64,000 bases of DNA from Ochromonas danica (lineage: Eukaryota > Sar > Chrysophyceae > Chromulinales > Chromulinaceae). The notes under the pieces were generated by a model. That model was not told the DNA's origin. It did no database searches and saw only the letters and a list, made by a program, of their open reading frames with translations. Positions 1 through 64,000 of the stretch are shown piece after piece; positions within the stretch are counted from its first letter, which is position 1; each line of letters starts with the position of its first letter. The stretch covers positions 1 through 64,000 of the forward strand of contig VKHL01000098.1 of the NCBI GenBank assembly GCA_015146655.1, given 5' to 3'. The position numbers were made by a program, and so were the translations under genes.

Positions 1-978
1 GCGGTAGGGATGATAATCATAGCGAAGAGCATGCTCAACACAGTGGCGGAGACTAACCAATTGACTGGATTGAGTCTATCGCGATAGTCAATACTCTCTC
101 GTATCTGTAGATACTCTTCTCGTGTAAGTGTGCGCTTCTTTACTCCTGCATGGCATAGAAAGACAACTGCTGTTCCATAACAAGGAAAGTGAAAACTCCT
201 GTAAGGAAGCAATTGCTTGGAGTGAAACAGAAGAGTAAAATAAAGAAGATCAAGGCACCCCATCCTCCACCTACATTGGCTGAAATGACTAGTAAAAATG
301 CTAGTAATAAAAGCATCAAATAGACCCAGAGTCGCTGACCCTTCTTGAGTGCATAGTCAAAGGCATCCGCATAAGTCGAGTCACTGTGAGCTCTCGCCGC
401 AGATAGACAACAGCAGGAACAATTAAGACACTTTGAGCGACCATCCCAAAGGCCTCAGAAACGACGAGGAGTGTGTACTTACTGTTCGCCTTCACTGCCA
501 ATTCGATGACAGCGTAGAGGATGACAATGATGATCTCCAACACGAAGAAGAAATGCAACAGGTTGACCCACAGACGATAGCGAATGTTCCATTGTGTGCA
601 TCCTTGACGATTATCTCCAGCCATAGGCTTGATGATTCCTGTGAAGCAGGCAAAGCGATAGAAGCGTTTGTTTCGTGCGATGACATCTCGCAGGTTAATA
701 GGTTGAGAGCAAAGAGAAGAGCGTGAGGGAGGTCGATGGTCATCAACAGACAGTCGAAAAGCAAAATCAGTGGAAGTAGGATGGGTGGCTACAGAAGAAG
801 CAGGAGGAGCGGATAGAGGGAGGACAGGATGGGTGGGATCATCCACAACCACTGGATTGGAAAGTGTTTCCTCTACTGCTGCCAGTCTATTCACTTCACT
901 ATCATCTATGGCCACCGTAGGGGCTATCATACTATAGATTATTCCCAACATGTTGTTTTCAACAGTCGATTTGTCCAA
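1..978 (-). pseudogene. multi-pass membrane protein, partial, with two apparent frame breaks
   Basis: The gene reads leftward from an ATG at 978 and runs off the left edge. The first 100 residues are polar and probably cytosolic. Several hydrophobic segments follow: two between about 680 and 420, then a strong pair around 320-200, and another at the very edge. The frame open from 978 stops at 316, yet a different frame takes over without any intron-sized gap (residues DSTYADAFDYALKKG, then membrane segments). Near 150 a second change of frame occurs (GVKKRTLTREEYLQIR onward). Both shifts are equivalent to one missing base, so this is either a decaying gene or uncorrected assembly error. The family is not recognised. 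The number and spacing of membrane segments would suit a 7TM gustatory-receptor-like protein, but that is a guess. Confidence 0.5.
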
Positions 979-1186
979 TAGCTTAAATTGGATATTTCCG
1001 GGATTTATTTTCGCTTTCTTGTCCTGGCTCTATTATTACATTGCCTTGGAATAACACACATGTCACACAGTGTACTTCTTGTTAGTTTGCGAGGGAAGCA
1101 CTGGGGTTAACTTCCCATGATGAGTGGCGTGCGACGAATCAATCGTTTGGCAAGCAGCCCCCAAAACAAGCCCATTAAAGAAAATC
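979..1186. promoter_or_regulatory. shared divergent promoter, membrane gene / RPS21
   Basis: These 208 bp separate two head-to-head start codons. GGTTAACTTCCC lies at about 1105-1116, some 70 bp before the RPS21 start, and the same 12-mer recurs in reverse orientation upstream of the gene at 23009. No TATA box is evident. Confidence 0.4.
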
Positions 1187-1690
1187 ATGCAGAACGAAGC
1201 CGGAGAAAACGTGGATCTTTACATCCCTCGCAAGTGGTAGGACATTTCTCTTCTTTTATGTTTCTTCCTAGGAGAGGAAAATCATTTACTCATTCGTTAA
1301 ATGGATGTTGTTTTTGTGTCATGGAAATTCCACATCAGCTCTTGGACCAACAGACTGTTGGCTGCCAACGACTTTGGCGCTGTCCAGGTGAGTACAAAGT
1401 CCTTTGTCTTCTGCTAAGAAAGGAATCCTCACCTCCTAATCGACTTTCTGTCTGTTGCGCTTCCTCTTAGATCAGCGTCGCTGAGGTTGACCCTGTCACT
1501 GGCGTCTACACCAAGGCCAACAAGACCTATGCTCTCAGCGGCTTCATCCGTGGCCACGTAAGTCTATTTCTGTCCATGTTGATAGTGGACGTGGTTGTTG
1601 TTGACTGACATGTGTCTTCTGCTTTGTGAACAGTCCGAGGGTGACGAGGCTTTGACCACTCTTGTCAGAAAGAACGACCAGAGCCTTTAA
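1187..1690 (+). CDS. RPS21: 40S ribosomal protein S21 (eS21)
   Basis: This is a small-subunit ribosomal protein of 80 residues, the usual length for eS21. It is split into four exons: 1187-1236, 1339-1387, 1471-1557 and 1634-1690, all with GT-AG introns of about 76-102 bp. The exon joins restore the conserved family sequence: MQNEAGENVDLYIPRKC at the start, then the TNRLLAANDFGAVQ, VDPVTG and TYALSGFIRG motifs. Exon 1 ends after TG of a Cys codon that is completed by exon 2, which confirms the first splice. eS21 acts in 40S maturation and translation. The gene stands head-to-head with the membrane gene on its left and tail-to-tail with the phosphatase-subunit gene on its right. Confidence 0.95.
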
Positions 1691-1909
1691 ATGCCTGGCG
1701 ATGTAGATTTCTTGGAGCTATCATAGACTTCCGCGCGTCCCTAGCCTCCTCCTCCCTTCGTCTCTTGTAAAGCTAATTCGCTTGTTGAAACTGTCTGCTG
1801 TGAAATCAGTTTTTCGTCTTCTTTCAACAAATGACCACCTTAGCCATTTTCACTGTTGCATGACAACTAAATTACAATGGTGGATATACAATGAAGGGGG
1901 GCAGTGCAA

Positions 1910-3690
1910 TTAGGTGAAGTCATATTCATCACCTTCGTCGTCATAAACTATGTCGATCTTCTTCCGCCTCGGCAAATCTTGTTCGTTCCTCCTGGTCAAC
2001 TTCATAGATGTTGAAAGATCAGAGTCTTCCGCCTTCAGCTCATCAAATGAGTATTCTCCAGGTTCTTCGTCGTCTTCAAGCCTCTTCCCTAATGTTAAAG
2101 CGGAAGTGGAAGAGCGAGGAGGAGAATTAGGCAACACGTCATCCATTGATTTAAGGGGGCTGTGCTGCTCGTTTGTTGCTGATGCTGGGTTCTGTTGATG
2201 CTGCCAAGATGTTGGAGGTGGTGGTATCGGCGAAATACCTGGATTTTCACGATTCTCGTAGCGCCAGAATGAATTGACGTCCAAAAGCATCATCAATGCC
2301 ACAGCGACTCGTTTTGAGGCACGCAAATGTTGGAAACCGGGCCCGGGTACGTTTAGTCCAGTGGCATCATCATGCTTGTAAGCCAACATATCATATATCT
2401 CGGTGATTATAGCATGCGCTTCAGGGATAACTTGATTTGCAGAAGACATATATTCTTCAATATCAGAATAGAACGTCTTAATCTTCATAGGTGACAGCAG
2501 ATTGGATCGATTGAAGTCCACCACATTCCAGAAAAACTTCAGACCCGCTAGACCGGTAACTCCACGTCCCCCGGAGTCAATCGCTAGGTCAGCATTTCTT
2601 TCTATATCTTCAGCAAGCTGAATATCATCCAAAGCTAGAACTAGCTGAACAAACCCTCTGTAGTCCAACTCAAAGGGGGCAAATAGAACCAACTCTTCAA
2701 ATATGCGCCTCCATGCCGTACGCGTAAAGTTTAGGCCGTTAGCTGAGAAACCATTGAATTCAGATGCTTCCTCCAAACTTAACAGGCCATTTTGATCCAC
2801 GTCAAGATTCAAAAAGGTGGTATAGATATTAACCGCATTCGTGCCCGAGAACCAGTTTATATCAAGTTTCTCTTGTATCTGACGCATCTCATCAGAGTTA
2901 TCCCTTCCTTGAAGATTTTCATCTTGAATGAGAGACACTATTTGCTGTTGTAGTTGTAAGAGATCCAAGAACTCTTTGAGTACCTGACTTGTCATAATCT
3001 GACGTATTGACAACTTATTGGAGTTCCTCGTGTCCACATGGAAGAGGAAACGTTGAACAGCAGTGCAGGTATAGAATTCATGGAATGACTCCACCATTTG
3101 ATGCTCAGGATCTAAGTCTGGGATACGTCTATAGATGTACGCCTGCAGCTGCTCACTGGTGATATAGTCTGGACTAGAATTCAACAATGAATATTCCAAA
3201 AGATCAAGTAGAATGCGCTTCATCTCGATGTCTTGATCAATGAATCTAACAGAGATAGAGTTGCATGTCAAGTCAGGATGTCATCTATGGAGCAGTTGGT
3301 GTGAGTCATACTATACCTGACAAGTTTCTCACTTGAGATGCACATAGAGGAAGGGTGTGGGCCTAAGGCAAGAAAGACTTTGGCAGAAAAGTACTTGCTA
3401 TGAAGAGCCGGTAAGGTCTTTCTCAACTGCACGAAGGTCTCATAGGAAATACCCTCTGTTTCTAATATAAACTGAGATAAGGCACGGAAAGCACCAGGTT
3501 CTAACAGACACTCTCTTTCCTTTGAGATGTATTTATGAATGACTTGATGGCGTAGAGTTAAGAAGATGTTTTCATCTTCTTCCTTCTGTCTCAGGGATAC
3601 TGAGGCAGCTGATGCAGAGGCTGAGGCTGAGACTGAGGCTGAGGTTGGGGAGACAGTGGCAGCAGACATCCTGACAGAGAGACCACTCAC
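1910..3690 (-). CDS. PP2A regulatory subunit B''-gamma-like (PPP2R3C/G5PR)
   Basis: This gene has two exons, 3690-3317 and 3245-1910, separated by a 71-bp GT-AG intron. They join in phase as EKLVR|FIDQDIEMKR and give 569 residues. The family directs protein phosphatase 2A to substrates and binds calcium. The body aligns with PPP2R3C: the FYTCTAVQRFLF block, the NWFSGTNAVNIY block, an EF-hand-like loop DVDQNGLLSLEE near residue 273, and the terminal SFWRYENRE motif. The first 35 residues are an Ala/Ser tract. Beyond the conserved end there is an extra tail of about 100 residues, rich in Pro, Ser and acidic residues, which animal homologues largely lack. Two in-frame halves overlap at 3268-3271, so an automatic caller could easily split this gene into two. 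Confidence 0.85.
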
Positions 3691-4050
3691 TCCTATCCCA
3701 TCAAGATACGCTCGTCCTTCTCAGGTAAACTGAACACTTTTCAGTTTTTTTGGTTCGATTTCACTTTGCCTTTCCTCAAAACAAACCCCAAACGGTTTCC
3801 TTGAAACGAGTTTTTGAACAGGTTTCTTCAAAAGTCGCGTTGTTTTGATAATGCATGACGTTAGCAATAATTAATCAATACATTGCCAATCATCATACAC
3901 TTTAATAGACACAAAGAAATGGCAATCAAGGAAGGGCGCCACAAACAAATAAACAATTTCTATAGACACTGCACTAACCAAAACCATAACGACAATCAGA
4001 GGTTCAACCCACACAAAGTGGTCGAATCACCTTGTCTCTTCTAGATTAGC
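3691..4050. other. intergenic, no gene seen
   Basis: This stretch separates the B''-gamma start from the stop of the next minus-strand gene. It is AT-rich with no open frame of note. It should hold the phosphatase-subunit promoter and the 3' UTR of the A9-domain gene. Confidence 0.5.
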
Positions 4051-5093
4051 TCACTTCGCGCCAATTACAGCCGAAGATTTGGAAGTAAAGATCTCGCCTT
4101 GAAAGTTATCGGTGCGCTTGGGTCTGCACTTTGCCTTAAGGGTGCAGCCAACATCATCTGAAAGAAAGCAGACACACAACACGTTGGTAAGTTGTTTGAC
4201 GAATTCAGGCAACACTTCAAATCGAAGAGAGCTAACCTTTTGTTAACCGATATAATCTAGGATCATTGGTGGCAGATTTGCCAGAAGCTTGCTTCCCACT
4301 AGGAATGGGAGCAGGCTCGGTAACCTGAGTGCGCTGGCCAGATGGTGAAATGCGCATCCACCAATACTCAGAAGGACCTTCATGACCGCCAATATAATTC
4401 CCTTCCGCTCGAATAGTGCCACCCTCATGATTATCTCCTTCAATTCGGAAATCTAATAATCGTGGTGGGCCAGGAAGGACTGGTCCAATGGGATTCTCCA
4501 CTAAAATGGCCTTCTCTCCATCTGCTGTTTTATAGCGAAAGCCAATGAAGCAGCCCACGTCCTCTCGTTGTAAAGTATACTGGGTTGAATTTTCACTTCC
4601 AGAGATGACTTGATAAGAAGATTCGTCAATGGTGGAAGCGTTATTGGGAGAAGGAATTCGAATCCAACAAGAGGAAGCAAGTTTGTTTGGCACTCCTTGG
4701 ACTTCGACCACTTCCATCTCTTGGCATTTGCCCACAGCCGTGCAGACTCGTTGCTATGAGAAGAGGAAAGAGAGACAGTCATTCAGTCGTATCTTTCACA
4801 ATCTGGTAAACTGAAGAAGACCTCACCTTTCGTTCACAGAAGAGAGTGTGTTGATGCGGGACCAGAACGACCTTCGCCTTCCCTGTAGAACTACCTCTCT
4901 TATCTTGCTTATTCGAATTAAACTTCTTAGTGCGATTGATAATCTCAACATTATCATCCGCACCTAAGACCATTGTTTTAGGTGAGGATCGCTCGGAGAG
5001 GATGAGAGAGGTTTGCTGGCTATTGTTCGTCACAGAGGGTCTCTGTGTTTCATGAAGAAAGCTACCTCTTTTAGGCTTTAGGCAATTTCCCAT
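4051..5093 (-). CDS. small A9-domain (AIR9-like) protein, predicted N-myristoylated
   Basis: Three exons (5093-4827, 4753-4237, 4157-4051) give 296 residues. The chosen start yields MGNCLK, a classic myristoylation and palmitoylation signal. An in-frame upstream start would add a Ser/Arg-rich leader and is less likely. After a basic, Ser-rich linker come two Ig-like repeats of the A9 type, known from the plant microtubule and cell-plate protein AIR9. The first carries YTLQREDVGCFIGFRY. The second carries EGNYIGGHEGPSEYWWMR, then RLYRLTK|DDVGCTLKAKC across the last splice, and ends with VFTSK-like residues. AIR9 itself is about 1,700 residues with many A9 copies, so this is a short membrane-tethered relative. 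The role is unknown. A cortical or vesicle-surface adaptor is an inference from the lipid signal. Confidence 0.75.
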
Positions 5094-5559
5094 CACAAGA
5101 TTACTATATATAAGAGAAGGATGATTTTTACAGCAGCTAGTCAATGAGACACGAAAGACAGCAAAGCAAGCAACAAAAGATCGCCTCAGCCTGCTTGACT
5201 TTTTCCTCAACTGCTGAAAATCGCGTTTATTTAATTCCCACGTCAAATAAGAATGGTGGTTGTTGTTCTAAGAGTTCTATGGTCAAGAATGATTTATTAA
5301 GAATTTGATTGGGAAAGACTCTTCATTGATCCTATTTGCAGTAAAGCTTGACTGGTGGTTAGGTTAGGTTAAGCAAAAGCTTCTTAACTACAACAATGGA
5401 GGTTGAGACTATTGACAAGTGGGTTGCTTCTATTGAAGTTATTATGTTGCGTGGTTTGTTGCCTTGTCAGTGAGCAAGAGTGCGAGAGTGTGAGAGAAGA
5501 TCTTCTGCTCTCTGTCACCTCTTCCCTGCTCGCTACTTGTTGTTCTGATACTGTAGTAG
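5094..5559. promoter_or_regulatory. divergent promoter region, A9 gene / oxidoreductase
   Basis: This is the upstream region of both neighbours. On the plus strand an ATG at about 5403 opens a short hydrophobic frame (RLLTSGLLLLKLLCC) that could be an alternative signal-peptide exon spliced into the next gene. A GTCAGT donor at 5464 would join in phase to an acceptor near 5642. This is not proven. Confidence 0.35.
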
Positions 5560-7338
5560 TTGATCATCGTGATCTTCATAAGTATTCGCATTATCACTCT
5601 TGGACTATTCCTTTCCTTACCTGGTGGTCGAGCTTATTTCAAGCCAATTGTTCGTCCATCATCTGTCATCTTCAATAAATTATCTCAACATCGATCTCTC
5701 TCTTCCTCGCCATTTTCTCCTTCGCATATCTTGTCCCAATCCATGGCCAAAAGTAATAGTGGTGGTAGCAGTAGTGGTAATAGTGAGGAGGCGGAGAAGC
5801 ACAGCGACCCTCGCATCCGCGACAAGAAGTCTCTGCCCTTGTCAGACAACTTGCAGACTCTGCCACTCTTCGCTGCTTTCGTCGGTGTCGTCACCCCTGC
5901 TTACCTTCTCCTCCTCCTCCCTCTTACTGCCTTGACTCAACTCGTGGGTGGACTAACTACTTTCCTCCTACCCAAAGCTATTGGCAAAGCAGAAGCAAAG
6001 CATGCTGTAGTAGAAGATCCCAAGGTATTGGTACAAGGGATTCAAAAGAAAGCATCCGACAGTGAAGGACGCATCTATGATATCGTGCTCTTTGGAGCTA
6101 CTGGCTTCACTGGTAAGCTGGCAGCAATCTATATCGCCAAGCAGTACAAGGACAGCAATCTACGCTGGGCCATTGCTGGTCGCCGTCTGTCTGCCCTCAA
6201 AGCCATACAGGCTGAGTTGGCACAGTATGATAAGAAATGTGCTACGTTACCTATCATCTTAGCTGATTCCTTTGATGAGAAGTCACTGGATGACTTGACC
6301 AGTCAAACCAAAGTAGTCATTACCACTGCGGGACCTTTTGATAAGTATGGATCCTCGTTGGTCAAGAGCTGTGTGTGTAAGTGCTATACCTCCTTACCAT
6401 GCTTGTTATCGTGGCCTGATAATGCGTTTCTTTATGTAGTACATGGTACACATTACTGTGATATCACAGGCGAGACTGACTGGGTGCGTAAGATGATTGA
6501 CCAGTACGATGACGTGGCTCGTGTCTCTGGCAGTCGTATCGTTCACTTCTGTGGTCATGATTGCGTGCCATGGGACCTTGCTACTCTTGACTGTGCCAAG
6601 GCGTTGTTGAAGAAAGGAGAGCATCTCACAGAGATCTCAGTCTATGACGAGGTCAATACCGGGCCATCAGGGGGCACCATCGCGACCGTCTTTCACATCT
6701 TAAACCACCGTGAACGAGTCAAGACTTTACTTGGCTTCGATCCTTTGCTTAAGACCATCTCAGGAGAGAAAGCAACGAGTCGATTCGTGGCTGCTAATCC
6801 TCTTTTCTTGGGGTACAGCAAGGAACATGGTGGATGCTTCACTACACCCTTCCCCATGGCGATGGTCATGGCCAATTGTGTTCGTCGCTCTCATGTCCTG
6901 AATCAATACTCAGATAAGCTCATCTACCGTGAAGCTGCTGTCCAACCAAGCTTTATGGCAGCTTATGTTCAATATGTGGGTCTGCTGATCTTCGGCACTG
7001 CGCTCTTCTTCCCTCCTTTGCGCTTCTTGTTGCAGAAGATCTTGCCTGAACCTGGCCAAGGCCCCAGTGAGAAAGATATGGATGCTGGTTACTTGCACAT
7101 CACAGCCTATGGCCGAGGAGACGGAGGAAGTCGTGTCAAGGCTACCTTCTACTTCCCAACAGATCCTGGTTATCGTGACACGGGTCGCATGTTAGTCGAG
7201 TCTGGCCTGGTGTTGGCATTGGAAGGAGAGAAAGTCAAAGTGGGTGGAGGAGTGTGGACGCCTGCAGCTTGCCAGGGAGAGTTGCTAAGAGATCGTCTGC
7301 TGGCCACTGGCTCAGCTCTCACTGTGGAGGTCAACTGA
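5560..7338 (+). CDS. saccharopine dehydrogenase-like oxidoreductase (trans-acting enoyl reductase type)
   Basis: Two exons, 5560-6376 and 6440-7338, flank a 63-bp GT-AG intron that happens to keep the frame open. The spliced product is about 571 residues. A Rossmann signature FGATGFTGKLAA lies near residue 175. It is followed by TTAGPFDKYG, the GTHYCDITGE block and NTGPSGGT, all typical of the membrane-associated saccharopine-dehydrogenase-like family (human SCCPDH and mycobacterial enoyl reductases). A hydrophobic segment (FAAFVGVVTPAYLLLLL) precedes the enzyme domain and another lies near residue 460, so the protein is probably membrane-bound. The substrate is not known; lipid or lipid-droplet roles are reported for relatives. 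The N-terminus is uncertain: MAKSNSGG further in, or an upstream leader exon, would also work. Confidence 0.8.
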   Translation: MIIVIFISIRIITLGLFLSLPGGRAYFKPIVRPSSVIFNKLSQHRSLSSSPFSPSHILSQSMAKSNSGGSSSGNSEEAEKHSDPRIRDKKSLPLSDNLQTLPLFAAFVGVVTPAYLLLLLPLTALTQLVGGLTTFLLPKAIGKAEAKHAVVEDPKVLVQGIQKKASDSEGRIYDIVLFGATGFTGKLAAIYIAKQYKDSNLRWAIAGRRLSALKAIQAELAQYDKKCATLPIILADSFDEKSLDDLTSQTKVVITTAGPFDKYGSSLVKSCVCKCYTSLPCLLSWPDNAFLYVVHGTHYCDITGETDWVRKMIDQYDDVARVSGSRIVHFCGHDCVPWDLATLDCAKALLKKGEHLTEISVYDEVNTGPSGGTIATVFHILNHRERVKTLLGFDPLLKTISGEKATSRFVAANPLFLGYSKEHGGCFTTPFPMAMVMANCVRRSHVLNQYSDKLIYREAAVQPSFMAAYVQYVGLLIFGTALFFPPLRFLLQKILPEPGQGPSEKDMDAGYLHITAYGRGDGGSRVKATFYFPTDPGYRDTGRMLVESGLVLALEGEKVKVGGGVWTPAACQGELLRDRLLATGSALTVEVN

Positions 7339-7678
7339 GCTACTACTGTGGTATACTTTACCATCATGGTATAGTATAGTCTACTGCATCCCTCTCCTCC
7401 TTCAACATCTCCAGCTACTACACCTGTACCTCCTGACAAGTATCTGCTATCTTGGCTGACTCTATCGCGGAGTCTCTTATGTTTACACTGATCATTGTTC
7501 CTGTGTGTTTAAGGCTCTAGCGAAGTTGTCTAGCATCAGTAAACTAATTCCGTACTAGACTAATAAACTATTAAGTAGTCTAACATGCAAGCCATATCAT
7601 TCAAATACTGCCAACACACCTTGCACTACAATCACCAACTAATAGCTGACTACAAGGAGAAGAAGAAGTTAGTTAACT
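7339..7678. other. convergent 3' flanks, no gene seen
   Basis: This is a tail-to-tail gap between the oxidoreductase and the PPIP5K gene. It is AT-rich and presumably holds both 3' UTRs. No RNA gene or repeat was recognised. Confidence 0.5.
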
Positions 7679-10600
7679 TTACAGGGAATGGGAGGCTTCA
7701 GATACAACAGCTGGAGTGTCCACTGCAGTAGGCACAGCCTCGACAATTGCTTCATTAGTGGTCGTAACAGGATGAGAACGTGTAGGACTTGGGGTTTCCT
7801 CGGGGATAGCCACAGGCGCTACCACTGCTGCTGCCTGCTCGGGTGCTTTATGTTGCTTTGGCTCTGGAGAAGTCTGAACCTGCTGGATAGCATTATGAAG
7901 AGAAGCTTCGCGAGAGTCCAACAGATGTTCAAACTTCTTTGTTGTTATAGCAGAACGACTATTAGCAGGAGATCGTGGAGGAGGAAGAGGAGGAAGAGTA
8001 GACGATAGAGGAGGAGGAGGAGGAGGAGGAGGAGGAGCAGTGTGTACATCTTCCCCTTCTGCACTGCTGTGATGCACAACGATTGAAGGATGAGCTGGTG
8101 AAGGAGGTATCTCCTTACTACCACTGCTTAGGCCCGTATTAACGTTGTCGGCATGGAGGTTAAGCAGTGGTGGTGTGTGGCTCACAGTGTGTGTTGTGTT
8201 GAAAATGACATTCGACGTGTTGCTGTCAGCATCCACTTCTCGAACAGTCACTTGACGTATAGCCGTCATAGAAGAAGGAGGAGGAGGAGGTGCTGCTTCC
8301 ATGACACTAACCAAAGAAGGAGTGGTTGGTCGAATAGGAGTTGGAACAGCAGGACCTGCAGTAGTACCGGAAGGAGTTGGTGACGAAACCATGGCGATGC
8401 CAAAGTCACCGTTACCCTCATGATTGCCAAAGCTTGATCTATCTCTTTCAACTGATGGTGAGCGAGAACCACGGAAATCACGACCAACTCGACCAGCTGC
8501 TCGACGATGTGAAGGACTTGGAAGAGAGGAAGTTGTACCAACAGTACTAGCAGTGGAGGAGGAGGAGATGGAGAGAGAAGCAGGAGCCTGGGGTGGAGGC
8601 ATCAAAAGTGCATCAACAGTCTGACTTGGAGGAGTATGAATAGCGTTAGCTGGAACTTGAGGCACACTTTGTGATGGTAGAGACAAGTTGGGTACAGGAG
8701 GTAGAGAACTCGCTCCTCCTCCTCCTCCTCCACTACCCGACTGGCTCAGATGAGGTGTAGATGGTGTACTACCACCACCACCAGTGGAAGGAGAGCCTTT
8801 ACGTAAGAACGCTTCAGCGAAGGCTTTCATCTGTGGATTGGGATTGTATCCACGACGAGCTCTGAAGGCTGACTGGTAGTTACTTCCTCCTCCTCCTCCT
8901 GCTCCTTCCTTGCCTGGAGTATTCTTACCTGCCCCACCCCATCCCTCTTCTTCCTCGAGAATGTTCATATAGGCAGGTCGTAAGGCAAGAGGACGAGGTA
9001 CACGGACATGTCCAGGTAGCCCCCAACCAGCACCTCCTCCTCCTCCTACCGCTGCAGCTGCTCCAGCCAAGGCCGCAGGGCCCAGAGAGAACGACCGCGA
9101 CGCAATGAAGGTCTTGGTATTACCTCCTCGCACAGGAAGAGAGTTCTCCCAGCGATCTGAAGTGAGACTATTGAGCTCATCCATGTTGACGGTAATCGAT
9201 CCCGACCTGCGCACATGGCCTGGCCCATGATGGTGATGATGATAGCTAGCTGGAACAGAATGATGCAATCCAGCACTAGAAGAATGAGGAGAAAGACTGT
9301 GATGATGAGTGAGATGAGGATGATTCAAAGAAGTCATGGAGCCCACAACTCCTCCTCCTCCTCCTCCTACTGTACTGGGGGATAACACGTGAGGATCAGT
9401 CGCACTCCCTGCCACTGGAGATAAGGCATGATTCTCTGAGCTCTCTCTAGTAAGAGGAGCACTACCACATCCACTGCTACTACCATCATCATGATGTGCA
9501 CCAAGGGGATGATCCAGTGAGCCACCGTGTAGAAGATGTGCTTGTTGTTCCTCCATTTGCATCTGTTCCTCTGCTGCTTCGATACCTGATCCTTCTTGAG
9601 TCACGGCATCTAGTCCATTCTCACTGCCTGTTTGTGTCAGAGCACTTCCACGTTCCTCTTTAGTCGAGCGGTAGAGATCAATGGACTCATCCAGCAGTCC
9701 CATAACCAAATCCAACGAGGCACTCTTCTCAATAATAACATACGGTGCAATACTATTATGTCGATCATGAAGTACATCTGTTGATGTTCCTGAAGAAAAG
9801 GCAATCTCACAAGAATAGTTATTTCCATCATTTCGATCTTGGAATAATCGAATAATAATTTGAGAGAGATAGCTGACATCTGTAATATTCTCCAACACTT
9901 CTTCTGCTTCTTTAGATAAAGCAAACTTACTATCAGGTTTAGGATAACGTAAGATATTTAAGACAGTATGTAAATGAGATTCAGATGTAAAATATAAACG
10001 TGTTCGTACACATCGTGTAAAAGAGTTAATTCGTAAGTCTTCAGCATGTGATTGATCAAGTTGATACAGCATTGGGTCAGAGGATAGAGAGTTGTTTGTA
10101 GATGCTATAGTCAAATCATGTTTAATCTTCTCTAATAAAGCTCCACACATCTTAGAACCAATATAACGTTTATCTTCCTTGTCTGTTCCATATTCTTGTG
10201 GAACAACACATCGTTCAAACTTGGAAGCAATTTGATACAATTCTTCCATTCCTGATAATTGTAAAGCAGAGTTATGTAAGAGATCATAACGAATCATATC
10301 AAAGACATCCGGTACTTTGGTAAGGTCATATTTATGTAATTTGTTGGAGTAAAAGTCACGATACAATTTGTCCCAACGATCCCACATCAAGTCACACGTC
10401 TCAGAGAGGTAGAGGTCAATGGGCACGAAGGACTGGAGGATGTTCTCTGTGGTAGAATGAATGTCAATACTGTGCAGATGATTCACCGCATCACCATTCT
10501 CACTCATGGAGCTATTTAAAGGCAATAACGGGGTGGGAGGAGGTGCAGCAGGAGTGGAAAAGACTGTATCGACCATAGTACCTGGGGCAACGACCATATT

Positions 10601-13600
10601 CATCATATTAGAGGCAGAAGAAGAGATTGATAAATTACCACCGCCATTACCATTTCCATTTCCACCAGCGGAATTGCTGGTTTGAGAATAGGTATGGTGG
10701 GAAGGATAGACTGGTGAGTTCTGACAACTGGTTGCCTCTGCGGAACCTAGTTCAATGTACTGCAAGGTGGGACCATCAAGTGCTGCAGGTACCACAGGAC
10801 GAGGAGTGTTGGAACCTGAATAGGACATGTCTCCTACACCAGGTCCTGAACTACCCACTGTAGTCAACCCTGTGCCAATAGAAGTATTACAATGTAGGCT
10901 GGTCATTATCCCTGGGAGACCACTTGCACTGCAGCCACTCACTGTGCGACTTCTTGCACCAAGACCAACTATTCCCCCGCCTACCATGACTCCAGATACT
11001 GGTCCTCCTACAATCACACCTTCACCACCCGAGTTACTGCTACCACCTGTTTCACCAGCTTGTTGCAATAACAACTGCTGTTGCTGCTGTTGTTGTAACT
11101 CTAACATCTGCGCCTCTTGTGCCTCATAGTAAGCATACTGTTGGGCACAAATCATCTCCAATTGGGTTGTCAGCCTACCAATGAGGTAATGCATACGCTT
11201 TAAGGCTTGTAAGGGATTGCCCAAATCAACAAACGCCTTTCTCATCGCTTGAGAGCATTGAGGCGCTACGAGATCAATCAGCTCATCATCAATGTTCTGA
11301 TCAACTTGCAAGAGATTGAGATGAGATTTGCATCGATCCATCTCCTCTTTCATCTCAAAGTTACCTCCTCGATCTAACATCTGACGGTTCTTTTCTTCCA
11401 TTGTAACTAACGAGGAAATAATTGGTGTGAGTTGTCCTTCTAATGCAAGTAAACCTTTCGTGAAGGCAGCAGCTGTCTTGATGACTCTTCCTTCATCTGA
11501 TGCTTTAATCTTTAGATCATGGCGATAAGTGGCATGCAAGCGTAGCACTCCTCCATTGTCACTCTCAGGGTAATGCTCCGTGCGGAACTGGGCGCCAAGA
11601 TGCTCAGCTTGCTCTCGTCCCAAAGGAGTGAGGTCACCACCCCACTTCAATATGATCAGAATCTCCGTGGCGAGACCGTACTTCTTCTCTTTTATAACAC
11701 CGAGCTCCCCTCCTGCAGTGGTGGCAGAGGAAGAAGAAGAAGCCTTCCCTGTTTTTCCTCCTGCTGATGTTGCCAATCCTTCCACTTTCGTGTACGAATT
11801 CTGATGAGGAATGGGATATGGTGCCTCGGGTAGTTTTCGCTCTTCTTCTGTAAAGATAGCAGCATTGCTTGGCATATACTTGGCACTAGCTGCGAGATCG
11901 GGTAGAGCCAGATCAGCGGATGAATCGGAGGGCTTGAGAGGAAGAATAGGAGTGACTGGTTCCTCTTCTCCTTCTCTTGCTTCCTCCCCTCCACTTCCTC
12001 CTCCCACACCACCTTCTCCCTCTTCCTCTCCTTCGTCTTCTTCATCATCTTCCTCCCATTTCAAAGGTTTCATTTGTAACTTTCGATTAATTCCTGAGAT
12101 CTCCCATCGTTCCAGGACATCTCGTATCTGAAAGAGTTTACGACGTAACTCAGGAGCAGTTTGCTTGTCTTGAATGACTTCTCGAGTGACTTCCAAGAAG
12201 CGCAAAAGACCTGATTTAGACTTCACCTTGAGTTCTTTAATCGGGGTTTTCACATAAGAATGGAAATAATCCAGAAATCGACTCTCTGTCACGACAATCT
12301 TGATCTTTTGCTTGGGTGTACGATCACCATGACGTATTATGGCAATAACTCCTCGAAGCTCTTCCTGCTCATAGCGACTCTGTGATTGATTGAAGTATTG
12401 ACTAGTTGGTGGTTGGATTGGGGTAGTGGCAGTAGATGGCAGACTTCCTTCAATGACAGGGTCGGGATAGTTGCTCACCAGATCAGCATAGGCACTATTA
12501 GTGAACTTACCCGATCCATCTGCTAATACTGCTCCCCCTCCATTAGTTGTGCCATGAGTGGAACTTCCTAATGCATTATCAGATGAATCCCGACGGACTG
12601 AGCGAGTAGAAGATGATGGTTTGTTGGGCATCATAGGAGAATTAGAAGACAACAGATTATTGCTAGTGTTGGCATTAGCAGCCACAGGGATAGTGCGCAG
12701 CAGGGGCACCTGTGTACTATAAGGTGATTTGTACTCTGGCCTCACTGCATTGATCATAATTTCTGTGAGGATTTGACTAGCGTCATCATAATACTTACGA
12801 GAGTTCTTGACAAAGGAAAAGCCATTGACATCACAACAGAAGGATCTCCCTTGTACTCGTAAAATATCAAAACCACAGACAGTTTGACGAAAAGCACGAA
12901 CAATCTTACGTGCCATTTCTTTTTCTTGTTGTGATAAGATAACAGGAAAGCGCACCTCTCTACCATTTGAGTCTCTTTTCACTCGACCATCTACAACAGG
13001 TGATTTCCTGGCTTCTGCATGACCATAATCTGGTCCCACAGTATAGACCTTGACATCTGTACCATGTGTTAATACAAACTCTTCATAGATATAGGATCCT
13101 TGTCGTCTGATCTCATTGATATGAGGATAGAACTCACTTGATCGATCATCCACTTTACGAAACAAACGTTTACTTCCACCTCCAGCATGCATGGGGTAGT
13201 AGATGTAGATGTTATGATCCTCTGCATCTACAGGCTTTTCCACTAACGGCTTATTGATTTGAACACCATTGATAACGATATACTCATCAAACTCTTCAAT
13301 AACATTAGGATCTTCACTTCCTTCAGGTAGTGGTTCATCTCGATTAACATAAACATGGAAAGGAACATCAATTCCAATGGATTCTAAGAGATTATAGACT
13401 TTTCTACGATCTTTTAACACTTCTTCCATTGTCAAATCATTGATTAAGAAAGGTTTCCTATACTTGACATATTGTAAAGCTTTATCAGTTGGAAAGCGTG
13501 TGGAATAGAATGCAATGAGAACATCCACTACAGGCCAAGACTCAATGGGTTCGTTAAGAATACATTCATCACCAAAATAGACAATTTCAAAGATCTCATC

Positions 13601-13732
13601 TGGTAAACGTTCAATAATCTCACGCATAGGTTTAGAACGTGCTTTCTTATCCATTGCACAGATGCCTAGGATAATCTTCTTGATCTTCTTGTTTCGTTTC
13701 CATGGAAGATTGAATTTTAACGCTTTGAACAT
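7679..13732 (-). CDS. diphosphoinositol pentakisphosphate kinase (PPIP5K/VIP1)
   Basis: This is an uninterrupted frame of 2017 residues. The family makes InsP8/1-InsP7 with an N-terminal ATP-grasp kinase and removes the phosphate with a C-terminal histidine-acid-phosphatase domain. The kinase spans about residues 15-345, with ILGICAMDKKARSKPM at the start and FDILRVQGRSFCCDVNGFSF near its end. The phosphatase begins at about residue 466 with IIRHGDRTPKQK, and its distal ESHLHTVLNILR motif lies near residue 1250. Two long low-complexity inserts split the phosphatase domain: an acidic/Gly stretch near 12.0 kb and a Gln/Gly/Ser stretch near 10.6-11.1 kb. The last ~700 residues are disordered, rich in Gly, Ser, Pro and His. 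The protein is longer than human PPIP5K (~1,400 residues) because of these tracts. It is unusual here in having no intron over 6 kb. Confidence 0.93.
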   Translation of the reverse strand: MFKALKFNLPWKRNKKIKKIILGICAMDKKARSKPMREIIERLPDEIFEIVYFGDECILNEPIESWPVVDVLIAFYSTRFPTDKALQYVKYRKPFLINDLTMEEVLKDRRKVYNLLESIGIDVPFHVYVNRDEPLPEGSEDPNVIEEFDEYIVINGVQINKPLVEKPVDAEDHNIYIYYPMHAGGGSKRLFRKVDDRSSEFYPHINEIRRQGSYIYEEFVLTHGTDVKVYTVGPDYGHAEARKSPVVDGRVKRDSNGREVRFPVILSQQEKEMARKIVRAFRQTVCGFDILRVQGRSFCCDVNGFSFVKNSRKYYDDASQILTEIMINAVRPEYKSPYSTQVPLLRTIPVAANANTSNNLLSSNSPMMPNKPSSSTRSVRRDSSDNALGSSTHGTTNGGGAVLADGSGKFTNSAYADLVSNYPDPVIEGSLPSTATTPIQPPTSQYFNQSQSRYEQEELRGVIAIIRHGDRTPKQKIKIVVTESRFLDYFHSYVKTPIKELKVKSKSGLLRFLEVTREVIQDKQTAPELRRKLFQIRDVLERWEISGINRKLQMKPLKWEEDDEEDEGEEEGEGGVGGGSGGEEAREGEEEPVTPILPLKPSDSSADLALPDLAASAKYMPSNAAIFTEEERKLPEAPYPIPHQNSYTKVEGLATSAGGKTGKASSSSSATTAGGELGVIKEKKYGLATEILIILKWGGDLTPLGREQAEHLGAQFRTEHYPESDNGGVLRLHATYRHDLKIKASDEGRVIKTAAAFTKGLLALEGQLTPIISSLVTMEEKNRQMLDRGGNFEMKEEMDRCKSHLNLLQVDQNIDDELIDLVAPQCSQAMRKAFVDLGNPLQALKRMHYLIGRLTTQLEMICAQQYAYYEAQEAQMLELQQQQQQQLLLQQAGETGGSSNSGGEGVIVGGPVSGVMVGGGIVGLGARSRTVSGCSASGLPGIMTSLHCNTSIGTGLTTVGSSGPGVGDMSYSGSNTPRPVVPAALDGPTLQYIELGSAEATSCQNSPVYPSHHTYSQTSNSAGGNGNGNGGGNLSISSSASNMMNMVVAPGTMVDTVFSTPAAPPPTPLLPLNSSMSENGDAVNHLHSIDIHSTTENILQSFVPIDLYLSETCDLMWDRWDKLYRDFYSNKLHKYDLTKVPDVFDMIRYDLLHNSALQLSGMEELYQIASKFERCVVPQEYGTDKEDKRYIGSKMCGALLEKIKHDLTIASTNNSLSSDPMLYQLDQSHAEDLRINSFTRCVRTRLYFTSESHLHTVLNILRYPKPDSKFALSKEAEEVLENITDVSYLSQIIIRLFQDRNDGNNYSCEIAFSSGTSTDVLHDRHNSIAPYVIIEKSASLDLVMGLLDESIDLYRSTKEERGSALTQTGSENGLDAVTQEGSGIEAAEEQMQMEEQQAHLLHGGSLDHPLGAHHDDGSSSGCGSAPLTRESSENHALSPVAGSATDPHVLSPSTVGGGGGGVVGSMTSLNHPHLTHHHSLSPHSSSAGLHHSVPASYHHHHHGPGHVRRSGSITVNMDELNSLTSDRWENSLPVRGGNTKTFIASRSFSLGPAALAGAAAAVGGGGGAGWGLPGHVRVPRPLALRPAYMNILEEEEGWGGAGKNTPGKEGAGGGGGSNYQSAFRARRGYNPNPQMKAFAEAFLRKGSPSTGGGGSTPSTPHLSQSGSGGGGGGASSLPPVPNLSLPSQSVPQVPANAIHTPPSQTVDALLMPPPQAPASLSISSSSTASTVGTTSSLPSPSHRRAAGRVGRDFRGSRSPSVERDRSSFGNHEGNGDFGIAMVSSPTPSGTTAGPAVPTPIRPTTPSLVSVMEAAPPPPPSSMTAIRQVTVREVDADSNTSNVIFNTTHTVSHTPPLLNLHADNVNTGLSSGSKEIPPSPAHPSIVVHHSSAEGEDVHTAPPPPPPPPPLSSTLPPLPPPRSPANSRSAITTKKFEHLLDSREASLHNAIQQVQTSPEPKQHKAPEQAAAVVAPVAIPEETPSPTRSHPVTTTNEAIVEAVPTAVDTPAVVSEASHSL

Positions 13733-14238
13733 TTAGAAAGACAGACTGATTGATTGATTGATGCTTTGATCAGGAAAAGACTAGACTAGTCTGAGAATAA
13801 GAATGATATGATAGGAGTGGCAATACTGTAACAAGGCAAGTTCTCTTTAGCTGTTTGATCATCTACTTCCTAGTCTATCAGTCAGTGAGGGTCAGCAGTC
13901 AGTCATTCCTCAACAACAACAAGGCAACAGCAGCACTGAGAGGGTGAACTATTATTGTGATGCGTGGGCATTATCATCTCTCCCTACAAGTACTCGAATG
14001 AAAGAATCTTCATATTCTTTTTTCAGCTTTCTGATTCAAAGAGTGAAGGTATCCGTTGGCTTTATACCTAGTCAATAGTTATTATGAAGATTCAATTAAA
14101 ATAGTAGACAAGAGAAGAAATGCTAAAAGAAGAAATAAAGTGGTCACACAAAATGTCATCACAGCAACAACAGCCAAGGACAACACAACTTAATAAAAAT
14201 AAGTAGATAAATGACCATTATTCAAGAAGTTACATTAT
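13733..14238. other. intergenic, promoter of PPIP5K gene
   Basis: Just upstream of the PPIP5K start are ATTGATTG tandem units (13748-13763) and several CAGTCAGT/CAACAA short repeats. The rest should be the 3' UTR of the next minus-strand gene. No coding signal was found. Confidence 0.4.
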
Positions 14239-14247
14239 TTACAAACT

Positions 14248-14284
<37 letters not shown>

Positions 14285-15228
14285 CCACCACCATCATTAT
14301 TATTATTACTGACTCTAGCAGTAGTAGTAGTGGTAGTAGTAGCAGTAGTGGCAGTAGTAGCAGTAGCAGTAGTGGTAGTGGCATTAGTAGCGGTGACTAT
14401 CTTCTTGTCCACTTTGCTCTGCACTATTTGGAAAGCAGGCGCTATCCAACTATGACAGGAACAAGTAGTGCCCACCCAACTCCAGGCACCCACTCGAGAC
14501 GTGCACTTGGGACAGTTGATCTTACCCCCCGCATCCAGACCGTCCGTCACCAGATAGCCCGGCGCCTCCTCCAAGAAGAAGGAGGTGCACTGCTGCTCAT
14601 CTCTGGACAGGAGGGAGTGCTCGTGTAGGCTGAGACTGTCGAAGAGAAGATACCTGCATTTGCGACAATGATAGAAAGCAGGCAGATCATCACCACTGCG
14701 ATCGTCCAGCAGATCCTCCTCCTCCTCCTCCACCACCTCCTCCTCCTCCTTCTCGCTTCCTTCTTGTCTTCTTCGGTCTGCTGCTGTCTCATGCACACTC
14801 ACACCCAAGACTGTCATCGCGGCTGTGACTTCCTGCAAGAGACTCTGCATCATCTCTTTTGGAGACATGTTCACACTGTCTTCCACTATGGCAGCACATC
14901 GTGCCTGCAGGCCCTGCCAGACCTCCTCCTCCTCCTCCTTGGCCAACGATGATGATGGAGGAGGAGGAGGAGATAGCTCCACACTCATCTTATTAGCATG
15001 AGGATAGCCCATGGGCACTGTCAAAGTGATCTCCACGCCTCCCAGGGTATCGTAGGCGAGCACGAGGGGTCTGGCAGGCACGAGGCCAGACCTCAACCTG
15101 CTCTCCACGATGGGCGTCTTCACTGCGATCTTGTCATAGCCAAAGTAGATCCTCAGCTCATTCAACAGCTCCACCAGAGGGCGAGTGCCATTCTGAACTT
15201 GTAACTGTGCTTTGCTGATCCCATCCAT
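14239..15228 (-). CDS. RWD domain + Yvh1/DUSP12-type zinc domain protein
   Basis: This single-exon gene encodes 329 residues. Residues ~10-150 look like an RWD domain: LLNELRIYFGY, then VLAYDTLGGVEITLTVPMGYP and a C-terminal helix, with an acidic insert. Residues ~185-285 match the C-terminal zinc-binding domain of Yvh1/DUSP12: FYHCRKCRYLLF, the QQCTSFFLEE block, INCPKC, and CSCHSWIAPAFQI. In Yvh1 that domain drives release of Mrt4 during late 60S ribosome assembly and does not need the phosphatase. Here no phosphatase domain (HCxxGxxR) is present. The tail is a Thr/Ala tract followed by about a dozen Asp from a GAT run at 14248-14283. A ribosome-assembly role is an inference from the zinc domain alone. 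Confidence 0.75.
14248..14283. repeat. (ATC)n trinucleotide run, coding poly-Asp
   Basis: About twelve perfect ATC units read as Asp on the minus strand, close to the C-terminus of the RWD/zinc protein. This is an in-frame microsatellite likely to vary in length. Confidence 0.9.
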
Positions 15229-15385
15229 TCCTTCTTCTTCCCCACTTTTGTCCTGTGGGAGTCATTCCATGGAAGGTGAGATGGAGATGGATTCCATGGA
15301 ATAGATTGGTGGAATGGTCTCTCTTTTTCTTCTTTCATCGAGTTCATGAGAAGAGAAGAAGAGGGCAAGAGTGAGAAGAGATAAG

Positions 15386-16226
15386 ATGGACTTTTCCAAG
15401 TGCTATGAGATCTTATCGAGCAGAGGTCACAATGCTGAGGATGCGACTTGTCCTTGCTGTATGATGGGGGAAGAGAGTCTCTCGAGGCTGCGGCGAGACA
15501 TCGAAAAGGAGGCGAAGGAGAGACACACGCTCTCTGCACACTCACCCCTGCAGCTCTTGGAGGACTTTTCTGTTTTGCAGACGAAGCGGATAGAGGTGCT
15601 CAGTCCCCCTTCTCTCTCTTCTCTCTCTCTTCTCTCTGCTTGGCTGACTGGTTGACTGATTGACTTTGTGGGGAATGGATGGGAGAACAGGTTTATCGAG
15701 TTTTTGATGAAGAATTGGAGGCTTTGTTACAGGCACAAGCTCTCTCCCAGTATCCGCTGCTGTGTGAGAAGGTGACTGCTCTCTTTGCATCCATTAGCGA
15801 GAAGGTCATCGAGATCAAGGTGAGTGAGAGAAAGAGAGAGACTGAGAGAGACATGCACACCACCATCCTTGTCACCTCCGCCATGAGCTAATAGTGAGGT
15901 GGCTGGCCTCCTTCTTTGCATGTGTCTTTGATGCCAACCAGGAAGAGAGCAAGCGCCGTCCCTTGCCATCGCTGGCTCAGACCATTGAGCTCATCCAAGT
16001 GGCTGAGAAGGAGAAGCTGACTCTGGTGGCAGCGAGACATCTGGATCGAATGCGCGGAGAGCTGCACAGTCTCAATGCAGTTGCAGGAGGAGTAGATGAC
16101 CATCAGCAGCGATACCTCGCAGAGCAGATGGCAACTGTCCTGCAGCGCATTGCAGATCTCATGGAAGAGATCCAAGCCATCAAGATCGACTTCATAGAAG
16201 ATCAAGACCAGAGTAGCCACCTCTGA
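15386..16226 (+). CDS. REX1-B domain protein
   Basis: Three exons, 15386-15595, 15691-15819 and 15942-16226, all join in phase 0 and give 207 residues. The pattern LLEDFSVLQTKRIEVYRVFDEEL, then YPLLCEKVTALFASISEKVIEI, matches the REX1-B (Required for Excision 1-B) domain. That domain was first described from a Chlamydomonas locus needed for DNA excision repair and is present as a small protein in animals. The C-terminal third is a predicted helical region. The N-terminus has a CPCCMMGEES stretch that might bind metal. The biochemical function of the family is not established. The start codon lies only 157 bp from that of the RWD/zinc gene on the other strand. Confidence 0.8.
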
Positions 16227-16546
16227 TGTTATTAAATGTAATATAGTGTGATTGATCTAGTAGGTGAGGTTGACTGGCTAGTTTGTCCAGAAGACTCTGC
16301 TGTCTGTCTGTTTACAGTAGTTTAGGTCTATATACTGAGTGAGTAGTAATCGATAAACAGGGTAAAGTAGCTGAGGATTACTACGCTACACTGACAGACA
16401 TACACTGTACAAGAAGGAAGATTGGTCTCCCTCTACCCTCATTCTCTCTCTGCCTAACAATCCCAGTAGCCCAGAGGTTACCGTCATGGCAATAATACAG
16501 GGTAGCAGAGCGAGCGAGAGAGAGTGGGGGAGGCCAATGGGGTCGT
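16227..16546. other. convergent 3' flanks, no gene seen
   Basis: This is the tail-to-tail region of the REX1-B and TFIIS-like genes. It contains short direct repeats (TAGT, GAGAGA). No recognisable RNA or coding feature was found. Confidence 0.45.
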
Positions 16547-17575
16547 TTAGGCATCTGGAGGTTCAAAATCTGGCTCAGACTGGGCGTCGTCGTTATTGTC
16601 GAACTGCCACGAGTTGTTCGGGTCTACACCAATGTCTGCTTGTATCGAGGCCTTGTGAGTATCCAACCAATCTAATCGTCGTGATTCCAATACAGCTGTT
16701 GTCAGTCGTTCACGTTGTTCTTTCAATTCATGGGATGCCAGCTCTGAAGGTGAGAGAAGCACTAGATTAGCTGCTGGGATGCTTCCATTAACTAACAGAT
16801 TCTTCAGATGCTACAGTATGATGACAACACAGCGAGTAAGAACGACACTAAAGGGGGAGAGCAAGGTTTAGAAAAAGGTATAGGTGTTGCATCCCACCTG
16901 ATTCTTTTGGATGTTGAAAGCGAGCGTTTTAGCCTTAGCGGAATATGCTTTACTATCTTGACTAGAAGGGAACTTGAGATGAATGGCTTCCTCGATATCT
17001 AAGGCTAGTCTATCGGCATCGACAGGACTGGGGAAAGACTTCTGGAAGAGTCTAGAGAAGACTGTGAAGACAGAGCGTCTCTCTCCTGAGAGTGCCACGC
17101 GTCGACTGTCCACCACTGCCACCACTGCTGCCACCGCGTCATCAGATGGTCTTGTAGTGCTGCTGCTGTCAGGGATGGTGAACTTCGCTGCTGGCAGGTG
17201 TGTATGACTTGCGACTGCTGTTGATGTAGTCGTCTTTGTTGCAGCAGCAGCAGAGGTGGTGGCGGTGGTGGTGGAGGAGGAGTCATTCTTCTTAGAGGAC
17301 TTACTCTTCATAATTGCCTTCCAACTCAAAAGAATGCTTCGAGCTTGTTCAGCGATGGAAGAATCAGAAAGAAACTTCTCTCTTGTACCTGCGATGGTAT
17401 TACCCATACCAGACTTAGAGATGAGATCAGCTGTCATCTCTACCTCTGCTACTAGCCGCAGAATGTCTCGTACACTTTCTGCCTCGTGTTGGTAATCTGG
17501 ATTAGACAGAATCTTATCCAGACTATGCTTGAAGTCCAGCACTTTCTGGAGAATATGACTATTATGACTCTCCAT
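16547..17575 (-). CDS. TFIIS-like protein lacking the C-terminal zinc ribbon
   Basis: Two exons, 17575-16898 and 16801-16547, join as FNIQKNQ|NLLVNGSIPAAN and give 310 residues. Residues 1-75 form the TFIIS N-terminal (LW) helical domain, ending ARSILLSWKAIMKSK. A Ser/Thr/Ala linker follows. Residues ~170-275 match the central Pol II-binding domain: VDADRLALDIEEAIHLKFPSS, AKTLAFNIQKN, then LLSPSELASHELKEQR. The protein then ends with a short acidic tail. There is no C-x2-C zinc ribbon and no DE catalytic hairpin, the parts by which TFIIS stimulates transcript cleavage. A complete TFIIS is encoded 10 kb away. This form might bind stalled Pol II without rescuing it, an inference only. Confidence 0.85.
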
Positions 17576-17827
17576 CTGTATCTTTCTTCTTTGTTATACT
17601 GCTGACACTCTCAATGTTTCACCAAGCTGCAACTTCTTCTTCTTCTTTCTGTTTCCACAACTTATGATGATGGCCTTCACTCACATGAAGAATCGCGTTT
17701 GTGTGATAAACCGACTGTTCTTGATAAACGCGTTCTTTATACCCCTCTCTGGGTGTAACGGCCGAAGACGGAAAGGTCCGATTGGGATTGTTGTGGACCA
17801 CTTGGTGATGATCTAATAATAGTAAGA

Positions 17828-20014
17828 ATGAATATATTAGAGCAGTTAGAAGACCAAGTTAACTGCTTTGAAGTGGTCAATGTTTGTGTGGAAGACATCT
17901 TCCGAGCTTTTGATCGTGCTCTACAAGAGGAGGAAGTGTCTCGCCTAGAGGTACCCATGGCAGTCAATCTGGCTATGGCGAAAATCGAGACCATGGTGAA
18001 GTTAGCAACCTTGAGATATGATGGTCTATGTTCAGCTACGGAGCCCTTTGAGCAGATGGAAGCAGATCCTGAGCCTGTCCCTCCCGCGGCGGATGCCTGG
18101 GCCAGAGGCACGGGTAAGCAACCTCCTCCTCCTCCCACCCTTCAACTGTCTGGTCATCCTATACTATGCTGATCAACTTGATGGTATTTGCTTTCATGTA
18201 CTTAGTGACCACTCGAAAGGTAGTCAATGATGCAGAACTCTTCCTCAAGGCAATACCTTCGTTACCATCCAATACGCCCAGTGTCTCCAGTTACCGCTCT
18301 TCCGTCACAGGTAACTACTTTACCCTCAGTTACTTACTCACATCCCCTCACTCACTCACATCCCCTCACTCACTCACTCACTCACTCACATCCCCTCACT
18401 CACTCACTCACTCACTCACTCACTCACTCACTCACTCTCACTCACTCTCGCTCACTCACTCTCACTCACTCACTCTCACTCACTCACTCTCACTCACTCA
18501 CTCTCACTCACTCTCGCTCACTCACTCACTCTCACTCACTCTCGCTCACTCACTCACTCACTCTCACTCACTCTCACTCACTCACTCTCACTCACTCACT
18601 CACTCTCACTCACTCACTCACTCTCACTCACTCACTCACTTACTCACCCACCCATTCTCTCATCTCATCTCCTCCCTCTCCATGTCTACTAGGGAGATCG
18701 AGGACAACAGGCACAAAGTCTCGTGGTGGTACAGCATTAAGTCGTCAGAATGAGAAAGAGGACAAGACGGGGCAGATCTTTGACATTGATGACGATGATC
18801 TAGACAAAGAGTTCCTTCGCTCTGGCACTGCTTTCTCTTCCACAGGGAATATGTTTGATTCGTTGCAAAAGGCGTTAAGGAGGAAGAAAGATGGACCTAA
18901 CTCCTCCTCCTCCTTAGCTGGCAGTCAAGATGATGAACGTGAGAAAGGAGAATTTGATTTGATGCAAGAACAAATCGAACGTGTGGCTAAGGAAATGCGA
19001 GGCAAATCTTATGTCTTGGATCGTTATGGACAACCTGTGCCAATTGGCAAAGTGGATGTATCGCATCTGCCTGCATTCAACATCTCCCCCGCTGCCTCTG
19101 TGACTGATGCTAATCAAACTGGCGCCATGGGACAACCTGGACAACATAATAAACATCATAATAACCAAAAGGCAGGTGGTGGTGGAGGAAAGGAGAAGGA
19201 GAAGGTATTGAGAGTGGCAGGCGCTAGGGAGGTCTCCTTTGGAGGCTTCGAGCCTAATCGATCCTTGGCCGTGGCCTTGAGCGATCTAGAAGTGATCGAC
19301 AAGGTTAATCCAGGTGTCATCATCAGTGGTAGTGGGACAAGGAAAGAAGGCAATGCCTTCCCTGAAGATCCACAACATCTCTCCAAGAAGGTCTACTTCG
19401 CTCAGACTTCTCTTTCCTCCGCCTCGTCCACTTCCTTGGCAGCTTCTTCCTCAGATATACTAGTAGTTAATCCTGGTGAAGGGTCAATATTCTCAGAGGT
19501 ATTGCCTAATCAATCAGTGAGGAACAATAGAGATCGCAATGAGAATAGCAGCAGTATGCTATCACAAGGCAGGAAGCCTTTGGGAGGCAAAGTCGTCGTG
19601 AACACTGACACACTGCGCAACCTCTCTGACCTTGCTACCTTCGATCCTCTTGTAGGGAGTCGTCCCGTGGCTTCTTCTGTGCCATTGACGTTTTCTGATC
19701 CTGATCAAAGCAGTGGTCTGGATGGAGGAGAAGGAGGAAGTCATCCCTTGTCTCCTACTCGCCTCCCTCTCAAGCCTTCTCATTCGCAGAAACGAGTTAT
19801 CGAACAGTTGCGTGGAGGTCAAGCTGATAAAGGCATCCCTCGAGATAGAGATTTGCCTAAGAATGTGAGGAACATATCAGACCGCAAACATCTCCCAGCT
19901 CCTCCTTTGGGATTCACCACTGGCCATGGCCTTGACAAGCAACGTGTCTTGGAACAGTTGAGTAGCTACAGCCATGAATCACAAGGTGCTTGGCATCAAC
20001 AGTGGAGAAATTGA
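17828..20014 (+). CDS. C2orf81-like protein (tentative), cilia-type
   Basis: Exons 17828-18113, 18206-18310 and 18693-20014 give 570 residues. The splice joins ARGT|VTTRKVVNDAE and SSVT|GRSRTTG are in phase and skip a large CACT satellite. The N-terminal helix EDIFRAFDRALQEEEVSR, followed by PEPVPPAADAWARG, and a later SYVLDRYGQPVPIGKVDVSHLPAF-type block resemble animal C2orf81 (DUF4639), a protein of ciliated cells. The match is from memory of motifs and is modest. The rest is low in hydrophobic residues and probably disordered. Reading straight through the satellite would insert a spurious Ser-Leu-Thr-His repeat of over 100 residues. That reading is rejected because both flanking splice sites are good. 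Confidence 0.65.
18346..18645. repeat. (CACT)n / CTCACTCA satellite inside an intron
   Basis: About 300 bp of CACTCA/CTCACTCA tetranucleotide arrays fill most of the 382-bp second intron (18311-18692) of the C2orf81-like gene. The array is pyrimidine-rich on the sense strand, so it extends the polypyrimidine tract before the acceptor at 18691-18692. Length is likely to vary. Confidence 0.95.
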
Positions 20015-20387
20015 AGCGGCAGTGATGTGGGGTATGATGTATGTAAGAAGATGTTTCTCTTAAGGTAGTAAGTGATTTATACGAAGACCTACTAGTATTC
20101 TCTTACAAGAGTAGATTCACCATGTTTTGTCTCTTTACTAGTGGTAGCCTATGCAAACAGATCCAATTTGCCTTGCTTCACAAGCACATTTAACAAGTGC
20201 TTTGCCACGACAAACTAACCCCTTCAATGCACTTCTATCATATGTAATCTCCTTGGCAACCCCCAAGAGCAATCTCGTCGCAGATCACTGGGGGTCAATC
20301 AGACCAATCAGGCAGTCCATCATTGGTAGAAGAAGTGTACTCTGCCAACAATATCCACATCTAATTCTGTCCTTCTCTATGTAGAGT
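20015..20387. other. convergent 3' flanks, no gene seen
   Basis: This is the gap between the C2orf81-like stop and the SH3BGR-like stop. No coding, RNA or repeat signal stood out. Confidence 0.45.
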
Positions 20388-20891
20388 TTATTCCCTTTCC
20401 TTCAGTGAGGGAAGGCGGTGGACATGCTGGAAGACCTTCGAGAAGGTGGGGATATCAGGATGTGTCTCTAAGATCTCAGAAGTGAGACCATCACACTCTA
20501 CCAACCTCTCCAACTCTTCCCACATGCCAACAAAGCGAATACCTTCTGCTCCTTTAATGAAGCATTGTGGGTATTTGCCTCTCAAATGAGAGACTGCGAA
20601 GAGTTCGTCTCGCTGTACCTTCTGCTCCATATCCGACCCATCTACTCGCTTATAGAGCACTCCCTTGCTACTGAGGATGTGCTCCATTCGTCGTGTGTTA
20701 TCAGCTTGAACATGGGTGGTGGAATAGTTGGAGTAGAGGAAGATCACCTCCTCGGTAGGCACAGGAGGAGAGGACGATGGTGGAGAGGAGAGTCTTCTCT
20801 CACGGAAGAACTTTGTGAACACAAAGATGAGAGCAAAGAGAAGAACAAGAGGTGGAACCCAAGCATAGAAGGAACTATTAGAGGAAGTCAT
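20388..20891 (-). CDS. membrane-anchored SH3BGR/glutaredoxin-like protein
   Basis: This single exon encodes 167 residues. A transmembrane helix lies at ~9-29 (WVPPLVLLFALIFVFTKFF) and a Pro/Ser linker follows. A thioredoxin-fold domain at ~46-140 matches the SH3BGR family: VIFLYSNYSTTHVQAD, RMEHILSSKGVLYKRVDGS, then LRGKYPQCFIK and GMWEELERLVE. The family resembles glutaredoxin but lacks its CPYC active site; here too no CxxC is present, so it is not expected to be a redox enzyme. An N-terminal anchor is uncommon for the family, whose members are usually soluble. The start codon is 174 bp from that of TIM44 on the opposite strand. Confidence 0.8.
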   Translation of the reverse strand: MTSSNSSFYAWVPPLVLLFALIFVFTKFFRERRLSSPPSSSPPVPTEEVIFLYSNYSTTHVQADNTRRMEHILSSKGVLYKRVDGSDMEQKVQRDELFAVSHLRGKYPQCFIKGAEGIRFVGMWEELERLVECDGLTSEILETHPDIPTFSKVFQHVHRLPSLKERE

Positions 20892-21065
20892 CGATTGACT
20901 GTGAAAAAGGACTCTGAGACCGCGACACCATAAGATAAGCGAAAGTGGACCAAATCCAATGACTCCCGACTCTGAACATAGAGATCTGTCATTTTAGCTG
21001 TCTGGCCATTTGGCTGTCTGGCAACCTGGCCAGCAGTGGTGCAAGAGAATCGCCACAGAACAAGA

Positions 21066-22565
21066 GCGATGATGATGATGATGATGAGGAGGGCTGTCGG
21101 AAGTCATACTGGCACATGGGCCAGATGTAGACAAAGCATCTCTCAACCAATCGTAGGATATATTAATATCAATAATAGTGTGGTGGTGCCTGCTGGTCAA
21201 TGTCGATTCTTTTCTGGGAAACCAGCCAGTAAGGACGACTTCCAGAAGACCATGGATGAGATCAAGAAAAAGTATGAAAACACTTCCAAGCCTGAAGGTG
21301 AAGAAGGAGAGGCCAGCTCCACTTCTGCTGACAGCTCAGCCCCTCCCAGTGGGGGTCCTTCTCTCTTTGACAAAGTCATCGATGTGAGCAAGAAAGGAGT
21401 CAATGTCTTTATGGAGAATATGAAGCTATCCTTTGACGAGTTATTAGGTAAGAACAAGGAGAGCTTGCTGTCCAAAGATCTCAAGACGGCTGATGACGCT
21501 ATCAAGAAGAAGAGAGATGACCAGCAGCAGGAAGGAGAAGAAGCAGTTGAAGAAGAACCTGCTGGTCCTTCAGCCATCGTGCTGGTGAAGGATGGAAAGA
21601 ATGTCTGGGAACAGATGAAAGATCGTCTCCAGGAGGCTCCTTTCATTAAAGAGGTCTTGAAGCGCAGTCGACATGCCACAAAGACTGCCGCGGAGACTGA
21701 CTTGGGCAAGACCGTCGTCAATGCCAGTAAATCAGTGCAGGACAAGATCAGTGATGCTCGGGAATTTTGGGAGACAAGTCAAAACCCAATTGTCTATGCC
21801 TTATCAGGTGTGGTGGATACGTTAACCAGCCAGACGGAAGAGGCCATGGCCTTGACTGCAATCAAGAAGCTCGACCCCTCCTATAACAAGGAAGATTGGG
21901 CGGAAGAAGTACGAACTGTACTTGTTCCAAAGATCATTCGTGCTCATTTAGAAGGAGATATTAAAGTACTAAAGCAGTGGCTAGGAGAAGCTGTCTATAA
22001 CAAGCTGGCAGCAGATATTGCCACACGCAAGCATGATGGATATGCAGTCAATGGAAATGTGCTTCATGTTGATGAGAATGCTCTCATTGTGCAATATCTC
22101 GAGGAGATGGGACCAGTTATCGTGGGTATTTACATGGTGCAACAGATCAACTGCGTCAAGAATCGCAAGGGAGAGATTGTCGAGGTAGGATTGGGATGAG
22201 TTCTTGTTATAGTGATAATGGTGATACCTTGTGAGCTAGCTGAATGATAATAGTGTTGGCAATGATTATACAGTGTTTATCCACTTACCTTATGTTTTGA
22301 CAATATCATTGAATGATGGATAAGAATTATGCGTGTATGAGCTTTTCGCTATTGTTGTTGTGTTTTGTTGTTTTAGTGGATATTGTATGCCGTCTTGGAT
22401 GTGTTGACTGATTATATGATTCTGATTGTTGCTTAGGGTGGAGAGACAGATATCCGTGCCAAGTATTACTCTCTTGCCTTCCAACTCAAGTATGACGAAG
22501 ATCATCATCGTTTGGCATGGAAGGTTGTGGACTATCAGCTCGCCGGAGACACTCCTTATCTATAG
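21066..22565 (+). CDS. TIM44: mitochondrial import motor subunit TIM44
   Basis: Exons 21066-22184 and 22437-22565, with a 252-bp GT-AG intron, give 415 residues. TIM44 tethers mtHsp70 to the TIM23 channel in the matrix. The N-terminus is an Arg/Ser-rich mitochondrial presequence that begins with six Met codons in a row and runs to about GQCRFFSGK. It is followed by charged helices and the C-terminal Tim44 domain: ALTAIKKLDPSYNKEDWAEEV, YNKLAADI and VYMVQQINCVKNRKG-type strands. The second exon restores the last strand pair, GGETDIRAKYYSLAFQ, and the terminal WKVVDYQ. Without it the domain would be truncated. Several ATGs could serve as the start. Confidence 0.9.
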
Positions 22566-23008
22566 ACTAACTTAACTTAGTGATAGAGGCGCTTGAATGA
22601 GCTTGTAAACTACAATTTGATTTCTTTGCTCGTATTGCCCACAGAGGTGATGTTGGGATGCGTTCACACAATTCATTTTACAAACTAGGTGCTGAAAACA
22701 CCTTTTGAAATTAACCCTTGCTACCTTTCCCCTTGCAAAACTGAGTTCCCCAAGTTTCCCATTCCGCATCCCCAAGTTTCAACCCACATAACACATAACG
22801 GCAAAAGTCGATTCATATAAACAATGCTATTTCCCAAACATCTTGAGGGTTAAGTTAAAGCCAACATGGGGAAGTTAACCAAATGCCCCCAGCGTTAACT
22901 TCCCGCCACACCCTGCTCCCTCTTGAATCGGCACAGATCGAAGCGAAGTAGTGTCTTTCAACCGCCACCACCACAATCCACATCTTTTAACCTATCAATC
23001 AATCAAAG
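22566..23008. promoter_or_regulatory. upstream region of the PH-domain gene with inverted GTTAACTTCCC pair
   Basis: GGGAAGTTAACC (about 22869-22880) and GTTAACTTCCC (about 22903-22913) face each other some 100 bp before the start codon. The first is the exact reverse complement of the 12-mer upstream of RPS21. CCCCAAGTTTC also occurs twice at about 22750-22785. These are candidate promoter elements. Confidence 0.4.
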
Positions 23009-24052
23009 ATGGCAGCCATGGCTCAGACTATGATCTCTGTTGACTTCCCTGATGGAAGTGTAGTGTCGTATGATCGCGTTCGACGACAGCTTATTTTGAC
23101 CTTAGCGAATGGTAGTGTCGCGACTGCTGGTGGTGGAAACATTCCCGCACGCCCCAATGCTCCTAGATTGACTACTAATGCTAGTGGACAGACCGTGGCC
23201 GTGGAGGATGTACCTCGTGCTCCTGTCACTCGTACCGCCACAGTGATGAAGCTGGGCTTCAAGAAGACCCCAGTTATTGGCACTGACATCTGGAATAAGC
23301 GCTTCATTCAACTGACTGAGAATCAAATCTCTTATCATGAGAGTGAAGGCTCTGCTGCCAAAGGAACCATCACTTTAGTACCTGGTGTAGAAGTAGATAT
23401 CCTCCAGGCAAGTGATCCTGCCCGCAAGGATCGTCAAGAAGGTGGTCACAATCCTGGTATGGTAGGTCTCGCTACCATGTCCGTTGGGCAGTTAACCAAT
23501 CCTCGTTCTGGATCATTGGGAAAGTTCAACTGTGTTGAAGTGCATGTCCCTGCCAATATTGGCAACATGATGAACTCTGTCATGAACTCCTCTGTTCTGT
23601 CCATGGCTGCCACTGGTGCTCGTGGTGTTCGTCAGAATGTCGCTAGAACTTACTACTTCTCCTTTGATAGCCTCACTGAAGCTCAGGAGTTTGCCGATGC
23701 CATCAAGAACAATGTTCAGGTAAGATATTCTGTAGCATTTGATGACTTAACTCGTGACCTGACCATTGTGTTGTTTCTTGCTTGTCCAAAGATCTTGAAC
23801 TCCCAGAATGGTATGGGCAGTCAGCCTGTTGATGCTGCCAGTATTCGTGGCGGTAACTGGGGCCAGTTAAATAATGCCATGAACATGGCCAATGCCTTGA
23901 AGCAGAACATGGAATTGATGAGAAAGCCAGAGACTTCGTTAGAGTGGTATCGCAACACTCTCAACACACAGCTCCCTGCTCTTGTTGTCTATGAACGCTT
24001 AATCGTATTTTACGACTCTCTTGCATCATTTAACATCCATCCGAGCTTCTAA
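23009..24052 (+). CDS. PH-domain protein
   Basis: Exons 23009-23719 and 23792-24052 flank a 72-bp GT-AG intron that is in frame. The spliced protein has 323 residues. Residues ~75-235 look like a pleckstrin-homology domain: VMKLGFKKTP, then WNKRFIQLTENQISYHES, a β-rich core with long loops, YYFSFDSLTEAQEFADAIKNN and the closing helix. PH domains bind phosphoinositides or proteins. The first 65 residues are a small β-rich segment (VDFPDGSVVSYDRVRRQLIL). The C-terminus after the PH domain is helical (AMNMANALKQNMELM) and ends without a known motif. The family beyond PH is not recognised. Confidence 0.75.
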   Translation: MAAMAQTMISVDFPDGSVVSYDRVRRQLILTLANGSVATAGGGNIPARPNAPRLTTNASGQTVAVEDVPRAPVTRTATVMKLGFKKTPVIGTDIWNKRFIQLTENQISYHESEGSAAKGTITLVPGVEVDILQASDPARKDRQEGGHNPGMVGLATMSVGQLTNPRSGSLGKFNCVEVHVPANIGNMMNSVMNSSVLSMAATGARGVRQNVARTYYFSFDSLTEAQEFADAIKNNVQVRYSVAFDDLTRDLTIVLFLACPKILNSQNGMGSQPVDAASIRGGNWGQLNNAMNMANALKQNMELMRKPETSLEWYRNTLNTQLPALVVYERLIVFYDSLASFNIHPSF

Positions 24053-25248
24053 GTTCGGGTTGGATAGTATTCGCTGCTAAGCAGCCACTGCCTGTTATCC
24101 TTTGATAGTATTGACGACAAGCTTCTTCTACTTTATTTATCTATCGCTTTGCTTAAATGTGTAGAGAGTTTCAAGAAGATAGTGTTATTTATTGAAAGAA
24201 CAAAGTAAGATAATTCGCTTGGCTATTCGAACCATGCGAACAGATTGTTGAGAGCTTTAACCAGAATTAGAAACAGGCAGTCGAAGAGTCATGAATAGGC
24301 GAATGATAATAACATCGTCTTCACTATTTCCCACCGAAACGGCCAATTCCTAATTTCAACAAATGTATCTTACTGTACGTTCTAAACACAAAAACCGCAC
24401 ATCATCACTTTTCATTCACTTTTTACTCAAGCGGCTCCGAGCACCAACAGAGTAGATGTACAAATTCCAGAAAGGAAATTGAAATAGGTGCAGATTATGA
24501 GAAGAAAATGCCAAATAGTCTACCAACTATTTGACCGTTTGGTGCGCTGCACTTTAATTTACATTGTCCAACTCTGTTGCTTTTATTGAGGCGGCACAAT
24601 ACTGGAATACACAGCAGATCTATGCTTCAGTTTTGATGATCAACCTCGAGTTGTTGTCTGCTTCTTTCTCTTTCACTTCTTTTACAAAAAGCTCTTTTCA
24701 CATTAGAATTCAAGACATCTTTCTCAAATAAGTTATGTTTCTTTGCTTGTTTTCCATCATAACTTGAGAGGAGGAAGGGTTTTCTTGAGAATCTTCATCC
24801 AAGACGGAAGTTCTATCTCAATATAATAAAAGTACCACCCTATATAAATCATTGTCGCAATGACATTAACATATAAATAACCTTAACTATTAACACAATA
24901 TTAAATTAATAAATAAATCAAGGTCGAATAAGCTGTAGAAGATCACCTTAATTGGTAACCATCGCCTTATTTGGTAACCAGAGTTTCCAATTAAATAGCT
25001 AAGCGAATCAATTATTGGTTGCTACTACTACTACAGCAGAGAAAAGCTAACTTATCACACCCCGGTTTAGGGCTCGTTTCACTTCTACTTAAGCAAGTAT
25101 AGCATATCTTGCAGAGAAGTCATATCAATGGAGCGATCACATAAAAAGTCATTTGTATATCAAGTTCATTTCGCATCAATCTTCTACAAACCGTTTCTTA
25201 ACTTCGGCATTCTACCACTATCAACTTTAAATAAGCAAATCAATCAAA
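24053..25248. other. 1.2-kb AT-rich intergenic region carrying an introner-like element
   Basis: No convincing gene was found. The region lies tail-to-tail between the PH-domain gene and the NTF2-like gene, so it holds two 3' ends, and the remainder is AT-rich. One short polar minus-strand frame (about 24830-24740) was seen but is too weak to call. The only structured feature is the terminal-repeat element at 24934-25089. Confidence 0.5.
24934..25089 (-). mobile_element. introner-like short element, copy 1
   Basis: This 156-bp element has 7-bp terminal inverted repeats GTAGAAG/CTTCTAC and is flanked by TAAGC on both sides (24929-24933 and 25090-25094), a likely target duplication. It shares several blocks with the copy at 35443-35561: GTAGAAGATCACCTT, CAGAGTTTCCAATTAAAT and CCCGGTTTAGGG. 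Read on the minus strand it begins GTAGAAG and ends CTTCTACAG, so it offers GT and AG ends. In that orientation it lies about 160 nt downstream of the stop of the gene at 25249-26028, so it could be a 3'-UTR intron. It encodes nothing. Confidence 0.75.
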
Positions 25249-26028
25249 CTACGCAATGAAGGGTTGGCATAAGACAGTAATTTTTCGAATAAATAGACGT
25301 TCCTCAAAGGTGAAAATCGTATTGATGAGCACATCAATAGGCATGATTGTTGTGACAAGAGCCCTGTTGTCTGATTTGCTTTCTGGCTCATGAGTAATTA
25401 TCTTGTTGCCTAAAAGACGAGTCGATATGATCAACTTCTGTTTGCCACCAGGAAGGGTAACCAATTGACAACGAAGGGTATAGCCAACCAGATCGGGGAT
25501 GTCATTATGTCCTCTTAGGAACTCCTTGGTTATCTCAGCACAGCCTACGGCTGCAGGGAGACAAGACAACCCATAGCATGTCTTGATACGATCAATGAGT
25601 TTGCATCTCGGATGAATGTGACTTTGTAGAAAGCCATAGACACGCCATTCCTCGCCACTGTTCATCACAGAAGTGAATTTATTACTTATCTCCAATCGAA
25701 CATCCCGACGAACAGATCTCGGAACTGTGAGACGAGCAGAAGGCATGAAGGCTGTCTTCTCTGGCTGGCTTTCTGTTGAGGTGGAGCGTTGCTCAGCTGG
25801 ACCTTCTTCCTCAGAGGGTGTCTTGGATAGAAGGATGGAGGAAGGAGCTGATTTGAGCTTTCCAAAGTTCTTGAAGGTGCCATGACCTGCAAATAGGGTG
25901 GCAAAGTCTCCACGGCTTGTCATCCATGACTTCTGGCTGAGGTGAGAATTATCCATTTCATGGATTCTTTTGTTTCCGGTTTGTTTTGAGACTGCAGACG
26001 CACAACACCAACAATGACGCACCAACAA
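25249..26028 (-). CDS. hypothetical protein, NTF2-like fold (tentative)
   Basis: This single exon encodes 259 residues from the first ATG. A later in-frame start (MDNSHLSQK) is equally possible because the first 24 residues are Cys-rich and unlike the rest. The N-terminal half is polar. The C-terminal 150 residues are folded-looking: FTSVMNSGEEWRVYGFL, GCAEITKEFLRGHNDIPD, KLIISTRLLGN, then a final β-rich stretch. The G-x-x-x-I-x-x-F…PD spacing resembles NTF2/SnoaL-type domains. The gene at 29345-30209 shows the same order of motifs (NVMNSVDAELIRSF, HSIAELLYKVTMVIPD), so the two may be diverged relatives. No function can be assigned. Confidence 0.6.
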   Translation of the reverse strand: MLVRHCWCCASAVSKQTGNKRIHEMDNSHLSQKSWMTSRGDFATLFAGHGTFKNFGKLKSAPSSILLSKTPSEEEGPAEQRSTSTESQPEKTAFMPSARLTVPRSVRRDVRLEISNKFTSVMNSGEEWRVYGFLQSHIHPRCKLIDRIKTCYGLSCLPAAVGCAEITKEFLRGHNDIPDLVGYTLRCQLVTLPGGKQKLIISTRLLGNKIITHEPESKSDNRALVTTIMPIDVLINTIFTFEERLFIRKITVLCQPFIA

Positions 26029-26409
26029 CGAGTTAAAACTCTGTAATTAAGACTTTAGACAAGCTGATATCAAGGTCCTGATCGTCATCGTTTTTGTTGT
26101 CACTGTCATCTGCTTTTTCATTTTGTCAAGCTATATTACAAAACAACTCAAAGCTAATTCGTAGGATCATTGAACAACGACAAAAATCAATGACAATCGG
26201 TGCCGTGACATCACGTCAACTATCCACAATGCAAACAGAAAGATAATCTATCACCTCTTGGTGATGCAAAAGAGGTTAGTATTCTTCGTATTTTTGATAC
26301 AAAAACAACGGGGTCCGGTGGCGGTAGTTGGGATGGGGGAGTAGACATTAAAATTAAAGAAATATATGAAAGCTCCCTAGAAAAGAATAACTCTTTCTCA
26401 TGCAACAGC
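26029..26409. other. intergenic, promoter of NTF2-like gene and 3' flank of TFIIS
   Basis: This is the gap between two minus-strand genes. It is AT-rich and no additional feature was recognised. Confidence 0.45.
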
Positions 26410-27499
26410 TTACTGTGTTCTCCAACGGTTACCGCACGTCAAGCAGCACACAAAAACAGTCATAGGCTCATCAGAAGAACGGGTCTGTAAAGAGTAGTGT
26501 GTTGTCTTGGAGCCTTTGCATTTCCTACAAACAAATTCACCTCCCTTATTGGGATCAATTCCATTGGCTGCAAGGATTTCAGCACGCTTAATTTCATAGA
26601 GATCAGCCCTCCGAGCAAGAGTGGCATTTTTCGTGGTCTCTTCTCGAAGCTCCTTGAGATCTTCAGTAGCCATGTCCTTGGCGTTCAGTGTGACAAGAAC
26701 ATGAGCTGGAATAGCACCACTGATAACATCATCTCGAAGACGCTCGTTGGTCTTCAAGTTATACATCAATGACTTAGCCTTGGCCAAATAATTTCTATTG
26801 TCTCTCTCAGCATGGTGCAGATTATGAAGAGAGGCTTCGACATTAGTTGCAACAAAATTGGCGATGTTGGTCGGAGCACTGGCTTGCAGATTTTCACTCA
26901 GAAGCTTCAATATCTACCACACAATAGTCAGTCGCATAGATTAGCTTTAAAAGAAAGAGGCTGGTGGTAGTAGTTATTACCTTCTGACGAGTGACAGCAA
27001 GATTCTTGAAGTAACCATCATCATCCCATTCCTCATCTTCAGACTTCGTTCTGAGAGACAGTGCAGCTCCACTGGAAGAGGCTTGGGAAGAAGATGAAGA
27101 TGCAAATGATGTTGAAGTTGTTGTGCTACCAGACTTCTTATCTCCTCCAACAACTTTGACAATATGTCGGCTAGCCTCCACCTTGGCATTGACTTCCATA
27201 GGCAAGACCACCTTACGCTTCGCCTCTACTTCTCTTGTGGAGGCCCCCACCAGACAATCCTTCTTCCACCTCGCTAATAGATCCTTTGCTTTTATCCCTA
27301 TCTCCTTCTCACTATATTTTTTCTTTAACGTTTGTAAAGGTTGTACAATACCAGTCTGTTTGAGAACATCGACATCAATAGGAACTTTCTCTAACGCTTG
27401 TAGGATATCATGGAATTGCTCTTCTTCAAAAACATCTGATTCTAATGCCTTTTCTAAAGAATGGCGAAAGCCAAAGAGCTGTTCTGAAGCTCGAGACAT
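26410..27499 (-). CDS. transcription elongation factor TFIIS
   Basis: Exons 27499-26981 and 26913-26410 (67-bp intron, join VTRQK|ILKLLSE) give 340 residues. TFIIS enters stalled RNA polymerase II and triggers transcript cleavage so elongation can resume. All three domains are present: the N-terminal LW bundle (ending KAKDLLARWKKD), the central domain (ANFVATNVEASLHN, SLMYNLKTNERLRDDVISG) and the zinc ribbon with FVCRKCKG and VCCLTCGNRW. The acidic hairpin reads RSSDEP, one residue from the textbook RSADEP, with both catalytic acids kept. The start codon is 161 bp from that of SQD2. A paralogue without the ribbon lies at 16547-17575. Confidence 0.95.
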
Positions 27500-27660
27500 A
27501 TTCTAATGACACAATTTCAAACACTTGATCGATACTCTCAAGTGGGTGGGTGGTGGATTGAGGGAAGGCACATAGTATTGGCTTGCGTGGGAGAGAGAGC
27601 TTCCACGCATCGTAATGATAGTTAACACTGTTGTTGGTGGATTTGATTTGATTGAGGAAG

Positions 27661-29052
27661 ATGATTCGAACGGTCAACTTGCGTTGTTTACTACTTTGGT
27701 GTTGCTATATTGGCTTCTTGCAAGCTTACATACAGCAAGTAGTGCATAGACAAGCAGCCAGGTGGCTGGATAGTCATCATCCTCAACACCATCCTCAACA
27801 TCATCATTCACAGATCCCGCCTTTGACCACCACACCACCTCTCCGTATCCTTTTGATCGTGGAACCAACCCCCTTCAACTATGTCAGTGGCTATGCAAAT
27901 CGATTTAAGGAAATGCTCAAGTATCTTAGTAAGGGAGGTGATATAGTGGAGGTAGTGACCACTGACCCTGACCCTATGCCTCCTAAGACATTCCTCAACT
28001 TCAACATCCACACTGCGAGAGGAATTAGTCTGCCCATGTACTCTTCCGTAGCCGTCTCGTTTGACTTCCGTGCAAGAATCAAGAAAGTGGTTCAAGCTTT
28101 CAAACCAGATGTCATTCATGTCAGCACTCCGTCCGCTGTCATCATTCCTGCCTTGTTCTGGGCTAAAGTGTTAAACGTGCCCATTGTCATGTCCTATCAC
28201 ACCGATTTCATTGGTTATACTCGTACCTATCTCCCATTCTTAGGTCTGTCTCGCGGTGCAGCTTTTCTGGTCAAACAGTTCCACGAAGCAGCTGACATGG
28301 TCTTATGCACTTCACCACAACTCAAACAACAAATGACTGACTTGGGACTCAAAAGAGTTGATGTTTGGCAGAAAGGAATTAATACTGAGATCTTCTCTCC
28401 TAAATATCGAAGTGAGGAAGTACGATCTTGGCTTACCAATGGCCATCCTGAGGCTCCTCTGCTTCTTTATGTGGGTCGACTTGGTGCTGAAAAACGCATT
28501 CATAGACTAAGGACAGTGCTGAAGAGAAACCCTTCAGCGAGATTGGCTCTTGTTGGAACTGGTCCAGCGGAGGAAACGCTCAAGAAAGAATTTCAAGATC
28601 TGCCGGTAGTGTTCACAGGGCAGATAGTCGGGGAGAAGTTGAGTCAGATCTTTGCTTCGGCTGACATCTTTGTCATGCCCTCAGACACGGAGACGTTGGG
28701 TTTTGTGGTTTTAGAAGCTTTAGCCTCTGGTGTTCCTGTGGTTGGAGCTGCCGCAGGCGGGTTGGTGGATATCATAGAGCATGATAACACTGGCTACTTG
28801 GCAGAGGCTTGTGAAGATATGAACGAATTTAGTCAGTATGTTACAAACCTGGTCCAAGACAAGCAGTTGCGAAGTAGGATGGGCTTAGCTTCTTTGAATT
28901 ATGCTCAGCAGTGGTCATGGGAGGCTGCCACGAGTAAGTTACGAAATATACAATATCGAAAAGCTCTAGCACTTCATCGTAGTAAAGATGAAAGTGGTCG
29001 TTATATTCCTGATATTGTTGATACTATTATGCATACAGATTATAAGTTCTAA
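27661..29052 (+). CDS. SQD2: plastid sulfoquinovosyltransferase SQD2
   Basis: This single exon encodes 463 residues. The enzyme moves sulfoquinovose from UDP-sulfoquinovose to diacylglycerol, the last step of sulfolipid synthesis for thylakoid membranes. It is a GT4-type GT-B glycosyltransferase: VEPTPFNYVSGYANRFKE at the N-terminal glycine loop, PDVIHVSTPS, MSYHTDF, YVGRLGAEKRI, and the sugar-nucleotide motif SDTETLGFVVLEALASGVP. The first 60 residues are a leader with a hydrophobic core (CLLLWCCYIGFLQA) followed by a His-rich stretch, consistent with ER-then-plastid import in complex-plastid algae. SQD2 is confined to photosynthetic lineages, so this gene is strong evidence for a plastid. 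Confidence 0.95.
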   Translation: MIRTVNLRCLLLWCCYIGFLQAYIQQVVHRQAARWLDSHHPQHHPQHHHSQIPPLTTTPPLRILLIVEPTPFNYVSGYANRFKEMLKYLSKGGDIVEVVTTDPDPMPPKTFLNFNIHTARGISLPMYSSVAVSFDFRARIKKVVQAFKPDVIHVSTPSAVIIPALFWAKVLNVPIVMSYHTDFIGYTRTYLPFLGLSRGAAFLVKQFHEAADMVLCTSPQLKQQMTDLGLKRVDVWQKGINTEIFSPKYRSEEVRSWLTNGHPEAPLLLYVGRLGAEKRIHRLRTVLKRNPSARLALVGTGPAEETLKKEFQDLPVVFTGQIVGEKLSQIFASADIFVMPSDTETLGFVVLEALASGVPVVGAAAGGLVDIIEHDNTGYLAEACEDMNEFSQYVTNLVQDKQLRSRMGLASLNYAQQWSWEAATSKLRNIQYRKALALHRSKDESGRYIPDIVDTIMHTDYKF

Positions 29053-29344
29053 TTCTGGTAGTTTAAGATGGTTTATCACAGAATAATGATGCTAAATACT
29101 GTCAGTATGTTCTATTCTTGTTGATATTCACATGCCACTGCAAGAATGGAAATGTGCTAAACTATAGATCCGGTGCGGGGAGTGTTGCGCTGGTTGCGAT
29201 GTGCTGGGCTGGCAAGAGCTGAGAGGGCATTCGATTCGTGTCCCTATCTGTCAGTCTTCTTCCTTCCGTGTTGCAAAAGCGACTGTCTTACAATTCTTCA
29301 TTGTTAGGGGACCGAGAAGTGATCTTTCCTTCATTATTGCTAGT

Positions 29345-30209
29345 ATGAATGTATCTTCTTGCTTTACAGTAAATCTTCTTCAGCGAAGTGATGATGATCT
29401 CTCCTTTTTTCTCGATGGTAAGAACGACCATCACGTCTCCCATACACGTTTATCTCCCCACCTTCACCTTTGATCTTTGTTTTCTAGACCCTTCTCTTTT
29501 TATTGAAGAAATTGAGGAAAATACTTCCTCTGCGGTCGATAGTATCGATGATGAGATTCCCAGCTTTTATTTTAATACAGAAATGGATCACTCCAATCAT
29601 AAGCACACATTAGATCGATCTTCTCAAGTGGTGTTAAAGAAAAAACGTCGTGTTGGTATGAGTAGGGAGCAACGGCAAGCACAAGATGAATATCACAAGA
29701 AGTGCTTTCAATTGACTTTTAATCGCATTTTGAAAAATGATATTCGCAGAGACTATGGTGTTATGTATTGCAATGTCATGAACTCCGTAGATGCGGAGTT
29801 AATTCGCTCTTTTTTCCATAGACATTGTGTTGCAACCTGTGTGATGACTGATCATATCCAATCCTCCTTGCAGAAAATCCAGCCCATAGTGATTCATGGC
29901 CCTCATTCTATTGCGGAGCTCCTGTACAAGGTGACAATGGTCATTCCTGATGGTATTGGTCGATTGAAGGAATGTCGTATTGTGCGCAAGTTCCAGGAAG
30001 AAGGAAGTGCTGTGGTGATCGATTTTCATCTCTCTGCCACGCAAATCGCTCCAATGTCCAGTAACTTCTCCGCCCTGTCTACTACTACTAACGCGATCCC
30101 GTTTGGTAAAATCGACATGTTATGCAGAACAACTTTGCATCTTGATTTACATCATCAGATAACTGGCATTACTGTTGAAGCTCTTTCCCCCATCTCTATG
30201 TTCTTTTAA
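29345..30209 (+). CDS. hypothetical protein with basic region and NTF2-like C-terminus (tentative)
   Basis: Exons 29345-29417 and 29488-30209 join through an Asp codon (FFLD|DPSLFIEE) and give 264 residues. An acidic N-terminal segment leads to a basic helical stretch (LKKKRRVGMSREQRQAQDE) with a likely nuclear localisation signal; it recalls the basic region of a bZIP factor, but no leucine heptads follow. The C-terminal 160 residues share motif order with the gene at 25249-26028 (VMNS near the start, then IAELLYKV…IPDG). A family of nuclear regulators with an NTF2-like domain is a possible reading, not shown. It sits between SQD2 and plastid AtpC on the same strand. Confidence 0.65.
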
Positions 30210-30488
30210 TCCCAATATCGGGAGTTTTACTTGCTTTCATACAAACGTCTATATGCTGTGGAAGTAGGTGCGAATGCTGTCAAAATCGTCGGGATCTGTG
30301 CCTTGTTTGTTCCATTCAATTCGGTTGTGCTGCGTTTTCCTTGTGGGCTTGCATTAGGAAGCAATCAGTCTTTTCGGCAATTATTGGGTTTCTTTTGCTG
30401 AGAACACCTCTTAAACGGAGGTGGAGCCTGTTCTTCTCTATGTTCTCTATTATATTATATATTTTATAGTACTTCTTTTCATGACACA

Positions 30489-30576
30489 GCGTACCTTTCA
30501 GGCAGTCCTTTCTTCATTACTTTGTGGTGGTTTGTAGTTATCGTAGGGATTAGTGATCATTAAAAAGTTAAGCTCT
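30489..30576. repeat. direct repeat, copy A
   Basis: This copy begins CGTACCTTTCAGGC and runs through TTACTTTGTGGTGGTTTGTAG and ATTAAAAAGTTAAGCTC. It matches 31092-31178 with only about six differences over 88 bp. It is non-coding and its nature is unknown. Confidence 0.85.
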
Positions 30577-31091
30577 CTTCGTGCAGTGTTCTTCTGAATT
30601 ATGTTTCATTCATGGTCAGTGCTACTGTGTTGCTCCGTGCCTGATCGCTAAAAAGATTCGCCGAGTTCTTTGTTTTGACAGCATCGAGAGATTTCTAATG
30701 AGATGGGAGTGCCGTTGAATCGTGGTGATAGGTGATCAACTCAATTACACGTTAACAACTAATGAGGTAATGAGGCAAGGGCTTGCTCTTTGGTGCAAGC
30801 TAGATTTGTCTTCATCCAAGACCTCGACACAACATTGATATTAATACGTGTGAAGGATGCTGGGCAACGGGCCATGGTAAGTAGACAACTCTCTATAACC
30901 CATGGCAATGCGACAGCTAGAGAACACGACCTTTCTTCGATCTAATCTATCCTCATCCCGAACTTGGCTTAGTCTAGGCGATCCGTCTCGAAATTGGAAG
31001 AGGCAAAGACCTTCTCCAAGTCAGAATAGCCTTGACTTCTACAGTACGTGACGTACCTTGGACCCGAACCCACCGAGATGATGATGATACA

Positions 31092-31178
31092 TCGTACCTT
31101 TCAGGCGGTTCTTTCTCCATTACTTTGTGGTGGTTTGTAGTAATCGTAGGGATTAGTAATCATTAAAAAGTTAAGCTC
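31092..31178. repeat. direct repeat, copy B
   Basis: This is the second copy of the ~88-bp sequence, in the same orientation. It lies about 350 bp upstream of the AtpC start codon. Confidence 0.85.
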
Positions 31179-31533
31179 TTCTCATGTTGTGTTGGGAATG
31201 ATGTTCTCTCTCCAAGGAGATCGAGATGGTGACAACAAACTCCATTGCAATTGCGTGGTGGATTTTCTCTGACGTCTGTGGGTTGAAAACAAGAAGAGAT
31301 TTCTCCCAGGGATAACTTCCCAGTTGACAATGGCAGATACCCGCTCGCATGCCACAGCAGCAGCACTGACGAAGTTGGTCAGTGGCCTCTCATCCCATCC
31401 TGCTCCCGGTCTTTGCCTTGTCTTTGCAAGAAGAGCGCTCTCACCAACCCGATCTATCTATTTTCCCTGCACTCTTTTTTTTCCTTGGTTGGAAGACCCA
31501 ATAATTTTATTCTAGTCCATTAGAGTGATCAGT

Positions 31534-32662
31534 ATGAAAGCAGTGGTTCTTTTCCTTGCCGTCTTGGTTGCAATCTTGAATGTTGCCTTTGGATTTGCTC
31601 CAGTTTCCTCTGTATCTAGAACATCTAGTCGTGCCTCCACAATTGTCATGGATGGCAAAACCCGTGAACTGCGTGATAGAATCAAGAGCGTGAAGAATAC
31701 CCGTCGTATCACTGAGGCCATGCGTCTTGTTGCAGCTGCTCGTGTTCGTCGTGCTCAAGAAGCAGTTTTGCAGACAAGACCATTCATTGCCACTTTACAG
31801 AAGGTATTCATCTACTTTGAATTTTTGATTTCCCTGGAGAATGCTCATCATGTCTCTGCGGTGTGCGAAGTCATACCGTGTTGTCTTGGATGCTTGCACT
31901 GAAGAAGACTTGGAGTTGCCTATCCTCGAAGTTCGTGATGTGAAGAAGGTTTCTTTGGTTCTTGTTACTGGTGATCGAGGTCTCTGTGGATCTTTCAATT
32001 CTGCCGTTATCAAGGCTGCCACCCGTCGTATCACCAAACTGCAGGAGCAGGGTATCGATGTCCAGCTGATCTTGGTTGGTCGTAAGGGAGAACAATGGTT
32101 TGGACGTCGTAAGGTCCCAATTAGTGGCACCTTTGTGCTTGGTAGCTCTCCTAACCCCGAGGTCTGCACTAACCTCGCCAATTTCCTGATCGCACAGTTC
32201 CTAACTAAGGAAATCGATGCAGCTGAGATCATCTACACCCGCTTCAACAACTTAATCAGTTGCGAACCTAGCATTCGTACTCTCTTACCTTTGTCTGTAA
32301 CTGGCATTGAGAGTGAAGATGATGAAATCTTCAAGCTAACTACTGCAGATGGTAAAATGGTGGTCAAGAGAACTAGTGAAGAAAAGAAGCCTGAGTATTT
32401 CCCTGATTATATCTTCGAAGATGAGCCTGCAAAGATTCTCAACACTTTGCTCACTCTATTCTTTGGTGGAAATATTCTGCGCTGCTTGCAGGAGTCCGTC
32501 GCCTCTGAGTTGGCATCCCGAATGACTGCTATGCAGTCCGCCTCAAACAATGCCCAGAAGATTACCACCGTTTTGGGCCAAATTTATAACCGTGCTCGTC
32601 AAGCATCTGTTACTCAGGAAATGTTGGAGATTGTTGCCGGAGCAAGCACTGTGGATGCCTAA
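31534..32662 (+). CDS. atpC: plastid ATP synthase gamma subunit
   Basis: Exons 31534-31803 and 31871-32662 (67-bp intron) give 353 residues. Gamma is the rotor shaft of CF1. The leader is a signal peptide ([18 protein letters not shown]) followed by FAPVSS, the aromatic +1 motif of plastid targeting in complex red-lineage plastids. The mature part starts near [19 protein letters not shown]. It continues with [28 protein letters not shown] and [16 protein letters not shown], and ends in the classic [19 protein letters not shown]. At the position of the land-plant redox loop with two Cys the sequence is [16 protein letters not shown]. The disulfide pair is therefore absent, and thiol control of the enzyme is not expected. 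The splice was placed so that the protein aligns without gaps to other plastid gamma chains. Confidence 0.95.
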
Positions 32663-33312
32663 GTAATTGCACAGAGACGTAAACTAACTCGACATAAACG
32701 CAATCGTCGTGACTGTCTGTATAAATACTCAATCTAACAATATAAGTAAGATCATCAGTTAGGCGTGCCTTTAGGATAGTCTGTGTGATTACTAAGAGCT
32801 AACTTGACTGAGTGCTTCAGCAGCTGTCTGAAGATGTCATCAATGAGGGACTTTTTTTTCAGTTTTCCACCGTATCTTTTGAAGAATTCAGTTCCTTGTC
32901 TAGAGAGAACACACAATTAGCAAAAATGGAAGATCGCCTAATCCAACTTTATAATCAAATTCGTTGTTGCGTCCTCTTGCTGTAGGGGGTCAGACTCTAC
33001 AGAGTACCCAGTAGACTGAACAAAGTGCCAATCTTACTTCTTTCCTTCAAACGTCGACCTGTCAACTCGGAACTTACAAACACGATCGTGCATCGAGAGT
33101 GTTAGAAGTTACAAAGTGTACGGCAATGACACAATAATTTAGACCAATGCGCGGTAGTTGGCGATCACAATAAGATTATCAAAAGAAGCTGGGAAGAGTT
33201 CATTCCAGCTATTCGCTTTGCTATTTACACGAAAGAAACGATTACTGTTTCATCTCTTGATAAAGAGCGAATCCCCGGGAGAAGATGCAAGTTGAGCATG
33301 ATAGTAACTTCT
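32663..33312. other. convergent 3' flanks, no gene seen
   Basis: This region lies between the AtpC stop and the stop of the nuclear-type hypothetical gene. It has a T8 run near 32853 and is otherwise featureless. No RNA gene was recognised. Confidence 0.45.
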
Positions 33313-33717
33313 TCATTGCTCTAGTTCTTTGCGATGTGCAAGTGTCTTTTCCTCAGTTATCGATACAGCACTTTTATCGAGCTCATCTGTAACAGTGGAT
33401 TCAACCTTTTCCGAAGATAGTTCTATTGGAGGAGTTGGATGTGAAGGAGAAAAGGAACGAGAAGGACTTAGCTTCGATCCATTCGCATCCTCGGAAACGC
33501 TGCTGCACTCAAGATCATTACTCGGAGAGCTAACGTTTGATGTATGAGCGGGAGTTTCAACGCGAGGTCTTTTGTTCTCCTCGTCTTCCTCGTCGAGCTG
33601 AATGGTTGTCATGTGGTGCTGCACTGAGAACTCCTGCAATAACATGCATTCTTCAGAATTTGGTTTCAAGGCATTACGTCGCGTTCGCTTGCGACTAATT
33701 TGATTATCTGATGTCAT
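33313..33717 (-). CDS. small hypothetical protein, nuclear-type
   Basis: The frame encodes 134 residues from MTSDNQ. A longer in-frame start at 33852 would add 45 residues of uncertain value. A basic cluster RKRTRRNALK near the start and KRPR in the middle look like nuclear localisation signals. The second half is Ser/Pro/Glu-rich and likely disordered. No family was recognised. It is head-to-head with the globin gene, 271 bp apart. Confidence 0.5.
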   Translation of the reverse strand: MTSDNQISRKRTRRNALKPNSEECMLLQEFSVQHHMTTIQLDEEDEENKRPRVETPAHTSNVSSPSNDLECSSVSEDANGSKLSPSRSFSPSHPTPPIELSSEKVESTVTDELDKSAVSITEEKTLAHRKELEQ

Positions 33718-33988
33718 GGTATGGTCGATACTGTGCAAGAAATAATATCGAGCAGGAGCATGACTGCCAAAAGCACCTTTTGCTTGCTGTTGCGTGGGAA
33801 TCCACAGGAAGGAAAATCCCGAAATCCCGAAATCTGTGAAAGCGTGGGGCATGCGTGCGTCACCATAGACCTTCGCTTCGTCTGCCTTCGATTCAACAAC
33901 GAACCAACAGTCAGTCCTCCCAGAAGAATAGCTGTCATTAATACTTCACTCCATCTGTCCATTAACTATTAAAGAATCCGTCATCGTC

Positions 33989-34808
33989 ATGGGAGGCTCG
34001 CCATCTGTTACAGCTTGTCCAAGTATGGAAGGGAAGGGTCTTAACGTCGTGCCATCCACAGCAGCCAGCGTGCAAAAAGATTCCTTTGACCAGATCTTCG
34101 CCTTTCTCACACCCATCTATTACACCACTGAACCCTTGCTAGACTTTGAGAAAGAAGTGGTCATCAAGACATGGAAGGAAATCATCAATGCTCGTGCTGC
34201 AGAGTTTTGGAGAATCAAGAAGGAGAATGCCGATATCCCCTGCAAGACTCCCATTCAATACTTTGGCAACCAGTTCTTTATTCGACTCCTCGAAGTCAAT
34301 CCCACTTGCAAGGGAATGTTCACTGGAGGCACCATGTCGAGAGGGGAAACCTTCGTGAAGATGATCTCTTTCATAGTGGACAAGCTGGAGGACGATGATC
34401 GTCTGGCAAGGACATTGGAGACTCTAGTGAACTCTCATTGTCGCATGGGAGTGAAGGCAGTGGAATGTAAGTGGACTACATGGTATTTGCTTTATTCTGT
34501 TCACGAGCATGGATGTTGACTTTGTGTTGATTGTGTGTCATACAGTTAGTGTATTCGGGGATGTATTGTTCTTCACTCTGAAGAAAGTGCTTGGACCAGA
34601 ATACACTCCCATCGCCCATGGAGGTTGGGTGAAGGTCTATTCAAAGCTTCTGACAATCATGTTGCCAAGGGTGATCGCCATCGAGTACAAGCAAAGAGAT
34701 CATATTGTGAAGGTGTCTCATGAGCGCCAAGATGTTGTTTTGGGCAAAGCAAAGGGCCACGAAGGAGAGGAAGACAAACGCCCAGGTTGTCCAGTGGAGC
34801 TGGAATGA
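33989..34808 (+). CDS. globin
   Basis: Exons 33989-34466 and 34546-34808 (79-bp intron) give 246 residues. The join completes a Phe codon in AVE|FSVFGDVLFF. The core matches eukaryotic-type 3-on-3 globins: VVIKTWKEIINA in helix A, FFIRLLEVNPTCKGMF at the C-D corner, then VNSHCRMGVKAVEF with the expected proximal His. These are followed by LKKVLGPEYTP, the Trp of HGGWVKVYSKLL and a final helix. Flanking extensions of about 55 residues before and 50 after the core are polar. Starting MGGSPS, it might be N-myristoylated as some algal and invertebrate globins are, an inference from sequence only. Ligand and role (oxygen, NO) are unknown. Confidence 0.85.
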
Positions 34809-35248
34809 AAGTGGCATTTCTTGTTGTTTTTGTTGTTTTTGTAGTTGTAGAAGATCTTTACCACTTCTATTACATGATTGTTCATAAAGAACAATTTTAT
34901 TCTAGCTTATTCTATTTGTTCAGTATTATATTTTGCTGAACGATTTTCTGTTACCGTCACGTTTTTAATGAGTAAACAAGTTATAGTTCGCTTTTGCTTA
35001 TCTTGTAAACCTAACTTGTTAATGAGTTTCTGTTTCTTGAGATTGTGGAAAGTGGAGAGGCGGTTGTTTACGGGAATGATTGGTTTTAATCAAACTACTC
35101 ACAGCAATTAGCTAGCGCACTAGGCTACTGCTTTTCTAGTTCTACAATGTAATACATTAAGGGGGAAAATTTAGAAATGGAATGATAATTGCACTGCACA
35201 GCCCGTTGTTGCCGCCCGCTATGCTTGCTATAGCTTCACTGTCGCTCT
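34809..35248. other. 3' flanks, no gene seen
   Basis: This region lies downstream of the globin gene and of the small minus-strand gene. The 24 bp at 34847-34870 begin GTAGAAGATC and end ACTTCTAT, like the two ends of the introner-like element joined together, but the match is too short to call. Confidence 0.45.
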
Positions 35249-35649
35249 TCATCTTCTTCGCTGGTCGTGTGCTGCTTGTTTCGATGGGCAAATAGGGATC
35301 ATATTCGGATCTTCACTGCGCACCTGCTTGTCGGTGTCAGCAATGACATCTTCGGCATCATAATCAGATTCGTTGATGACCTCGATATGTATCCCAAAGA
35401 CTGAAGTTGAACCTCGAAGACACACTCCTAATATAATGGCTTAGTAGAAGATCACCTTTAATTGGCTATCAGAGTTTCCAATTAAATGCTATGGCTAGCA
35501 GGGATGGTAACTTAACTACAACTAACCCGGTTTAGGGGCTCACACCATCCTTCTACAGTACTGGCTTCCTTGCCACACAAAACTCTTGTGGGATGAGAGA
35601 CAGGAGGCAAGTCAACTTTGGCCACTTTGTCCAGTAAAGAACTCACCAT
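35249..35649 (-). CDS. small hypothetical protein interrupted by an introner-like intron
   Basis: Exons 35649-35562 and 35439-35249 give 92 residues; the 122-bp intron is almost exactly the repeat element at 35443-35561. The donor reads GCCA|GTACTG and the acceptor CTAAG|CCATT. The join GKEA|TIILGVCLRG is in phase, and both exons show protein-like composition (VAKVDLPPVSHPTRVLCG; SVFGIHIEVINESDYDAEDV). Removing the element plus one copy of its AAGCCA duplication also leaves an open frame, as expected if the intron arose by insertion. The N-terminus is uncertain: a further upstream exon encoding SVNFYQKCQRR may join through a GT-AG intron ending at about 35655. No family was recognised. Confidence 0.55.
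35443..35561 (-). mobile_element. introner-like short element, copy 2 (functions as an intron)
   Basis: This 119-bp element has GTAGAAG near one end and CTTCTAC near the other. TGGCTT stands on both sides (35437-35442 and 35562-35567) as a likely target duplication. It shares GTAGAAGATCACCTTTAATTGG-like, CAGAGTTTCCAATTAAAT and CCCGGTTTAGGG blocks with copy 1. Read on the minus strand it supplies a GT donor just inside its first end. The AG acceptor comes from the target duplication (AAGCCA), a pattern described for introners that borrow one splice site from the target. Confidence 0.75.
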
Positions 35650-36058
35650 CCGCCTGGATAAACAAGGCCCAATCATTATCCAGAAAAAAACTTGTACAGC
35701 TTAAGAGGAATACGATTGTCGCTGTTGTACATTCACCTCTGACATTTCTGGTAAAAGTTGACTGAAGCCTATAGTCCTCCAAAAACAGGTGTAGTGAATC
35801 AATCAAAATAATAGCTTTTCATGAAATGCCTGATTTGGAGAAGGAAATTGCTGATTCAGATTTGAAAGATAGAATTGTTTTGATATTTTGGTGAGTGCTC
35901 AAAGTGTTTGTGGTATTTTCGGTGTTTCCGCCACTTGTATGAGTTACAACTCGGAATATTCAAGTATCATGGATCAACAATCTCTCTCACCGAAAATTAA
36001 GAGAAGAGAAAAGAAGAGAAAAGAAGAGAAGATAATAAGTAGAGACAAAGCATTTTTC
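35650..36058. promoter_or_regulatory. divergent upstream region, small gene / surface protein
   Basis: This AT-rich head-to-head spacer may contain an extra 5' exon of the small minus-strand gene (about 35740-35775). AAGAGAAGAGA purine tracts lie just before the surface-protein start. Confidence 0.4.
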
Positions 36059-38664
36059 ATGTTAACACGCTTATATTTGACTCTTTTTTTGTTCTTCCTT
36101 GTCTTTGTGTTGGAAGTGAAAGCTATCTGCTCGGAAGAAATTTCCTCGAAGGACAGGGAGGAAGCGCACAGCAGGAGGGAGACTACAGCGAACTTCCCCA
36201 CCTTTCAGAACTTGCAGGGCTTCGCTCAGTTGAACACTAGTCAAGCCAGGAGAAATGACGGTGAGCTGTATTATGTGGTACCAAATTCTGCTTTCTATCT
36301 AATATTCTGCTTTTCATCTTTTTATTTTCCCGTCTTGTATGAGAAGTGCACAATAGTGATCGATCAGACCACCCTTTGCGGGATTCCATCTCGACTGACT
36401 CGTCCTATTTCTATATTTGCCCATATTACTATGCAAGTCAGACATTCAGTGCTTCTTCGGACAGCACACCAAAGTGCATGTTCTACATGAATGGAGGCAC
36501 CCGGGTGACGGTGACTAGTTGCGGCGAAAGTGGATCTGGAGGATATTGCTCAGGAGATCAGTATCTTCGTCTCACGGATGCTTATGGTAACCAGCTGGCT
36601 TCAAGTGACAATGCATGTGGATATTGCTCCCGTTTAGAATACACTTCTTGGTGGGGAAGCCCAGCGTCATTGTTCTATATTTGGCAAGGCTGTTATTCGC
36701 GCTATTCTTGTAGCGGCGTGGTGGCCGTTATTTCAAGCAACATTCTTCCAAACACCATTTCGAGCAGCTCGCCCACTGCTGCTCCAACCGCAGTTCCAAT
36801 AAGCCGCACGTCGTCTACATACTACGGCTATACTGGTAACTACTACTATTACTATTGCGGTTATTACTCTGCTAGTAATACCAACTCAGCTACTGGTTAT
36901 GATACCACACCACAGTGCTATGTATCTGTGTGTGGCGGCTACACCATTTCATTGGGGAGCTGCTCGAGCTATTCGTATGGTTATATTTCTTCATACTGTT
37001 CTGGCAACCAGGTGTTGAGGTTGNNNNNNNNNNTTTCATTGGGGAGCTGCTCGAGCTATTCGTATGGTTATATTTCTTCATACTGTTCTGGCAACCAGGT
37101 GTTGAGGTTGCTGGATAGCTATGGTAACGAAGTAGCTAGAAGTACTACAACATGTGGTGGCTGTGCAGAGTTGACCTATACAGTTCCCTCTTACTCATCT
37201 TGTCAGACATACAGTATCTGGGAAGGTTGTTATTCCTGGGGTAGTTGTGGTGGTCAAGTGGGCATTCATTTGTACATGACAACAACGTCTCCAACGATAG
37301 CTCCGAGTCGAAAGCCAAGCATTGCTCCAACCGCAGTTCCAATAAGCCGCACGTCGTCTACATACTACGGCTATACTGGTAACTACTACTATTACTATTG
37401 CGGTTATTACTCTGCTAGTAATACCAACTCAGCTACTGGTTATGATACCACACCACAGTGCTATGTATCTGTGTGTGGCGGCTACACCATTTCATTGGGG
37501 AGCTGCTCGAGCTATTCGTATGGTTATATTTCTTCATACTGTTCTGGCAACCAGGTGTTGAGGTTGCTGGATAGCTATGGTAACGAAGTAGCTAGAAGTA
37601 CTACAACATGTGGTGGCTGTGCAGAGTTGACCTATACAGTTCCCTCTTACTCATCTTGTCAGACATACAGTATCTGGGAAGGTTGTTATTCCTGGGGTAG
37701 TTGTGGTGGTCAAGTGGGCATTCATTTGTACATGACAACAACGCCTCCTACGCTTGCCCCTTCCCCTTCGCCTTCCCCTCGGCCTTCTCGTCGCTTTACC
37801 AGATCTCCAACTATGGCGCCTAGTGCTGATGCTCTTACCACATTTATATTTACACTGAGTGTTTCTGTCCAAGATGGCTATTCTCGTTCGGATGATTTGG
37901 CACAATCAATCTGGGTTCAATCCTTGGCAGACGTGTTGATGATACCGCCAAGGGAGGTTGCTTTCATTTCCATTTCGACTTTTGACTCCACCAGTGACAG
38001 AGCAGATGCAATACGTTTGGAAGATAGCAACACCGTGGTAACGTTGCAAGTGAACATGATGCTGTCTGACTTGTCTCTTCCCTATGGAGCAACGCTAGAT
38101 GATGCCTTGGACGAGGTGAACAGTGACATCAGTTGGCTGGAGAGTTCCAGCGGTCTTCAGAGCCTTCAGAGCACATTGATCAGTGTGGCGAATGGCTTGG
38201 GAGACTCTAGCTTCAGTGCGAACGTGACAGATTTGCAATGCAGCACAGTGGTGATAAGCACTCTAGTGGATGGAAATGATGAGGATGGCGATGGAGGGTC
38301 TGCCGGAGTCGTGTTCTATGTGCTGGTGGTGCTTGTTCCCATCGTTGGTGTTTCTGTGTTGTGTGCTGTGTGTTGGTGGTTGGGGAGCAAATGTAGTAAT
38401 GGAAGCTCATCACCTCCAGTTGTTGTGGTGGACCAGCAGCAAGATGTTTCGTCTCAAGCTGCAGCAGGCAGCAACAATAACAACAACGAAAACATTGAGC
38501 AGAACATGGCGAGAGATTTGGAATCAGCTCCAGTTCTGGCGTTGGAGCTCGTCACAATACAGCCTGGCGCTGAAGGAAACCTGTCAACGGGAGAGATGGT
38601 TCACGCTATTCCTATTAATATCTTACCTAATCACAAGCTCCCCTCTGCACCTCCTTTACATTAG
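36059..38664 (+). CDS. secreted/type I membrane protein with tandem Cys-Tyr-Ser-rich modules
   Basis: Exons 36059-36260 and 36347-38664 join in phase. The product starts with a clear signal peptide (LYLTLFLFFLVFVLEVKA). Three extracellular modules of about 150 residues follow, the first diverged, the second and third identical. Each has a Tyr-rich start (YTGNYYYYYCGYY), paired Cys (CYVSVCGGYTISLGSCSS) and CGGCAELTYT…CQTYSIWEGCYSWGSCGGQVG. A Pro-rich hinge, a β-rich domain and a single transmembrane helix (VVFYVLVVLVPIVGVSVLCAVCWWL) come next, then a polar cytosolic tail. The layout suggests a cell-surface receptor or adhesin; the family is not recognised. Module 2 as printed carries a 10-N gap and a 77-bp duplicated flank, which add 29 false residues while keeping the frame. 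Confidence 0.75.
36781..37739 (+). repeat. recent tandem duplication of a 456-bp coding module
   Basis: From GCTCCAACCGCAGTTCC (36781 and 37324) through GTACATGACAACAACG the two modules appear identical at nucleotide level, apart from the gap artefact. No silent differences were seen, so the duplication is recent or kept uniform by gene conversion. Confidence 0.85.
37024..37033. other. assembly gap (10 N) with duplicated flanks
   Basis: The 77 bases before the gap (36947-37023) are identical to the 77 bases after it (37034-37110). Two overlapping contig ends were therefore placed side by side instead of being merged. With one copy and the Ns removed, module 2 equals module 3 and the tandem period becomes 456 bp. 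Confidence 0.95.
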
Positions 38665-39427
38665 TTGTTTTGCAGCTATAAAGTACTCGCGATCGCTGAC
38701 GTCTATGCTTCTTCTTGGACGCTATTGTTGGTTCGCGTTTGTTTTTGACCTTCACATTTTTATATACTAGTACTTTATCATAATTGGCGTATGAAGTTTT
38801 GTAGCTCAGATTTGTTAGCCTTGTTTTAAAGCAAGAAACAGATTTTGAGTTGTCTTCATTAATAAAATGGACCACAAGTTGAAGTCTGATATCTAGATAT
38901 TGACCATTTGAGAGAAGGCGCAAGTTGTGTGCATGACTTCCTAGCCTACTTCAGCAAAGTCTCGCCTTTTCCGTATCTTTCTCCACAAAACTCAAAGCAC
39001 TTGCCAAAACAAATGATAGATGTTAACAGCAGTAAGTTTAGGTCTTGCTTGATGGCGATTGGGCCGCTAATTGCTCTGTTTCGTTTTTCAGCTCCGGTGA
39101 TGGACATTTCAAGATATTTGTAGATATTCCCCATGGCATGCACCTCCTAGTTTAGCCGATAGATTATCAACCATAAGATAACATCTCCACATGTAAAATG
39201 TTTTAAATGATCAGTGTCACCACATTCCAAAATTCAGATTTGTTTCAGTTATAACTCGAATATACAGGTTTCGTGGATCACCAATCCATAGAAACACCCA
39301 AAAAACATGATTTCGTTTTGCGAGTTTGCTGATGGGAAAAATTGGATTTAAAAGCGATTTTCACGACTTTATTTGGTGTTCCAACAACATAATCGGTCGA
39401 GAGACATTTTCGGTCCAGAGCTATGAG
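38665..39427. other. intergenic, no gene seen
   Basis: This is the AT-rich spacer between the surface protein and the transporter, both on the plus strand. No open frame has convincing composition. An in-frame ATG at about 39332 could lengthen the transporter by 32 residues. Confidence 0.45.
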
Positions 39428-42400
39428 ATGTCAACTGTCAAGGCCTTGCTGGGCCATCGCTTCTCTCTCTTCGGTCCTCGCAGTGAACTTTGGCGCGTGC
39501 ATTGGAGTCTGCGCACCTGTCTCTCCACTGCCGTCTTTTGCTTCTTCTATCTGTTTGTTCCCACCAGAACACGCTTGGTGAAATATTCTGATGCGAGCTT
39601 TGTGGGATTCGTCACTTTACTAGTGAAAGATGTGACTTTAGGAGCGACCACGATGAATGCCTGGGCATGTTTGCTGAGCAGCTTCGTGGCCACGCTCTTC
39701 ATCCTCGTGATCTACACCGTCCTCGATGCTCACTATGCCGAACCTGCGCAGTGTCCTCAAGGTGTTCTCCTATTCCTCCTACTGATCACTGTCTTCCTCT
39801 TGCAGTATGCTGAACTGCCGCTCATGGGCAAGAAAATGGGTGTTTCTCTGCTGGCTATCTACCTGCTGACTTACCATGACCATCAACAAACGTCTCTGGA
39901 GGTGTGGAGGTATTTTATTTCTGTGGTTATCGGGTGCGGCTTTGCTCTAGTGGGAGTAATCGCACCACTGCCTCTCCCTCGGCTAGCAGGCGAGGAGGTG
40001 CGAGGTAGACTGAGCTACTATTGCAAGACAGTCTCTGCGTTGTTACGAGAAGAAGTCACAGCGTGGCTACACGAACCTCTGAAGAAAGACATCTTGGAAG
40101 CAATTCTTCCCTCTGCATCTTTGGACTGCTCCTCTCAGGAAGGGAGGAGTTTGTCGCTGTCATCGCCAGGCTTGCAAACTGGAATAACACAAGCTCTTCT
40201 TACTTCTGCACAACAGCGTTGGAGACGTCTTCGTCTTCTCCTCACGGCAGTCATCGCCTTTCGTCGCAGTAGTCTCTATCGCATTGGTTGGCTATGCAAC
40301 TCCTCCTTCCATGCCAAGAGTCGCTATCTTCGCTCTGAAATGATCGTCTATCTGCTGCAAGAACTTGATACTCTTCGCAAGCGTAATAATGAAGCACTAT
40401 TTGAACCTTTCTCTCGTGGTATGGCCCGTAGGAGGTTTGTTCGATGTCTGCAGCTCATTTCCACTCTCTTAGCGATTCTGTTGCACTTTGAGAGACAAAT
40501 CTCTGCGCTGGAGACGAAGTCTCAGTATCATGCCATCTTTGTTCGTTTCTTTGCCGATCCTAATTTCCGTCGTGCACTCTATCAGCTTGTGGATGCGGTG
40601 TGCGATGTGCTGACATCTCTCTTCGACCCCTCTCAAGGCAATCATCTCGCTGCAACCCACAGAAGTAGCGGAGGCATTGGAGAAAGCAGTGACTACTCGC
40701 CTTTACAGCGTCAAGATGAGGAGATCGATGAGGAAGAAGAGCAGATGTTTGAACAAGCGCAAGAGGAGCGAGATGGCGAGGGGCGCTATGCCCGGCTCAA
40801 GGATTTGGCCGAGCGAATGTGTCGTCTGGTGGCTGCGCGTGAGGAGTTCGAGGAGGTGTACTTCTCCCTGCGCAACTACATCTACTACGGTATTGTACTG
40901 TCACCCTCTGTGCCAGGGGGAGAGATCGACAGTGATGCTGACTGCCCGCCACTGCTCGCGGATGTCTCCTTCATTCTCAACACCTCCTTGTTCCTCCTCG
41001 ATGCTGTGGGAGACCATCTGCTGTATTTTCATCGCAAAGATGATCTCTTCTTGTGCAGACAAGAGCTTATCGTGCATCAACGCTTCCAAGATAAGAGAAA
41101 TGAAATCCGAAGGAAGTATCGCGAGAGTCCGTCGGGAGGGAAAGCGAGGAGGAGGAGGAGAGCGATGAGCTGGCGAGTCTTGTATTGGATCTTCTCTCTT
41201 GCTAGTTCATGCCGTTCTTTAATCAGAAGCTCCATCAAGCTCTTCGCAGAGCTTCTACCCAATCAGATGCCTGTGCTTTGTGTGCAGTATGACAGCGTGG
41301 CAAGGAGGTGGCAGTGGAGATACACTCCAGCCATACACGCTCGCCTCCTCTCCGCTGTGATGGTCTCCTTGGCCATGACAATCGCGGGTGCCTATGGTAT
41401 CTATGCGCATCGCCCGCAGGTCTCTCTGGCTTCCTTCACTATCGCTTATCTGGCGGGAGGCTCTGCCTCGGGGATTAACATCATGACCTGCATCAACCGC
41501 TCCATCGGCACTGTCTTGTCTTGTATCTATGTTGTCTTTGTCGTCTTCATCTTCAATTCATACAAGGACTCCACCAGCAATCAAAGTGTTATCTACCTGT
41601 CCGAGGCCTGGCTACTGGGCACCACCTCTGTCCTCTTCCAGCTGCCTGCTACCTACGTGAGGTCCTACCCTTTGTACTCGTACTCCGGCACAGTGGCTGG
41701 CTTCACAGCTGCTCTGCTCTTGATCAATACGAACCTCTCCACCAGCCAGGCTATCGACCGCATCCTCGACACCTTCCTGGGCGTGGCTGTCTATGTTGCC
41801 CTGGAGCTCGCCTTCTTCGCGCAGTCCTCAGAGTCTGTCCTGCTCAGTGACTTGGACACTTTCCTCAAAGGAGTTGACGTGCACTTCTCCCAATTCCACA
41901 GTCACTTCCAGTCATTGGAGAGCAGAGCAGGCAGCACCCCTCGAAGAGGTGCGGCTATGGGCGGTGATGGAGGAGGGGGAGGGGGAGCGGAGGTAGAGGA
42001 TCGTAAGCTTTCTCTCGTGCAGTCGCTGTCGTCCACGAATACTATAGCCTTGGATCGACTAGCTGCTACCCTCCTCCGCCAGCGTGAGATGCTTCCCTTC
42101 TACAAGTCTGAGCCCCGCCTGCTAGTCGCTCCCGCGCTGCCAGACCGTCTGCTGCAGGAGATGCTCTCCTTCGAGGACCAGGCGCTGCTCAGTCTGCAGA
42201 TGATGCAATTCGTTGTCAACAAGATCTACCTCACGGGGCGGCGCAGGAGGAGGAGGCGTTACCTCGAAGTAGTGCAGCTCTACCAAGACATAGCTGAGAT
42301 CATTCGCCGATTGAATGCTCCTCCTCCTCCTCCTCCTCCTTCTCCTGCTGCTCCACCACCTGATGACTATCAGCTACATGAGGGGGAGCAGCAGCAACAG

Positions 42401-43498
42401 GAGGAGGAGGAGGAGGGAGAGCATTCAGAGATCGTGAACTGTCATCGCCAGTATCGCGAGGAGTTGTCAGCAGTGACTCGCCGCAGGGAGCAGTCCATCT
42501 CCACTCAGCAGCAGCAGGAGGAGGAGCAGGAGCAACAACAGCACCAGCAGGAGGAGGAGGAGCAGGTGGTAGCAGTGGAGACTGACAACATCACCCTCTC
42601 CCTCTCCTCCTCTCCCTACATCCCTCTCAACCTCAGCATTGTTACCCAGGATGACGAGGAGGGAGATCAACTAGCAGCACAGCAGCAGGGCAACCCTCCT
42701 CCTCCTCCTCCTGCTATTGTTGTGGCGGAGAAGACTCACACGCTGCCAGACTTCGAGGCCATGCTTCTCCCGCTACAGCCGCAGTTCATCAAAGTGGAGC
42801 AGCTGGTCTCAGCCGCGCTCGCCTCCCTCACCCAGGCCCTCCTCCTCCTGCGCCGGGTAGAATGCCACGGCGCACAGTCCTTCTTCAGCCAGTACCTCGC
42901 CCTCCTTCGCCTGTACCCTGCCAGCTCTGCCCCGCAGGCCCTCGCGCAGATCAATCACCGCCGCTTTCTGCAGATGATCGCCCAGCAGCACTGCCGCAAG
43001 GAGCAGCAGGAGGAGGAGCAGGAGCAGGAGGGGCGCGCAATCAAGATCCACTCGTTGTACTTCGGAGAGATGCGCAGTGAGGAGATCGACGGACTCTTCC
43101 AGGACTTCCAGGAAACCATCAAGTCACTGCAGGATGCGGTCATTCTACCCCTCGAGGCCATCGTGCACACCCTCGGAGGCGCAGACTCTCCTCTTCCTCC
43201 TTCTGCTGGTGGTAGTGTTGCTGGTGGTGCTACCACTTCATCTTCTGTTTCTTCGTCAAGCAAGAAGCTGAAGGGTAAGAAGGCCAAGAAGGGTAAGCGC
43301 CGAGGCCCGCGCCTGTCCGCAGAGGCGGTGCGGGTCATCCGAGAGCAGAAGAGGATCGCGTCCAATGATGAGATGAAGGTCGTCTGCACGTTGCTTGAAG
43401 CCACGCAGCTGCTGCTCTCGGCACTGCAGGGCCTGGCCAAGACCATCTCGCGGCTGCAGGCCTTCCGAGACATCAGCGTTACACAGGATGGACTCTGA
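39428..43498 (+). CDS. FUSC/aromatic-acid-exporter-type membrane protein, very long
   Basis: This single exon encodes 1356 residues from MSTVKALLG. Two hydrophobic blocks of about six helices each lie at roughly residues 30-180 (AVFCFFYLF, VATLFILVIYTVLD, LFLLLITVFLL) and 640-800 (LLSAVMVSLAMTIAGAYGIY, GTVLSCIYVVFVVFIF). The duplicated arrangement and the second block's pattern match fusaric-acid-resistance/ArAE transporters. Bacterial and plant relatives (ALMT-like, FUSC) are usually 350-750 residues. Here long cytosolic segments rich in Glu, Gln and Pro are added, including a (Q/E)n stretch near 42.4-42.6 kb and a basic C-terminal stretch KGKKAKKGKRRG. Export of organic anions is the family's role; the substrate is unknown. 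Its 3' half is much richer in G+C than the neighbouring genes. Confidence 0.75.
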   Translation: MSTVKALLGHRFSLFGPRSELWRVHWSLRTCLSTAVFCFFYLFVPTRTRLVKYSDASFVGFVTLLVKDVTLGATTMNAWACLLSSFVATLFILVIYTVLDAHYAEPAQCPQGVLLFLLLITVFLLQYAELPLMGKKMGVSLLAIYLLTYHDHQQTSLEVWRYFISVVIGCGFALVGVIAPLPLPRLAGEEVRGRLSYYCKTVSALLREEVTAWLHEPLKKDILEAILPSASLDCSSQEGRSLSLSSPGLQTGITQALLTSAQQRWRRLRLLLTAVIAFRRSSLYRIGWLCNSSFHAKSRYLRSEMIVYLLQELDTLRKRNNEALFEPFSRGMARRRFVRCLQLISTLLAILLHFERQISALETKSQYHAIFVRFFADPNFRRALYQLVDAVCDVLTSLFDPSQGNHLAATHRSSGGIGESSDYSPLQRQDEEIDEEEEQMFEQAQEERDGEGRYARLKDLAERMCRLVAAREEFEEVYFSLRNYIYYGIVLSPSVPGGEIDSDADCPPLLADVSFILNTSLFLLDAVGDHLLYFHRKDDLFLCRQELIVHQRFQDKRNEIRRKYRESPSGGKARRRRRAMSWRVLYWIFSLASSCRSLIRSSIKLFAELLPNQMPVLCVQYDSVARRWQWRYTPAIHARLLSAVMVSLAMTIAGAYGIYAHRPQVSLASFTIAYLAGGSASGINIMTCINRSIGTVLSCIYVVFVVFIFNSYKDSTSNQSVIYLSEAWLLGTTSVLFQLPATYVRSYPLYSYSGTVAGFTAALLLINTNLSTSQAIDRILDTFLGVAVYVALELAFFAQSSESVLLSDLDTFLKGVDVHFSQFHSHFQSLESRAGSTPRRGAAMGGDGGGGGGAEVEDRKLSLVQSLSSTNTIALDRLAATLLRQREMLPFYKSEPRLLVAPALPDRLLQEMLSFEDQALLSLQMMQFVVNKIYLTGRRRRRRRYLEVVQLYQDIAEIIRRLNAPPPPPPPSPAAPPPDDYQLHEGEQQQQEEEEEGEHSEIVNCHRQYREELSAVTRRREQSISTQQQQEEEQEQQQHQQEEEEQVVAVETDNITLSLSSSPYIPLNLSIVTQDDEEGDQLAAQQQGNPPPPPPAIVVAEKTHTLPDFEAMLLPLQPQFIKVEQLVSAALASLTQALLLLRRVECHGAQSFFSQYLALLRLYPASSAPQALAQINHRRFLQMIAQQHCRKEQQEEEQEQEGRAIKIHSLYFGEMRSEEIDGLFQDFQETIKSLQDAVILPLEAIVHTLGGADSPLPPSAGGSVAGGATTSSSVSSSSKKLKGKKAKKGKRRGPRLSAEAVRVIREQKRIASNDEMKVVCTLLEATQLLLSALQGLAKTISRLQAFRDISVTQDGL

Positions 43499-43868
43499 CC
43501 TCCTCCTGCTGCTATTGTATTATAGTCATATGTTACAGTCTGATTGTCACAGCAGTGTGCCAAGGTAGTTGTACTTCTTGTGGACAGAGTGTTTGTAAAT
43601 ACTGTGGCTGGTGGCTAATCTGAGCTAGTCGCCGTCAGCACTCTCAGGTCAGAATCTGGCTATCTGACTGTCTGGATGCTAATCCCGGCGCATAGTAATA
43701 ATAGTGCCCTCAGTCTTCCCCAAATCCCAACATGCGCAACGAGTTCACCTTCCCAGCCCTCCTCAGCAGTCCTGCCCCTCTCAATCAAAGAGAAGCAACA
43801 TGCGGCCCAGTGTTGTCTCCAACATTTTTCAACCACCCAGGACCTGTCTTGAGCTAGAATAGAATAGA
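43499..43868. other. intergenic, promoter of discoidin-domain gene
   Basis: This gap separates two plus-strand genes. AGAATAGAATAGAATGG (5-bp unit) abuts the next start codon. No other feature was seen. Confidence 0.4.
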
Positions 43869-45211
43869 ATGGATGACGAGGAGTTTCGAGGATTTAATCG
43901 TCACACGGTGCGCCGGCTGGTTGGGTTCCAGCCACAGAGCGAGTTCATGGTGCGCCGCTCATTCTGGACCCGCTCCTCCGACTGCGAGGCTCCTGTCACT
44001 GAGGTCGATCGCTTCTTCGACGACGCCTTCGCCCATCCCGAGCGTGGCATTGTTTCAGGTACTTTCTCTATTAAGTTAACGATCCTCTTAATTTAAGTTA
44101 AAGGCGATGTTACGTTGTAAACTGTATAGAACGTCCCTTGAGTACTCATGAGCGTTGGGAAGAGGTACAAGAGGAGCTATATAATAGTGCTCAGCGAGTT
44201 CGCAAGGAGTACAATGCTGACCAACAGAGCTACACCTTGGTCTTCGAGGTACCCGCCTCTACTTCCTGCCAACCTGTTAGCCATACACAGCAACAAAAGG
44301 AGCAAGAAGCGCATTGGTTGGGTTACAAGGGCAAGTATTACAATCCTGAGTGGGTCTATCGCTTGCACTACGAAGGCAAAGCCTCAGCCCCCAACGCGTT
44401 GCTGGCGGTTTGCCCTTTGCGACCCCTGCAGCCTTGGATAGACCGCCGCTCTTCTTCCCTCGCACAGCGAAGCTTGAGAGAGAAGGACCTCCATACCAAA
44501 GGCTACTTCCAGATCTCCCTCGGCGGGTGGTGTGAGGTGAGCGGTCTAGTCACGCTGGGCGGCTATCCCGAGCATCTTGAGCTGTTCCCCAAGAATGAAT
44601 TTGCCCCAAGAACACTCTCAGCTAATGACCGCAAGAAGTGGAGGAAGGCAATTCTTCGTCCTCGAGGAGGGGCTTCTAAACTCTACGTGGTGAGTGATAA
44701 CAGTGAGCTGGCCTGGGTGACCGCCTTTGACTTGCACTACCGCAGCCGCCAGACAGGGAAGTGGCTGCGCTGGCCCTCCTCTTTCCAGGGCAATGAGGAC
44801 GTCTCCACAGAACGTGAACATGACTTCCAGACAACGGGCTGCATAGTCACCAAGGAAGTGAGGATCTACCCCCTCTCTTGGCATCATGCTCGTAGTATGC
44901 GAGTGTGTGTCCTGGGACGTCAACTTTGCTCAGATACACGCAGTATAGACCAAACCCGTCTATGCAGAGGAGAGGAGAAGCAGGAGGGAGAAGGAGAGAT
45001 CGCCACTGTGACCTACTATCTCGTCCCTCCCCAGCGAGTGGGCCTGAGGTCGGAGGGCAAGGCGACGAGGGGCACTCGATGGCTGCGAGATGTGAAGAAG
45101 AACCAAGGGTCTGACGGTGGCCCTGCAACCTCCTACAATTGCTTACTGAGAGAAGCCTTGGATGACCTTGATGATGAGGTGGAGGATGAGGTGGAGGAGG
45201 GAGAACACTGA
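43869..45211 (+). CDS. F5/8 type C (discoidin)-like domain protein
   Basis: Exons 43869-44058 and 44130-45211 (71-bp intron, join GIVS|ERPLSTHERW) give 423 residues. Residues ~175-310 follow the discoidin fold pattern: GYFQISLGGWCEVSGLVTLGG at the start, AFDLHYRSRQTGKWLRW, FQGNEDVSTEREHDF, and KEVRIYPLSWHHARSMRVCVLG at the end. Such domains bind sugars or phospholipids, usually outside the cell, yet no signal peptide is seen here, so an intracellular role is likely. The N-terminal 150 residues are charged and helical, with no known motif. The C-terminus is strongly acidic (DDLDDEVEDEVEEGEH). Confidence 0.75.
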
Positions 45212-45505
45212 AGCTATTCACTAGTGTTACCTCTCCACACCACACCATACCATTACCTTGTCATACTTGTCATGCCTCCAAGCTAATGCTGTGGCTAGTA
45301 CTACCTCTCCATGCCTCCAAGCTCCATCTGAGAGAAGTGATAAGCTAGAGTGCGACATAACGCAGTGGGCACTACTTGGTAGATTCCCTTACTATGACTA
45401 TTGGCTGCAGTGAGTCCTTGTAAATGATATTACAATAACAAGCACACCACAGAGAGAGAGAGAGAGAGACTACACACAAACAAACAATTCAGCACATCTT
45501 TCTTC

Positions 45506-46730
45506 CTATTTGTGCCTTGGCCCTCCACCCGCCGACTTCGCACCCGCTGCAGAGAGAGTCTTCTTGCGGATGGCGTCGACACCCACAGAGTCAGTCCACC
45601 ACTCGAAGAAGAGCTCGAAGGAGATCTCGCCGTTCGTCAGGTCCACGCCCATGTCAATGAGGCAAGCTTCTAGCTCCTTCTGGCTGAGATAGTGTCCCAG
45701 AGCCATGAGCAGCAACTCGAAGTCCGCCACGGCCAGTTTGCTGCCATTGCCATTGCCATTGCCATTGCCATTGCCCCCGCGGCCTCGGCTGACCTTCTGG
45801 AAGACTTTGCGCAGCTCCACTTCCTGCAGCTTGGCCAGCTCGCGCGGATCGAAGTCTGCGATCCCAGAGGACTCGTTCTGCCGGCCACTGTCTTCCGCAT
45901 TGCGATGACTTCCGAAGTCTGGCTCGATGGCTGCGTAGAACATGGCCGTGGAGATGAAGTTCATGTAGTCGATCTCGCCCATGCAGTCCTTGTCATAGCG
46001 CGCGAAGAGAGCCAGGTTCTGCATCTCGGAGAACTGGAAGCCCAAGAACTCCAGCGCACGAGTGAATCCTTCGATGGGAATGCGTGCGCATTGCTCGCGG
46101 TCGAAGAACTTGAAGGCCTTGCGCACTTGGAAGGGCGAGGAGGTCGCATAGGAGCGCTGCGAGAGCTTGTCCTTCATGACTCGCTCCAAACGATTGATTT
46201 CAGCCTCTCCCACCTACAGGAAGACAAAGAGAGATGGATGAGCAAGTGGTAGTGTTAGTGGTGGTAGTGGTAGGTTGGGGGGGGGGGGGGGTACCTTCTT
46301 CACTGCGTCTTGGTACTCGCGCATGCGATGGTGTCTGGTTTTGGCCTTTGATGGTGAATCAATCACCATCTATGGAGAAATAGCATTTAGAGAGAGATCA
46401 AGATATACAGTGAGAGAGAGAGAGAGTGCGTGTGTTTTGGGGGGATGGGTATTGTACCTTGTCCTCCACGGGGATGCGATATGTGGCAGAGAGGATGGAC
46501 TCCGAGAAGGCAATGCGGTCATCTCCCAGGACGAGGTTGGAGTAGTTGGACAGGCCCTGCTGCAGCTGGATGGGCCGGGAGTGGTCCTTGCAGGAGGCGC
46601 GGTAGTAGTCCGCGATGCTCGGGTACTTGCGCAGATTGTGCGCCACGTCAGGCTCTAACTCCATACTGAATGCCAGTGAATGAGAGCCAATACTGGCTGT
46701 ATCAGCATGAGAATTCGTCTCTGTGTTCAT
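45506..46730 (-). CDS. EF-hand protein
   Basis: Exons 46730-46458, 46369-46295 and 46213-45506 join in phase 0 (VEDK|MVIDSP and AVKK|VGEAEINR), giving 351 residues. A calmodulin-like pair lies at about residues 145-200: FKFFDREQCARIPIEGFTRAL, then YDKDCMGEIDYMNF with D-x-D and G-x-I-D but Asn at the last ligand position. A second pair in the C-terminal part (VADFELLLMALG, LTNGEISFELFFEWW) is more degraded. Calcium binding is therefore likely only at one site, if any. An (Asn-Gly)5 tract comes from a CCATTG hexanucleotide run at about 45747-45773. The second intron begins GTA followed by 15 C (sense strand). Confidence 0.75.
46277..46291. repeat. 15-base G homopolymer at a splice donor
   Basis: Fifteen G on the plus strand read as poly-C from position +4 of the second intron of the EF-hand gene. 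The length is prone to sequencing and replication error. Confidence 0.9.
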
Positions 46731-46931
46731 CTGTTTCTGATTGTATCTGATCTATTCGTTACCACAGAATAAGATGAAACCGCTATAAAACGCGTTTCTT
46801 TTACCCATAGTGTTTATTAACTTACTAAGAAGGTGTAATTGCGTTTCTTCCTTGTTAACTTAGCAAGGGTGTGTTTGTTAACTTAGTAAGTTCTCTCTGG
46901 TAGTCTCCGAAGAGGGTGTGTTACAAGGGCG
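46731..46931. promoter_or_regulatory. shared divergent promoter with TTAACTTAG repeats
   Basis: The 201-bp spacer between the EF-hand and SAL1 start codons holds three related blocks between about 46815 and 46890: TTAACTTACTAAG, TTAACTTAGCAAG and TTAACTTAGTAAG. Spacing is about 30 bp. They are candidate binding sites used in both directions. Confidence 0.45.
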
Positions 46932-48721
46932 ATGAGCTGCCTGGCTTGGCTGTCTTCTATCTTCCTGTATTTGCTCATGTTGGCCACCCTTGGACGACCT
47001 TTTCCGACTCGGCTTTTCTCTCTTTCCTCTTCTTTGAGCAAACTAAGCCCTCCTACGGGAAGATCTCGTGCAACTTCTTCATCTTCCTCCACTTGGTCTT
47101 CTCCCTGTAAACCAGGTCACGATCCCAGCAGCTGGCCTGACGAGGAAGAGCTTCTGGTCTATCCACAAGATGATCCTATCGTACAGCAACTCCTCCGCCT
47201 CCGGCCCACCCTCAAGGCCATTCCTAGCGTGACCTCTGAGAAAGACATCCGCTGGCATCTCGTGCGGAAAGGATTGCAAGCTGACAGCCTCACCCTCGAG
47301 CCGCACTACCTCGGCAAGAAGAAGCTATCAGATGAAGAGACCGCGTCCATCTGGGAGAAGTCCATCCAGCGACGACTTGGTGAGCGAAGCCTGTTACCTG
47401 ACTACCGTCCCGGACCCGGGACCGAAGGGTATTATTCCGGTAGCGCGTGCCTTCAACTTGAAGTAGCCGCTGCGTTACGTGCTGTCGAGATGGCAAGTTA
47501 CATCTCACGGGCCTATCAGCGAACCTTCTCGACGCCAGAGAAGGTGGAGAAGAGTGACGACAGCCCCGTGACAGTCGCGGACTTCGCCGTGCAGGCCGTC
47601 GTGCTAGACTACTTGCACCGCCTCGTAAGACAGACAACCTCCTCCTCCTCCTCCTCCTCCTCCTTCGTCACTCTTCTTCATCTTTGTTCTTGTTTTGGTT
47701 TAGTTCCCAGAGGATCGGTTTGTGGCCGAAGAAGACTCGCACTTGTTACTCAATCGCCCCGCGTTGGCGGAAGATGTTAGTTAACCACTCCTCCTCCTGC
47801 TACTACTGCCATGCTGATGCTGTGCCTCGTGGTTGGTTATAGGTCCTTGACTTGGTCTCAGCCACCACAGGCGAGCGTTGGACTCTGTCTCGCCTCATCG
47901 AAGCGATCGATTTGGGCCAACACGACAACGACGACCCCAGCAGACGAGTTTTCGTCTTGGATCCCGTGGACGGCACTAAAGGGTTCATTCGAAGAGAGCA
48001 TTACTGCATAGCGCTAGGTCTGCTTGTCCCCACAGAAGGCGGCGAGGGGCACAAGGAGGCGCAGCTGTCTGTGCTGGGCTGCCCCAACCTCTGCCTGCGA
48101 GGAGTGCTGCAAGAAGGCGCTCGGGACGTCTCTCGCTTACTGCCTGACCTTCATCTTCCTTCCCCTGGTTTGAAAGGACGGTCCGTTTGTCTTCCTCCCT
48201 CCTCTGTTGGCGCGGTCTTCTTCGCTGTTAGTGGCCAGGGAGCCTTCGCGCGAGGACTTGAAATGCCTCGCGGCCAAGCCTTCGAGGTCTTCGTCTCCTC
48301 TGATGATCCCGCCCATCTCTCAGATGCTCGTATTTGTGAGAGTTTTGAAGCTTCACATGGAAATCGTTTGCTCACACGACGCATCGCAGGCCGTTTAGGA
48401 ATTCAAAGTGATTACATTCATGTCGATGGAATGTGCAAGCAAGCGTTGGTGGGAGCTGGAGCAGCTGAGGCAACCTTGCGTCTTCCTCCTGCCACTTATC
48501 TCGAGAAGATCTGGGATCACGTGGCAGGAACGCACTTCGTGGAAGAGGCTGGAGGAGTGGTCAGCGACTTGGAGGGCCGGCGGCTGGACTTCTCTCATGG
48601 CCGCACTCTCAGCCCTCAAGTGCGCGGTGTGGTTTCTTCTAATGGACCACGCACACAGCAAGCGCTTCTCCAGACCATTCGCGAGGCGCAGCAGCAGCAG
48701 GAACAGTCCCCTTCCCGATGA
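46932..48721 (+). CDS. 3'(2'),5'-bisphosphate nucleotidase (SAL1/HAL2), organelle-targeted
   Basis: Exons 46932-47624, 47704-47775 and 47843-48721 all join in phase 0 and give 547 residues. The enzyme converts PAP to AMP, keeping sulfation and RNA decay running; in plants it acts in chloroplast-to-nucleus stress signalling. Metal-site motifs of the inositol-phosphatase superfamily are present: DDSPVTVADFAVQA, RFVAEEDSHLL (from the small middle exon), LDPVDGTKGFIR and EKIWDHVAGT. The N-terminal ~60 residues are a hydrophobic segment (WLSSIFLYLLMLATLG) followed by a Ser/Arg-rich stretch beginning RPFPTRLFS. This resembles a signal peptide plus transit peptide for a complex plastid. The protein is longer than yeast HAL2 (357) because of the leader and a spacer of ~100 residues. 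Confidence 0.9.
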
Positions 48722-48973
48722 AATCCATCCTTGACAATCACACCAGACCACACACACCATACCATGCCACACTGCCACTACGACTTGTTATCTATCCCAG
48801 CACAACCTTGTATCTAGAAGCATAGATGATGTGCAATAGGCTAGTAGTCTAGTCCACTACATTTACATAATTATCATTAACCTAGCGTCAAAGACAAAGA
48901 TCTTGATAGAGAGTGTTTGTTTGTGTTTGATGATTTAGCGGCTACGGTAATGAGAGAAGAAGAAGCTATCAAT

Positions 48974-50686
48974 CTAGCAGAGGATACGTGCAGCGTACTG
49001 ATTCTCGTCATAGTACTGCACAACAACAATCTTGTCCGCGAACTTTCGCCCAGCCAGTGCCATGGCAGCATTGCGAGCCATTGCCACGTCAGCGAACTCA
49101 ACATAAATGTATCCCTCCGAGGAGGCGGGATAGCCATCGATCATTCTAGGCAGCAACAAGCTCAACACTTGGCCATAATCACTACACTCCAATCGCACGT
49201 CTTCTTGGATATCAAGGAACTCGCTTTCATTGTAGAGATCCTCCTTGGTCAACATGTTGCAAAGCTTGAGCACTCGCGATGGCATGCCTTGCACATTGTT
49301 GACCACCGCCATGCCTTGCATAGCATTGGACTGCATTGGCATTGACATGGACATGCCCATAGATTGTAATTGCTGCATATTATGCATACCCATAGGCATG
49401 GATCCAGGCTGCATGGAGGAGAAAGGCTGTGAGGGGATGGTGTGGGCGGTGGAGGAGGAGGGAGTATTCGAGGAATGCACCGCATAGCGCACTGTTAAGG
49501 TCTTGTCTCCCAAAGACATGCCATTCAGACCTTTGATAGCAGCATCCGTGACCTCTGCATTAGCATACTCTGCGAAGGCATATCCCTTAGAAGTGTTGGA
49601 GCCAGGCTCTCTCACTTGGTGGAAGGACTTGAGAGGACCAAACACGGACAACAACTCCATCACCTGCTCATCTGTGAGATGATAAGGTAGACCACCTACA
49701 AACAGCTTCCCACTACCCGACACAGTAGCACCAAGAGCTTCAAGCAGCTGCTGGTTGAACTGCGGGATCTCTCCGGAGGCAGGCAGTTGGTCGGGATGAT
49801 AGTCATTCGGCCGTCGAATACGCAAGACAGTCGTGCCAGTGTAATGCTCGAAACGAATACCATCCAAGGCCATACAAGCAGTAGCCAGTTCAATACTCAT
49901 GAACTCAACGAATGCATAGCACTTCTCGACGTTGAGATAGACTTTAATACAAGGTGGTCCATTCGTCTTCTGAGGGGCGAGAAGGCGTGTTACCACATCG
50001 TTAAAGAATGCCATGATCTCTGGCTCTGTAGCACGAGGTGGGACACCTCCAGCATAGATTCGTCTGGCATGTTTGGTGTGGATGGAGTTGTCAATTCGGG
50101 TCAAGGCGGGGATGCCCTCGATGGCCTCTGAGGAGGTCTGCAGCGGTGCGTAGTTAGCGAAGGAAAGGTAAGAGTTGGGCACGCCGTTAACGAGGTTGTT
50201 GACTCCAATAGGCGGTAGTTCAATGCCATCAGGTGGCCGCACGTCGAAGTTGGAGGCTTTGTTCTTACCGCGAGGCTTCCAGACGACCTCGTCACGCGCT
50301 GTCCGGCGACGATCACTGAGAGACGACACACACCGTGACAAGTCAGGCACACACACAGAGAGAGAGAAGGTGAAGACCTACCCAGACTTGGAACGAGATC
50401 GAGAACGGGAGCGTCGGCGCTCTCTCTCCCGCCCTCGTCCTCCACCACCGCCGCTCTCCTCTCCACGGGGAGGGCCTCGTATGTTTCGAATATCGCGTTC
50501 ATCAAATCGAGGGTTGGGGTCGAAGGCAGGGGCACTGCGGCTGTCATGGAAGCGGTTGGCTGCGGACGATGGCTCGGGCAGCGCAAAGGAAGAAGTCGAA
50601 TGGTCAACCTCAGGAGCAAAGGCTTCTCCTCCGCCACCATTCGTCATCCATGCAGGAAGGGTCAGTCCTCTTCCTCTACCAGCCAT
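48974..50686 (-). CDS. splicing factor U2AF large subunit (U2AF65)
   Basis: Exons 50686-50382 and 50315-48974 (66-bp intron, join SKSG|DRRRTARDEV) give 548 residues. U2AF65 binds the polypyrimidine tract and recruits U2 snRNP. An RS-like region (ERERRRSRSRSRSKS) lies at about residues 88-102. RRM1 begins RRIYAGGVPPRATEPEIMAFF, RRM2 begins GKLFVGGLPYHLTDEQVMELL, and a Met/Gln-rich spacer leads to the C-terminal UHM (RVLKLCNMLTKEDL…YIYVEFADVAMARNA). The stretch PPIGVNNL before RRM1 could be a remnant of the U2AF35-binding ligand motif, with a Trp missing. The spacer between RRM2 and UHM is unusually long and Met-rich. Confidence 0.93.
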
Positions 50687-50918
50687 TGTTGTGTTAATTG
50701 GGGGATAGATTGCGTCGTTCCGTTCCTTTCTTCTTCACAGCCAAAGCCAGCACAACAAACACAGCCACACAGGCCAGGCCAGACCAGACCAGACCAGACC
50801 AGACCAGACCAGACCAGACCAGACCAGACCAGACCAGACCAGACCAGACCAGACCAGACTAGAGTCCCTATTAAGTTAACAATCCCCGCACTGACAACAT
50901 TAGCCTGAAGAAGAAAGC
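50687..50918. promoter_or_regulatory. shared divergent promoter, U2AF65 / FkbM-like gene
   Basis: The spacer is dominated by an AGACC array, followed by AAGTTAACAATCCCC just before the plus-strand gene. No other signal was seen. Confidence 0.4.
50772..50857. repeat. (AGACC)n pentanucleotide array
   Basis: There are about fifteen perfect AGACC units plus degenerate GGCC-containing starts. The array fills about a third of the promoter between two divergent genes and is a likely length polymorphism. Confidence 0.95.
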
Positions 50919-52733
50919 ATGGGTCACCAATCTTATCAACGACTTCCCCACTTCTTCTTTATCTTCTTACTTCTCCTAGATGTGATCATTGTGATCGTCT
51001 CTGGAGTAGAGGATCCACTTTGCGACTTCCATGACTTGTCTCCACCAGTCCATGCTGTGCTCTGTGCTGTTGAGAAAGGTGTCTGGCGCATTTCTTCTGA
51101 CGCCCCCGCCCTTCAAAACACTGGCTGTCTTATTGGTAAGAACAGATGCAGAGAGGTGATGACTGTCCCGAAAGAAGAGGAAGTGCCTCCATCGCCTGCC
51201 CCTCCAGATGCCAAGAACCCAACCTACCAACAACTTGCCTTACGAGCGGAAGAAGTCGTTCCAAAGACATGGTGGAGAGCAGGCTTTGCTAACGAGAAAC
51301 TGCACCTTTCTGTCAATAATGATGCCTTACCACGTCGTCTCTTTGATAGTCACGTATTGTCCAACAAGAAGTTGAAGAACATTTATCAATGTGTCACACG
51401 GCAACAGTTTATGAGGAAATCTGCTAGTTTTAATGATAACCAGCAGCAACAACAAACATCATCAGCAGCCAGGAATCAGACTACTACCTCATCTTGTAAA
51501 GTTGCCTCTAGTGGTGCCATGAAGACATTCCGTGCCCTCTGGGAACAATACCGTGACAACCTCGATGGTCGATTTGATTCTTCTCCTTCCCCTTCCATGG
51601 CAGAAGGAGGAGGAGGAGGAGGAACGACGATTTGGACTCCTCGAGGAAGTAATGATGGAGCATTCTATATGGCAGCAGCGGAGTTGTTAGAGCATTTCTA
51701 TGTGTCTCATGGCGGCATCTGGACTGGTTGCTTTGCTTTCGAGGAGGATATTGATTGTCGCGGAGCACTCGCCGCCGCTGTGCTTGTCCTCTCCATGCAG
51801 ACCATTGCGGATATTACCACGAGAAAGAGGTCATTCACGGAGAGCCAATTTACTCGTGGTTATATATTGGCCTCGTTGGGTCGTGGATTACTTCATGGCG
51901 ATGCTTCATCCTCTGGCAACAAACCCACGACACCTTGGCAGCTACGGGCAGTGGACTTTGTCGCCTTGCAATCTGCTTATATGCGTCTTTATATTGATTC
52001 ATTTGGTGCGAAATATCGAGAGCAGTTGGATCATTATATTCCTTTAGCATTCACTCCTGGATTTGTGGTCCAATCGCCTGCGGAATGGAAACCATTCGCT
52101 AATCGCCTTGAGCCAGTCTACACTTCTTTGCGCAATTGGATGTTCACAGAGTGTGCCAACCTCATCGACTTTGGACCTTATCGACCTCTCGTAGCCTTTT
52201 CAGAAGTGCGCCAGGCTCTAAGACGTGCTTCTACCTCTCGTCGGGTTCTGGTAGATGTTGGAGCCAATGGCTTCTTTGCCTCTCCGAAATACCTCATTGA
52301 CAGCTATGCTCCCTATTTGCCATTTACTGATATCATAATGATTGAACCAGAGCCTCATTTCTCCGCTACAATTCCTCCAGTCTATTCCCGGCGATATAAT
52401 ATCACCTTCTTGCCTATTTATGCTGAAGTGAATACGGGCGGGAAAACGGATATGCTCCGCCTCTTACCCACTCTTGTCAAGCCCGAAGACTTCGTAGTGC
52501 TCAAGTTTGATGTTGATCCCAATCGCTATGCTTATGGACCCACTATGGAGTGGGGATTTCTTTTCGCTACCTTGCAACGGCCAGAAATCGCGGCGTTGGT
52601 GGATGAGCTTTACATTGAACTTCACTTCCACTTCCCTGCCCTCTATTGGAAGCATTATCACAGCAATTGGGAGGCATTGGATGCATTTCGTGACCTTCGC
52701 AATCAAGGAGCTATTGTACATTCCTGGCCCTAA
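50919..52733 (+). CDS. secretory-pathway FkbM-like methyltransferase-domain protein
   Basis: This single exon encodes 604 residues. The N-terminus has a hydrophobic signal or anchor (FFFIFLLLLDVIIVIVSG). The C-terminal 180 residues carry a SAM-methyltransferase pattern: RRVLVDVGANGFFASPKYL as the glycine-rich motif I, IIMIEPEPHF for motif II, and FVVLKFDVDPN for the acidic motif before the final strands, ending ELYIELHFHFPALYWKHY. This matches FkbM-type domains found in many algal and plant Golgi proteins, where the substrate is usually unknown. The middle region contains conserved-looking Cys (GIWTGCFAFEEDIDCRG) and helices. A role in modifying glycans or cell-surface material is a guess. 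Confidence 0.75.
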   Translation: MGHQSYQRLPHFFFIFLLLLDVIIVIVSGVEDPLCDFHDLSPPVHAVLCAVEKGVWRISSDAPALQNTGCLIGKNRCREVMTVPKEEEVPPSPAPPDAKNPTYQQLALRAEEVVPKTWWRAGFANEKLHLSVNNDALPRRLFDSHVLSNKKLKNIYQCVTRQQFMRKSASFNDNQQQQQTSSAARNQTTTSSCKVASSGAMKTFRALWEQYRDNLDGRFDSSPSPSMAEGGGGGGTTIWTPRGSNDGAFYMAAAELLEHFYVSHGGIWTGCFAFEEDIDCRGALAAAVLVLSMQTIADITTRKRSFTESQFTRGYILASLGRGLLHGDASSSGNKPTTPWQLRAVDFVALQSAYMRLYIDSFGAKYREQLDHYIPLAFTPGFVVQSPAEWKPFANRLEPVYTSLRNWMFTECANLIDFGPYRPLVAFSEVRQALRRASTSRRVLVDVGANGFFASPKYLIDSYAPYLPFTDIIMIEPEPHFSATIPPVYSRRYNITFLPIYAEVNTGGKTDMLRLLPTLVKPEDFVVLKFDVDPNRYAYGPTMEWGFLFATLQRPEIAALVDELYIELHFHFPALYWKHYHSNWEALDAFRDLRNQGAIVHSWP

Positions 52734-52990
52734 TGTGTTAAAATAATATGGTGATAATAGGGAAGATGAAAGCTAGAGAACAGACTTCTTTTAATTTCCA
52801 TGATCACAAACTATGCAGGCTTTGGAAAAGAGCCACATATTTTATAGTCTTTAACGATAATTTCTACGATTAATGGCATGACGAACTGGCCAAAACAACA
52901 ACATACAACTGCCGAAGGTAACAAGCGCATTCAAAAGTGTATAGCCAGCCAGAAACCAAGTCATATGTCAAAAAGGTCATTCACTGTCAT

Positions 52991-53945
52991 CTACAATTGG
53001 TTTTTACGATCGAGATGGACTTCCAAAGGTGCCAGGGCGCCGGGCAATCGCTGACCCTGCATTGCCACCACCGCAGCTCGGGCATGCTTTGGATCTTGAA
53101 ATGTCACAATGCCCCAACCCTTGGATTTACCATTGGGCGCTTTCTGCAAACGAGCAAACTCTATTGGCCCGATATGACGAAAGAGCGACTCCAATTTGTC
53201 ATCCTCAGTGATGGTGGGGCCCAACTTACTGACAAAGACAGAGCCACGCTCTTCAGGTAGAGAATCGGTCTTGCCAGCACCACGATCGAAGCGACATTCC
53301 AATTGACGACCACGGAATTCAAAATGATTCATTGCATCAATTGCACGACCAGCATCTCCTTCGGAAGCAAACTTCACAATGGCAAAACCTTTGCTCCGGC
53401 CGTACATATTGGTCAAAATGTTACAATCCACGGGAGAGAAAGCACTGAAGAGCTCCAACAACTCTTGTTGAGTCACAGCCCACTGCACGTTACCAACAAA
53501 AATACCACAATGCTTCTCAGAACCGCTTTCAGCGATTCGACGATCTAAGCGCAAATGCACTTGTCTACCATTGAAATAACTCTTATCAAGCATGGTGATG
53601 GCATTCAAGGCAGCCGCAGGAGAAACAAATTCAGCCAAGCTATGGCACAAATCAAATCATGTTAGTGCACTTAAACAAGAACAGTGAATATTCAAGTTGC
53701 ACATGAGACCTACCCCCAACCCTTGGAGCGCTTGGTGTCTTCATGACGTTGCACTTGAGCCGAAATGACTCCTCCAGCACGCAAAAGGAACTCCAAAAGT
53801 TGTTCGCTATTGGTAGTCCAAGCAAGATTTCCAACATAAACTTGTCTAGATCCTGGAACACGAAAGGACAAAGGTTTGGTCAAGGATCTGCCAGGATCAC
53901 ATTGCAAGATCAAAGGCAGAAAGCATCAACCAAGTTACCTTCCAT
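52991..53945 (-). CDS. three-RRM RNA-binding protein
   Basis: A 7-base first exon (53945-53939, encoding ME plus one base) joins 53852-53714 and 53639-52991, giving 264 residues: MEGSRQVYVGNLAW onward. The tiny first exon is inferred from phase: it is the choice found that gives an ATG directly before the first RRM. Three RRMs fill the protein: RQVYVGNLAWTTNSEQLLEFL, HCGIFVGNVQWAVTQQELLELF and GSVFVSKLGPTITEDDKLESLF. Their RNP1 motifs read KGWGLAEF, KGFAIVKF and KGWGIVTF. The organisation resembles Gbp2/hnRNP M-type proteins that bind G-rich RNA or act in mRNA export, but the assignment is only to the RRM level. Confidence 0.8.
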
Positions 53946-54773
53946 TTGACAAAACTAATATCTCAATAATACTAATGAATACGTAGAAAAATTGAGAAAA
54001 CAAAACTAGTGTTAGTAAGCCACAAGACGATGTTGGTCTGACGAAATAAATTTAAAAGTCCTAGGAATGGGTTTTGAGATGTCTTCGGCGAGGAATGAAA
54101 TCAGTGAGTCAGATGGACTACTCTTTTCTTCCACTACAGTAAAGACAAATCAGAAGAGATGAAATCTCAAGAGAAAAGCAATTCAAGAGGAAGATGAAGT
54201 GTTTGGAGGAAGAGTGAGAAGGTTGTGGTCCAAGACAAGCAAAAGTTGGCCAGGATGTGATGTCCCTTTGATGATGACACAGGCTGCAGGTGTTTGTTGT
54301 CGCTGTTGTCGTCAGAGACGAGCAGGAACGATTGGATTGGATGACACCGCACAGCACACAGCACACACTGACAGCGCACTGTGAGCACAGCCCGCACAGC
54401 AGCAGCACTTCAACAACACGTCGCGTCCAACGGAACTATTGTGAAGGAAGTTGGAAGTGTTTTACTGCACCAAAATAAGGACGTACGTGGACTAATTTAT
54501 TAGTCTAGAATGCTGTCTAGTAAGCCAGTAATGGACTATGCTGTTGACTATATATCGTAAATGCTGTTGACTATAGATCTATAGACTATAGCATATCATA
54601 TATAGTCTAAGGCGTATTGGCAGGGGTGCTAACGAAGTGAATGCTTTTCCACGGGGATGCTTCAATAGATAGATGGAAAGAAAGATAGTTGGAGAAGGTA
54701 TAATATTAGGGTTATTATGTATGACTTATAATTTATATCCTCAGTCCAAGGGAGATGATTAGCCGTGAGAAAG
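53946..54773. other. intergenic, with palindromic AT-rich segment
   Basis: No gene was found between the two minus-strand neighbours. Around 54537-54613 the sequence repeats GCTGTTGACTATA twice and contains the 14-bp perfect palindrome CTATAGATCTATAG. It could be a structured 3' UTR end of the gene that stops at 54774. Confidence 0.45.
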
Positions 54774-57700
54774 CTAAGAGAAATCTGCCTGATCCTCGTT
54801 CGAAAGCAAGCTATCCAAGTCAGGAATGATATCTGGGGCGACCGCATCGAAGTCGAAGTGGTCAGCACCTAGCGAGAGTGGCTCGCTGCTGAGGTAGCTG
54901 TTCAAGAAGTCGTCCGCTGTACCAGCTGATCCACTTCCACCGAGACCTCCAAACGGGTTTCCTACTAAAAGAGATCGTTCAACATTCTATCCCTTTAATA
55001 CAACGAAAAACACCTAACCTGAAGTCGACGGAGGTAGAATACCCGCCGATGTAACAGAAGAGGTGGCAGGAGAGCTCCACAAGCTCGCCGAAGGCAGTCC
55101 AACACCCAGGGCCATGGCAGAGGGGAACGCACTTGAAGGCGCGAAGGAGATAGGCGAGGATGCTACAGGCCCTTCGACAGACAGCGAGGAGGGGGTGAGC
55201 GGAACAAAGGACTTGGGCACAAAAGGTTTGGCTCCCGCTGACAACTCAATGGCCCCATTGACGTAGATCTCCTCAGGTTCTTCTTCCTGGTAATAGCTTA
55301 CAGAGCTTTGAGATGTCTGATTGAAAGCTGAATTATAGCCAGTAGCAGCAATCCCCGGCGCGACAATGGAGGAAGAGACAGAAGGCGAAGGAGAGACATT
55401 TGACGGAGGCATTGGAGGAAAGTGAAGTCCATAAGATAATGAGGAAGTGGTGTTGCCATTCGAAGGATACATTGACATTGAAGCAATGCCCGCATTATAG
55501 CCACCAACAGACGAATCCAACCCAAAAGCTGGGCTGCCACAATTATCATTAGAATATGCACTTGGTAGAGGATCATGACGAGGAGAGGACTTCTTGCCAC
55601 TGTGCAAAGTGCTGCCATTGTTGTTACTCACAGAACTCATGCTATTAGAGACTGGATTTCCTTTTTGTCGTGCAGTGGGCAAGGTGGTATGCTGAATGCT
55701 TGGTGCAGAGGAAAGGCTTGGAGAGGAAGACAAGGCGGCCGCCTGAGCAGCAGTGGGCCAGTTCAAAGTTGGTGCAATGGGTATGCCACCGGCAGCTGTT
55801 GCTATCTGTGGGTCTGGAGTCACCACATGGGGCAATGGTGCGCTATTCTGACCTTCTTTCGTGCCTTGTTTTTGTTGCAACTCTCGTAAGCGCTGCTCCT
55901 CGGCCTGCTGTCTTAACTGCTCAAGCGCCATCGAGATCAGAAAGGCAAGTCAAGAAGAGAGAAGATCAATTACCTACCCGACGTTTCTCATCCTCCGCAC
56001 GCGCATTCCAAGCCCTGTTAATACGACGGAGCTCTTCTTTCTCTTTTTGTAGCCTAGCAGCCGCCTCTTTGTCAGCTTGCAATTTGGAAGCAGCATTAGG
56101 ACTGGCTTGGGTCACAGGTGCCGCAACAGGAACCGCAGGCTTCGCCTCAGGCTTTCCAAGTGAGCTCTTTGATGGTTTACTACCCGCCTCTTTCTTGAGT
56201 GAAGTGTTGATATTCGAGGAGGAAGAGGAAGGTATAACAGATACCGCGGGGCTAGCATTTGCATTGGCGGTGGTTGCAGTCGTAGGGGCGGTGGGCCGCT
56301 GTTGATCACAAAGCCAAGAAATAGCGCGATCTATGTCTGTACCATAGAGACTGATAGCTGCCAGACAATCTGCTTCCACAAAACCCATAGCGAGAAGACG
56401 ATCCACTAACTCGTCGCGAGACGCAATACTCAGACCTTGCAAAGCAGTCAGTCCATTTGAGGGTGATGAAGTGCTATTACCGGAGGACGAGGGAGGAGAC
56501 GAAGACTTTGCTGAATTCTTGGAAGTCTTCTGAGGACTCGCCGTTGTTGATCCCTGTGTTGCTTTACTAATTGCCTGGCTAGGATTAGAAGATGATTTAG
56601 GCTCCTCAGCTTTGGCTTCATGGCTGGCCTCGGAAGACTTCTTTTTCTTCTTCCCTTTTTTACTTGAACCATGACCGCTGCTACCATTGGCAGTACTAAC
56701 AAGATTACTTTCCTTGCCACTCTCTTCTTCATCGGCTACAACAGCGGAAGCACAGGAGGTAGAGGACGGTCTGCATTCACTCTTCTTGCCGCTATTTGAT
56801 TTCTGCCCTGCAATCAGCGCTGAAAGATGATCTCTGGCTTTTTGTGCCACCTCACGACTTGTGTTGCTTTGAGCATTCTTGACCTTCGTTTTCGCTAACT
56901 CAAGAGGAGTGAGCTTCTTGTCGGTGGCTGAAGTGGCGGAGAGATTTGCCCCAGCCTGAGCCAAGAGAGTCATCGCACGTAGATTGCATACCTCCACTGC
57001 ATAGTGCAATGGTGCCCAACCTTTACGGTGACAACGACTATTGACATTTAGAGTGGGACGCCGTTCAGAGGCTGCTGCAGAGGGAGGAACATCGTTTTGA
57101 ATAAGCTGTATGACCATTTCCACAAAATCGTTGTCCTTCCATAGCACACTCTTATGTAAGATTGATAGTCCTTGATCATCATAGAGAGCAAGATCGACTG
57201 GAGGGTCAAGGACAGTTAGCAGCTGCCGTGCCATGGACAGCCGCCTTGCTGCCAATACCTTCAAATCCACAGTCTCGGGCAGACCCTTGGCTACTCGCTG
57301 CTCCTCTTCCATATAGTTCGTTATACACCTATGTACAGGATATAAAAGTGGCAGATCTTCTCGAAGATCTGCCAAAGCCTTATCCGTGATTGAAACCGCG
57401 GCACTGGAGGAAGAGGCCGTCACATTCTTTCCATCCAGTCCCAGCATAGCCTCAAATGTGATAATCTGTCCTTCCATAATAACATGCAACAACTCACTGC
57501 GCAGATGGTCACGTTGAGTAAGAATAGAGGTTTTGTCTCCAGCCTGCAGCTGATCCAATGAATGGTGAGGTCCAGGTATCATCTCCTCCTCCTCCACTTT
57601 GCATTCTTTTGTTTTCTTCTCCTTCTGCTTCTTTTTCTTATCAGCACGTTTTCTTGTAGCACGGATTTTCTTTTCCTCTTCTTCTTCGCAAGTCTGAACA

Positions 57701-58371
57701 TCATGGAGGAAGGTCTTGCCACCACCTTCCCAATCACCTTCTGCTCCTGCTGTCAAAGAAGGGAAATCCTCGTAATATTCATCACCCAGGAAATCTCCGT
57801 CTTCATCTTCTTCGTAATCTCCTTCTTCATCCGTGGACCATTCATCCATCGAATTCGGTTGAGATCCAAACATCATGCCGAAAGTCATTGCCGCTGTTAC
57901 ACAAAGCAAGTGACCACAGCATTTGTCAGCAACCAGGAAGTGTGGTAATGGTAATAGACACGTAATAGAGGTACCTGCAGGGATGGAGTCGTTCTCTGAA
58001 ATGCCCACCATGTCCATGAACATGCGCATGAAGGCAGCAATCTCTTGATGCGAATCCTCTCCACGGAAACTCTCTTTCCCTTCCATCACGGAGTTCAGCT
58101 TCTTGTAAGCTTCTGTGATTTGTATATACTTCTGCTTGGATTGAGGATCTTTACACTGTACAAGATGAGTTCCAATGATAGTTGAAGAGGAAGAAGAAGA
58201 AGTCTTTCAGCTCATAAAGTGCGAAAACAGAGAAGAGACAGAAAGTTTTTCGTTTTTTACCTTGTCAGCATCCCATTGCATGGTGAGCTTCTGAAATGTT
58301 TGCTTTAATAAATCGGAGGTAATTTCTTCTAAGGATATGCCCAAGATATGAGCAGCTTCTTGTACTTTCAT
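54774..58371 (-). CDS. degenerate J-domain + ankyrin + UBA protein
   Basis: Five exons, 58371-58261, 58155-57975, 57893-55978, 55916-55019 and 54964-54774, all in phase, give 1098 residues. The first two exons form a J-like helical region: VQEAAHILGISLEEIT, LLKQTFQKLTMQWDADK|CKD, then KYIQITEAYKKLN. The HPD tripeptide that activates Hsp70 is replaced by DAD. An acidic and basic linker leads to ankyrin-like repeats (LSILHKSVLWKDNDFVEM; GWAPLHYAVEVCNLRAMTLL), a Ser-rich region, and a UBA domain (ELVDRLLAMGFVEADCLAAI) ending WLCDQQ. A coiled-coil (LRRINRAWNARAEDEKRR|LRQQAEEQR) spans the fourth splice. The last ~300 residues are disordered with an acidic end. The combination suggests a ubiquitin-linked chaperone adaptor; that is inference. 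Confidence 0.8.
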
Positions 58372-59669
58372 GAAGAGGTCAATAGAGGACTGGTTGTTCG
58401 AGTTGAGGAGGTCAAGCAGAGAAAGGGATGATCTCCTTCTAGGAATTAATTTTCAAGAAACGAATAGAGTACAAATGAAAGCAAAAGGAACAAAGTATCT
58501 TCAAGAGGAAGGCTGTCTCTGTCACTTTGCTTCTGGTTTGGAAGGTCTACTACTTGGTTCTTGTCTTTGACAAAAGGTGGAATCACAAGCGAAGGCACTT
58601 GCTCGACAACTTAAACCCCCGCCTCAGAGACCAGACCAGATGGATTCCAAGGAGTTGTATGGATTCCATGGATAACATTTCTGCAATTTGGGAACCAGAC
58701 GAGAGTGTGGGTATCAAAGGAGATGTCCAATTGCAATGAATCTCTTCTCGTCCAGATGAATGAAAGCATGTCTGCTTTAATGCAACAAGTTGTGTGAGTG
58801 TCTTCATCGACGTTTCTCCAACTCAATCACAAGCAATATTGACGATGTCGTCATTTTCTCTTCTCTCCATCTCTTTGGAACTATTTCCTTCTCCAGTAGA
58901 GTTGGTGCTCCTCAATCTAACCGAAGCTACTTCCAACCTCATCTGAGAACCCATCTCCTATCGCCTATCTCTCAACAAGTCAAGGTCTTCATGCTAGCTA
59001 AATTTAGATGTTGTCTCGAATGGTGTCACTCCGCCAGACTATTTGGCTTCTTTTTATCTCAAGGTGGTGTGGCTTTAAGTCATTGCATTTGCAAAGTGTT
59101 ATGAAAGAAACTGACTGTTGACACTGTAACTAAGTTCAACTCTTATGATATGAGAGATAATTAGTTTGTGTGAATTGTGATAATAGATGAACACGTCGAA
59201 CCTTAATGGCGGATAGCAGAACAGTGGAATGAGTGTTCTTCAGTTAGTTATGTTTACCAATAATTAGAGCGCGGCAAAATCAGCACTACTTCCTCTACAC
59301 TTAACAACCCCAATGAACACTTTGGCTTCACTACGAGCGCCCCGTTTATCTAACTGAGAGACGGTCTAACATCCTGCTAGCTCTGCTTTATCAGACCATC
59401 AGATAAACAAGAAACAGGAAGATGGGGAGACAAGACAAGATGAACTAAGTTACAGTTCAACATCCCACTACAACCTTCCACTTCGCACGGCTTGAGTAGT
59501 GCGCAGTGTTCGGAGATCGAGTTTCGTATTTTCGTGTGCGACATTTGGTTGATGAGGTGCGCAAGAGAAGCAACCGAGCGATGATGAATGAACAAGTGTC
59601 ATCATCCATCAAGTGCAGAGAAGCAAACCCAGCCACCTCCTCCAGTCTCTTCCAACGACCACTGAAGAC
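58372..59669. other. 1.3-kb intergenic region, no gene recognised
   Basis: This is head-to-head spacer between the J-like/ankyrin/UBA gene and the UBL-like membrane gene. Several short plus-strand frames (for example about 58790-59104) have no recognisable composition. TGGATTCCATGGA-like blocks near 58640-58670 resemble ones at about 15263-15300. Extra 5' exons of either gene cannot be excluded. Confidence 0.4.
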
Positions 59670-60345
59670 ATGAAGGATCTTGAAGTAAAGCTGGCAGGAG
59701 AGTCTTCTGTCTTTGTCGAAGTCAGTCCAGAAGACTTCAATCTCAATCAGTTTGATGCTTGGGTGAGAACACGCTTTGGACTGAAGCATGACGTGCAGCT
59801 GGCATACTTGAGCGAGAAAGGCAAAGGTGAGAAGACTGCCCTTGACCTCCTTTTGGGTGTTTGCCTGTCTCATTCTTCTTCTTCCTTCATGTGTCACAGA
59901 GATTGTGGTGGACAAGGTTTTCGTCAAGTTGCACGACGTGGTCAACGTCAAGATCGTCCCGCCTGCCATCCCTCCTAAGCCTTCTGCTGACCATACCTTT
60001 GCCTATACCTTCTTGGCTATTACCACTTTGTTGTTGGTATTCGCACTCTATGCTGAGGAAGGCTCAGTGAAGCAGTACTTCGATGTGGAGGAATACTGCC
60101 GGAAGCTCGACATCTTCCTGCTGGATGTAGGCATCATCAGCAAGCCAGGTGTCTGCTTGGATTCCTTCATTGCCATCATTTGTTGGTCGGCCACCTACCT
60201 GTACATTCGAAGACTGTGGAACCCCGAGACCATGGACGTGGCCTTCCCTCGCTTCTCGGCGGATTCCTTCTTCGGAGGATTGGCTGCTGGTGGGGCAGTC
60301 CTCCTCAAGGCAATTTTGGTCAAAATTTTGATTGAGAAGAAGTAG
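59670..60345 (+). CDS. membrane protein with ubiquitin-like N-terminus
   Basis: Exons 59670-59826 and 59900-60345 (73-bp intron, join EKGK|EIVVDKVF) give 200 residues. The first ~75 residues look like a β-grasp ubiquitin-like domain: LEVKLAGESSVFVEV, then FNLNQFDAWVRTRFGL, VQLAYLSEKGK and a final strand VNVKIVPP. Hydrophobic segments follow (FAYTFLAITTLLLVFAL, DSFIAIICWSATYLYI, FGGLAAGGAVLLKAILV), ending in EKK, a possible ER-retrieval-like dilysine tail. UBL-plus-membrane architecture occurs in ER quality-control proteins, but no specific family was recognised. Confidence 0.65.
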
Positions 60346-60627
60346 GCAGTTGTAGTCATGCATTGTATATACTTGCTTTCCGCTAAATCATTGAAGATTA
60401 GTGAGTAGTGTCACAACTATTATCAAGAGGAGCTGAGAACTCCTCCATCCCTACACAGAGAGACTGCCTGCCTGCCTATACATAAATAGTTGTGTGACTA
60501 AACAAAGTCACACAACTCCACATCGTGCACCATGTAGCCAAACGGTTAAATGATGCCATCCCTGTCATAGAAGATAAGAACTATCAGATAACAAGACGTT
60601 CAGCAGCCCAGTTCGGGTCGGAAATGC

Positions 60628-61606
60628 TTACCAGTCAGGCATCTCAGTCCCACTCTCAGCGTCTTCATCGTCCATTTCGTCATTCTCACTGTCACTATCA
60701 GCCATTCGCCCTCTCTCATTGACAGCAAAGTCGAAAGAGGCGTCACCTCCCTCACAAGCCATGTCCTCTTCTTCCTCTTCCGAGCTATAGTCTTCATTGC
60801 GTTTACGAAGCAAGCTATAGAAGTTTTCAAGATGAAGCCCGGATTAGACAGACATTAAATCAGTGGCTAACCACCAGCAGAATTTACCTCTTCGCACCGC
60901 AGGAGAAGTAGAGCAATCGCCGTACAGATTTGTTGAAAAAGAAATAATGAAATCTCCACAAATACGCATCTTCTTCATCACTGTCAGCAGGTAAGAAGGC
61001 GAAGACTTCACACTGGCGAAGACTGACCATGTCATCAATGGCTGTCCACAACTCGTCCAGCAGCTGCGGCTGTAGAAGAGTCACTTCCGCCAAACAGCTG
61101 TTGACGTGCTGTACACAACTACCAATATCCAGATCTTTGAACTGGACGATCTTAGAGTCCCCAAAGTCATAGTCAGGGAAGGCTTCGTTGAGAGCAGTGA
61201 TCATGTCTAAGAAGAGCGCCTTGGAGGATGGCTCGCTGAGATCGCCCAGCGAGGAAGTGCGTCGACGCTGCGGCCGCCTCTTATAGGAATGCACTCCCAC
61301 TGAATAAGAGCGCAGTCTGGACTCTCCTACCTCTTGGCTGTCAGTCTCACTGGTAGGAGGAGTGAGTGGGTCATCCGATAGGGACAGCGGCTGGTCAGCA
61401 ATTTGACCTGATCGCAGATAAGGAGCCTCACTGGAGGGCATCATGACCATCCCTTCTTTCTTCAAGCTTTTACGACTTCTTGTAATTTTCTTCTGATAGG
61501 AAGAAGCGAAGGCATCGAGTGTAACAGAGAGGTAATAAGTGCCTACTTGTAAATGATGAATTTTACTTGACACATCATCTAAATCATTGTTTTCTATATA
61601 ATTCAT
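60628..61606 (-). CDS. MAF1: MAF1, repressor of RNA polymerase III
   Basis: Exons 61606-60888 and 60814-60628 (73-bp intron, join CGAK|SLLRKRN) give 301 residues. MAF1 binds Pol III and blocks transcription of tRNA and 5S genes when TOR signalling falls. The A box (MNYIENNDLDDVSSKI, LEAFASSYQKK-like) is followed by a Ser-rich phospho-linker with RRRTSSLGDLSEPS. The conserved core comes next: ITALNEAFPDYDFGDS, LLDELWTAIDDMVSLRQCEVFAF, then LWRFHYFFFNKSVRRLLYFSC. The C-terminal exon is acidic (SSEEEEEDMAC, NDEMDDEDAES), a common ending in MAF1. Dephosphorylation of the linker is the usual switch. Confidence 0.93.
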
Positions 61607-61935
61607 CTTCCTTTTCTAATTTAGAAAGTCTGGTAAGGAAAGAGAGAGAGACAGAGAGAGAGAAAGAATATCTCCAAGACAGAGTGGACTAGGTAGTTCT
61701 TTGGCTGTTCCAATGACGAGGTGATTGATTCAAAGGGAATCTTCTTCCTCCTCATGACGGAAGGTGAACATTGTTGTGTTGCGTGGGCCTTAACGTACCC
61801 AACTCGAACCCAGATCCTGGATCCAAAGTCCCAGATCCCAGGCTTCTAAATAGTCAGATATCCAGACCAGACTCCCTGCCCTCTCTTTCCATTGGTTGCT
61901 GGTTAGTATTGAATCAGACTGACACTGACTGACAG
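61607..61935. promoter_or_regulatory. divergent promoter, MAF1 / NUFIP1
   Basis: This 329-bp head-to-head spacer has a (GA)n tract near 61640-61665 and GATCCTGG/GATCCCAGG repeats near 61815-61840. No known motif was found. Confidence 0.4.
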
Positions 61936-63090
61936 ATGAATCCCAATGCTCATGCATTTGCTCTGATTCTCAAGCAAAGAATGGAGAGTCAGAGGTCTGT
62001 AGTGGGTGGAGGAGAGAGTGCTAAGCGAGCCAGACGACCTGCTGGCTCAGACTTGATGGGCAGAGGCAGTCGACCCAAGCAGCCTCGCTATCAACCTCCT
62101 CCTCCTCCACCACCTGCTCCTCCTCTACCCTTGATGGCTCCTCTTCCTCCTGGCTATGCACCTATGCCTCCCCCTCCTCCTCCTCCTCCTCCTCCTACCA
62201 CCGCCTATCCCTGGTCTTCTATGCCCTACACAGGCGCTCCCCCAGTCTACCCATTCTATGCCTCCACCACCATGTCTCAGCCCTATCTCCCAGCTTCCCC
62301 TGCCCCTGTCCCTGCCCACTGCGAGGCCTGTGCCAAGGACTTCCCCTCCTCCTCCGCCCTGCAGGCTCACCTCGACACACACGAGGCCTGCTCCCACCCT
62401 TCCTGCACCTTCTCCGCCTCCAAGAAGGTCCTGCAGGCCCATTTCTTGAGTTCTCATGGGCAGTACAGCGGGTCAGGCTATCGGGAGATCGAGGTGGAGG
62501 GGCTGAGGTTCAACGTGCTCATGGGCACCTCCCCTGAGGATGTGCAGGCCTGGAGAAGTGCTAGGCGTGCGCGATTCCCTTCCTCAAAGACAACAACACC
62601 ACCACAACCTGCTCCAGTAGTACATGTCTCTCCACAGCAACCAGCTAGGCCAGCTGTGAAGAATAGCGAAGAGGAGGAGGAGGGGGAGGTGCAAGAAGAG
62701 GAAGAGGAAGGGGTAAGACCCGCTGTGATGAATGGGGAAGAGGAGGGAGAGGTACAGGAAGAGGAAGGGGTCGCCACCACCCAGGTCACACATACCTCTC
62801 CTCCTCCTCCCACAGAGAGCCAGCCATCGAAAAAGAAGAAAGCCTGCAAGTACTTTGTGGCAGGTCGTTGTCGAAAGGGAAGCCGCTGCCCCTTCTCCCA
62901 TGATACCTCCTCCTCCACCTCCACCTCCTCCCAGGGACTTAAGCCCACAGAGTTGCAGCATAATCTATTCCAGCGTCTGTTGGAGAAGGAGATTCTTCAA
63001 GACGATCGCCTGCTATTAGCTTGTTTCGCGTTCTTTCGTGCAGAGAACTTCTTTGACGTGTCTAACAAAGAGGAGATTGCCCAGGTCTAG
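61936..63090 (+). CDS. NUFIP1/Rsa1-like box C/D snoRNP assembly factor
   Basis: This single exon encodes 384 residues. NUFIP1/Rsa1 bridges snoRNP proteins and the R2TP chaperone during box C/D snoRNP assembly. A proline-rich start (PPPPPPPAPPLPL) precedes a C2H2 finger (HCEACAKDFPSSSALQAHLDTH) with a second partial finger (CSHPSCTF…HFLSSH). The NUFIP1 peptide follows: IEVEGLRFNVLMGTSPEDVQAWRSARRARFPS, where the I-x-W-x-x-x-RRxRFP pattern is the family hallmark. An acidic linker of GEVQEEE repeats leads to a CCCH finger, CKYFVAGRCRKGSRCPFSH. A final helix pair may bind partners. It ends only 69 bp from the stop of KIN17. Confidence 0.88.
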   Translation: MNPNAHAFALILKQRMESQRSVVGGGESAKRARRPAGSDLMGRGSRPKQPRYQPPPPPPPAPPLPLMAPLPPGYAPMPPPPPPPPPPTTAYPWSSMPYTGAPPVYPFYASTTMSQPYLPASPAPVPAHCEACAKDFPSSSALQAHLDTHEACSHPSCTFSASKKVLQAHFLSSHGQYSGSGYREIEVEGLRFNVLMGTSPEDVQAWRSARRARFPSSKTTTPPQPAPVVHVSPQQPARPAVKNSEEEEEGEVQEEEEEGVRPAVMNGEEEGEVQEEEGVATTQVTHTSPPPPTESQPSKKKKACKYFVAGRCRKGSRCPFSHDTSSSTSTSSQGLKPTELQHNLFQRLLEKEILQDDRLLLACFAFFRAENFFDVSNKEEIAQV

Positions 63091-63159
63091 TCTAGACTAC
63101 TCTAGTACTAGACCAGTTACCACCAGACCAGTTACTAGTCAAGACTAGACTAGACTAGT

Positions 63160-64000
63160 TTAGTCAACAAAGATCTTGCAGAAGTCGTCGTAGTCTATGC
63201 CGTAGAGCACCGCGTCATGGTCATCTTTTCTACCACTTCTGTCTCTGTCGTCACTTCTTCTGAGGTCACAGCAGTATCTATCTTGATTGATGCGCAAGAC
63301 CTCCACACTCTCTCCTCGATGCGCTCCTCGCACTATGACAGCCTTCTCTCCTACTCGAGGCACTACAGTCTGCAAGGAGTCAATTGGCACCACCACAGTG
63401 TCTCCATCTTCCAGCAGGCGAAGCTCAGCCTGGTCGTCTTCGAAGATGGCCTGGACGAGCGCCTTCTGGCCTGACTGCTGCCCGCGCACGATCTTGACCA
63501 CCAGACCCTCCATGACCCAGCGAGAAGAGCGGCGGCTCGAGTCTGACGGAAGGGAGCTTTCCTTGGACGCGCTGGTTGGAGCAGCAGCAGCGGTAAGCTT
63601 GATGGAGGAGGAGGAGGTTTCCTTCATGAGCAGCGAGAGGGTCGCTGGTCGCTTGTGAGCATTCAAACGATTCTGCACCTGATCTTCCTCTTCTTCTTCA
63701 CTTTCCGCTTCTTCTGTGAAGAGAGACTTGCCTTGAGCTACCACACCTCCTCGAGGACGTTTCTTGCCACCACAGTTGAGAGAGATGATGGCAACAGCCA
63801 CGGCCTCTCGCTTTGTCTCGTCTGCTTGTTGTTGTTGTTGTTGTTGATCGAGGCCACACGAGTCATGGCCTTGCTGTTGTTGCTGTTGTTGTTGTGCAAG
63901 TCTAACTTGAGCTTCAATGTCTCTTCTAATTCTGTCTTCATCGTCCACGTCTGCTTGTCGTCTTCCCTGTGCCTGTGCCTCACGGGCCAGAGCCTTTGGG
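63160..64000 (-). CDS. KIN17: KIN17 DNA/RNA-binding protein, C-terminal part
   Basis: The gene enters from the right edge with no start in the window; about 279 residues are visible. KIN17 takes part in DNA replication and repair and in pre-mRNA processing. The visible start ALAREAQAQGRRQADVDDED matches the helix after the winged-helix domain (DDEER in relatives). Gln-rich tracts and an acidic/Ser linker precede the diagnostic tandem KOW/SH3-like domain: WVMEGLVVKIVRGQQSGQKALV, then LRLLEDGDTVVVPIDSLQTVVPRVGEKAVIVRGAHRGES and YGIDYDDFCKIF at the end. The zinc finger and winged helix should lie just outside the window. Confidence 0.9.
   Translation of the reverse strand, partial: PKALAREAQAQGRRQADVDDEDRIRRDIEAQVRLAQQQQQQQQGHDSCGLDQQQQQQQADETKREAVAVAIISLNCGGKKRPRGGVVAQGKSLFTEEAESEEEEEDQVQNRLNAHKRPATLSLLMKETSSSSIKLTAAAAPTSASKESSLPSDSSRRSSRWVMEGLVVKIVRGQQSGQKALVQAIFEDDQAELRLLEDGDTVVVPIDSLQTVVPRVGEKAVIVRGAHRGESVEVLRINQDRYCCDLRRSDDRDRSGRKDDHDAVLYGIDYDDFCKIFVD

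Follow-up and report, generated by a model that had tools for sequence, protein, structure and literature searches.

Is the short element at the centre of this locus an intron that was made by a mobile element, or is it a mobile element lying in a dead gene? It was found in a stretch of 64,000 nucleotides, here called the window, and an initial annotation had described it as introner-like, i.e., as an insertion that had become an intron between two exons. The mobile character stands, being borne out by a repeat family, by inverted ends and, for three of the six full copies, by a flanking duplication, whereas the introner character does not. With a probability of roughly 0.8, we are dealing with a non-autonomous MITE-like DNA transposon that was inserted into a now-decayed copy of a trypsin-like peptidase gene, and not with an intron of a working gene. 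MITEs are miniature inverted-repeat transposable elements.

The window

The features that matter for the argument are compiled in Table 1. A few others may be mentioned in passing. A gene for the gamma subunit of ATP synthase is located at 31829-32656; among the best 120 of 3031 relatives, two bear labels consistent with Chromulina nebulosa (taxid 96789, 75% identity) and Ochromonas (taxid 2985, 67%). Both belong to the Chrysophyceae, which makes a chrysophyte-like alga the likely host organism. At 36780-37760, an open frame harbours a pair of long direct repeats (244 nt, 100%; 271 nt, 98%) and a run of 10 N (37024-37033): possibly a tandem repeat that is gapped or was misassembled. ARAGORN, used with the bacterial code, detected no tRNA within the 64,000-nt window, and an Rfam search of 34000-37000 returned three weak matches, all far below the gathering scores and none of them on the element.

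Table 1. Coordinates of the element, its flanks, its sister copy and its host in the window
Feature	Position	Strand	Remarks
Left TGGCTT of the flanking (target-site) duplication	35437..35442	+	Chance of a repeat of at least 6 bp in random 12 + 12 nt flanks, 1.7%
MITE-like element, 119 bp	35443..35561	+	Core GTAGAAG...CTTCTAC, 35444-35556 (113 bp)
Inner hairpin of the 119-bp element	35457-35486		TTTAATTGG/CCAATTAAA
TGGCTT, right copy of the flanking duplication	35562..35567	+
Sister copy of the element, complete with both ends, 154 bp	24935..25088	+	TAAGC on both sides
Decayed trypsin-like peptidase pseudogene enclosing the element	35181..35779	-	Frameshift-aware alignment to P0007, residues 54-255

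The element and its flanks

The anatomy is as had been described: a 119-bp element with the inverted ends GTAGAAG (35444-35450) and CTTCTAC (35550-35556), framed by a 6-bp duplication, TGGCTT. How much weight such a duplication can carry depends on what chance provides. Random flanks taken from the window contain a repeat of at least 5 bp in 6.9% and of at least 6 bp in 1.7% of the cases. The longest exact repeats in the 12 + 12 nt flanks of the six full copies of the family are TGGCTT, TAAGC, TCA, TGGAT, ACT and CAC, that is, 6, 5 and 5 bp in three of them and at most 3 bp in the remaining three. For three out of six copies to carry a repeat of at least 5 bp, the chance is about 0.006; if the copy that prompted the finding is left aside, two out of five remain, with a chance of 0.04. 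Between the inverted repeat and the flanking repeat there are 0 to 5 unmatched bases, depending on the copy, and the boundaries of the element and the length of the duplication are therefore only loosely defined.

A low-copy and diverged family

The genome-wide multicopy family that the initial annotation had expected does exist, though it is low-copy and diverged. With the full copy from contig C246 as query, 12 places in the 31.2-Mb assembly of 337 contigs matched at E ≤ 10, including the query itself and both copies of the window; scoring covered all 12 candidates, and the number is a lower bound. Six copies have both ends, two on C98 (both in the window) and one each on C246, C26, C75 and C40, while no fewer than six of the 12 places are occupied by partial or degenerate copies. 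The full copies have cores of 107-154 bp with GTAGAAG-like and CTTCTAC ends (GTGGAAG in one case), and their pairwise identity is 50-85%, a range somewhat lowered by the 16-nt flanks that were counted in. A short non-coding unit that is present in multiple copies with terminal inverted repeats is what defines a MITE, and this is what the six full copies and 12 places amount to. The family is real and low-copy and, judged by the divergence of its copies, it is old.

In pattern searches, the exact two-ended pattern CCCGGTTTAGGGCTC...CTTCTAC matched only once, at the copy at 24935 of the window. The left-end pattern, with up to 3 mismatches, was found at 5 places versus 0 for the control; the right-end pattern, with up to 2 mismatches, was found at 12 places versus 7 for the reversed control, which means that many of the single right-end matches are due to chance. 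The copy on C26 (L035) contains the telomere-like CCCTAACCCTAA at the position that is occupied by TTGG in other copies.

Do other copies lie in coding sequence? A hexamer coding score, a rough measure for which 22 long open frames in the window served as the training set and which was applied to about 900 nt on each side without gene models, revealed a segment scoring at least 12 within 150 nt of a full copy only at 35443-35561 (13.8, at a distance of 54 nt and on one side only). In the roughly 900 nt scanned per side, no such segment comes within 150 nt of any of the remaining five. The copy at 24935 has its nearest coding-like segment at a distance of 178 nt (score 80.6); weaker ones were seen next to the copies on C246 (score 7.4, 8 nt away) and C40 (score 9.3, 22 nt away). 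The C75 copy is an unproved candidate for an intron in its own right: a 123-aa open frame adjoins it, and a start-like MKFVFFLFF occurs downstream, at a distance of about 430 bases. On the same contig, L041 (2194-2454, +) is an inverted partial copy of the adjoining minus-strand frame, with MDTDEFLVHYDHIKQKISFNNVLDN in common. Introners form, within one genome, sets of introns that resemble each other up to near both splice boundaries; from the flanks scanned here, none of the six full copies emerged as an intron.

The host, a decayed peptidase-like gene

The minus-strand flanks of the element are related to a protein family with intact open frames of 297 aa (C154) and 295 aa (C94), which is called trypsin-like here because these intact relatives match Pfam Trypsin_2 with 18.0 and 16.7 bits, i.e., below the curated cut-off of 27.6. 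The flanks themselves, which had been taken for exons, are not intact. After removal of the element and one duplication from the sequence, alignment to P0007, the best-fitting of three relatives tried, reveals four frameshifts in the host, near 35727, 35678, 35632 and 35298, of which three are upstream and one is downstream of the element in the coding direction. It further has 49 gap positions, corresponding to about 49 missing residues, the GSSGG motif among them. Alignment to P0003 and P0001 yielded three frameshifts at about the matching upstream points. The intact genes L031 and L033, serving as controls, showed zero events against any of the three proteins; P0003 and P0001, however, are essentially the products of the L031 and L033 genes, and only P0007 is an independent control. 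One frameshift could be a single-base assembly error; four of them plus a deletion can hardly be explained in this way. An introner is inserted into an exon of a gene, and this host is a pseudogene.

A paralog on C198 (L029) lacks the element. Its DNA is 68% and 73% identical to the window on the two sides, and it is also broken, the comparison with P0007 revealing one stop and four frameshifts. About 70 bases before and about 40 bases after the insertion point, the matched blocks come to an end, and direct alignment is weak there, which makes this paralog fair yet imperfect evidence of an empty site.

The intact peptidase-like gene on C154 is present in two equal-scoring copies, L031 and L032 (64461-64646 and 65869-66054), some 1.4 kb apart, and a long low-complexity (SL)n frame lies between or beside them. 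The L031 open frame includes, without a single difference, the protein P0003, which EukProt lists under Prorocentrum lima; perhaps this protein stems from a contaminant of a dinoflagellate culture.

Splice sites and reading frame

The proposed intron runs on the minus strand from 35561 to 35440 and comprises 122 nt; the insertion plus one duplication comprises 125 nt. The difference is 3 nt, so that an open spliced frame and an open empty site are one and the same condition. The earlier argument that an open empty site is unlikely by chance thus counted one fact twice, and a fact that here is nearly always true. As remnant coding sequence lies on both sides, almost any choice of splice sites appears open: the three GT and three AG that lie no farther than about 15 nt from the ends can be paired in nine ways, and in eight of these one or more frames stay open over ±60 nt. 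The spliced junction GKEA/TIILGV indeed reads as had been claimed, but for the same reason it says little.

The proposed GT and AG do exist. The donor GTACTG, however, falls within the five bases that follow CTTCTAC; these bases are different in the rest of the full copies, all five of which lack this donor. Both sites, GTACTG and the acceptor TACTAAG, are weak when compared with two introns elsewhere in the genome: GTAAGT...CATACAG in a globin-like gene and GTAAGG or GTGAGT...TTAACAG in the L033 gene. The globin-like gene, named by eye, extends over 33932-34808 (+), and its intron begins at 34467.

Since the reading frame is lost three times upstream of the element, splicing the latter out restores no working protein. 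The 101-aa spliced product had no protein match at E ≤ 1 (2 candidates, with only proteins of about 55-177 aa being eligible); as the L033 gene has a counterpart of 99% identity in EukProt, proteins of the same or a very close genome were covered. Within its own genome, the product matches only its two halves and the C198 paralog.

Weighing the explanations

That the element created a spliceosomal intron in a live gene, with the acceptor AG lying in the duplicated target, is very improbable. A GT, an AG and an open spliced reading are at hand, and PMC9860276 describes introners that co-opt a splice site from the duplication and add codons, as well as families as small as 5 copies; low copy number alone is accordingly not exclusionary. 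Against this stand a host that is frameshifted on both sides of the element, a frame that stays open with almost every nearby GT/AG pair, poor splice sites with a donor that the other full copies do not share, a product without a protein match in the eligible size range, and diverged copies of which no other full one has been shown between exons. There is, further, a slight chance that the locus yields a pseudogene transcript or a non-coding RNA and that the element is removed from it as a new intron; if this were true, it would be a nascent introner in a chrysophyte-like alga.

It is also unlikely that what we see is a fragment of some longer, broken-up repeat instead of a MITE complete in itself. 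The copies on C246, C40 and C68 (L034, L043 and L022) have about 45 bases with a hairpin in common past CTTCTAC (CTTATTAG...TAATAAG) and look as if they had descended from one larger repeat, and the share of partial or degenerate places fits the idea. This extension, however, is absent from both window copies and from those on C26 and C75, and in both window copies and in C26 the flanking repeats are close to the ends.

By its appearance, the element looks like an ordinary insertion, and its sequence offers no good reason to call it an intron. A short non-autonomous element (ends GTAGAAG/CTTCTAC, duplication of 5-6 bp in three of the six full copies) would have entered a copy of the peptidase gene, presumably by cut and paste with the transposase supplied in trans. 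In which order the insertion and the decay took place is a matter of inference, and the element is probably not spliced.

Relation to MITEs and introners

The family resembles MITEs in being about 107-154 bp long and non-coding, in its short inverted ends, its internal hairpin and the direct repeats in three of six full copies; it differs from them in that the inverted ends measure just 7-8 bp and the duplication has no fixed length. A literature search for papers pairing miniature inverted-repeat elements with Chrysophyceae found none.

With the introners carrying TSD and TIR, as presented in PMC9860276, it has in common the short element, the inverted ends, the flanking duplication and, probably, an algal host. 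In contrast to these, no set of similar introns was found here, the host is a pseudogene, the splice sites are not a feature of the family, and the sequence gives no sign of splicing. According to that source, introner families were kept only if they had at least four introns.

The main use of this low-copy, MITE-like family, in what is probably the genome of a golden alga, lies in repeat annotation. The locus also illustrates that an element in a pseudogene can mimic an introner.
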